From: a virus
Length of the DNA: 31,387 nt
IMG/VR virus record: IMGVR_UViG_3300031578_000224
Location: 1 to 31,387 of that record
Strand: one strand, 5' to 3'
The notes under the pieces are model-generated. The model did not search any database, was not told the origin of the DNA, and worked only from the letters and a program-made list of their open reading frames with translations. The translations under genes were made by a program, and so were the position numbers. How positions within the stretch are numbered: position 1 is the first letter of the stretch; each line of letters begins with the position of its first letter. Below are positions 1 through 31,387 of this stretch, piece after piece.

Positions 1-1
1 A

Positions 2-376
2 ATGAATACATATATAGCTGGGAGTGGATTATATAAACCATTTGATAAAGCTATTTTAACAGAAGAAACTGCTAAGAAAGACCCAAAAACATGGAAACTT
101 CTTTCAGAATATAATAAAGAACAAGAATTATTAAGAGAAAAAGATGCTTTAAAAGAAACTCCAGAAGCTAAAATTAAAAGATTAGAGCACGAATTAAGAG
201 TTGCTAATAAAGAAAAAAAAGAAGGAATGATAGAAAAAGAGACTGGTGTTGAAAAGACAGACCCTTTAAAAGAACATAGAGAAAAATTAGCTAAGGCTAA
301 AGAACTTGGTTATAAAGGGACTGGCAAAAAAGAAGAAATAAATGCTTTCCTAGAGGAAAATAATGGAGATAAATAA
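2..376 (+). CDS. Unknown small protein next to the tail genes (possibly 5'-truncated)
   Basis: A 124-residue frame from the ATG at base 2 to a TAA sharing one base with the next start (TAATG). The region that would hold the ribosome binding site is outside the window, so the true start may lie further upstream. The protein is hydrophilic and rich in Lys and Glu. Residues about 35-75 look like a long charged helix or coiled coil, and the end (KAKELGYKGTGKKEEINAFL) could form a small helical SAP/LEM-like motif. No family is recognised. Its position directly before tail tubular protein A, where T7-like phages have capsid and head genes, suggests a small virion or assembly protein; that is inference from place only. 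Confidence 0.6.
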   Translation: MNTYIAGSGLYKPFDKAILTEETAKKDPKTWKLLSEYNKEQELLREKDALKETPEAKIKRLEHELRVANKEKKEGMIEKETGVEKTDPLKEHREKLAKAKELGYKGTGKKEEINAFLEENNGDK

Positions 377-1029
377 TGTCAGATACTACGGAAATTTGCA
401 ACTTAGCTTTGTCTCATGCTAGACAAGACGCTACTATTGTTAATCTAGAAACAGATAATAATACAGCTGCAATAAGATTAAGAAGAATATATAAACCTAC
501 ATTAAATAGGGTTATTCAACTTTTCCCGTGGTCTTTTTCTCAAACAGAAATTTCCTTAGCCCCTTTAAATAAGGAGGCTTACAATGGATTTGATTTTGTT
601 TATCAAATCCCATCTGATGTATTAGAAGTACAAAAGGTTTCTATAGAAGGTGGTTTATTAAAAACCCTGTCTGTAGGTTCAGATAATAATTTATGGAAGG
701 TGTTCCCATCTGCTAATGGTTTAACAAAAGAAATACATACTAAGTTTGAGACAGCTACAGCATTGGTTAATTTGACATCTAAAACAGATGCTATACTAGA
801 CCCTTTGTTTGTAAATTATTTTGCATATGAGTTGGCAAGACAATTAGCAAATATATATAAAATAGATGCTAAAGAGAAATCATTACTATTGCAAGAGTTG
901 CTTTTAGCTAAAGAAGAGGCTATGTCTAGCTCTGCAATGCAAGAGGATACAGAATTTGATAATTATAATTATTATGTAGATGCTAGAGGAGGTTTCTCAG
1001 AAAATGTTGACTTCAGTATCTACCTTTAG
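376..1029 (+). CDS. Tail tubular protein A (T7 gp11-like)
   Basis: 217 residues. The N-terminus has the typical pattern of this family: EICNLALSHARQ, then an acidic/Asn stretch (ETDNNTAAIRLRRIY), then a helix leading to LFPWSF at about residues 49-54. In T7-like phages this protein forms the dodecameric adaptor ring between the portal and the nozzle. Length is close to T7 gp11 (about 196 aa). It starts one base inside the stop of the preceding gene (TAATG), and its end overlaps tail tubular protein B by 26 bases, so the two are likely translationally coupled. Family assignment rests on motif and gene order; confidence is high. Confidence 0.9.
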   Translation: MSDTTEICNLALSHARQDATIVNLETDNNTAAIRLRRIYKPTLNRVIQLFPWSFSQTEISLAPLNKEAYNGFDFVYQIPSDVLEVQKVSIEGGLLKTLSVGSDNNLWKVFPSANGLTKEIHTKFETATALVNLTSKTDAILDPLFVNYFAYELARQLANIYKIDAKEKSLLLQELLLAKEEAMSSSAMQEDTEFDNYNYYVDARGGFSENVDFSIYL

Positions 1030-3247
1030 TTTTGCTGCTGGGATTATTTCTCCAGAATTAGCAAGTAATATAGACTTAAGAAAACAAGGATTAGGAATAA
1101 TCCAAGGTAATAATGAATTTGTTACATCATCAGGTACATTATCAAAAAGACCTGGAACAGAATATATAGCTAATGCTAAAGGCAAAAATAGACTAATACC
1201 ATTTACATTTAATACAACTCAGGGTTATGCTCTTGAGTTTGGAAACTTATATATAAGATTTTACAGAGATGGTGGACAATTAATATCTGCTCCATCGACT
1301 CCAGTTGAAGTAATAACAACATATACAGAAGCAGAAATAACTGATATAAGGTTTACACAGTCTGCAGATGTGCTATATTTAACACATCCAAACCATCCTC
1401 CTGCAAAATTAACAAGACAAACAGATATAAACTGGACTTTAGAAGACTTGATATTTGTTCCAGATGTAGAGCAGGTATTAAGTTTAGGTTCATCTATAAG
1501 CGACCCCATAGTAGCCTCTTTTGATTGGGAATATACTGTGACTGCCGTGAATGACTTAGGACAAGAGGGTCAGCCAGTAGCTTCAATAACTCAAACAGCC
1601 GATATAGACTTAAACGATACGCCTATAACAGTTACTTGGAATCCTCCAGTTGATGTAAGTGATATTAAAGAATTTAGGATTTATAGAAAAGAAGGAATAT
1701 TCTTTTATCTTGTAGCAATAGTTAATGAGACTGGAGCAGGAAGTTATTCTAAATTGGATTCTGGTCTTGTAGCAGATAATACATCTTCCCCTCCAGAGAA
1801 TTTTACAGATTTTACAGGAACTGATAACTACCCTACTGCTTGTGGTTTTTATCAACAAAGACTTGTTTTTGGTGGGACAAATAATAAACCAAATACTATT
1901 TGGATGAGTAGAATAGCTGACTTTGAGAATTTTACAGTTACATCTACTAAAGCCACTAATGAAGCAGTTCAAGATTTAAAACTAGACTCTGGTCAAGTTA
2001 ATAAGATAAGTCATTTTAAATTAAGTGATGATTTAATTTGCTTTACTGAAGGAGCTATTTGGAGAATAAAAGGAACGCCTAACGTTGATATGATTGCTTA
2101 TATTGAATCTTCAATAGGAGTGAGTGCAGTTGACCCAATTAACACAAGAAAATCTCTTTTATTTTTAGAAAATAATGAGAACACAGTTTCAGATTTTATA
2201 TATAAACAACAAGTAGCAGGGTTAGATGGAGATGATTTAGGAGCTTTTTCTAAAATATTATTTGATGGTTATTCATTATTAGATTTTACTTTTTCAAGTA
2301 GTCCAGAAGGAAGATTATTTGCCCCAAGGAGTGATGGAAAAATGTTATCCTTAACTTATTTAAAATCTCAAAATATTGCTGCATGGACAATTTTAGAAAC
2401 AGATGGAACATTTGAATCTATATGCACTGTTGAAAAAGCAAGGAATGATGAAATATACATAAGTGTTAATAGAGACGGAGTAAGACATATAGAGCTAATG
2501 AAAAATCAGTTTTTAGCAACAGATGATATTTCTGATGCTTGGTTTGTAGATGGTGGTGTTAAATATGATGGACAAAAATCAACAGAAATTATAATCACAA
2601 CAGGTAATGTGGTTTCAACTACAGATGTTTTTGTACCAACAAATGTTGGAGATAATATTATTATAGCTGGAGTTAGATATGAGATATTAACTTATACAGA
2701 TGCTAAAAATGTTACAGTAGCAAATACTTTAACGGTAACTACATCTGATTGGATATTGACAGCAGATAAGATTACAGGACTAACTTGGCTTGCTGACAAA
2801 AATGTTGTTGCTTTAGCTGACGGTGATGCTTTAATGGATTTAACAGTTGATGGTTCTGGTGAAATTAATCTAGAAGATACATATAGTAAAATAACTATAG
2901 GATTACAGTTTGAAGCACTAATAGAAACTGTTCCTGTAAATATAATTTCAAATAATATTGGTTCTTCTTTAAGTAGGTCTAAGAGAGATATTAAGGCTTT
3001 TGTTGATTTATATAGAACTAGAGGGATTGAATGGAAAACTTCAATGGAAGACGCTAAATATCAAGAACTTCCTGAACAAGACAATCTTTCTGTTAATACA
3101 GATATACCTTTGACTTCAGAAAAAGTAGATCTTGATTTATTAGGTAATAATGCTTTAGAAGGAACTATATTTATTAAAAATAATTACCCTTTACCGTTTA
3201 ATATATTAAATATAACAGTAGTAGAATCAATAGAAGGAACAGGATAA
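1004..3247 (+). CDS. Tail tubular protein B (T7 gp12-like nozzle)
   Basis: 747 residues from the ATG at 1004, chosen because AGGAGG lies 12 bases upstream; the earlier in-frame ATG at 980 has no ribosome binding site. The N-terminus is diagnostic of this family: FAAGIISPELASNIDL, then a Gly-rich NEFVTSSGTLSKRPGTEY segment, then LIPFTFNTTQGYALEFGN. Later come a fibronectin-like beta segment with EFRIYRKEG and a typical core with YPTACGFYQQRLVFGGT. In T7-like phages it forms the hexameric nozzle through which DNA leaves the particle. Its position after the adaptor gene fits. T7 gp12 is about 794 aa, so this is probably full length. Confidence 0.92.
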   Translation: MLTSVSTFSFAAGIISPELASNIDLRKQGLGIIQGNNEFVTSSGTLSKRPGTEYIANAKGKNRLIPFTFNTTQGYALEFGNLYIRFYRDGGQLISAPSTPVEVITTYTEAEITDIRFTQSADVLYLTHPNHPPAKLTRQTDINWTLEDLIFVPDVEQVLSLGSSISDPIVASFDWEYTVTAVNDLGQEGQPVASITQTADIDLNDTPITVTWNPPVDVSDIKEFRIYRKEGIFFYLVAIVNETGAGSYSKLDSGLVADNTSSPPENFTDFTGTDNYPTACGFYQQRLVFGGTNNKPNTIWMSRIADFENFTVTSTKATNEAVQDLKLDSGQVNKISHFKLSDDLICFTEGAIWRIKGTPNVDMIAYIESSIGVSAVDPINTRKSLLFLENNENTVSDFIYKQQVAGLDGDDLGAFSKILFDGYSLLDFTFSSSPEGRLFAPRSDGKMLSLTYLKSQNIAAWTILETDGTFESICTVEKARNDEIYISVNRDGVRHIELMKNQFLATDDISDAWFVDGGVKYDGQKSTEIIITTGNVVSTTDVFVPTNVGDNIIIAGVRYEILTYTDAKNVTVANTLTVTTSDWILTADKITGLTWLADKNVVALADGDALMDLTVDGSGEINLEDTYSKITIGLQFEALIETVPVNIISNNIGSSLSRSKRDIKAFVDLYRTRGIEWKTSMEDAKYQELPEQDNLSVNTDIPLTSEKVDLDLLGNNALEGTIFIKNNYPLPFNILNITVVESIEGTG

Positions 3248-3250
3248 ATT

Positions 3251-3784
3251 ATGGTAAGTATATTTGGTAAAAAATTAAGCACTATAGAAAAGATAAAATT
3301 ATCAAGCGATATTCTAGGTTCTGTAGGTGGAATAGGTGCTACTTTAAGGTCTGCAGCAGCTGATAGAGATGTTGCTAGGTCTTATGCAACCAATGCATTA
3401 TTAGCTACTCAAGATGCTGATGAAGCTGTTAGAATTGGGCAAGAAAATGCTCAGATAGTAAATATAGAAAGATATAAAACAAAAGGGAAACAGTTATCAT
3501 ATTTTGCTGGCTCTGGATTTGCTGCTGGCTCAGGCTCATATGCTGACACTATAGCAAATACTGAAAGTGAATATTATAAAACAATAGCAGCTATACATTA
3601 CGATGCAGAAGCTAAGAAAAATTCTTTTAATTTTGAGTCTAAAAGAGCAAAAATAGAATCTAATTATATGAGAAAAGTTGCTGGAATAAGAAGCAGGGCA
3701 GGTATAATAACAGGAATTACTGGTATAGTTAGCAGTATAGCTATGACAGGGATAGACACTGAAGTAAAAGCAGAGGAAGAATAA
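3251..3784 (+). CDS. Internal virion protein, T7 gp14-like
   Basis: 177 residues, three bases after tail tube B, with AGGATAAATT as ribosome binding site. It has a central Ala-rich helical region (about 35-75) followed by SYFAGSGFAAGSGSYAD (about 83-99), the Gly/Ser turn typical of gp14-type internal core proteins. A second long charged helix follows, then a hydrophobic Gly/Ile-rich end (about 150-168) that could insert in a membrane. In T7, gp14 is ejected into the outer membrane as part of the DNA channel. Family length (T7 gp14 is 196 aa) and the gp12-14-15-16 order support the call; sequence similarity is only pattern level. Confidence 0.75.
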   Translation: MVSIFGKKLSTIEKIKLSSDILGSVGGIGATLRSAAADRDVARSYATNALLATQDADEAVRIGQENAQIVNIERYKTKGKQLSYFAGSGFAAGSGSYADTIANTESEYYKTIAAIHYDAEAKKNSFNFESKRAKIESNYMRKVAGIRSRAGIITGITGIVSSIAMTGIDTEVKAEEE

Positions 3785-3786
3785 AA

Positions 3787-5757
3787 ATGGCAGTACCAAT
3801 ATTTAATAATACAAAAGTAGGAAGCTCTGAATCATCAAGAGTATCAACAGCAAGAACTGAAGAAGATTTTATCACTCCAGGTATTGCTTCTGTACAAGAA
3901 AGGCTTGGTGCTTTAGCTAAAATAAAAGAGCAACAAGCTGAAAATGAAGGTACTGGAGAGTACTTAAAATGGAATGAAGAAGCTTCTGCAAAAAGTCAAG
4001 AATTACAATTAAAGAATGGTAGTAATGCTGTTGGTTTAGAAGATGAGTTTAATCAATGGAATGATGAATATAAAAATAATCTGAACTTTAGTAGTAGAGA
4101 GGCAGAGCAGGATTTTTATGATAGAGCTTCAACTAGCCTTTCTAATTATAAAAAGAATATAAAAACATATGAGGTTAAAGAAAACTTTGAATATAGTAAT
4201 CAATTAAAAGAAGCTGAATATTCTCAAGCAAACCAGAATTATGTAGTTGCTTTGTTTAATAACGATGAAAAAGCTCAAGATGACACTAAAATAAAAGCTA
4301 TGGTAGCATTTGAACAGTTACACGCAGGTCAGCCTCAAGAGTTTATAGATATAGAATTTCAGAAATCTTGGGATTTGACTACAACCTCAGTTTTAGATCA
4401 AATGGTTAGAAACGGAGAAGTTGTACAAGCCTTTACTACTATGGAAAAAGCTAATGCTAATAAGCAGGTTAGTGATGCTAGTAAGTCTTTATTTAATAAT
4501 AAACATAAAGTTTCATTGTCTAAAAGTTATGGTGAAACTAGAGCTGAATCTAAAGTTGGAGAGTTTACATATTATAATAATGAGGAGTGGGCAGAAAAAA
4601 ATGGAATAGATATTACTGATATGACAGAGGCTCAAAAGAAAATGAACTCTGGAAATATAAGAAATTTTGTTGAGAGAGTTACTATGGCAGAAAAATCTCT
4701 TTTAAAAGATTTTTATAAAGATGAAACTTTCTTTGCAGGAGATAATTTTTTTGATAAAATGGTTGATAACGATACTCAATCTGCAGTACAATCAATAAAA
4801 GATACTCAAGAAAAAACATATAAAGATTCTATAGATAATATTGTAGAATCTGCTAGAGATGATATTTCTAGATTTGTAGAAACTGGAGATGAAAAAGCCT
4901 TAGAAAGTTATAATGAAAAAACAAAATCACTAGAAGAAAACGGTGAGTGGGGAATAATAACAACGTTAAAATCTGATTTTAAAAACACTATAATATCTGA
5001 CCCAGAAGTATTTAATAATGTTATGGCTGGAGCAAGAACTGGATCAACTACAAGAAGAGCGATAAATGAAAATATGAGATTAAATAGAGATGATAAAAAA
5101 ACATTACTAGATATGTTAGATAAAGTAAGTAATATAAATTATGCCAATGCTGAAAAAATATCCGATAAACTTGTTAGAGATTATTTAGGATATTCTCCTA
5201 CTAAAAAAATTAACAAACTATCAGCTGTAAAACAAGCAGAATATTATCAATACTCTAATGCAATGATTACATTACTTAACAAAAACTTTGACAATGATCC
5301 TATTTCACAAGAAGATATAGGTAAAATGGTTGAGGGAGCAATAACAAGTAATAAGTTTGATATTGATAAATTTGATGATTCTACAATAGAAACAACTCTT
5401 TATGATACAGATGGAGATAAAGCTAAAACATTTATCAAAAAAAACAACATAACAAATGATGAATATATAAACCTTGTTCAACAAGCATCTGCCAGTGGAT
5501 TTTCTGGTTCAGAGACTATAGAAAGCATGCAGGAATTTGTTGATGCTGATAAAGAATTAAATATAGTAATAAAAAAACAGTTTAATATTGATAAATTTGG
5601 AAAAGAAGTAAATGTAAGAATAGGTCAAAGCTTACTGGAAGACGGAGTAATTTCTCAATCAGAAGCTAATAAAAGAACGTTAGATAGCATAGGGTCTGAG
5701 ATAGATAAATTACAGAAAGAGATACTTATAAAAAACCTAACAAGAGGAAGAAGATAA
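3787..5757 (+). CDS. Internal virion protein, T7 gp15-like by position
   Basis: 656 residues, ribosome binding site AGAGGAAG in the end of the previous gene. It is hydrophilic, rich in Lys, Glu, Asp and Asn, and predicted almost entirely helical, with no clear enzyme motif. It lies between the gp14-like and the giant gp16-like gene and ends directly against the next ATG (stop 5755-5757, start 5758). In T7 the protein in this slot (gp15, 747 aa) forms the periplasmic section of the DNA ejection tube. I see position, size and helical makeup but no sequence motif that proves homology. Confidence 0.65.
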   Translation: MAVPIFNNTKVGSSESSRVSTARTEEDFITPGIASVQERLGALAKIKEQQAENEGTGEYLKWNEEASAKSQELQLKNGSNAVGLEDEFNQWNDEYKNNLNFSSREAEQDFYDRASTSLSNYKKNIKTYEVKENFEYSNQLKEAEYSQANQNYVVALFNNDEKAQDDTKIKAMVAFEQLHAGQPQEFIDIEFQKSWDLTTTSVLDQMVRNGEVVQAFTTMEKANANKQVSDASKSLFNNKHKVSLSKSYGETRAESKVGEFTYYNNEEWAEKNGIDITDMTEAQKKMNSGNIRNFVERVTMAEKSLLKDFYKDETFFAGDNFFDKMVDNDTQSAVQSIKDTQEKTYKDSIDNIVESARDDISRFVETGDEKALESYNEKTKSLEENGEWGIITTLKSDFKNTIISDPEVFNNVMAGARTGSTTRRAINENMRLNRDDKKTLLDMLDKVSNINYANAEKISDKLVRDYLGYSPTKKINKLSAVKQAEYYQYSNAMITLLNKNFDNDPISQEDIGKMVEGAITSNKFDIDKFDDSTIETTLYDTDGDKAKTFIKKNNITNDEYINLVQQASASGFSGSETIESMQEFVDADKELNIVIKKQFNIDKFGKEVNVRIGQSLLEDGVISQSEANKRTLDSIGSEIDKLQKEILIKNLTRGRR

Positions 5758-8700
5758 ATGTATAAAACCTTTAGAGAACAGCAAATGGAAATAGATGTTC
5801 AAAGAAATATTTTAAATCCTAAGTTAAATCCAGGGCAAGCACAGCAGTTATTAGACTTAGGTGCTAGTGAAGAGGAAATTGCATTAACTTATATGAATAG
5901 TGGTGTTCTTACTAGAATGAATAATAATCATGCTGCTGAAATTGTAAAAAATTATCCAGAAATATTAAGCACGATTTCTCAAAAACCATTTGATAGTATT
6001 TCTGTTGATTATTTAGATGACTTAGCTAATAAAGCTCAACTTAATAGAAACTTTAGTGAACTTCCAGAATATGAAGATGATTTATTAGAATATTACACTA
6101 ATGCAACAAAAAGAAGTTATTATACATTAAATGCAAATTATTTAAAAGGAAGAGCATCTAATCCTAATGTTGAAGTAGATAAGACTAATTCATTACTAGA
6201 AAAATCTCAAATGTATTCAAGGAGAGCTGCAAATGTTAGAGGTCAAATACCAACTACATTTGTTCAAAAAACATTAGATTTTACTGGTAGCTTAACAGGA
6301 ACAACTGGAGAGTTCCTAGGATTATCTATAGCTGCTACTAAAGCTGGTGCATTGTCAGGAGGGACAATCGCTGGTGTTCCTGGTGCAGCAATAGGTGGTG
6401 CAGCAGGATTTACTGGTGGACTAGCTCATGCATTCAGTAAAATGTTTTTTGCTTCTCAAGGAGAGAATATTGAAAGATTAAGAGAGGTTAATCCAGAATT
6501 AAACATAACTGATGCTTATGATAAAGCTAAACTTACATCAATAGCTCAATCTGGAGTTGAACAAATTGATTTAATATTTGGATTAGGACTATCTGGGTTG
6601 GTTAGAAAAGCAGGAACAAAAGTTGTACTAGGAGTTGGTGGCTTAGCTAAGGCTGGAGCAAAAGGAGTCTTTGGAGAGTTAATTCTTGAAGAAGGAACTC
6701 AGCAATTATTAGGAGATACTCTAATAGATACTGAAACTGGTGATTTAAGTTTTGGGGTTACATTCTTACAAAACCTTGGTGGTGATATAGAAAATTTATT
6801 TAGTGGTGAGCCTTTAAACCAAAGAAATAAACAGATACTTGATATGTTAAAATATGGATCACCTGTGCTATTTGCTGGTGGTGTTATTGGACAAGTATAT
6901 CAGAATAAGACAGAATGGACTAAAAAAAGAGACGGAGATCCAATAACTCAAGAATATAATAACAACAGGTTAAAAACACAATTAAATAATATACAAACAC
7001 AAAGCAAAGAAAGTAACTTAGTTAATAGTCCTCAATTGGAAAAAGCTATAAATAGTAATCTGTTTAGACAGCCAGTTGCTATTAGTGTAGAAAACTGGAA
7101 CACTTTAAAAGAAAATGGACTACAAAGACTTGAAGGGAAAACTCTAGAGGAGTTTGGTATTTGGTTTGCCGCTGTAGAAAAAAATATTGACTTGGAAACA
7201 TTAAATGAAACCAATGAAGATATAACTCTGCCAGCTGCTGAATATCTTGCAGGAATAGGAATTGAAGATGAATTACTACAAGAAGGTATGCAATATATAA
7301 AATCTAATGAAAATTATTTATCAGAATCAGATAAAAAATTAGTTGATTATGTGAATCTTGACAAACAACTTGAAAGAAAAAGTTCTGAATGGTCAGCTAT
7401 TGAGGATATTATTTCTAATAAAATAGAAAGAAATGAGAATTTATCTGGAAATGAAAAAAACATATTAGCTACTTCTTCTGCTATGAGAGTCGCAGGGGCG
7501 AAAAGAGCTTTAAAGGACGGGGCAGATTTAGATGTAGAAAAGTTTTTTGAAGAGCAAGGATTTGATATAAATGTTGTTAAAAATGTTCCTTTAACAGAAG
7601 AACAAAGAACCTCTAAACAATCAGAAATAGAAGGAGCTTTAATTATAAAAGCTAGAGATGAAGGTAAATTAGAAGGTATTTCTGGGACAAATATTGATAC
7701 AATAATCAAAAACACAAAAGATAAGGTTGCTAAAAAACAATTAAAGCAAATAAGAAAAGATGCTAAAAAAGTTCAACAAACTCAAGAAGGTAAGCTAGGT
7801 AGCTTTAATCAAGAAAGTAAAGTTATATCTCTTTTTTCTGGAAATAATATAACAACTCTATTTCATGAAGTTGAGCATTGGTATGATGACTTTATGCAAA
7901 CTGCATATTTTAACAATACTCTAAATGATGATTCTAGAAGAACTTTTGAAGGAGTTAGAAATCACTTTGGACTGGAAGAGAATGAGAGATTTTCTAAACA
8001 AAATCTTGAAGATTTAGCTGAAATGAACGAAGAATATATGATAAATGGATCAGCTCCTACCTTTGCCCTTAAAAAGTTTTTTGAAACTATAAAAAACATA
8101 ATGTTAGATACTTATGGTTTGATTTCTAAAAGAGGAATAAAAGTTAATCCTAAGATAAAAGAATATTTTGATTTACAATATGTCACTAGAGAAGAACTAA
8201 AGGTGGCTAGGGAAAATGATAGGCTTATAGCCAGAGGTGATATAGAGTCTGATTATTATAAAGACCAGGTTGAAAAAGCTGAAATACTGGAACATAACAT
8301 TGTTTATAAAAATCATCAAAAAAGAAATAAAAGAGAAAACTCTAAAGAAATAGAGTCTTTTAGAAAAAAAGAATTTGATTTAGCAATTAAAGACTTATCT
8401 ACTGAACCAGTATATAAAGCTCAAAAAGCTATAGTATCCCAAGGAAAGTTAGATAGTAAAAATATAAAAGATACTGATTATAATATATCTTCTATTGATG
8501 AAAAATATATAAAACAAGGTGGTTCTATAGGGTTTAATAAGGATGCAGATATAGAAATATTAGCTACTTCAGTTGGATTTGTAGATGCGACTTCTATGTT
8601 AGATTCTTTATCAAGGAGTACAACTATAGAACAAGCTGCAACCCAAAAATCTAGTTTAGCAGTTCAAGAAAGATTAGATAGGGAATTTGGAGAAGATATA

Positions 8701-11373
8701 TCTGATATCCCATATAAAGCTTTAAGAAATGATAATCGACTAAATGTATTAGTTACTGAAGCTGTTTGGGGAGAAAACATAACTGTTGCAGAAATTAAAG
8801 ATTTTAAAAATAACTTAATTGATAAAGCTAAAAATCTTCTTGACACTATGAGTATTGAAAGAGTTAGTAATGTAGAAAAAAATAGAAATAATGAAACTAA
8901 AAATTCTGATTTAGCATTAAGAGCATTTATAAATGATAACGAAAAAGCAAGTTCCTTTTTTGAATTAGCTGCTTTAAATCATATTATCGCACAAGAGGGG
9001 TATAATGCTCAAGAACAATTAAAAGCATTTAATAAATTAACTCAAAATAAAATGAAAAGTTCAAACATAATAAACGACTTAGGTCAAGATAATTACAATA
9101 CTATAGCATCTATACTAAATAATTTTACCTTTGAATATGAAGTAACTGGCACAACGGGATTAGAAGAAAGGCTAGATTCTTGGATTGATAAAAACAAAGA
9201 AGGAACTTCTTTAGACGTCAATGTTATTAAACAAAATAAAGACTTTTTATTAACAGGAGCAAAAGATTTATCTGAAATGAAATATTTCGATTTTAATCTT
9301 TTAAGTGAAATAACCAATAGTGTTTTAACTCAATCTGAGTTAATTAATAAGAGACAAGGTTCTAATTTAGAAGCTGGGACTAAAGTTTTCTACGATAAGA
9401 TAATGAAAGATTTACGTTCTAAAAAAGGTAAAGTTAAAAAAGTAACTTCAAATAGTAATATAGTTATTAAAGCTGACTTTAAAGCTACAACTGGAGTAGA
9501 GTCTTCTATGTTTGAATTTCTTGGAAAAGACTTTCAATTAGATTTGGCGTCGCCTTTATTTAGAGATTTAGCTGCCGCCAATGATATTGGTGGTAAAAGG
9601 GCAGATGCTTACACTGTTTTATTAAAAGACAATGATATGTTTAGATTAAATACAGTAAAAAACAAGTCAATACCTAGCCTTAATATAAAATTAAGTGATG
9701 CAGAGATATTCCAAGTTGCTTGCCAATGGGGAACTATAGAGAGTAGAAATGAAACTTTAAAAAAAATAGAGAATATGTCAGAAAACCCTGATTTAATAAT
9801 TGCAAGACAGCAAGGTAATAATAAAGGATTAAAATTAACGCCAGAGCAAATATCTGAAGTTGAGAGCATTATTCCATTAAAATATATGGAAATGGCTGAA
9901 AAATCTTGGAAATTTTTAAAAGAAGATTTACCTGCTACTAAAAAGACATATTCTAAAATTAACAACTCTGCTATGTCAGAAGTAGATGGAGTTGAATTTA
10001 ACTTTAAAGAAAAAAAATTCCAAGGTGGATATTACCCTATGTTTAGAGAAAGAATAGGGGCAAGTGAAGCTGTTAACGAAACTTTTTCTATGAGGATGTC
10101 TAGAGTATTATTAAACGCAAACCATACAAAAGAAAGAACTGGGATTATAGAAGGTAATATAGATTTAGCTGGAGATAGGATTTTCCAACATATTCATAAT
10201 GTTCAAATATATATAAACTCAGCAGAATCATATCAATCAATGGGAGAATTTTTTAACGCTAATGGAAATGAAATTTCATCAATAGTTGGCGATGTTCGAT
10301 TTAAAACTTGGAGAGACTGGCATAATGAAATATTTGATTCAACTGGAGAAAATGATATTGTTAATTTTATAGATAAGTATTCTAAGTTTGTAGCTATAGC
10401 ATTTAAGGCTAAAACTGCATTGGTTCAACCTACAGCGTTATTAAATGCAATACCTTATGTTGGAGCTAGAAATTTAGCTGTAGCCTCAAGTAAAGTATTA
10501 ACTAACCCAAAAAGATTAACCCCAAATGGAGCAGTTGCTGCAGTAAATCATCCAACTTTTACTGGTAGAGCTAAAGATGGATTAAGAACTATTGCTGGGG
10601 TACAAGATGAATTAAAAGGGAAAAGCACAGCTTCTAAGGTTGGAGACCAAATATTTGAATTAGGATTTGCTGGTGTAGGATATACAGATGCTGTTTTAAC
10701 AGCCCAGATAGCATTTGAAGCAGGAAGAATGAAAGGTAAGCAGATGGGGTTATCTGACGCTCAAGCTGCCGATTGGGGAGCTTCAATGATGAGAATAACT
10801 CAAGTAGATGCTTCTAAGTTTTCTAAACCTAAATTATTAAAAGGACTGGCTAGACCTTTATATCCATTCATGACTTATTTCATGGGTATAAAAACTAATG
10901 TTATGGAAAAATGGAGTGCTGGAGATAAAATAGGATCTTCAATTTTAGCATTCAATTTTTTAATAACTGCAGCTGCAATAGAAGCTATGATAGAAGCTTC
11001 CATAAATGGTCTTGTTGAAGATGAAGACGACGAAGAAGGTGGATTTATAAATCAATGGAAGAAAAATATGTGGAGAAATGTCACAGGTAATATGGTATCA
11101 ATAACACCATTAGTAGGGATACCTGGGGCAGGAACAGGAGCATTAAACGCTTCTACAGGCAGCACATTTAAAGGCTCAACACCAGCTCTTTCATCAGTGA
11201 CTGATACAGGTGTATTTTTACACAATGTTTATCAAACAGGAAGGTCATCATTAGGATTTGAATCAGACAAAGACACAGATGAGTGGGTAGCAAAAACAAT
11301 AAATAGTGGACTTAGTTTCGTACCAAATAAAAAAATGGTTAAATTGTTGATAGAAAACTTGACAGATGAATAA
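5758..11373 (+). CDS. Giant internal virion protein (gp16-like) with HEVEH zincin-like motif and LPD38-like C-terminus
   Basis: 1871 residues; by place it is the gp16-type ejection protein (T7 gp16 is about 1318 aa). Residues about 182-232 and 270-300 are Gly/Ala-rich hydrophobic segments that could enter a membrane. At 703-708 is HEVEHW, an HExxH zinc-peptidase motif, preceded by a short beta pattern (VISLFSGNNITTLF). Charged helices and NEEYM-type acidic helices follow. Residues about 1543-1760 (KFVAIAFKAKTALVQP, then MMRITQVDASKF and RPLYPFMTYFMG) resemble the LPD38 domain of large polyvalent phage proteins. No lytic transglycosylase ES motif is evident at the N-terminus, where T7 gp16 has one. 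Inference: the metallopeptidase-like part may replace the cell-wall activity carried into the host. Confidence 0.8.
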   Translation: MYKTFREQQMEIDVQRNILNPKLNPGQAQQLLDLGASEEEIALTYMNSGVLTRMNNNHAAEIVKNYPEILSTISQKPFDSISVDYLDDLANKAQLNRNFSELPEYEDDLLEYYTNATKRSYYTLNANYLKGRASNPNVEVDKTNSLLEKSQMYSRRAANVRGQIPTTFVQKTLDFTGSLTGTTGEFLGLSIAATKAGALSGGTIAGVPGAAIGGAAGFTGGLAHAFSKMFFASQGENIERLREVNPELNITDAYDKAKLTSIAQSGVEQIDLIFGLGLSGLVRKAGTKVVLGVGGLAKAGAKGVFGELILEEGTQQLLGDTLIDTETGDLSFGVTFLQNLGGDIENLFSGEPLNQRNKQILDMLKYGSPVLFAGGVIGQVYQNKTEWTKKRDGDPITQEYNNNRLKTQLNNIQTQSKESNLVNSPQLEKAINSNLFRQPVAISVENWNTLKENGLQRLEGKTLEEFGIWFAAVEKNIDLETLNETNEDITLPAAEYLAGIGIEDELLQEGMQYIKSNENYLSESDKKLVDYVNLDKQLERKSSEWSAIEDIISNKIERNENLSGNEKNILATSSAMRVAGAKRALKDGADLDVEKFFEEQGFDINVVKNVPLTEEQRTSKQSEIEGALIIKARDEGKLEGISGTNIDTIIKNTKDKVAKKQLKQIRKDAKKVQQTQEGKLGSFNQESKVISLFSGNNITTLFHEVEHWYDDFMQTAYFNNTLNDDSRRTFEGVRNHFGLEENERFSKQNLEDLAEMNEEYMINGSAPTFALKKFFETIKNIMLDTYGLISKRGIKVNPKIKEYFDLQYVTREELKVARENDRLIARGDIESDYYKDQVEKAEILEHNIVYKNHQKRNKRENSKEIESFRKKEFDLAIKDLSTEPVYKAQKAIVSQGKLDSKNIKDTDYNISSIDEKYIKQGGSIGFNKDADIEILATSVGFVDATSMLDSLSRSTTIEQAATQKSSLAVQERLDREFGEDISDIPYKALRNDNRLNVLVTEAVWGENITVAEIKDFKNNLIDKAKNLLDTMSIERVSNVEKNRNNETKNSDLALRAFINDNEKASSFFELAALNHIIAQEGYNAQEQLKAFNKLTQNKMKSSNIINDLGQDNYNTIASILNNFTFEYEVTGTTGLEERLDSWIDKNKEGTSLDVNVIKQNKDFLLTGAKDLSEMKYFDFNLLSEITNSVLTQSELINKRQGSNLEAGTKVFYDKIMKDLRSKKGKVKKVTSNSNIVIKADFKATTGVESSMFEFLGKDFQLDLASPLFRDLAAANDIGGKRADAYTVLLKDNDMFRLNTVKNKSIPSLNIKLSDAEIFQVACQWGTIESRNETLKKIENMSENPDLIIARQQGNNKGLKLTPEQISEVESIIPLKYMEMAEKSWKFLKEDLPATKKTYSKINNSAMSEVDGVEFNFKEKKFQGGYYPMFRERIGASEAVNETFSMRMSRVLLNANHTKERTGIIEGNIDLAGDRIFQHIHNVQIYINSAESYQSMGEFFNANGNEISSIVGDVRFKTWRDWHNEIFDSTGENDIVNFIDKYSKFVAIAFKAKTALVQPTALLNAIPYVGARNLAVASSKVLTNPKRLTPNGAVAAVNHPTFTGRAKDGLRTIAGVQDELKGKSTASKVGDQIFELGFAGVGYTDAVLTAQIAFEAGRMKGKQMGLSDAQAADWGASMMRITQVDASKFSKPKLLKGLARPLYPFMTYFMGIKTNVMEKWSAGDKIGSSILAFNFLITAAAIEAMIEASINGLVEDEDDEEGGFINQWKKNMWRNVTGNMVSITPLVGIPGAGTGALNASTGSTFKGSTPALSSVTDTGVFLHNVYQTGRSSLGFESDKDTDEWVAKTINSGLSFVPNKKMVKLLIENLTDE

Positions 11374-11387
11374 AAATAATTAATAAT
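11359..11387 (+). promoter_or_regulatory. Possible sigma70 promoter before the tail fibre gene
   Basis: TTGACA (11359-11364), a 17-base spacer and AATAAT (11382-11387, five of six consensus bases). The -35 lies in the last codons of the giant virion gene. The predicted start would be near 11394, leaving only a 14-16-base leader that begins almost at the AAGGAG of the tail fibre gene; this short leader lowers confidence. Confidence 0.35.
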
Positions 11388-11408
11388 ATATAAGAAGGAG
11401 AAATAAAT

Positions 11409-13157
11409 ATGAGTACACCAGTAACGGAAACGGAATTTCCATATGTAGGTAATGATTCGCAGGTAGACTGGGCTTTCACATTTGGGGTAACAAGTACAGA
11501 TGATGTAGGAGTATATTTAGCTTTAGACGGAGCTTTAATTTCAGATTTATTAAACCCAGCTACTTACACAGTGACATACGATGCAGAAACAAATGTTGGT
11601 TCAGTTAAATATCCATTAACTGGAGACCCACTTACACCACAAGATAAGATAGCTATAAAAAGGAATACTATAGTTAAGCAAGGATTTAATTATAAGAACC
11701 AAGCGAAGATAGCAGGTATCAGCCTAGAAGGTAGTGATGACAATTTATCAAGACAAATTCAAGATAATGCTAATACAGCAAAAAGAGCTATAACTGTTGA
11801 TGTAACTTCTACGCAAACAGCTGAAGAATTATTACAAAGTATTTATGATGCTGACGCAAATACAAATGAAAATGCAGCTTTGACTGCAGCTGATGTTGTT
11901 AGTACTAATGCTGATGTAGTTTCTACTAATGCAGATGTAGTTTCTACTAATGCAGATGTGGTATTGACAAATGCAGATGCAGTAGCAACAGCAGGAGATA
12001 GAGTCCAAACTGGACTAGATAGAATACAAACAGGTTTAGATGTAGCTTCAACTAATGCTGATGTAGTAAGTACTAATTCTGATGTAGTTGAAGCAACAGC
12101 TCAAGCAGTAATAGCTCGAGAAGGTTGGAAAGGCGAATGGTTAATCGGAACAACTTATGCAGAAAATGAAAAAGTGCAATATCTAGGAAGTTCTTATATT
12201 TCATTGCAAGATTCAAACACAGGACAAAATCCTATAGTTCCGTTAAGTGCTTTTTGGGATTTAATTGCCTTAAAAGGAACAGATGGAGCTGGAACTGTTG
12301 CCTCAGTAGTTGGAGGCACAAATATAACAGTAGATAACACTGACCCAGCTAATCCTATTGTTAATAATGATATAACAGATACAGATGATTTAACAGATAC
12401 AGCAACAAATAGATACACTAACGATACTGATATTACAAGATTAGCTAATACTTCAGGTACTAATACAGGCGACCAAGATATAAGTTATGATAAAGGCTAC
12501 ATAAATGGTGGTGTTATAAGTAATAATGTAGGATTGCCTTTAAAAACAATAGACATAACAGATTGTTTATCTCGTTCACAAGATGATACAGAAGATTTAA
12601 GCTTTACTGTAACAAGTTTAAACATAGATACAGCAGGAGATTTTGCTAGCGGAATTATCCCTACCTTAACTTCTACAAGAATTTATATTTGGACTGAATA
12701 CAATGGAGGAACTAACAGAGCTATATTTGATGATGAAACAGGAACTAATTTAGATAATGCTGGTAAATCAGAGATGATTGGTTATTTCGACACAGATTCT
12801 AGTGGAAATATAATAACAGGTTCACAAGTTCAAAGATTACCAGAACCTTTTGAAACAGCTTTATATAGAGGTGGAGATACTTTATTTAGTGGTAGTGCTG
12901 GGGTATCAACTATTAACTTACTTAATGATATGAATGAATATAAGTGGTTAGAATTTACAGGAAATTATAATAATACTGATAATATTGTTTGTATAAGACT
13001 TAGAAAAGGGTTTCAAGAAGATACTAATACAACATACCTAAATCGTTCTATTGATATTGCTGCAAGAGCAGTAGCAGTTATATATAATAGTGATACATCA
13101 ATAGATATAGTAGGAGCAACAAACATGACATTAATAAAAGTAGTGGGGATAAAATAA
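11409..13157 (+). CDS. Tail fibre protein with T7-type N-terminal domain and carbohydrate-binding-like module
   Basis: 582 residues; AAGGAG lies eight bases before the ATG. Residues 1-about 140 match the T7 gp17 N-terminal virion-attachment domain (ETEFPYVGNDSQVDWAF, PLTGDPLTPQDKIAIKR, and SLEGSDDNLSRQIQDNA). Residues about 150-240 are a coiled-coil stalk with seven-residue NADVVST repeats. Residues about 238-285 (WLIGTTYAENEKVQYLGSSY, then a Trp in AFWDL) have the pattern of a small CBM5/12-like carbohydrate-binding fold. The C-terminal half is beta-rich and Thr/Asn-rich, as in trimeric fibre tips, and would bind the host receptor. The stop overlaps the next start by one base (TAATG). Confidence 0.85.
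   Translation: MSTPVTETEFPYVGNDSQVDWAFTFGVTSTDDVGVYLALDGALISDLLNPATYTVTYDAETNVGSVKYPLTGDPLTPQDKIAIKRNTIVKQGFNYKNQAKIAGISLEGSDDNLSRQIQDNANTAKRAITVDVTSTQTAEELLQSIYDADANTNENAALTAADVVSTNADVVSTNADVVSTNADVVLTNADAVATAGDRVQTGLDRIQTGLDVASTNADVVSTNSDVVEATAQAVIAREGWKGEWLIGTTYAENEKVQYLGSSYISLQDSNTGQNPIVPLSAFWDLIALKGTDGAGTVASVVGGTNITVDNTDPANPIVNNDITDTDDLTDTATNRYTNDTDITRLANTSGTNTGDQDISYDKGYINGGVISNNVGLPLKTIDITDCLSRSQDDTEDLSFTVTSLNIDTAGDFASGIIPTLTSTRIYIWTEYNGGTNRAIFDDETGTNLDNAGKSEMIGYFDTDSSGNIITGSQVQRLPEPFETALYRGGDTLFSGSAGVSTINLLNDMNEYKWLEFTGNYNNTDNIVCIRLRKGFQEDTNTTYLNRSIDIAARAVAVIYNSDTSIDIVGATNMTLIKVVGIK
11889..11972 (+). repeat. Four tandem 21-base repeats in the tail fibre stalk
   Basis: Units at 11889, 11910, 11931 and 11952, each 21 bases and in frame, encoding ADVVSTN-type heptads. 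Units 2 and 3 differ by a single base; unit 4 is more diverged. Further degenerate copies lie at about 12040-12090. Such in-frame repeats can change fibre length by slippage or recombination. Confidence 0.85.
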
Positions 13158-13699
13158 TGAAATATTGCATAACAAACACAACAATAGGATATGGTTTTGA
13201 TTCAGTAGTAGGAGGTCAAAACTTTGAAGGAACTTATGAAGAAGCTGTTAGCATTCAGAACAGCTGTAAAACATTAGAACAATGCAAAGATGACAAAATA
13301 TCTTTACTTAAAACAAAGTTTCAAGAGTATAAAGACACTCATATAAGGCTAGATTATGATTCTAATACATATTACATCAAAGCAACAGAAGACACAATGA
13401 TTGAGGCTTCTACAAGGGAGTTAAGAGTAGACCAATTATCAGACCCTATCACAAATGAATTAGATAGAAGTTGGTTTAGTGATTTTAATGCTTCTCTAGA
13501 ATCTGATATTATACAGATTATTTTTTCAAGTAAATTAGAATTACAAACATTCTTAGGTAAAATAGGACAATATTTTCAATCTAAAAAACAAGTATATTTA
13601 GTGGCAAAACAACAAATATTAAGTGCAACAACAATCGCAGAATTAGAAGCTATTGATTTAGAAGCTATTGACTGGGGTTCAAACATTATAGAGGTGTAA
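13157..13699 (+). CDS. DUF4376-like tail-fibre-associated protein
   Basis: 180 residues, start coupled by TAATG to the tail fibre gene. The C-terminal two thirds have the layout of the DUF4376 family found next to fibres: a KISLLKTKFQEYKDTHI helix, a short beta unit (LDYDSNTYYIKA), then an Ala/Glu/Leu helix ending in ATTIAELEAIDLEAIDW. Proteins of this type are commonly annotated as tail fibre assembly or fibre accessory proteins. An in-frame duplication (ELEAID/DLEAID) is visible near the end. Family placement is moderate; a role in fibre maturation is inferred from position. Confidence 0.6.
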   Translation: MKYCITNTTIGYGFDSVVGGQNFEGTYEEAVSIQNSCKTLEQCKDDKISLLKTKFQEYKDTHIRLDYDSNTYYIKATEDTMIEASTRELRVDQLSDPITNELDRSWFSDFNASLESDIIQIIFSSKLELQTFLGKIGQYFQSKKQVYLVAKQQILSATTIAELEAIDLEAIDWGSNIIEV

Positions 13700-13700
13700 A

Positions 13701-13835
13701 ATGGAAAGTTTAAAGAAGAAAGATTTAGATTTTAAAAGTGTAAATGCTTTTTTGAAGTTAGCAAAAACAAATAATAAAATAAAAGATAGTAAATTAAAAA
13801 ATTCAAAGGTAACGATATGGAATATAGGAACTTAA
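13701..13835 (+). CDS. Small unknown protein, 44 aa
   Basis: ATG at 13701 one base after the previous stop, with GAGGTG seven bases upstream. It reads MESLKKKDLDFKSVNAFLKL and ends NIGT. It is strongly basic, with no membrane segment. Its last 19 bases overlap the start of the DUF4326-type gene in another frame. No family is recognised. The tight spacing and a clear ribosome binding site support it being translated, possibly to couple the next gene. Confidence 0.55.
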   Translation: MESLKKKDLDFKSVNAFLKLAKTNNKIKDSKLKNSKVTIWNIGT

Positions 13836-14275
13836 ACAACGAAATCATAGAATCTACATTAGATAACTCTCCTATAAGAATTATCAATATGTCTAATGAA
13901 GTTATATTAGGTATTATATTATTTTTATGCATAGTTATTATAGCTAAATTCTACTTTAAATATAAATCTAATATAAGAACAGTAAACATAGATAAAAATA
14001 CAAAAAAAGATTATGATTTAGTAGATAGAACAACACCTTTAGGTAATCCATTTAAACTTAAAGATTTTCCTCCTATAGAAAGTATTAAGTCATATAAAGG
14101 TTATCTTAACTATAAAGTACATATTGAAAAAGACCCAGCAATTATCAATCAACTAAACGATCTTTACAGAAAGTCTAAAAATGGTAAAATAAATTTAGGG
14201 TGCCACTGTAAACCATTACCTTGTCATAGCGATTATATAGCTAAATTCGTAAAGAATATGAAGGAGGAGTTATGA
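13817..14275 (+). CDS. Membrane-anchored DUF4326-domain protein
   Basis: 152 residues. An N-terminal cytoplasmic or external segment of about 27 residues is followed by a single membrane helix (about 28-47, EVILGIILFLCIVIIAKF). The C-terminal domain from about 65 to 147 shows the DUF4326 signature: DLVDRTTPLGNPF (70-79 holds the GNPF core), YKGYLNYKV, and LGCHCKPLPCHSDYI with C129, C131, C136 and H137. The CxCxxxxCH cluster suggests a metal or nucleotide-ligand site; the biochemical role of DUF4326 is not known to me. DUF4326 proteins are usually soluble, so the membrane anchor is notable. ATGA coupling links it to the next gene. A second in-frame Met at residue 25 is an alternative start. 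Confidence 0.75.
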   Translation: MEYRNLNNEIIESTLDNSPIRIINMSNEVILGIILFLCIVIIAKFYFKYKSNIRTVNIDKNTKKDYDLVDRTTPLGNPFKLKDFPPIESIKSYKGYLNYKVHIEKDPAIINQLNDLYRKSKNGKINLGCHCKPLPCHSDYIAKFVKNMKEEL

Positions 14276-14598
14276 ACATAGAATTAGTATTTTATAAAGG
14301 TAGTTTCGGACTTAAAATTGGTAAATACATATATAGATTTAGAAGAAATAAGCCTACTATGCAAAGGTTAGAATTTAAAAACAACAAAGATTGTGAAATA
14401 ATTGATACAGGTTATCCAGTTAGTATGATAAATGAAAGTGATATAACTAAACTATTAAAACAGAAAGCAAGACAACCTAAAACATTATGGCTAAGATGTA
14501 ATTGTTTGAGAAGTCATAAACATATACTAAACAAGCTAAAAGGATATGAATACAAAGGCGAAGTATTGCCGTCAATTTATTTAAGGAGGATAAAATGA
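14272..14598 (+). CDS. Unknown protein with C-x-C...H cluster, possible partner of the DUF4326 protein
   Basis: 108 residues, ATGA-overlapped with the DUF4326 gene before it and with the holin-like gene after it. The first half is beta-rich and basic (KIGKYIYRFRRNKP). The second half has TLWLRCNCLRSHKHILNKL at about 71-89. The L-x-C-x-C...H-x-x-x-I pattern resembles the metal-site end of the neighbouring DUF4326 protein, with one Cys missing. I do not recognise a family; a diverged copy or partner of the DUF4326 domain is an inference from that short pattern and from translational coupling. Confidence 0.55.
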   Translation: MNIELVFYKGSFGLKIGKYIYRFRRNKPTMQRLEFKNNKDCEIIDTGYPVSMINESDITKLLKQKARQPKTLWLRCNCLRSHKHILNKLKGYEYKGEVLPSIYLRRIK

Positions 14599-14819
14599 AA
14601 CACACAATGTTCACAGCAAAAGATGCTGTAATAATACCTACTGGGCTATCAGCTCCTGTATGGGTATCTGAAGCTACTGATTGGCTTGGTTTCTTTATAG
14701 GAGTACTTACAGTAATATATTTTATATTTAAGAATATAGACACCTATTATCATTGGCGACATAATAGATGGAAACAAAGAAAAGAAGAAAAAAAAAGAAT
14801 TAACAATAAAGAAAGGTAA
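14595..14819 (+). CDS. Holin candidate, one membrane segment with basic tail
   Basis: 74 residues; AGGAGG seven bases before an ATG that overlaps the previous stop (ATGA). An N-terminal segment (PTGLSAPVWVSEATDWLG) precedes one strong membrane helix at about 34-47 (FFIGVLTVIYFIFK). The last 25 residues are dominated by Arg and Lys. Size, single helix and charged C-terminus match small phage holins such as T7 gp17.5, which also lies just after the fibre genes. No pathway motif can prove holin activity. A second holin-like gene sits on the opposite strand at 16,892-17,119. Confidence 0.6.
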   Translation: MKHTMFTAKDAVIIPTGLSAPVWVSEATDWLGFFIGVLTVIYFIFKNIDTYYHWRHNRWKQRKEEKKRINNKER

Positions 14820-14825
14820 ATAATT

Positions 14826-15716
14826 ATGAGTACAGCAGCAAATGTAAGTCTAATAGATGGAAGTGTAGGAGCAACCCCTGCAAAAATAGTAGATGGAGGA
14901 TTGAATGTAAACTCAAAAAACTTCAATCTGTTGGTTAATATGGGTAAAGTACCTGGATATTCAACTATCACTAAATTCGGTAAAAATAATATAATAACGA
15001 CAGGAACTGATCCTGAAGATATTTGGGAATTTGGAGGATTATATGTTTTTGATGCTGATGGGACAGCACCTATACAGTATCTTAGTTCTAGCGATGTTCT
15101 TGATGTAAATATACCTATAAAGATTTATGGTTTAGACATCAATGGTAATGAAGTAATACAAATAAAAGCAACTGACGGTCAAGGTGTAGTTACTTTAGAC
15201 ACTCCTTTATGGAGGGTTTATAGATTAGAAAATAATGGAAATACAGGACAAGACTTACAAGGGGTTTTATATTGTCATATTGACCCAACCCCAACAGATG
15301 GTGTCCCGATTAGTTCATCAGTAAGAGCTATTATTACTAATGGAAATAATCAAACACTTATGGCTCTCTATACAATACCAAAAGGAAAAGTAGGTTTTTT
15401 ATATAAAGCTGAAGCTGGTTTAAATTTTACAGGAAATCCTGCTTCTGGAACTCATTTTGCTAAGTTTGTATATATTTTTAGACCTTTTGGCAAAGTTTCT
15501 AGGATTGGTAAAGAGATATCTAATATAAATGTTGGGTCTAGTAATTATCAAGATATTAGGTCTTTTCCAGATATATTTCCATCACTAACAGATATAAGAT
15601 TAAATGTCCTTGAAGTTAGTGATAATATGGGTGTTAATGGTTCTTTTGATATATTACTAATAGATGAAACAGAATTTAGTTCAGAATATTTAACAGCTAT
15701 AGGTCAACCAGTATAA
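14826..15716 (+). CDS. Conserved phage protein, probable virion component
   Basis: 296 residues, AAAGG ribosome binding site. It is beta-rich with few Cys. Recognisable segments are NMGKVPGYSTITKFGKN, GTDPEDIWEFGGLYVF (about 60-75), DINGNEVIQIKATDGQGVVT and a central TPLWRVYRLENNG. I recall this combination from uncharacterised structural-type proteins in environmental podovirus genomes, but cannot name the family. As the last gene of the + strand virion block, it is probably a late structural or decoration protein. Its last 13 bases overlap the end of the convergent endolysin gene. Confidence 0.6.
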   Translation: MSTAANVSLIDGSVGATPAKIVDGGLNVNSKNFNLLVNMGKVPGYSTITKFGKNNIITTGTDPEDIWEFGGLYVFDADGTAPIQYLSSSDVLDVNIPIKIYGLDINGNEVIQIKATDGQGVVTLDTPLWRVYRLENNGNTGQDLQGVLYCHIDPTPTDGVPISSSVRAIITNGNNQTLMALYTIPKGKVGFLYKAEAGLNFTGNPASGTHFAKFVYIFRPFGKVSRIGKEISNINVGSSNYQDIRSFPDIFPSLTDIRLNVLEVSDNMGVNGSFDILLIDETEFSSEYLTAIGQPV

Positions 15717-16102
15717 GTGGCTAATTGATAATGAGGCATATCAATAAATTTTGTCCAATTACCACCCCATTCTAATTCAATACCTAACCTATTAGCTGTA
15801 CCAAGTATGTGTCCAGCTAATAGAGTCAAACTCTTTTTATCCCAAAGAGCTTTTTTATCGTAAGCATATAAATCTATAGCTTGACTAGGATTGCTTTGAT
15901 GTCTTGACTTCTTATGTATTCCATCTAATAAACTCTTGCCGTCTTTAAAGTATTCTTGCTGTTTTCTTGTTGTCCTGTGTCCTTCAGACACACCAAAGTC
16001 TATAGGGCTATTTTTAATAGCTTCATTTATAACCAGTTGTATGTCTTCCGTACAAGTCTTTAATCTTCTTTTCGATGTGCTGCTTAGTTTGTATTTACTC
16101 AT
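15704..16102 (-). CDS. Endolysin, M15-family peptidase (T5 endolysin/VanY type)
   Basis: 132 residues. The zinc-peptidase pattern is complete: SEGHRTTRKQQEYF (39-52), SRH at 66-68 with H68, AID at 75-77 with D77, then LEWGGNW (110-116) and DMPHYQ (121-126) with H124. H68, D77 and H124 are the expected zinc ligands, and E111 or D121 the catalytic acid region. Members cleave peptide links in peptidoglycan (L-Ala-D-Glu type endopeptidases in T5-like lysins). No signal peptide is seen, so export needs a holin. The start overlaps the previous stop by ATGA. It is the last gene of the - strand unit; its end overlaps the + strand gene. Confidence 0.9.
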   Translation of the reverse strand: MSKYKLSSTSKRRLKTCTEDIQLVINEAIKNSPIDFGVSEGHRTTRKQQEYFKDGKSLLDGIHKKSRHQSNPSQAIDLYAYDKKALWDKKSLTLLAGHILGTANRLGIELEWGGNWTKFIDMPHYQLATYTG

Positions 16103-16356
16103 ATTATAAATTCTCCATTTTCTATAAATACATAATCAGGGTGATTTCTAGCCCATCCTTCTATTTGTTCTCTATTGTTTCCATACTTTTTAACTTGTAT
16201 TGTATTTTTACTTATCATTTTAGCTAAGAAAAAAGTATATTTATGTTTAATTTTATTCCAAGAATACATATTATGTAAACCGTAAAGAGTACTTTCTTCT
16301 TTCTCCATACGGAGAACATTATCTATTCCTCTTTGGTTTTCATGTGATCTATTCAT
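16099..16356 (-). CDS. Unknown 85-aa protein in lysis block
   Basis: Begins within the end of the MazG-like gene (8-base overlap) with AGGATATT as ribosome binding site, and ends coupled to the endolysin start by ATGA. Visible features are a mixed alpha/beta composition and a central aromatic/basic stretch, SWNKIKHKYTFFLAKM; the last part is EGWARNHPDYVFIENGEFII. There is no membrane helix, Cys pair or known motif. An internal Met at residue 17 is a possible alternative start. Position between nucleotide-pool and lysis genes gives no firm clue to function. Confidence 0.6.
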   Translation of the reverse strand: MNRSHENQRGIDNVLRMEKEESTLYGLHNMYSWNKIKHKYTFFLAKMISKNTIQVKKYGNNREQIEGWARNHPDYVFIENGEFII

Positions 16357-16606
16357 AATATCCTATTTTAATCCTATGCTTTGTTCTTTTTATCTTGTAT
16401 AGAATATGTTTAATAATCTTTATCAAACTAAAACCATATATGTATATTAGTTGTAAAAGCATAATAGCTACATCACATACCTCATCTAATAGTTTTTCTC
16501 TATCTATATTTTTTCTTTTTAACTCAACTTTTAATTCATCAAGTTCTTCTATTGATTTTAATCTTTGTGTTTCGCAACCAAAGTGATTTGCTATTTTTTT
16601 AATCAT
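16349..16606 (-). CDS. MazG-like nucleotide pyrophosphohydrolase
   Basis: 85 residues from the ATG at 16606, chosen because GGAG is five bases upstream; a longer frame starts six codons earlier. The all-alpha NTP pyrophosphatase metal motif is visible: EELDEL at 20-25, then DEVCDVAIMLLQL from 41 with E42 and D45. The C-terminal IKRTKHRIKIGYYE matches the typical basic helix and Gly end of phage MazG-like proteins. Such enzymes hydrolyse NTPs or dNTPs, or lower (p)ppGpp-type signals, in the host. The start overlaps the end of the lipoprotein gene by 8 bases. Confidence 0.72.
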   Translation of the reverse strand: MIKKIANHFGCETQRLKSIEELDELKVELKRKNIDREKLLDEVCDVAIMLLQLIYIYGFSLIKIIKHILYKIKRTKHRIKIGYYE

Positions 16607-16790
16607 CACAACTCCATTTATCACACTTTTCCCACCAATGTTTAGTTATATTGCATTTATGCCAAACAACTTCATTCCAACACTCTAAAGATAATATTAA
16701 TTCTGGGTTATCTATACTTTTACTACAACCTATTAGACTTTGACTTACGAATAATATCAGTAGTATTTTGTTTATTTTTAAGTTTTTCAT
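16599..16790 (-). CDS. Small Cys- and Trp-rich lipoprotein (spanin-like by position)
   Basis: 63 residues; GGGAG before the ATG. The basic start MKNLKINK, the hydrophobic LLILFVSQS and the lipobox LIGC (Cys at 22) form a standard lipoprotein signal. The mature part is about 42 residues, with Cys in ECW, HKC, EKC and WSC and four Trp. Small phage lipoproteins next to holin/endolysin genes are often outer-membrane spanins (Rz1 type), but those are Pro-rich and this one is Cys/Trp-rich, so spanin is only one option; lipoprotein-type superinfection exclusion is another. Confidence 0.65.
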   Translation of the reverse strand: MKNLKINKILLILFVSQSLIGCSKSIDNPELILSLECWNEVVWHKCNITKHWWEKCDKWSCDD

Positions 16791-16813
16791 TTTTTCTCCC
16801 TTGTTTATAAAGA

Positions 16814-16879
16814 AACAATGAAGGCAAAAAGTATGAAAAAAACTTTATTAAATGTTTAAGGAGGTCTGCCTTCATTGTT
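16814..16879 (-). promoter_or_regulatory. Long inverted repeat before the lipoprotein ribosome binding site
   Basis: Perfect 13-base arms, AACAATGAAGGCA at 16814-16826 and TGCCTTCATTGTT at 16867-16879, with a 40-base loop. On the - strand the second arm is followed by TCTTTATAAACAAGGGAG and the lipoprotein start. A short, broken U-run makes it a weak terminator; a processing or attenuation hairpin between the holin-like gene and the rest of the lysis genes fits as well. Confidence 0.65.
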
Positions 16880-16891
16880 ATTTCTCTTTTC

Positions 16892-17119
16892 TTATTTGTT
16901 TTTTATATCAGCTATAACTTCTTTAACTTCAGCTATAATTAAATCAGCTTCAGCTTTTGTTATTTTACCATCTTTACAAGATTCTAAAATAGTATCTATA
17001 ACATCTACTGCTCCAGCTACAATTTTGTATTTTCTTCCTTTAAATATAGCTACAACTGTACTTATCCCAAGGATAGCAGTTAAACCATATTGTAAAGCAT
17101 ATTCTAATAATTGTTCCAT
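16892..17119 (-). CDS. Holin-like small membrane protein
   Basis: 75 residues, strong GAGGAG before the ATG. One membrane segment at about 10-27 (QYGLTAILGISTVVAIFK) is followed by GRKYK, then an amphipathic region with DGKITKAEADLIIAEVKEVI, an arrangement seen in several phage holin-like proteins. It is the first gene after a consensus promoter and lies upstream of the lipoprotein and endolysin genes. Holin function is inferred from size, topology and place; the + strand gene at 14,595-14,819 is a competing candidate. Confidence 0.6.
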   Translation of the reverse strand: MEQLLEYALQYGLTAILGISTVVAIFKGRKYKIVAGAVDVIDTILESCKDGKITKAEADLIIAEVKEVIADIKNK

Positions 17120-17140
17120 AATGTTCTCCTCTCTTCATAT

Positions 17141-17169
17141 ATTATAAAATAACACAAACAGTTTGTCAA
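17141..17169 (-). promoter_or_regulatory. Consensus sigma70 promoter for the lysis block, with palindromic spacer
   Basis: On the - strand: TTGACA (17169-17164), exactly 17 bases, TATAAT (17146-17141). Both boxes are perfect. The -35 overlaps the TGA stop of the upstream gene. The palindrome ACAAAC-T-GTTTGT (17166-17154) covers part of the -35 and the spacer and could be an operator. The first gene downstream starts at 17119. Confidence 0.85.
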
Positions 17170-17459
17170 GTAATATTTATCTTTCTTTGTAATAGTCTTT
17201 TTTTAACAGCATTAATAAGTTCTTCTTCTTTAATATCGCAGTCATAAGCTCCATACATCATATTAGCTGCTTTAACATAATTATGATTTTCATACCCACA
17301 AGCTAGTATAAATAATTCAGCTTTAACATTTATATCATATGATGGGTAAAGCCTTTTTTTGTCTTGCTCGTAAGTCATATCATAAATATTATCCAGTCTT
17401 TCCTCTGTATAATCTTTCATAGCTAATGTTATTTTATATTTAAATGTTGCTCTGGTCAT
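17166..17459 (-). CDS. Unknown 97-aa protein
   Basis: Start chosen at the ATG at 17459 (MTRATFKYKI), which overlaps the end of the methyltransferase by 20 bases; a longer frame begins 14 codons earlier inside that gene. The ribosome binding site is only AAAGAAAG, so coupling is likely. The protein has a basic N-terminus, a mixed helix region and a Cys in ILACGY and YDCD. The end, EELINAVKKRLLQRKINIT, is helical and basic. No family is recognised. The stop codon sits inside the -35 box of the lysis promoter. Confidence 0.6.
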   Translation of the reverse strand: MTRATFKYKITLAMKDYTEERLDNIYDMTYEQDKKRLYPSYDINVKAELFILACGYENHNYVKAANMMYGAYDCDIKEEELINAVKKRLLQRKINIT

Positions 17460-18102
17460 CGTGTAATCTTTCTTTTGCAATATTAAAATACTTTTCATCA
17501 AGTTCTATTCCTATAAATTTACGATTTAGATTCTTGCAAGCTACTCCTGTTGTGCCACTTCCTAAAAAAGGATCGCATATTATTAAATTATCAGGTAATA
17601 TACCAATTATGTTTTCCATAACCTTTAATGGCATTTGACAAGGATGTTCTGTTTTATCTTTACTTATATTTTTAACTTGATTTATATTCCACCAATCATA
17701 TAGTTTAGCTCCAGTTTTTCCTTCTGCAATTCTTTTTTGTATTCTTTTATCTTTTAAATTCTTATAAGGCTGTCTAACCTTTTTAAAATCTGGTTTAATT
17801 CCATAAAAAGCTATTTGTCTATGTTGTTTTCCTGTATTAGAATTATAAACCCAACTAATAACTTTTTCAGGAGCTTTGCCTAATTTTATACTTAATTCGT
17901 GTAATTGCTCTGCATAGTGTATAATTACTGCAGGTTTATCTTTTATTACTCTTGATAACATATTATAATATTCTTCTTTTTTCATTTTATCTTTATAAGA
18001 ATTGTATTTATAACCTATGTTAAATGGTGGATCGGATACAACTATGTCATAATCAATTTTATCCATTGACTCTAAGCAATCTCCATTATATAATTTAATC
18101 AT
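17440..18102 (-). CDS. Orphan DNA methyltransferase, beta class (N6-A or N4-C)
   Basis: 220 residues. Catalytic motif IV is SDPPFNIGY with D24-P-P-F27; the SAM-binding motif I is DPFLGSGTTG at 177-186, followed by FIGIELDEKYF. The order IV then I defines the beta group (HinfI/MboII-like). A middle region with WVYNSNTGKQHRQ and DWWNINQVKN is typical of this family's target-recognition portion. No restriction enzyme gene is nearby, so it is probably a phage methylase that protects the genome from host restriction or alters regulation. Start three bases after the helicase stop, with weak AGAGAT spacing. Confidence 0.88.
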   Translation of the reverse strand: MIKLYNGDCLESMDKIDYDIVVSDPPFNIGYKYNSYKDKMKKEEYYNMLSRVIKDKPAVIIHYAEQLHELSIKLGKAPEKVISWVYNSNTGKQHRQIAFYGIKPDFKKVRQPYKNLKDKRIQKRIAEGKTGAKLYDWWNINQVKNISKDKTEHPCQMPLKVMENIIGILPDNLIICDPFLGSGTTGVACKNLNRKFIGIELDEKYFNIAKERLHDDQSNI

Positions 18103-18104
18103 CT

Positions 18105-19592
18105 CTATTTCATCCTTTGTAATACTTGACTAGCTTCTATTTTTGTTAATGGTATCATATCTGGAAACTTAGATTTGATAACATACTTTTGTTTATCAGA
18201 CCACTTATGATGCCCCCAAGTCTTCTTAGCTACCTTAATATTCCATATAGGTACAGCATCAGATTTTTCATTTAATGTTCTATATATTCTATCAAAAGCT
18301 TGTTGTACATGCATTATATCACTCTCATATCCACCACTAGCAGTAATCTTACATCTACTTAAACTGTCTGGTGTACTTATCTCTATCCATTTATTATCTG
18401 GCAAAGATACATTCATTCTACCATCTGCATATTTAAAGTAATTAACTCCGTGAGTTTTTAGCTTATTCTTTCTAGCCCACAAATCAAATGTCTTAACATT
18501 TTTAATCCATTGCCCTGGAGTATCTAATTCTTCTTCTATAAAATCTGGTATCTCAAATAAATCACCTTCTAATTTCTTCTTATTAACTATATCATCTATA
18601 TCCATACCAATTAAAGTTGGTGCAGAACAAAGCGAACAATTACTACTTGCAGACACACAGTCTATTAAAAGCATTGATTCTTTACCTGGGAAGAGCCTAG
18701 CACCACGACAAACACCTTGAGTGTATAATGTGTTAGATTGAGTTGGTCTAGCCCATATAACGGTCTCTATGCAGGGTATATCAGTTCCTTCTGTAAATAA
18801 CATACAATTTATAAGGCAATCTAAATCTCCGTGTTCAAACTCTTCTAGTACCTCTGCCCTATCTTTAGAGCCTGCATGAAGATATTTACTATTGGGTATT
18901 TGTTCTGATATTTTTCTACAATGCTCAACATTCACACCAAAAACAAGAGTCTTACCTCTTGCGTGTTTTTTATAAGCTTCTGCTATACCAAATTCAGTAC
19001 CTTCCATAGCATCGCCTAGCTCTGCAAGATTAAAATCATTCTTATTCATTTTTATATTGTCTAAATTATAATCTAGTTCTACTCTTTTACAAGTGATTGG
19101 AGATAAATAACCCTCTTTAATTGCTTGTTCTATAGGGTATACGTATAACATATCTTCAAATAAATCACCTAACCCTTGACCATCTGCTCGATTCGGAGTA
19201 GCTGTGAAGCCAAATCTTCTTCTTACATTAAAGTGTTCAATAACTTTTTTAAATGTTTTTGCCATATAACCATGACACTCATCAACCATAATTGTATCAA
19301 ATAGACTAGAATGTATTTTATGTAATTGTCTTGTAATTGTTTGAGTTGAAGCTATCACAACATCTCCAGATAAATCTTTATCTTTTGCTGTATAATATGA
19401 CACCTTACAATCAAAGTGTTTATGTGCTTGTTTAGCTAATTCTATTCTATGAACTAATAGTAATGTTTTACCTGGTCTATCTATTTGACTCATAATAACT
19501 GTTTTACCTGCTCCACAACACAAATTAAATATACCGTTTGTTGATGTTTTTGCTATAGATACGCAGTCTTGTTGATAGTAGCGTAAATCCAT
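18105..19592 (-). CDS. Superfamily 2 DEAD/DEAH-type helicase
   Basis: 495 residues. Motifs in order: N-terminal LRYYQQDC (Q-like), Walker A CCGAGKT (25-31), motif Ia LVHRIELA, Ib STQT, motif II DECH (104-107), motif III FTATPNR (129-135), motif V TEGTDIP (268-274), motif VI QGVCRGAR (293-300). A C-terminal extension of about 180 residues has Cys in SSNCSLCSAP and further basic segments. It belongs to the phage UvsW/RecQ-like SF2 group used for recombination or replication-fork remodelling. In motif VI the usual Gly-Arg pair is Cys-Arg. The start lies two bases after the stop of a small unlisted gene. Confidence 0.92.
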   Translation of the reverse strand: MDLRYYQQDCVSIAKTSTNGIFNLCCGAGKTVIMSQIDRPGKTLLLVHRIELAKQAHKHFDCKVSYYTAKDKDLSGDVVIASTQTITRQLHKIHSSLFDTIMVDECHGYMAKTFKKVIEHFNVRRRFGFTATPNRADGQGLGDLFEDMLYVYPIEQAIKEGYLSPITCKRVELDYNLDNIKMNKNDFNLAELGDAMEGTEFGIAEAYKKHARGKTLVFGVNVEHCRKISEQIPNSKYLHAGSKDRAEVLEEFEHGDLDCLINCMLFTEGTDIPCIETVIWARPTQSNTLYTQGVCRGARLFPGKESMLLIDCVSASSNCSLCSAPTLIGMDIDDIVNKKKLEGDLFEIPDFIEEELDTPGQWIKNVKTFDLWARKNKLKTHGVNYFKYADGRMNVSLPDNKWIEISTPDSLSRCKITASGGYESDIMHVQQAFDRIYRTLNEKSDAVPIWNIKVAKKTWGHHKWSDKQKYVIKSKFPDMIPLTKIEASQVLQRMK

Positions 19593-19594
19593 AC

Positions 19595-19768
19595 CTACTC
19601 CACCTCTATATAAAAATTATTCTTATCAACCATAGCTTTAGCTTCTTTAAAATTAATAGTTAAAGGAGTGCTTGTAGCTAATCTCTTAGGCAATACTGTA
19701 AACTTTAATTTAGTTTTGTTATTTTTTACAAACCTTCTTACTTTTTTTTCATCTAGTTGTAACTTCAT
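19595..19768 (-). CDS. Small basic protein, 57 aa
   Basis: ATG at 19768 with AGGAGG seven bases upstream; stop TAG at 19597-19595, two bases before the helicase ATG. It starts MKLQLDEKKVRRFVKNNKTK and ends NNFYIEVE. It is basic, with a helical start and a beta-like second half; no Cys, no membrane helix. No family is known to me. Strong ribosome binding site and exact fit between two genes make translation likely. Confidence 0.7.
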   Translation of the reverse strand: MKLQLDEKKVRRFVKNNKTKLKFTVLPKRLATSTPLTINFKEAKAMVDKNNFYIEVE

Positions 19769-19779
19769 TATTCTCCTCC

Positions 19780-20157
19780 TTATTCTTCCAATGTTGACAC
19801 TATCTTATTAAGCATTGTTGTCCCTATAAGCTCTCCTAGTTCTTCTTCTATATCTTTATTGAAATTATAGTTTGTTTTATAATCAGGATATCTTTTATAT
19901 ATTCTTTTTATTACATCATAAGCTTCATTAGTTACTTTGTATTCAACATCTGACCTATTCCCTAAAGAATGATTCATTAAATCATCAATAAGCTCACCTA
20001 GAGTATTCGCTGTGAAATAAGCATATACGTGTTTTCTATCTCCTTCGAACCTTTTAACTTCATACCTATAATCTAGTCTTTTACAATAATCAATACCTTC
20101 TCCTTTTCCCATAGTTTTACTCAGTCTTTTTTCTTTATCTTTAATTGATTCTTTCAT
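19780..20157 (-). CDS. Unknown protein, 125 aa
   Basis: Start set at the ATG at 20157 because AAAGGAGGAG lies directly upstream; an in-frame ATG at 20205 would start within a hairpin and has no ribosome binding site. N-terminus MKESIKDKEKRLSK, then RYEVKRFEGDRKHVYAYFTA, then helical segments ending in IGTTMLNKIVSTLEE. Soluble, alpha/beta composition, with a Tyr-rich centre (IYKRYPDYKTNYNF). No recognisable motif. It is the first gene after the hairpin that follows the SSB-like gene. Confidence 0.6.
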   Translation of the reverse strand: MKESIKDKEKRLSKTMGKGEGIDYCKRLDYRYEVKRFEGDRKHVYAYFTANTLGELIDDLMNHSLGNRSDVEYKVTNEAYDVIKRIYKRYPDYKTNYNFNKDIEEELGELIGTTMLNKIVSTLEE

Positions 20158-20180
20158 TTTGTTCTCCTCCTTTAAAAAGA

Positions 20181-20220
20181 ACCTAGTGAGGACGAGGCAA
20201 ATCATATAACCTCACTAGGT
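20181..20220 (-). terminator. Perfect 11-bp hairpin with U-rich tail after the SSB-like gene
   Basis: Arms ACCTAGTGAGG (20181-20191) and CCTCACTAGGT (20210-20220), 18-base loop. On the - strand the stem is followed by TCTTTTTAAAGGAGGAG. The five-U run allows weak intrinsic termination, but the hairpin also directly abuts the ribosome binding site of the next gene, like two other inverted repeats in the window, so a processing or read-through control site is equally plausible. Confidence 0.7.
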
Positions 20221-20228
20221 GTTTGTGT

Positions 20229-20951
20229 TTAGAAAGGAATAAAATCACTTTCTATAGGCGTACCTGTTTCTACTTCTGCTTTAGCAACTCCACCACCCCA
20301 AGCAGGTAAATCTCTTTGTTCATCAAGAGGTAACCATTTTTTAACAACAGCATTTTCTCTTAATTCACCCTCATAAGTAGTTGTTTCGTTTCCAATTCTA
20401 GCAGCTCCTACTTTACCAATCCACAAAGGAGTGTTAATAGAGAAAGAAACTCCATCAAAACTATCCATAAACGCATTAATCATTCCATTAAACATATTTT
20501 TTGTTTGCTCGTCATCATCTGAATTAGGGATAACCATCCAATGCTTAACTAAATTTTTACTTCCACTTAACTCTAAAGTGATTGTAGCCATTTTTCTTTG
20601 AGGAGTTTTTTTAGTAAATCCTTCTTTTACTTCTTTAATCCTTACTCTGTATTCACCAGGTTCTGGTAAAAGGAATGGCAACACAACATTAGCATATTTT
20701 CCGTCAGCACTATGCTTAACTTCTAATTTAGCAGTAGCACCTAGTAAATTCTCTGTACCAAAAGCTTTATGTAATTGACCTTCTGTTTGTTCAAACATTT
20801 GTTGTCTGATTGTACTTCCTGTAGCCACATCTTCTAACATAGCTTTTTCATTATCAATACTCTTGATTTTAAATGTATATACACCTTCATCCATTTTTTC
20901 AAATGTTGATTTAGCTTCTGGATTTGGTGTGTAATCGTCAAATAGTCCCAT
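20229..20951 (-). CDS. Single-stranded-DNA-binding-type protein with SSB-like C-terminal tip (DUF669/DUF2815-like)
   Basis: 240 residues. After a short N-terminus (MGLFDDYTPNPEAKSTFEKM) the core is beta-rich, with EPGEYRVRIKEVKEGFTKK and MATITLELSG, as in DUF669-type phage ssDNA-binding proteins. It ends in GTPIESDFIPF, which closely mimics the acidic DDDIPF tip by which bacterial SSB recruits partner proteins. It lies in one operon with a Sak4-like ATPase and a Cas4/RecB-like nuclease; Sak4 single-strand annealing needs such an SSB. The start overlaps the previous stop by one base. Family name is uncertain; the ssDNA-binding role is well supported by context and tail. Confidence 0.7.
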   Translation of the reverse strand: MGLFDDYTPNPEAKSTFEKMDEGVYTFKIKSIDNEKAMLEDVATGSTIRQQMFEQTEGQLHKAFGTENLLGATAKLEVKHSADGKYANVVLPFLLPEPGEYRVRIKEVKEGFTKKTPQRKMATITLELSGSKNLVKHWMVIPNSDDDEQTKNMFNGMINAFMDSFDGVSFSINTPLWIGKVGAARIGNETTTYEGELRENAVVKKWLPLDEQRDLPAWGGGVAKAEVETGTPIESDFIPF

Positions 20952-21217
20952 TATTTACTCTCTTTCTTTGTTTCTGATTGAGAAAATACTATTGCCTTAT
21001 TAGCCCACATAGATACTTCCTCTAATTTTTGGAGAGCTATTAAAAAGTCTCCTCCATAAAAATTGCTATTATCCATTATTATTTTGGATAGCCCTTTACA
21101 GCCTTCTCTAATGTTTTTAATTTGCTCAATAGATTTTTCTGTAGGTTTTTTGTACTCAAACTTTCTTATAAAAGATTCAGCATATTCTTCTTCTGTGCAA
21201 CTACATTCTTGTTCCAT
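20951..21217 (-). CDS. Unknown 88-aa helical protein
   Basis: Start placed at the ATG at 21217 (MEQECSCTEEEYAESFIRKF), preceded by AAAGGAG; a longer frame runs 13 codons upstream into the previous gene. Cys at 5 and 7 (ECSC), then charged helices (KKPTEKSIEQIKNIREGCKG) and a final amphipathic helix with VSMWANKAIVFSQ. The pattern of a helical protein with conserved-looking FYGGDFLIALQKLEE centre suggests a small binding protein, possibly similar to the Acb1/b-type phage proteins of this size, but nothing is diagnostic. It is coupled to the SSB-like gene by a one-base overlap. Confidence 0.55.
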   Translation of the reverse strand: MEQECSCTEEEYAESFIRKFEYKKPTEKSIEQIKNIREGCKGLSKIIMDNSNFYGGDFLIALQKLEEVSMWANKAIVFSQSETKKESK

Positions 21218-21218
21218 A

Positions 21219-21473
21219 TTATTTTTCTCCTTTGTAATTTTCTGTTTCAACAACACCTTCTTCGTTTTTTACAACAAATATAATATTATTACCTAGTGTT
21301 GCGTCTATACCAGAATTAACAATAATCATATCTCCAACTCTTAACATATCTGTTGCATCGTTAAAATAATCTTTTCCCAATATAGATTTAATTCCATCTT
21401 CTGATTTATAGTGCCATTGCGTAAAGTTATTTGAATATGCTAATACACTTAAGTTTTCTAATTTATAACTCAT
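21219..21473 (-). CDS. Conserved small phage domain (LAYSNNFTQWHYK type)
   Basis: 84 residues, start two bases after the stop of the ATPase gene. LSVLAYSNNFTQWHYK (8-23), YFNDATDMLRVGDMIIV (36-52) and a short beta end form a pattern I have seen in small phage proteins that usually sit near capsid or tail genes. Here it lies in the replication operon instead. Beta-rich, no Cys. I cannot give a verified function. Ribosome binding site GGAGAAAAGTAAA lies in the end of the upstream gene. Confidence 0.6.
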   Translation of the reverse strand: MSYKLENLSVLAYSNNFTQWHYKSEDGIKSILGKDYFNDATDMLRVGDMIIVNSGIDATLGNNIIFVVKNEEGVVETENYKGEK

Positions 21474-21475
21474 TT

Positions 21476-22288
21476 TTACTTTTCTCCTTCTATTTTATTG
21501 TTATTTTTATCTTGCCCTGTAACAGGACTTGCAGTCTTTGCTTTAGCGTCAGTTCCTGTATTCGGTACTTCCACCACTTTCTCACTTGTATTGTTATCAT
21601 TTAATAACTCCTCTGGTTTACAACCTTTTCTTCCTGCTCTATCTTTAGCGTAAAATTTACCATCTTTACTTTCAAACATAATAGACCTTGCTTCACTGTT
21701 AGGGTCTTTCATTAAATACCCAACTGTATCTACCATACCACAAATCTTTTGTGCATCTGCTCCATTTTTTGAACCTACCATAGGTATTAATTGATCTATT
21801 TGCACTCCAGAATCTGTTGTAATAGTAAATGGTGTTTCCCAAGCTGTAAAAATTATATTAACACCTTTTTCTACAAGGTTTTTATAAGACCTTAATACAT
21901 TTTGTAATGTATAAGAAGCTCTTAAATAATCTCCTTGTTGAGGTGCACACATAGGTTTACCATCTTTTGTAAGGTTTTGCATAGAAAGATGAGTTAAAAA
22001 AGCTTCTCTTACTTCTGTTAAAGTATCAATACAAACAGTGTCGTAAATACATTTTCCCTCTAGTTCTGCTAAATGACTAGATAATTGATCCATTCCACTT
22101 GAATAAACAACATCAACATCTTTAACGTCTTTCTGTTTTCTTAAAACTTTAGAACCTCTATCTGTATCTATAACTAAAGTCTTTCCTGGAAGCCTACCTA
22201 AAAGGTAAGTCTTACCTACTCCTGGTTTGCAGTATAATAATACACTTGCTCCAGTCTTAACATCATCATTGATATTTATTATATCCAT
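21476..22288 (-). CDS. RecA-like AAA_24 ATPase (Sak4-type recombinase)
   Basis: 270 residues. Walker A CKPGVGKT (20-27), then KTLVIDTDRGSKVL, Walker B YDTVCIDTLTEV (about 83-95), QQGDYLRASYTLQNVLRSYK, and IIFTAWETP, a typical Sak4 beta-strand/sensor. The C-terminal 40 residues are a low-complexity Lys/Thr/Asn tail. Sak4 proteins are single-strand annealing ATPases working with a phage SSB, which here is encoded three genes downstream. AAGGAG precedes the ATG. A weak inverted repeat (22308-22340) lies between it and the upstream gene. Confidence 0.85.
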   Translation of the reverse strand: MDIININDDVKTGASVLLYCKPGVGKTYLLGRLPGKTLVIDTDRGSKVLRKQKDVKDVDVVYSSGMDQLSSHLAELEGKCIYDTVCIDTLTEVREAFLTHLSMQNLTKDGKPMCAPQQGDYLRASYTLQNVLRSYKNLVEKGVNIIFTAWETPFTITTDSGVQIDQLIPMVGSKNGADAQKICGMVDTVGYLMKDPNSEARSIMFESKDGKFYAKDRAGRKGCKPEELLNDNNTSEKVVEVPNTGTDAKAKTASPVTGQDKNNNKIEGEK

Positions 22289-22347
22289 AATAATTTCTCC
22301 TTCATAAACACCTGTTAAACAAAATAAATAAAATCGGTGTCAGTTTT

Positions 22348-22758
22348 TTATTTATTGTTTTTATACTTTTGATAATCTTCAATGTAATCAAATAATTCTT
22401 TTGCTAATTCTGGTAATAATATATCTATGCCATCAATAGTTATATATTTACCATTAAAAACCTTGTAATTTTTATAACTATAAACATCATAGGGCAATAT
22501 AAGTCTTGAAAATATTGATATATCTGATATATGTTTTTTCTCAAACTTATCAACATTATCTTTAATGAATTTAATTTCTTTTTCATAAACTTTTCTAGTT
22601 AAATTATTAATGGTTTTTTCCACATCAATAATCTTATCAAGGGTTTTTAAGGAATTATCTTGTTGCGATTTTTCTATAGCTAAATTTATTGCTTTTCTCT
22701 TAGCTTGTTCTAATTGTTCTTCTGTAAACCCCATCCTTTTCTTAAATATTTCAAACAT
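22348..22758 (-). CDS. Unknown coiled-coil protein, 136 aa
   Basis: Start set at the ATG at 22758 because AAAGGAGATTTAAA sits just upstream. An upstream GTG/ATG (22821/22818) overlapping the nuclease stop would add a basic stretch and cannot be excluded. Residues about 12-75 are an extended Lys/Glu-rich helix (EEQLEQAKRKAINLAIEK), and the C-terminal part is more globular (VFNGKYITIDGIDILLPELA). No motif gives function. It lies between the Cas4/RecB-like nuclease and the Sak4-like ATPase. Confidence 0.6.
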   Translation of the reverse strand: MFEIFKKRMGFTEEQLEQAKRKAINLAIEKSQQDNSLKTLDKIIDVEKTINNLTRKVYEKEIKFIKDNVDKFEKKHISDISIFSRLILPYDVYSYKNYKVFNGKYITIDGIDILLPELAKELFDYIEDYQKYKNNK

Positions 22759-22817
22759 TTTAAATCTCCTTTTCTTTTGTTTTGGTATAAAATTAATCTT
22801 ATTATATCTCACTTTCA

Positions 22818-23597
22818 TCACTCTTCTCCCTTATAATACTTATTCCTTACACAACCTAAAGGTAATTCTCCTTTTTGATGTGTTAAACAATAACTTTTAT
22901 GCTTACATCCACCAAATATATTACAAGCAGTTTTGTTTCTATAGAATAGCTTAGTATCTCTCATATGTCTAGCTAATTCTAATGTTTCTTCCCTATGTTT
23001 AGTAACTCTTTCTTTTGATACGGGAAACTTAAAACATCTTATTTTAGATTCTGTATCTGTTTTATACCAATTAACTCTTTCTTTAAAAAAGTCAGCTTCT
23101 GATTGATTTTTCTTGAGTCTTAAAGTGCATTTTTTGATAACAGTATATAATACATCATAAGTTTCTTCAAGTCCACAATAAATAGGTATCTGGTCGTCCC
23201 ACTGTAAATCATACTCAAGTTGCTCATCGATTTTCTGACTTGTAGTTTTATGTTCGACTATATAACGTCTTTTATTAACACTTGTCTTTGCATCGGTGAT
23301 TGAATTAAGTCTGATATCGTGAGACAGACCAGAATTCTTATATTCCTCAGTTGTTATATCTTCCCAAGAACTAATATCTATATGATTGATAAAAGCTTGG
23401 ACTAAGTAGTTGTCGCTACTTGTAATTTTACCTAATAAATATTGCTCTAAATCTTCGTGGTATTTGCTACCAATAGCTAGAGTAGAATGTTTTTGAGCTG
23501 GTTCTAATCCTTCAATATATGTTAGTTCAAAATCCCTCCTACATTTTTTAAAACAACTTATTTTACTAGCTGATATTGTGTATGGTTCTTCTTCCAT
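22818..23597 (-). CDS. PD-(D/E)XK nuclease with Fe-S-type cysteine set (Cas4/RecB family)
   Basis: 259 residues. The N-terminus SKISCFKKCRRDFELTY (11-27) holds C15/C19 in the typical RecB-like first helix. H47 lies in YHEDL, D102 in ITDAK and E115-H-K117 in VEHKTT: the H, D, ExK series of the active site. Q132/Q136 lie in LQWDDQIPIY. Near the C-terminus are C225, C231, C237 and C249 (ACNIFGGCKHKSYC, then GCV). One N-terminal and three C-terminal Cys suit a 4Fe-4S cluster as in Cas4 and AddB. Phage members trim or degrade DNA ends in recombination or host DNA breakdown. It follows a perfect promoter and precedes the Sak4-SSB genes. Confidence 0.88.
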   Translation of the reverse strand: MEEEPYTISASKISCFKKCRRDFELTYIEGLEPAQKHSTLAIGSKYHEDLEQYLLGKITSSDNYLVQAFINHIDISSWEDITTEEYKNSGLSHDIRLNSITDAKTSVNKRRYIVEHKTTSQKIDEQLEYDLQWDDQIPIYCGLEETYDVLYTVIKKCTLRLKKNQSEADFFKERVNWYKTDTESKIRCFKFPVSKERVTKHREETLELARHMRDTKLFYRNKTACNIFGGCKHKSYCLTHQKGELPLGCVRNKYYKGEE

Positions 23598-23624
23598 TTA
23601 TTTTACCTCTTTTCTATATTATTT

Positions 23625-23653
23625 ATTATAACACAACAAAAAGTGTTTGTCAA
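23625..23653 (-). promoter_or_regulatory. Consensus sigma70 promoter for the recombination/nuclease block
   Basis: On the - strand: TTGACA (23653-23648), 17 bases, TATAAT (23630-23625); both boxes are perfect. It begins within two bases of the stop of the primase-helicase gene. Around it, ACTTGACAAAC is identical to the lysis-block promoter. The start of the nuclease lies about 28 bases further down, with AGAGG as ribosome binding site. Confidence 0.87.
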
Positions 23654-23654
23654 G

Positions 23655-25979
23655 TTATTTCTTTCTATAAATTGCTTCACCTAAATTATTGTATTCTTTT
23701 ATCATTGATATATCAGCCATAAGATAAAAGTCTGATTTTACTTTTGTTGTTATTTCTTGGTCGCCACACCAATTAAAGTAAGATCTCCATAAGCTTTCTC
23801 TAGTGTATTCTATCTCTTTAACCTCTTCAAAGAATACCATATGAGGATTTTCTGTGTTTCTTAAATCTTTAATTAGATATTTGTGTTCGCTTGTTTCGGT
23901 AAACATTGATTGTTTTTGTAATCTTTTATAACCAGCATAACACCAATTAAATATACCAGGTAACTCTAATTCAAGAGTTTTTTCTAAATTAACATCTGCT
24001 TTTCTGTGATGAGGTCTTCTTATATCGTTTACATCAATGTGATACTCTAAATCAAATTTAATAAAAGATATTCTTCTTAAAAAACCGTCAGTAACATCTT
24101 TAGTTCTAAACATAGAGTTTGTAGCACATATAAATTTAACTCTAGGTGTAAACTCTATATAGTCTTTGTGTTTATAACAACCAGAAACAGGGTCTCCAAC
24201 CACTATTTGTTTAAAAAAACTAGAAGCTTGAGAAACATCGGCTGACATCTCCGTACAAATATTAACCATACTTTTCATTAATTTTATCCTCTGGAAACTC
24301 TCTACTAAATCTGCAATCTCAACATTAGATGTATTTTTTTTATTAAATACTTTAGTTAGTGTGTTTAAGAATACTGACTTACCGTTTCTACCTGCACCAA
24401 TCATAACAAATGCTTTTTGTAAGCTATTATCTGAATATAAAACATAACCTGCTATCTCTTGTAATAGCTTTTGTTTCTTTTCATTACTATCTGTTATTTC
24501 ATCAATAAACTCTCTCCATCTCTGACATTGAGCATCTGGGTCGTAACAATAATCTAACTGTATAGTTGATAAAAAAGAAGGGTCGTGGTCTTCCATTTTT
24601 CCAGTTTCTAAATTAAGCATACCATTTACAAAATTAAGATAATGCCCCTTATTTAATTCATCAACACTAATAGACATAGCTTCGATATGTTTTCTAACCG
24701 AACCAAATATAGTACCTCTAGCAAAATTACCTAACTCGTGTTTTATAACTGAATGTATCTCTGTGTTTTGCCTAGGTCTGTAACATCCCATAGAATACTC
24801 ATAAAAACCTAAAGCTTCATTAAAAAAATATTTGTGATTTTTGTTTATATTATCAACTATATCTGACTCTGGAGGCATTTTTGTAGATAACTTTTCAGTT
24901 TCTTTTAACCATAAAGGAGAAAACATCTTAGCTTCTTTAACTATACCCATAAATTCAGCTACATCATCAGGTGAGTAAGTAGAAGCCATTTTTCTTATAA
25001 ATCTCCTAAATTCATTTTTGTCTGTAATTCTTTTACCTAGATACAAATGCCCTTCTTCTTTTTGCTCCATTATTTCATTTAATGTTTTTTTTCTTTGATA
25101 ATAGTCGTTTAAATCTTCTTCTTCAACTGGAGGTATAAATGCTGAAAAAGATATGTTTCTATAAAATAATTTCATTCCAAGTTTAAACATACCATTTTGA
25201 CCTGGTTTGTCATTATCAAAACAAAGTATAACTTCCTTGGCTCCTCTACAAGCACCCCATACCCTAGGCTCTATTTCTTTATTAAATTCTGTGCTAAGAG
25301 GAGATAATGTTTGATAACCTTCTTGGTCGCAAGACATAGCATCTGTAATTCCTTCTGTAATAATTAAAGGCATATTTCTTTTTAACGTATGTAGTCCATA
25401 GGGTGATTTGTACTTATTAGGTATCATATCTAAAGGAGCTGATTTATATTTTCCATTAGGGTATATTTTTTCTTGATGATAGCAAGGTAATATTTTTGTA
25501 CCATACCAATCAAAACAAGGTATTATTATATTATCACCTTTTGTTCCAAGTTTTATACTTTTTAAAAATTCTTCTGTAAATCCTCTGCCGACAAAATAAC
25601 CAATATGCTCTTTGCTTAGGTTTTTATGGCAACTTTCTATTTCATCTGAGTAATTTTTAGTTTCTTGAACCCAATTATAATTATGTCTTGTATCTATTTC
25701 TATATTACATCTCATAGCTAAATCTTTAACAGCCTCCATAAAGTCGCCATTAAATTTAACTTTTTGAGCTAGAGAAATAACATCTCCACCTTCTTTGAGA
25801 TGAAAATCATACCAACCGTCCTTAGAAAACATAAGGCTATCGTTTTTTGTATTATTTTGTTCTAACCCTTGACATCTATCCCCTTCTTTAGATATAGGAA
25901 ATCCTAAGACATCTCTTGCATAACTAATAACATCGATTCGTTGTTTTATTTGCGATATTACCTCTTTTATTTTAACCAT
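23655..25979 (-). CDS. Primase-helicase: degenerate zinc domain, TOPRIM primase and SF3 (D5-like) helicase
   Basis: 774 residues. Residues about 34-75 (RCQGLEQNNTKNDSLMF, then WYDFHLKEGGDVISL) have the layout of a CHC2 zinc ribbon but keep only one Cys. TOPRIM motifs: PLIITEGITDA with E209-G210, and CFDNDKPGQ with D255-N-D257. After a D5_N-like linker, the SF3 helicase has Walker A GAGRNGKS (G528-S535), a Walker B-like VNICTEMSAD, and sensor KFICATNSM. It makes primers and unwinds DNA at the fork. Such fusions resemble phage P4/D5 initiators, so this phage probably opens its own origin. The 5' end overlaps the VRR-NUC gene by 13 bases. Confidence 0.9.
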   Translation of the reverse strand: MVKIKEVISQIKQRIDVISYARDVLGFPISKEGDRCQGLEQNNTKNDSLMFSKDGWYDFHLKEGGDVISLAQKVKFNGDFMEAVKDLAMRCNIEIDTRHNYNWVQETKNYSDEIESCHKNLSKEHIGYFVGRGFTEEFLKSIKLGTKGDNIIIPCFDWYGTKILPCYHQEKIYPNGKYKSAPLDMIPNKYKSPYGLHTLKRNMPLIITEGITDAMSCDQEGYQTLSPLSTEFNKEIEPRVWGACRGAKEVILCFDNDKPGQNGMFKLGMKLFYRNISFSAFIPPVEEEDLNDYYQRKKTLNEIMEQKEEGHLYLGKRITDKNEFRRFIRKMASTYSPDDVAEFMGIVKEAKMFSPLWLKETEKLSTKMPPESDIVDNINKNHKYFFNEALGFYEYSMGCYRPRQNTEIHSVIKHELGNFARGTIFGSVRKHIEAMSISVDELNKGHYLNFVNGMLNLETGKMEDHDPSFLSTIQLDYCYDPDAQCQRWREFIDEITDSNEKKQKLLQEIAGYVLYSDNSLQKAFVMIGAGRNGKSVFLNTLTKVFNKKNTSNVEIADLVESFQRIKLMKSMVNICTEMSADVSQASSFFKQIVVGDPVSGCYKHKDYIEFTPRVKFICATNSMFRTKDVTDGFLRRISFIKFDLEYHIDVNDIRRPHHRKADVNLEKTLELELPGIFNWCYAGYKRLQKQSMFTETSEHKYLIKDLRNTENPHMVFFEEVKEIEYTRESLWRSYFNWCGDQEITTKVKSDFYLMADISMIKEYNNLGEAIYRKK

Positions 25980-26386
25980 TCATATACCTCTTTAAAATCC
26001 GTGCTTGGTTTTATTATTCTATATTCAAAACCCATTGATTTAACTATAGTTTCAAATAAAACTTGTTCTTTTCTTTGTGTTCCAGTTTCTGTTTTTAACT
26101 CTAGAAACACACATCTAGCTTGATTATTTTTTACCATTAAATCTATAATCTCAAGTTTTTTATCATCTTCTAATTCATCTATAAGCTCTATTATTCTATC
26201 AATGAATTTGTTATTTTTTGGTCTTAAAACAATTAAGTCAGCTACACCATTAGTCATTCCAGCTAATTTATTCATTCTAACATTTATAATATCAGCTGCA
26301 TGAAGTCCATTTGGGCAACTAAATACATAATAACCGTGTTTTCTTAACCAATTAACTACTTTAATCTGAAACTGCGATTCCTTCAT
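25967..26386 (-). CDS. VRR-NUC domain nuclease
   Basis: 139 residues from the ATG at 26386, overlapping the HTH gene; a TTG two codons earlier is an alternative start, and GGAG lies in the HTH gene just upstream. The VRR-NUC order is complete: KVVNWLRKHGYYVF at the start, GVAD with D50, FLELKTETG with E96 and K98, and GTQRKEQVLF with Q104/Q108. Stand-alone phage VRR-NUC proteins are endonucleases, probably acting on branched DNA in recombination or replication. The context with primase and helicase fits this. Confidence 0.88.
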   Translation of the reverse strand: MKESQFQIKVVNWLRKHGYYVFSCPNGLHAADIINVRMNKLAGMTNGVADLIVLRPKNNKFIDRIIELIDELEDDKKLEIIDLMVKNNQARCVFLELKTETGTQRKEQVLFETIVKSMGFEYRIIKPSTDFKEVYEWLK

Positions 26387-26567
26387 CTTCAATAATCTCC
26401 ATATAATTTACTTCTAACGGTTTAGCTAATCTTTTAGCTATATTATTTGTTATTTTTCTTTTACCTGTTTCATATTGATATATGTTTTGAACAAGAATGC
26501 CAGTTTCTTTTTCAAGCCAAGTTCTTTTTACTCCTTTTTTATCTATTATAGCGGAAAGGTTACTCAT
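26361..26567 (-). CDS. XRE/Cro-type helix-turn-helix regulator
   Basis: 68 residues. The fold is a compact HTH: SAIIDKKGVKRTWLEKETGI, then the recognition region LVQNIYQYETGKRKITNNIA, and a closing LAKPLEV helix. Such proteins act as small repressors. It overlaps the stop of the glutaredoxin-like gene by 8 bases and the VRR-NUC gene by 26 bases, so the three genes are coupled. It is a good candidate for binding the palindromes near the phage promoters. No dimerisation or cleavage domain is present, so it looks like a Cro-type control protein and not a lysogeny repressor. Confidence 0.8.
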   Translation of the reverse strand: MSNLSAIIDKKGVKRTWLEKETGILVQNIYQYETGKRKITNNIAKRLAKPLEVNYMEIIEDEGIAVSD

Positions 26568-26754
26568 CAATCAGCCTCATCTCATCCAAATCAATTATTG
26601 CCCCAGCTCTTTTTAAATCAAATTTTTCGATTAACATCTTCCCTTGCTCTGAATCTGCTTTTATCTCATCTAATGGCAATTTCATATCTTGATACCTTAC
26701 TTTTTTTGTTCTGCAATCTGGGCAGTTTTGTGTTGTTATAATAATTCTACGCAT
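26560..26754 (-). CDS. Glutaredoxin/NrdH-like small redox protein
   Basis: 64 residues; AAAGGAG seven bases before the ATG. IIITTQNCPDCRTKK puts a CPDC active-site motif at the end of a first beta strand. KADSEQGKMLIEKFDLKRAGAIIDLDEMRLI resembles the second half of a glutaredoxin: helix, then the 'v-x-x-v-P' strand region, with the cis-Pro replaced by Gly. At 64 residues it is shorter than NrdH (about 75-80), as in several phage mini-glutaredoxins. Phage redoxins usually supply electrons to ribonucleotide reductase, but none is in the window. Confidence 0.68.
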   Translation of the reverse strand: MRRIIITTQNCPDCRTKKVRYQDMKLPLDEIKADSEQGKMLIEKFDLKRAGAIIDLDEMRLIDE

Positions 26755-26777
26755 ATCTTCTCCTTTATTTTTTTGAT

Positions 26778-26806
26778 AGATTAATTTATTAATACTTATT
26801 TGTCAA
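26778..26806 (-). promoter_or_regulatory. Possible sigma70 promoter before the glutaredoxin-like gene
   Basis: On the - strand, TTGACA (26806-26801) in an ACTTGACAAA context shared with the two consensus promoters; 17 bases downstream is TAATCT, only three of six -10 matches. It would transcribe the glutaredoxin-like, HTH, VRR-NUC and primase genes. The -35 overlaps the last codons of a putative 21-residue gene. Confidence 0.45.
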
Positions 26807-26861
26807 GTTTTATTTTATATTGTTTCTTTTCCTTATTTACTATTACTTTATCTGTTTTCAT
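26796..26861 (-). CDS. Micro-ORF, 21 aa
   Basis: ATG at 26861 with AGAGGATAAATAGAT upstream, the same initiation sequence (GGATAAATAGATATG) used by the 58-residue gene at 27680-27856. It starts MKTDKVIVNKEKKQYK and ends in KLDK. Very basic. Its final codons form the TTGACA of the next promoter. Support rests on the ribosome binding site and the short spacing to the upstream gene (6 bases); the product is unknown. Confidence 0.4.
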   Translation of the reverse strand: MKTDKVIVNKEKKQYKIKLDK

Positions 26862-26867
26862 ATCTAT

Positions 26868-27050
26868 TTATCCTCTCTTGTTAGTTTGTTTGTTTAAATT
26901 CCTAAAACACATACTTAAGCCATCTGCCATATCGTTTAATGGTCTTGGTTTAGGATACTTATACATACAAGGATGGAATATGATGCCATTTTTTATATCT
27001 TTTCTAATTTTTTCTAATGCTTGTTTTTGATATTCTCTCATTTCTCTCAT
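26868..27050 (-). CDS. Unknown 60-aa basic protein
   Basis: The first ATG (27050) overlaps the previous stop by ATGA; a second ATG at 27041 has a better distance from the AAAGGAG and may be the real start. It reads MREMREYQKQALEKIRKDIK, then a central Pro/Tyr stretch (FHPCMYKYPKPRP), and ends NKQTNKRG. Basic, Cys at two positions, no membrane helix. No family is recognised. Confidence 0.5.
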   Translation of the reverse strand: MREMREYQKQALEKIRKDIKNGIIFHPCMYKYPKPRPLNDMADGLSMCFRNLNKQTNKRG

Positions 27051-27190
27051 TCTCCTTTTAATAATCTTCTCACAGCTCTGCTATGCCTTGTTTTTATATA
27101 TTTTTTTACTTTACGATTTTTTCTCCAATATGCTTTAGATTCTTCAAACTCATAACCATCAGTCTTAACTATTATCTTTTGTTTCTTCAT
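27047..27190 (-). CDS. Small very basic protein, 47 aa
   Basis: ATG at 27190 preceded by AAAGGAG five bases upstream; stop TGA at 27049-27047 overlaps the next ATG. It starts MKKQKIIVKTDGYEFEESKA and continues YWRKNRKVKKYIKTRHSR. About a third of its residues are Arg or Lys, suggesting nucleic-acid binding; this is composition only. It follows directly on a long inverted repeat. Confidence 0.6.
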   Translation of the reverse strand: MKKQKIIVKTDGYEFEESKAYWRKNRKVKKYIKTRHSRAVRRLLKGE

Positions 27191-27208
27191 ACATTCTCCT
27201 TTTAAAGT

Positions 27209-27271
27209 GGCAGGCTTGTGTTAATTCAAAGTTGTAAAAAAGAGTTAAAACACAAATTAAGTTGACCTGCC
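27209..27271 (-). promoter_or_regulatory. Two-step inverted repeat before the 47-aa gene
   Basis: Outer arms GGCAGG/CCTGCC (27209-27214 and 27266-27271) and inner arms TTGTGTT/AACACAA (27216-27222 and 27249-27255), separated on one side by a 10-base bulge. On the - strand the 5' arm lies in the end of the 69-residue gene and the 3' arm ends six bases before AAAAGGAG. No U-run of terminator length follows; a processing or attenuation structure is more likely. Confidence 0.55.
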
Positions 27272-27466
27272 GTTGTTAATCTTTTTTATTCCTTCTATAA
27301 TCATTTCTGCTTGAGCTTTTGCTATCTTAAATGGCTGTAATGCTTCTTCAACTCTATTTATATCGCCATACTTTTCCGTATCGTTCTCGTGTCTTCCTTG
27401 ATATTCAACTAACAAATACTCTAATTTTTGTATTTCTTCATCTATGTAACCCATCTCATTCCTCAC
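27257..27466 (-). CDS. Unknown coiled-coil protein, 69 aa
   Basis: Start taken at 27466; GTGAGGA is very close to that ATG, and the ATG at 27454 (MGYIDEEIQKLEYLL) is an equally good candidate. Helical throughout (IDEEIQKLEYLLVEYQGRHE and VEEALQPFKIAKAQAEMIIE), acidic start and basic end. Such small helical proteins often act as adaptors, but there is no defining motif. Its 3' end forms the 5' arm of the downstream inverted repeat. Confidence 0.55.
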   Translation of the reverse strand: MRNEMGYIDEEIQKLEYLLVEYQGRHENDTEKYGDINRVEEALQPFKIAKAQAEMIIEGIKKINNGRST

Positions 27467-27677
27467 TTTCTAGTTGTTTAAGTTTTTCCTTTGTTTTTAT
27501 AATATGCCAATCTTTTCTTAAATCTTCACAAGTTCTATTGTGAACTTCTTGATATTTATAACAAATAGAATTTTTACTTCCATAATTAACTAATAGACTT
27601 ATTATTGTAATTATTAAAAATATAATACCTGTTGTTATAATACTAGCCCATAATTCATTTTTTTTATCTTGATTCAT
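27456..27677 (-). CDS. Small membrane protein, 73 aa
   Basis: ATG at 27677, two bases after the previous stop, with AAGGAAAAATAGAT upstream. A hydrophilic start (MNQDKKNELWAS) is followed by one strong membrane helix at about 13-30 (IITTGIIFLIITIISLLV) and a C-terminal helix ending KTKEKLKQLESEE. Cys at two positions. The KLKQL end shares its DNA with the upstream 58-residue gene (16 identical bases). It probably sits in the inner membrane with the C-terminus on one side; role unknown. Confidence 0.65.
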   Translation of the reverse strand: MNQDKKNELWASIITTGIIFLIITIISLLVNYGSKNSICYKYQEVHNRTCEDLRKDWHIIKTKEKLKQLESEE

Positions 27678-27679
27678 AT

Positions 27680-27856
27680 CTATTTTTCCTTTCCTTTTAG
27701 TTGTTTAAGTTTTGCTTCTGCTTCTGGTCTTGTTGTGAAAATTACATCTCCACTTGCTGCTCCAGTTTTAAGCATTTCATATATTTCTTCAAAATCACTT
27801 CTACATACTTTTTTTAAGTATATCACATAAAATGTCATATCTTTCAAACAAGGCAT
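27680..27856 (-). CDS. Unknown protein, 58 aa, with TTRPEAEAKL tail
   Basis: ATG at 27856 with GGGATAAATAGAT upstream; stop TAG at 27682-27680, two bases before the next ATG. It starts MPCLKDMTFYVIYLKKVCRS and contains VIFTTRPEAEAKLKQLKGK near the end. Beta-hairpin followed by helix, as in small phage proteins of the 'V-Y-T-T-R-P-x-A-E' type whose function is unknown. Strong fit between its two neighbours. Confidence 0.65.
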   Translation of the reverse strand: MPCLKDMTFYVIYLKKVCRSDFEEIYEMLKTGAASGDVIFTTRPEAEAKLKQLKGKEK

Positions 27857-27862
27857 ATCTAT

Positions 27863-27940
27863 TTATCCCTTTCTATCATAGTGTTTTTCAATATCTTCTG
27901 CGAATAGTCCTAAGAACCACATTTTAATCTTATGTATCAT
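27863..27940 (-). CDS. Micro-ORF, 25 aa, sharing its end with a second micro-ORF
   Basis: ATG at 27940 with AGAGGAAATAAT upstream; stop TAA at 27865-27863. MIHKIKMWFLGLFAEDIEKH followed by YDRKG. The last 22 bases or so are an exact copy of the end of the 18-residue frame at 28155-28211 (IEKHYDR). Amphipathic; no function known. Real translation is supported by the ribosome binding site and by the preserved shared end. Confidence 0.45.
   Translation of the reverse strand: MIHKIKMWFLGLFAEDIEKHYDRKG
27871..27892 (-). repeat. Exact 22-nt repeat, copy 1
   Basis: Identical over 22 bases to 28166-28187, in the same strand orientation; both copies encode IEKHYDR at the end of a micro-ORF and lie just before the ribosome binding site of the next gene. 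Confidence 0.9.
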
Positions 27941-27982
27941 ATTATTTCCTCTTCTTTCCTCTCTTATATACTTGATGGTTGG

Positions 27983-28153
27983 TTAAATAGTTCCTGTAAT
28001 AATTATACTCATTCCACCAATAATAAGTGATAATACTCCTAAAATTGCTAATGCAAAACTTCTAATAATTTTATTATCATCCCATAAATCTTCTGCCTTA
28101 ACAAAACTATAACAATAAAACAAAATCATAACAACCCCTACAATATATCCCAT
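27983..28153 (-). CDS. Two-helix membrane protein, 56 aa
   Basis: Start chosen at the ATG at 28153 (MGYIVGVVMILFYCYSF), preceded by AGAGGGTATTGAT; a longer frame starts at 28186 without such a site. Two membrane helices: about 2-17 and about 33-53 (FALAILGVLSLIIGGMSIII), separated by the charged KAEDLWDDNK. Small two-helix proteins in early phage regions may be inhibitors or exclusion factors, but nothing here shows which. Confidence 0.6.
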   Translation of the reverse strand: MGYIVGVVMILFYCYSFVKAEDLWDDNKIIRSFALAILGVLSLIIGGMSIIITGTI

Positions 28154-28154
28154 A

Positions 28155-28211
28155 TCAATACCCTCTTCTATCATAGTGTTTTTCAATTAGTCTTTTTAGT
28201 AGCTTTAACAT
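28155..28211 (-). CDS. Micro-ORF, 18 aa, sharing its end with the 25-aa micro-ORF
   Basis: ATG at 28211 overlaps the end of the zinc-ribbon gene by 7 bases and the stop lies one base before the next ATG. Sequence MLKLLKRLIEKHYDRRGY. Its 3' part is a 22-base exact repeat of the micro-ORF at 27863-27940. Upstream AAAG is a poor ribosome binding site, so translation would depend on coupling. Confidence 0.35.
   Translation of the reverse strand: MLKLLKRLIEKHYDRRGY
28166..28187 (-). repeat. Exact 22-nt repeat, copy 2
   Basis: Identical to 27871-27892. The distance between copies is 295 bases, and the segment between them contains a complete membrane-protein gene. Confidence 0.9.
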
Positions 28212-28342
28212 ACTTTACCACACTTTCCACAATAATAATTCATTGGTATTTCTCTGCTAAAACTAATATCTAAAGAACCACAATTACATATTATTACTTG
28301 TTTTATGTATCTATACCAAAATATTTTTAGTAGCTTAATCAT
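28205..28342 (-). CDS. Small zinc-ribbon protein, 45 aa
   Basis: ATG at 28342, AAAGGAA about eight bases upstream; stop TAA at 28207-28205. After a basic, hydrophobic start (MIKLLKIFWYRYIKQV) it has CNCG at 19-22 and CGKCGKVC at 38-45, two Cys pairs about 17 residues apart: a classical zinc ribbon. Such phage ribbon proteins may bind RNA polymerase or nucleic acid; that is inference. The N-terminus could lie against the membrane. Confidence 0.7.
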   Translation of the reverse strand: MIKLLKIFWYRYIKQVIICNCGSLDISFSREIPMNYYCGKCGKVC

Positions 28343-28360
28343 TGGTGGATTCCTTTAGTT

Positions 28361-28675
28361 TTAATCTGTTTCTACTATTTTACAAAATTCTTCTAATTTC
28401 TTGTAATCTTCAAAATAAAATCTGTATCCGTTAAATACTGTTGATATATTTGACTCTAATAAACTAAATAAATCTTGCTTAGATACTTCAATAGTTTCAT
28501 AATCTTTTTTATTATCATCTTTTACAAAATCTAAAACAACCTTTTCTTCTTCTGTATAATTTTTTTCGAATGGTCTAAAATGTGTGCTATAACATTCAAA
28601 TCTTTTATAAATATCTCCAGATATACCTTTATTTAAATATTCTATCATTTGTTTTTTATTTTTTACTTCCATCAT
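28361..28675 (-). CDS. Unknown protein, 104 aa
   Basis: Starts with two consecutive ATGs (28675 and 28672) 20 bases inside the end of the YopX-like gene; the GAAAGGAAAC in that gene's coding sequence is its ribosome binding site. Charged N-terminus (MMEVKNKKQMIEYLNKG), central KNYTEEEKVVLDFVKDD, and a C-terminal half with YRFYFEDYKKLEEFCKIVE. Soluble alpha/beta character, no known family. The start region is one of the near-identical junction repeats. Confidence 0.6.
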   Translation of the reverse strand: MMEVKNKKQMIEYLNKGISGDIYKRFECYSTHFRPFEKNYTEEEKVVLDFVKDDNKKDYETIEVSKQDLFSLLESNISTVFNGYRFYFEDYKKLEEFCKIVETD

Positions 28676-29060
28676 CGTTTCCTTTCTCTGTGTGGATGTT
28701 TCCTATTTTTTTACATCTTTTAACTTGTGATTCAAAACTAATTGCCATTTCCCCTTTTTTGTAAAGTTTAACATCTTTATATAATTTTATTTCATAACCA
28801 AATGTATCTTGACAGAACATAACACTATAATGATAACCATCTTCATCTACTAATAAATCATTTTCATAAATTAAATCTCCGTTTTTATCCTTTAATCCAG
28901 TGCAAAACTCTTTTACAAATCTATCTTTTGAAGTAAAAATATATTCAAAAGAAATTGATTTATTTATATCTGACTCAAGGTGCCACTTTAATGTTTCTTT
29001 TTTAAAATACCAATGTTCTTTTAATCTAGTATCCCAAACTCTAAATAGTCTTTCTTCCAT
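28656..29060 (-). CDS. YopX-family protein (cassette type B, copy 2)
   Basis: 134 residues. The YopX pattern is visible: MEERLFRVWDTRLKEHWYF at the start, CTGLKDKNGDLIYENDLLV at about 53-71, a Tyr/Phe beta region, and CKKIGNIHTEKGN near the end (the GNI box). YopX proteins are common small phage proteins of unknown function. The start is coupled to the previous gene by TAATG, with AAAAGGAG in that gene's C-terminal codons. The last codons (HTEKGND) hold the ribosome binding site of the next gene and match the end of the type B gene at 29370-29705. Confidence 0.82.
   Translation of the reverse strand: MEERLFRVWDTRLKEHWYFKKETLKWHLESDINKSISFEYIFTSKDRFVKEFCTGLKDKNGDLIYENDLLVDEDGYHYSVMFCQDTFGYEIKLYKDVKLYKKGEMAISFESQVKRCKKIGNIHTEKGNDDGSKK
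28670..28694 (-). repeat. Junction repeat B-to-next, copy 2
   Basis: 25 bases matching 29375-29399 with one mismatch. On the - strand it encodes the HTEKGN end of a type B gene and at the same time holds GAAAGGAAAC and the ATGATG start of the following gene. Confidence 0.9.
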
Positions 29061-29088
29061 TACTCACACTCCTTTTCTGTTGGTGGTG
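29053..29088 (-). repeat. Junction repeat A-to-B, copy 2
   Basis: 36 bases matching 29698-29733 with one mismatch. On the - strand it encodes the PP(T/I)EKECE end and stop of a type A gene, the AAAAGGAG ribosome binding site inside those codons, and the TAATGGAAGA start of a type B gene. Confidence 0.92.
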
Positions 29089-29380
29089 CTTTAATATATG
29101 GGTCAACTAGACTCAAACATTTCTTACAAGCTGTTTTCTCAAAGTCGTGAGGAAACTCCATATCTTTATTCATATATGCAAAATACATACCTATTAAAGC
29201 TTCCTTTAGCTCTTTTATTTCTTTTTCTTGAGATTCTAAAAGCATAGCATACTTTAAAGCCATAGATAAAGCATAATTAGTACCTTTGCTAAATCTTTCG
29301 CTAGATATAAATTCTTTTAATTCTTTTATAGAAAATGTTTGTGTCTTTAATCTCTCTTCTACTGTTAAATTACTCATCAT
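29060..29380 (-). CDS. Cassette type A gene, copy 2: MSNLT...TEKECE protein, 106 aa
   Basis: Starts at ATG-ATG (29380/29377) with GAAAGGAAAC in the end of the upstream type B gene. It shares with the larger gene at 29705-30385 the start MSNLT(V/I)E, a coiled-coil EKEIKELKE in the middle and the end PPTEKECE. The remaining sequence is different: LSMALKYAMLLESQ, then a FEKTACKKCLSL segment with a Cys pair. It lacks the DUF551-like part. Looks like a shortened or recombined relative. Function unknown. Confidence 0.65.
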   Translation of the reverse strand: MMSNLTVEERLKTQTFSIKELKEFISSERFSKGTNYALSMALKYAMLLESQEKEIKELKEALIGMYFAYMNKDMEFPHDFEKTACKKCLSLVDPYIKAPPTEKECE

Positions 29381-29705
29381 TGTTTCCTTTCTCTGTGTGA
29401 GGGTCTTTGTATTTAAGATTTTTTACCTTTTTATATCTTGTAAAACTAATATACTCAACTTCTACTTCTTCAGCTATTGCATTTGGTTCTTTGTAGTGTG
29501 TTAAATCTTCAAATAGTCCACCAAAACTATCATTTGTATAAACTCTATATAGTTTCCCCCAACACTCAAATATACAAGAATAAAAATTAACAATACCTTT
29601 TTCTATAATCTTCTTTTTTATTGGTATTAATCCAGCAACTTCTTCCATATTATTGAAAGCTTTTTTTAGTTTCCAAACCCCAACTTTTTCTGTATTATCT
29701 TCCAT
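29370..29705 (-). CDS. Cassette type B gene, copy 1: unknown 111-aa protein
   Basis: Start coupled by TAATG to the type A gene, with AAAAGGAG in that gene's final codons. MEDNTEKVGVWKLKKAFNNM, then IPIKKKIIEKGIVNFYSCIF, and a Tyr/Phe-rich C-terminal half ending YKDPHTEKGNNDE. Only the first residues (ME) and the HTEKGN end match the type B copy at 28656-29060; the body has no YopX motif. No family is recognised. Confidence 0.6.
   Translation of the reverse strand: MEDNTEKVGVWKLKKAFNNMEEVAGLIPIKKKIIEKGIVNFYSCIFECWGKLYRVYTNDSFGGLFEDLTHYKEPNAIAEEVEVEYISFTRYKKVKNLKYKDPHTEKGNNDE
29375..29399 (-). repeat. Junction repeat B-to-next, copy 1
   Basis: Pairs with 28670-28694 (24 of 25 bases). It encodes HTEKGN of the type B gene, and supplies the ribosome binding site and ATGATG start of the downstream type A gene. 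Confidence 0.9.
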
Positions 29706-29733
29706 TACTCACACTCCTTTTCTATTGGTGGTG
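29698..29733 (-). repeat. Junction repeat A-to-B, copy 1
   Basis: Pairs with 29053-29088 (35 of 36 bases), 645 bases apart. Encodes PPIEKECE-stop, internal AAAAGGAG, and the next start (TAATGGAAGA). Confidence 0.92.
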
Positions 29734-30385
29734 TTATTGGTTTCCAATGTGTTATTTGTTTTCCATAATATATACCTTCTATAAAAAAGTTATTTTTTTT
29801 ACCTAAATGAACCTCTGTATATTTATTTTTTATTCCATTATTATCACAAATCAATACAAACCCATTATCTTTACTATATTCTACAACTTGAGGATAACCA
29901 TAAATTAACTCCCCATTTTCTTTATTCCTAATATATATTTCAAAATAACCATCATCATCCTCTGGCAATTCCTCATTAACATCTCTCCATTTGTTTTGTA
30001 ATATTTCAGCATCTCTTTCACAATGAGCTTGTATCATTAGATTTCTTAGTTTTTCGTTTTCTTCCTTTAGCTCTTTTATTTCTTGTTTTGACTTAAATAA
30101 TTTACTTTCATAAGCTTTATAATCAAGTTTATCTATACAAATTTTAGTTTCTAATAAATCTGAAATAACTTTAGGAAACTTATCCTTTTCTTTACTAAAT
30201 ATTTTTATTAAATCCTTATAATCATCTGAAGAAGCTTTTAATAACTCCTTTAGCTCTTTTATTTCTTTTTCTAATACATAAGCCGATTCTCTTATAGCTT
30301 GTTGCACTACTCCATCATCCGATATAATACTATCAGCACATTTGTTTAATACTTCTATATGTTGTTCTATTGTTAAATTACTCAT
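29705..30385 (-). CDS. Cassette type A gene, copy 1: coiled-coil plus DUF551-domain protein
   Basis: 226 residues; AAAGGAG lies in the end of the upstream gene. Residues 1-about 120 are helical (MSNLTIEQHIEVLNKCADSI, then EKEIKELKELLK and a second coiled coil around KQEIKELKEENEKL). Residues about 130-222 match DUF551: WRDVNEELPEDDDGYFEIYI at the start and GKQITHWKPITPP at the end, the W-x-x-V...LP and THW boxes. The tail PPIEKECE contains the ribosome binding site of the next gene. DUF551 is widespread in phages with unknown role. Confidence 0.78.
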   Translation of the reverse strand: MSNLTIEQHIEVLNKCADSIISDDGVVQQAIRESAYVLEKEIKELKELLKASSDDYKDLIKIFSKEKDKFPKVISDLLETKICIDKLDYKAYESKLFKSKQEIKELKEENEKLRNLMIQAHCERDAEILQNKWRDVNEELPEDDDGYFEIYIRNKENGELIYGYPQVVEYSKDNGFVLICDNNGIKNKYTEVHLGKKNNFFIEGIYYGKQITHWKPITPPIEKECE

Positions 30386-30662
30386 TGTTTATCTCCTTTG
30401 GTTTGTTTATATAAGCCCAATGTGTTATTTCTTCTAAAATATACATAGAACCTTTTTTAACTAATCCTTTAAATTTAGTTTTTGAATAAAATCCTGAAGA
30501 AGCAACTTTAAGACAAAATGTATCTACTCCAAATATACTTTTATTATCATAGAAAGATGAACCTCTTATATGTTTCTTTCTACTAATATCTTCTATTGTT
30601 TTTAATTTTACAGGTTTTCCATTTTCAGGCAACCTATCATTTACATCAATCCAATCTATCAT
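30378..30662 (-). CDS. DUF551-domain protein, 94 aa
   Basis: ATG at 30662 with AGGAGAGAG upstream. MIDWIDVNDRLPENGKPVKL at the start and EEITHWAYINKP near the end form the DUF551 boxes with the expected distance. It is a stand-alone version of the domain that is fused to a coiled coil in the next gene, so two DUF551 proteins are encoded in tandem. The end KPKEINNE overlaps the next start by 8 bases and provides AAAGGAG for it. Confidence 0.75.
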   Translation of the reverse strand: MIDWIDVNDRLPENGKPVKLKTIEDISRKKHIRGSSFYDNKSIFGVDTFCLKVASSGFYSKTKFKGLVKKGSMYILEEITHWAYINKPKEINNE

Positions 30663-30680
30663 AATCTCTCTCCTATTTTG

Positions 30681-30791
30681 TTAAAATATTATACAAAGTT
30701 CTATTATTAACTCTACTATAGCAAATAAAGCTATATCCCAATTTATATTATTCTTTTTAGAATCTATAATTATCAATATCAATAATCCCAT
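30681..30791 (-). CDS. Tiny hydrophobic membrane protein, 36 aa
   Basis: ATG at 30791 with AAGGAG eight bases upstream; stop TAA at 30683-30681. MGLLILIIIDSKKNNINWDI, then a second hydrophobic stretch ALFAIVELIIELCIIF. Two short hydrophobic segments separated by a polar loop. Without the ribosome binding site this would be a weak call; with it, translation is likely. Function unknown. Confidence 0.55.
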   Translation of the reverse strand: MGLLILIIIDSKKNNINWDIALFAIVELIIELCIIF

Positions 30792-30811
30792 ATCATCATC
30801 TCCTTAAATTG

Positions 30812-31060
30812 TTAATCTACTTGTTTTAAAGCTTTTAGACCTAGTTTTATATATTCTTTAATTTTTAAATCAGAACCTAACACCTCTGATACTAATTGAC
30901 ATCTGTCAGACTTTTCATACAATTCATCAGCCCAATCTTCAATCATTTTTTCTATAAATTCTAAATCTAAAAAATCCATACTTTCTTTATATTTTTGGAT
31001 TCTTCCTAATATTTCTAATATAAACTTTGTATCTCTCACAATATTGTCCTTATCTTCCAT
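30812..31060 (-). CDS. Unknown helical protein, 82 aa
   Basis: ATG at 31060 with AGGAGGATATA directly upstream. MEDKDNIVRDTKFILEILGR followed by YKESMDFLDLEFIEKMIEDW and a C-terminal LGLKALKQVD. All-alpha and acidic. The end resembles other small genes here that finish in K-A-(F/L)-K-Q. No family is recognised. Confidence 0.65.
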   Translation of the reverse strand: MEDKDNIVRDTKFILEILGRIQKYKESMDFLDLEFIEKMIEDWADELYEKSDRCQLVSEVLGSDLKIKEYIKLGLKALKQVD

Positions 31061-31061
31061 T

Positions 31062-31083
31062 ATATCCTCCTATTTTAGTTGTT
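31062..31083 (-). repeat. Exact 22-nt gene-junction repeat, copy 1
   Basis: Identical to 31238-31259. On the - strand it holds the end of one gene and the TAGGAGGATAT ribosome binding region of the next. Here it is read as ...N-N-stop. Confidence 0.9.
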
Positions 31084-31236
31084 AAATACTTCAAATGTAT
31101 AATTATTCATTTCCCATTCACTATCAGCATTATCTCTTATAATTTGTTCTATATCATCATCTTTACTATTATATTCTTCAATTATATTTCCTGCTTTATC
31201 ATAAACATTTAATACAGAATTTTCTACTTCGCTCAT
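31075..31236 (-). CDS. Small acidic protein, 53 aa
   Basis: ATG at 31236, AGGAGGATATT upstream; stop TAA at 31077-31075. MSEVENSVLNVYDKAGNIIE, then EYNSKDDDIEQIIRDNADSE, and it ends in NNYTFEVFNN. Strongly acidic; DNA-mimic or adaptor roles are typical for such early proteins, but no motif proves either. Lies between two copies of a 22-base junction repeat. Confidence 0.65.
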   Translation of the reverse strand: MSEVENSVLNVYDKAGNIIEEYNSKDDDIEQIIRDNADSEWEMNNYTFEVFNN

Positions 31237-31237
31237 A

Positions 31238-31259
31238 ATATCCTCCTATTTTAGTTGTT
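31238..31259 (-). repeat. Exact 22-nt gene-junction repeat, copy 2
   Basis: Identical to 31062-31083, but the upstream gene reads it in a different frame (Q-L-K-stop), so the DNA and not the peptide is what is conserved. Confidence 0.9.
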
Positions 31260-31387
31260 TAAAAGCTTTAACCTTCTCATATATATTATAACAGCTATAA
31301 CATACATCATATTTGTTTGCATCTTTTATATTATCGCAATCCTCTTTGCTAGGTAGTGAATAACAACCACTCTCTATAATCTTTTCA
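31246..31387 (-). CDS. Partial gene: C-terminal 46 residues of a small Cys-containing protein
   Basis: Open frame entering from the right window edge (first complete codon at 31386) to TAG at 31248-31246. It reads EKIIESGCYSLPSKEDCDNI and then KYDVCYSCYNIYEKVKAFKQ, ending in LK. Cys at four positions, including C-Y-S-C, may bind metal. The start is outside the window. Confidence 0.6.
   Translation of the reverse strand, partial: EKIIESGCYSLPSKEDCDNIKDANKYDVCYSCYNIYEKVKAFKQLK

Follow-up and report, generated by a model that had tools for sequence, protein, structure and literature searches.

Whether the joints of mosaic phage genomes arise by targeted recombination at short boundary sequences or by random illegitimate joining followed by selection has long been debated, in part owing to how seldom boundary sequences are observed (PMC3029335, PMC3233612); at most mosaic joints they cannot be found (PMC3029335). 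In cluster I mycobacteriophages, gene 68 of the Brujita/Island3 pair is an extra orphan, present in one phage and missing from the other, that agrees with its upstream neighbor in the final 18 residues and in about 50 bp (PMC3029335). Repeats also lie just before unrelated gene starts in cluster K mycobacteriophages, where the SAS is a single motif of 13 bp and about half of the copies have 17-bp inverted repeats (PMC3203893). PeSL elements of T4-like phages are, in the description given in PMC4503421, early promoters with stem-loops that are linked to gene shuffling. Here we describe a phage early region in which, judging from its sequence, whole gene bodies have likely been exchanged between short linkers.

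The stretch analyzed, hereafter the window, is a linear virus record of 31,387 bp. Its rightward genes are of tail and virion type, and one tail protein matches Pseudomonas AF-type podoviruses at about 30%. A leftward block carries helicase, primase, exonuclease-like, Sak4-like, and SSB-like genes; past this replication block, from 26.3 to 31.4 kb, follows a run of small genes, most of them orphans and every one leftward. We read this run as the cassette-like early operon of a tailed and probably podovirus-like phage. The run includes a four-gene block in which two gene types, A and B, alternate. Its genes and linkers are as follows, with matches to G001, the related genome introduced below.

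29705-30385, minus strand: gene A1, 226 aa, MSNLTIE N terminus, two EIKELKE coil segments, tail PPIEKECE
29698-29733, minus strand: A-to-B linker, copy 1, with PP-x-EKECE codons, AAAAGGAG ribosome-binding site, TAATG stop/start, and ATGGAAGA
29370-29705, minus strand: gene B1, 111-aa orphan, tail HTEKGNNDE, body not YopX
29372-29399, minus strand: B-to-next linker, copy 1, with HTEKGN codons, AGAAAGGA, and ATGATGAGT; 28/28 with G001 36118-36145
29060-29380, minus strand: gene A2, 106 aa, MSNLTVE start, one EKEIKELKE, tail PPTEKECE
29053-29088, minus strand: A-to-B linker, copy 2, 35/36 with copy 1
28656-29060, minus strand: gene B2, 134 aa, YopX family (PF09643 match), tail IGNIHTEKGN
28670-28706, minus strand: B-to-next linker, copy 2, with GNIHTEKGN codons, ribosome-binding site, and ATGATG; 36/37 with G001 36106-36142

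All four open reading frames lie on the minus strand where the original prediction had placed them, and its junction identities were reproduced: 35 of 36 bases for the A-to-B repeat (29698-29733 versus 29053-29088; E 9.5e-12) and 24 of 25 for the B-to-next repeat, CACACAGAGAAAGGAAAC(A/G)ATGATG (29375-29399 versus 28670-28694). The four highest self-repeat scores in the 5,088-base early region were 61.7, 50.0, 46.4, and 44.6 bits, compared with a best score of 36.5 bits among 200 dinucleotide shuffles, none of which yielded a repeat of A-to-B or B-to-next grade. The content of both linkers bears out the view that the conserved DNA covers a gene's last codons, the ribosome-binding site, and the next gene's start.

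The A genes share the motifs claimed for them (MSNLT[V/I]E, EKEIKELKE, and PP[T/I]EKECE). Their starts are identical at 20 of 21 bases, and the EKEIKELKE DNA is a 27-base exact match between 30246-30272 in A1 and 29202-29228 in A2. An additional A1 copy at 30063-30087, 96% identical to the first and previously overlooked, makes the EIKELKE-segment DNA a third repeat of the block, present twice in A1 and once in A2. In a profile search, the C-terminal part of A1 was DUF551-like at 17.2 bits, under the curated cutoff of 22. For the B genes, the claimed unlikeness of the bodies also held: B2 matched the Pfam YopX profile PF09643 at E 2.5e-10 over profile positions 2-122 of 128, whereas the B1 body scored 0.7 bits, and 273 of 500 shuffles scored higher. 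A weak blastp match had raised the idea that B1 is a cryptic YopX protein; the match included the linker and was gone when the linker was removed and when the profile was used, and the idea was rejected. The AlphaFold model of B1 had a mean pLDDT of 38, too low to be of use. Outside the linkers, no significant similarity exists within either gene pair, and identity falls sharply there, as the proposed measurement along A1/A2 and B1/B2 was meant to reveal. With linkers removed, B1 versus B2 scored 41, equaled by 85 of 2,000 shuffles; A1 versus A2, with the coil masked as well, scored 26, equaled by 737 of 2,000.

A search of IMG/VR with a degenerate B-to-next pattern identified a relative, IMGVR_UViG_3300031669_000108 (G001), of 37,256 bp. 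It carries a direct terminal repeat of 127 bp and is therefore probably a complete genome. Its structural proteins are distant from those of the window (26-35% for a TTB-like protein), and its replication genes encode Erf (PF04404, E 2.5e-15), SSB, and a DnaB-like helicase, unlike the Sak4-like set of the window; in both genomes, an SSB-type protein is encoded in the same region as the annealing protein. Nevertheless, the G001 early region parallels window positions 26836 to 31387 as a mosaic of near-identical patches of 20 to 275 bp, in which only three early genes match at the protein level.

Scans of IMG/VR and of phage and plasmid collections yielded no convincing linker carrier other than G001, which was the one real match among the four contigs hit by the B-to-next pattern. 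A 24-base A-to-B pattern had no matches, and the seven contigs matched by a degenerate version were all judged coding coincidences on inspection. CAACTAAAATAGGAGGATA, found three times in G001, also occurs in three contigs that belong to one other phage type and have the same flanking sequence, a match we judged coincidence or convergence. The A-to-B linker was thus seen in the window only, and the case for it is the repeat together with the dissimilar bodies. Searches with A2, with the primase alone, and with a two-sequence primase alignment found no close relatives, and a helicase alignment found distant phages only (best, 44%). A Synergistales contig (L096) was alone in sharing several replication genes with the window, and it had no early genes in common with it.

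In transcript order, the linkers and the bodies between them compare with G001 as follows.

31233-31262, minus strand: linker AACAACTAAAATAGGAGGATATTATG, start of gene 31075-31236; right end of a 156-bp patch common with G001 at 99.4%
31075-31236, minus strand: putative body swap 1, window MSEVENS (53 aa), G001 MRKWKEI (47 aa), between the same two linkers
31051-31088, minus strand: linker TTTAACAACTAAAATAGGAGGATATAATGGAAGA, start of gene 30812-31060; three related copies in G001
28361-28675, minus strand: putative body swap 2, window MMEVKNK (104 aa), G001 MMSERRK (57 aa), between the HTEKGN and MIKLL linkers
28324-28360, minus strand: linker AACTAAAGGAATCCACCAATGATTAAGCTACTAAAAA, 37/37 in G001
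28205-28342, minus strand: shared gene MIKLLKIF, 45 aa, 136/138 bases identical to G001
28159-28187, minus strand: TTGAAAAACACTATGATAGAA copy 1, which with copy 2 flanks a window-only gene starting at 28174
27864-27892, minus strand: TTGAAAAACACTATGATAGAA copy 2, in the linker ahead of gene 27680-27856; G001 has one copy and no gene between
27680-27856, minus strand: putative body swap 3, window MPCLK (58 aa), G001 a short stub plus a NUMOD4-HNH endonuclease gene
27678-27706, minus strand: linker of LKGKEK codons, AAAGGAAA, and stop; 25/25 with G001 842-866 over 27678-27702
27456-27677, minus strand: shared gene MNQDKKN, 73 aa, 97% amino acid identity; 207/208 bases over the first part
27451-27479, minus strand: KQLESEE linker, 29/29 with G001, where a second partial copy encloses an extra 55-aa gene
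27257-27454, minus strand: putative body swap 4, window MGYIDEE, G001 MELHFNK; the only common DNA inside is 23 bases near the gene end
27192-27217, minus strand: linker CTGCCACTTTAAAAGGAGAATG, 22/22 with G001; shorter second copy at 27048-27061
26868-27190, minus strand: putative body swap 5, window two genes (MKKQKII, 47 aa; MREMREY, 60 aa), G001 one (MYKNEY, 53 aa)
26859-26890, minus strand: KQTNKRG linker AACAAACTAACAAGAGAGGATAAATAGATATG, 32/32 with G001

The body at swap 1 is bounded by AACAACTAAAATAGGAGGATATTATG before it and TTTAACAACTAAAATAGGAGGATATAATG after it. Next comes a long stretch without similarity between the genomes, in which the window has gene 30812-31060, a DUF551 gene, A1, B1, and onward, while G001 has genes including a methyltransferase and then YopX. 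The B-to-next linker sits at the ends of the G001 YopX gene, B1, and B2, and the G001 copy agrees at 36 of 37 bases with that of B2 and at 28 of 28 with that of B1. It was proposed that a relative should be examined for other bodies between the same two linkers, and G001 gave a positive answer: its YopX linker is followed by the MMSERRK gene, not by MMSNLTV or MMEVKNK, and the next linker is identical (37/37). In G001, this AACTAAAGGAATCCACCAATGATTAAGCTACTAAAAA linker is followed by a DNA methyltransferase (N6_N4_Mtase) gene and then by its last 19 bases again, so that two ATGATTAAGCTACTAAAAA copies flank the gene, whereas the window linker runs directly into MIKLLKIF. Farther along, the G001 NUMOD4-HNH endonuclease gene carries the same LKGKEK tail as the window gene, and a partial second CTGCCACTTTAAAAGGAGAATG linker separates the two window genes of swap 5.

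Altogether, unrelated bodies lie between the same linkers in five places, and in three further places a gene is present in one genome only, with linker repeats on its flanks. Nine of the 11 merged patches hold a start codon with its 10 upstream bases, compared with 3.1 expected (about 0.3% of circular shifts do equally well; P about 0.003), and shared patches cover 11 of 17 starts, compared with 3.3 expected, a value reached by 0.26% of circular shifts. The 10 linkers differ between the two genomes at 5 of 301 bases, a figure biased toward identity since linkers were chosen for matching, and the three common coding stretches differ at 4 of 494. By comparison, the segments between linkers scored at shuffle level, the sole exception being the 23-base gene-end match, which looks like an extra piece of linker. 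The original prediction of swapping between fixed boundary linkers is supported for the swapping of bodies, which the comparison extends well past the A-B-A-B block, but not for the fixity of the linkers, which vary in number and place and are duplicated with insertions. The repeat-flanked presence or absence of genes is consistent with recombination inside the boundary sequences.

The tail of B1 illustrates how such an event may have proceeded. In other phages, YopX proteins finish with IGNIH or something similar and then a short, variable tail, and both B2 and the G001 YopX protein, which are only 33% identical over 81 aa and whose genes agree at 36 of 37 linker bases, have IGNIHTEKGN near the end; the B-to-next linker is therefore naturally taken for the 3' terminus of a YopX gene. 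In B1, HTEKGN and the DNA that follows are present, but IGNI and a YopX body are not. The B1 tail was most plausibly transplanted from a YopX gene; on the simplest reading, crossing over at CACACAGAG fused a foreign body to the end of a YopX gene.

We infer from these patterns that bodies were exchanged by homologous or annealing recombination. Short neighboring genes are joined by linkers of 20 to 45 bp, a typical one holding the last codons of the upstream gene, the stop, the Shine-Dalgarno sequence, and the start with the first downstream codons. Identical linkers would recombine, between two phages or within one molecule, and the body between them would be replaced, inserted, or deleted. 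Because the crossover would fall within the translation joint, the incoming body would be translated at once in the correct context, and the new protein would take on the end residues encoded by the linker (EKECE, HTEKGN, KQLESEE, or LKGKEK). The A-B-A-B block would be a local outcome, with two A and two B genes, common joints, and unrelated interiors. It may have begun as a tandem duplication whose bodies were replaced later. Counting against exchange, linkers of 20 to 40 bp are short for efficient recombination, and the available relatives amount to one.

Alternatively, the linkers could be SAS-like, start-associated regulatory elements copied for expression control, with bodies changing through independent illegitimate recombination. 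Most linkers do contain a ribosome-binding site and a start, and some recur just upstream of the starts of genes of different families, as SAS do (PMC3203893). Nonetheless, they include the last codons of the upstream gene, comprise several unrelated sequences, and lack notable structure, with no hairpins found in them. The SAS motif GGGATAGGAGCCC, allowing up to two deviations, had no match in the window, and ESAS-type 17-bp imperfect inverted repeats were absent beside the linkers; the one inverted repeat of the region lies in a window-only spacer. Moreover, direct repeats of a linker lie on either side of inserted genes, as recombination through linkers predicts, and we regard the regulatory explanation as improbable.

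If an A-B pair had been duplicated in tandem and had then drifted, with purifying selection holding only the translation-initiation DNA, this would account for the A-B-A-B order itself, for the first 21 bases, EKEIKELKE segment, and tail that A1 and A2 have in common, and for the faint likeness of B1 and B2, which includes an ungapped extension of 94 nt at 70%. The bodies show no significant similarity, though, and several linker sequences act as ribosome-binding sites in this one operon, so initiation alone dictates neither one sequence nor the upstream C-terminal codons. Furthermore, the shared genes are equally young (about 1% divergence), and drift therefore cannot have made homologous bodies unrelated; with linkers and shared genes about 98 to 99% identical and bodies unrelated, duplication plus drift is excluded for the differences between the window and G001. 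As an account of the block it is very unlikely. Slimmer still are the chances of assembly chimerism, in which short-read contigs of co-occurring strains are joined at shared patches. Both records are IMG/VR contigs of uncultivated viruses, and the shared patches offer an assembler places to cross over; on the other hand, linkers of 22 to 40 bp are below usual read lengths, open reading frames continue across the joints, both A-to-B copies lie within one contig, and the terminal repeat of G001 suggests a complete molecule. Finally, an integron-like site-specific system using the linkers as recombination sites would fit a row of small genes most of whose joints have elements in common, but it is extremely improbable, given that no tyrosine or serine recombinase and no PF00589 match was detected in the window (a fragment, outside which an integrase may lie) or in G001, that linker folding was no better than in shuffles and attC-like sites were absent, and that the sequence varies from joint to joint.

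With no tyrosine or serine recombinase found in either record, unstructured linkers, no promoter excess, and no SAS, exchange of bodies through annealing-protein recombination is the most likely route. The window encodes three candidate components.

21476-22288, minus strand: Sak4-like single-strand annealing protein, candidate recombinase (PHROG 124, E 3e-41; PF13479)
20229-20951, minus strand: putative single-strand DNA-binding protein ending in SDFIPF (PHROG 378, E 2e-7), in the same cluster as the sak4-like gene
22818-23597, minus strand: PD-(D/E)XK exonuclease-like protein, a possible partner of the Sak4-like protein

Single-strand annealing by the Sak4-like protein is predicted from its profile match. 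HK620 Sak4 anneals single strands, aided by its SSB (PMC5928155), and experiments show that Rad52-type phage recombinases, Erf included, act on diverged sequences and dominate short-homology exchanges (PMC3945230). Short-homology recombination in a co-directional early operon is the best mechanism, probably with phage annealing proteins behind it; that the Sak4-like protein of the window and Erf of G001 are the enzymes has roughly an even chance, less than we give to body exchange between linkers as such. The HNH endonuclease of G001 might, as a matter of speculation, add double-strand breaks. A bolder proposal is that the operon is a platform dedicated to gene capture, analogous to a cassette array but free of an integrase, in which distinct translation-joint linkers are kept as recombination handles and an annealing protein would keep loading and unloading early genes drawn from a shared pool; we consider this unlikely.

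A linker over the stop, ribosome-binding site, and start would explain how unrelated genes can be exchanged with expression kept. It also predicts that unrelated small phage proteins will have short C-terminal tails in common for genomic rather than functional reasons, which matters for the annotation of orphan genes.

This is a case of mosaicism at conserved boundary sequences, which is a known kind: the two phages share short, near-identical junction DNA (296 of 301 bases over 10 linkers), with nonhomologous genes between the same boundary sequences. HK620-type boundary mosaicism (Clark et al. 2001, as relayed in PMC3029335 and PMC3233612) likewise has, in those accounts, short junction DNA with different genes between, breakpoints at gene ends, and repeat-flanked presence or absence of genes. 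Whereas boundary sequences escape detection at most described joints (PMC3029335), here most joints over about 4.5 kb carry one, typically spanning stop, ribosome-binding site, and start. The Brujita/Island3 gene 68 case has the same structure as the KQLESEE case, but it is a single event, whereas here we see a series of different linkers, two-linker body swaps, and a tandem A-B-A-B block. Like SAS and ESAS, the linkers are repeats just before unrelated starts and tied to translation initiation (PMC3203893); unlike them, they are several and longer, lack inverted repeats, and include the upstream gene end. They resemble PeSLs, as described in PMC4503421, in being repeats linked to gene shuffling, and differ in having neither promoter excess (33 promoter-like sites in the early region, compared with 37 in shuffles) nor stem-loops. 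The open-access papers searched yielded no match to such a linker array. This locus stands out for how densely its linkers lie and for holding several different ones in a single operon; the linkers also straddle stop, ribosome-binding site, and start, and they recur in the same genome to give the A-B-A-B pattern.

The last 156 bp of the record (window 31232-31387) are 99.4% identical to G001, the one relative found (IMGVR_UViG_3300031669_000108), and thus the mosaic region probably extends past the end of the window. Within the tail-fibre-like gene, a 263-bp segment (window 12491-12753; G001 23078-23340) matches at 80% identity while most of the gene does not, a pattern that suggests exchange of a fibre domain. 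The N6/N4-type DNA methyltransferases of the two phages (window 17440-18102; G001 36348-37082) are 31% identical overall, yet a 48-bp stretch at the start agrees at 92% and one of 56 bp close to the end at 79%. These DNA matches possibly represent further mosaicism, or simply conserved family motifs.

Inside the A-type genes A1 and A2, the segment coding for EIKELKE occurs in three copies (window 30246-30272, 30063-30087, and 29202-29228) with 94-100% DNA identity, and it may serve as an intragenic linker for coiled-coil proteins. A1 is adjoined by a DUF551 gene (window 30378-30662); its own C-terminal part is DUF551-like, and the end segments containing HW are alike in the two genes.

At a gene start in three contigs of another phage type (L201, L202, and L203), an exact match of 21-22 bases to one linker, (GA)ACAACTAAAATAGGAGGATA, was observed, which may reflect coincidence, convergence, or a more widely distributed linker. 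A related replication module is present in the Synergistales contig L096 (3871-5868), whose helicase gene carries an additional internal stretch, intein-like in appearance.
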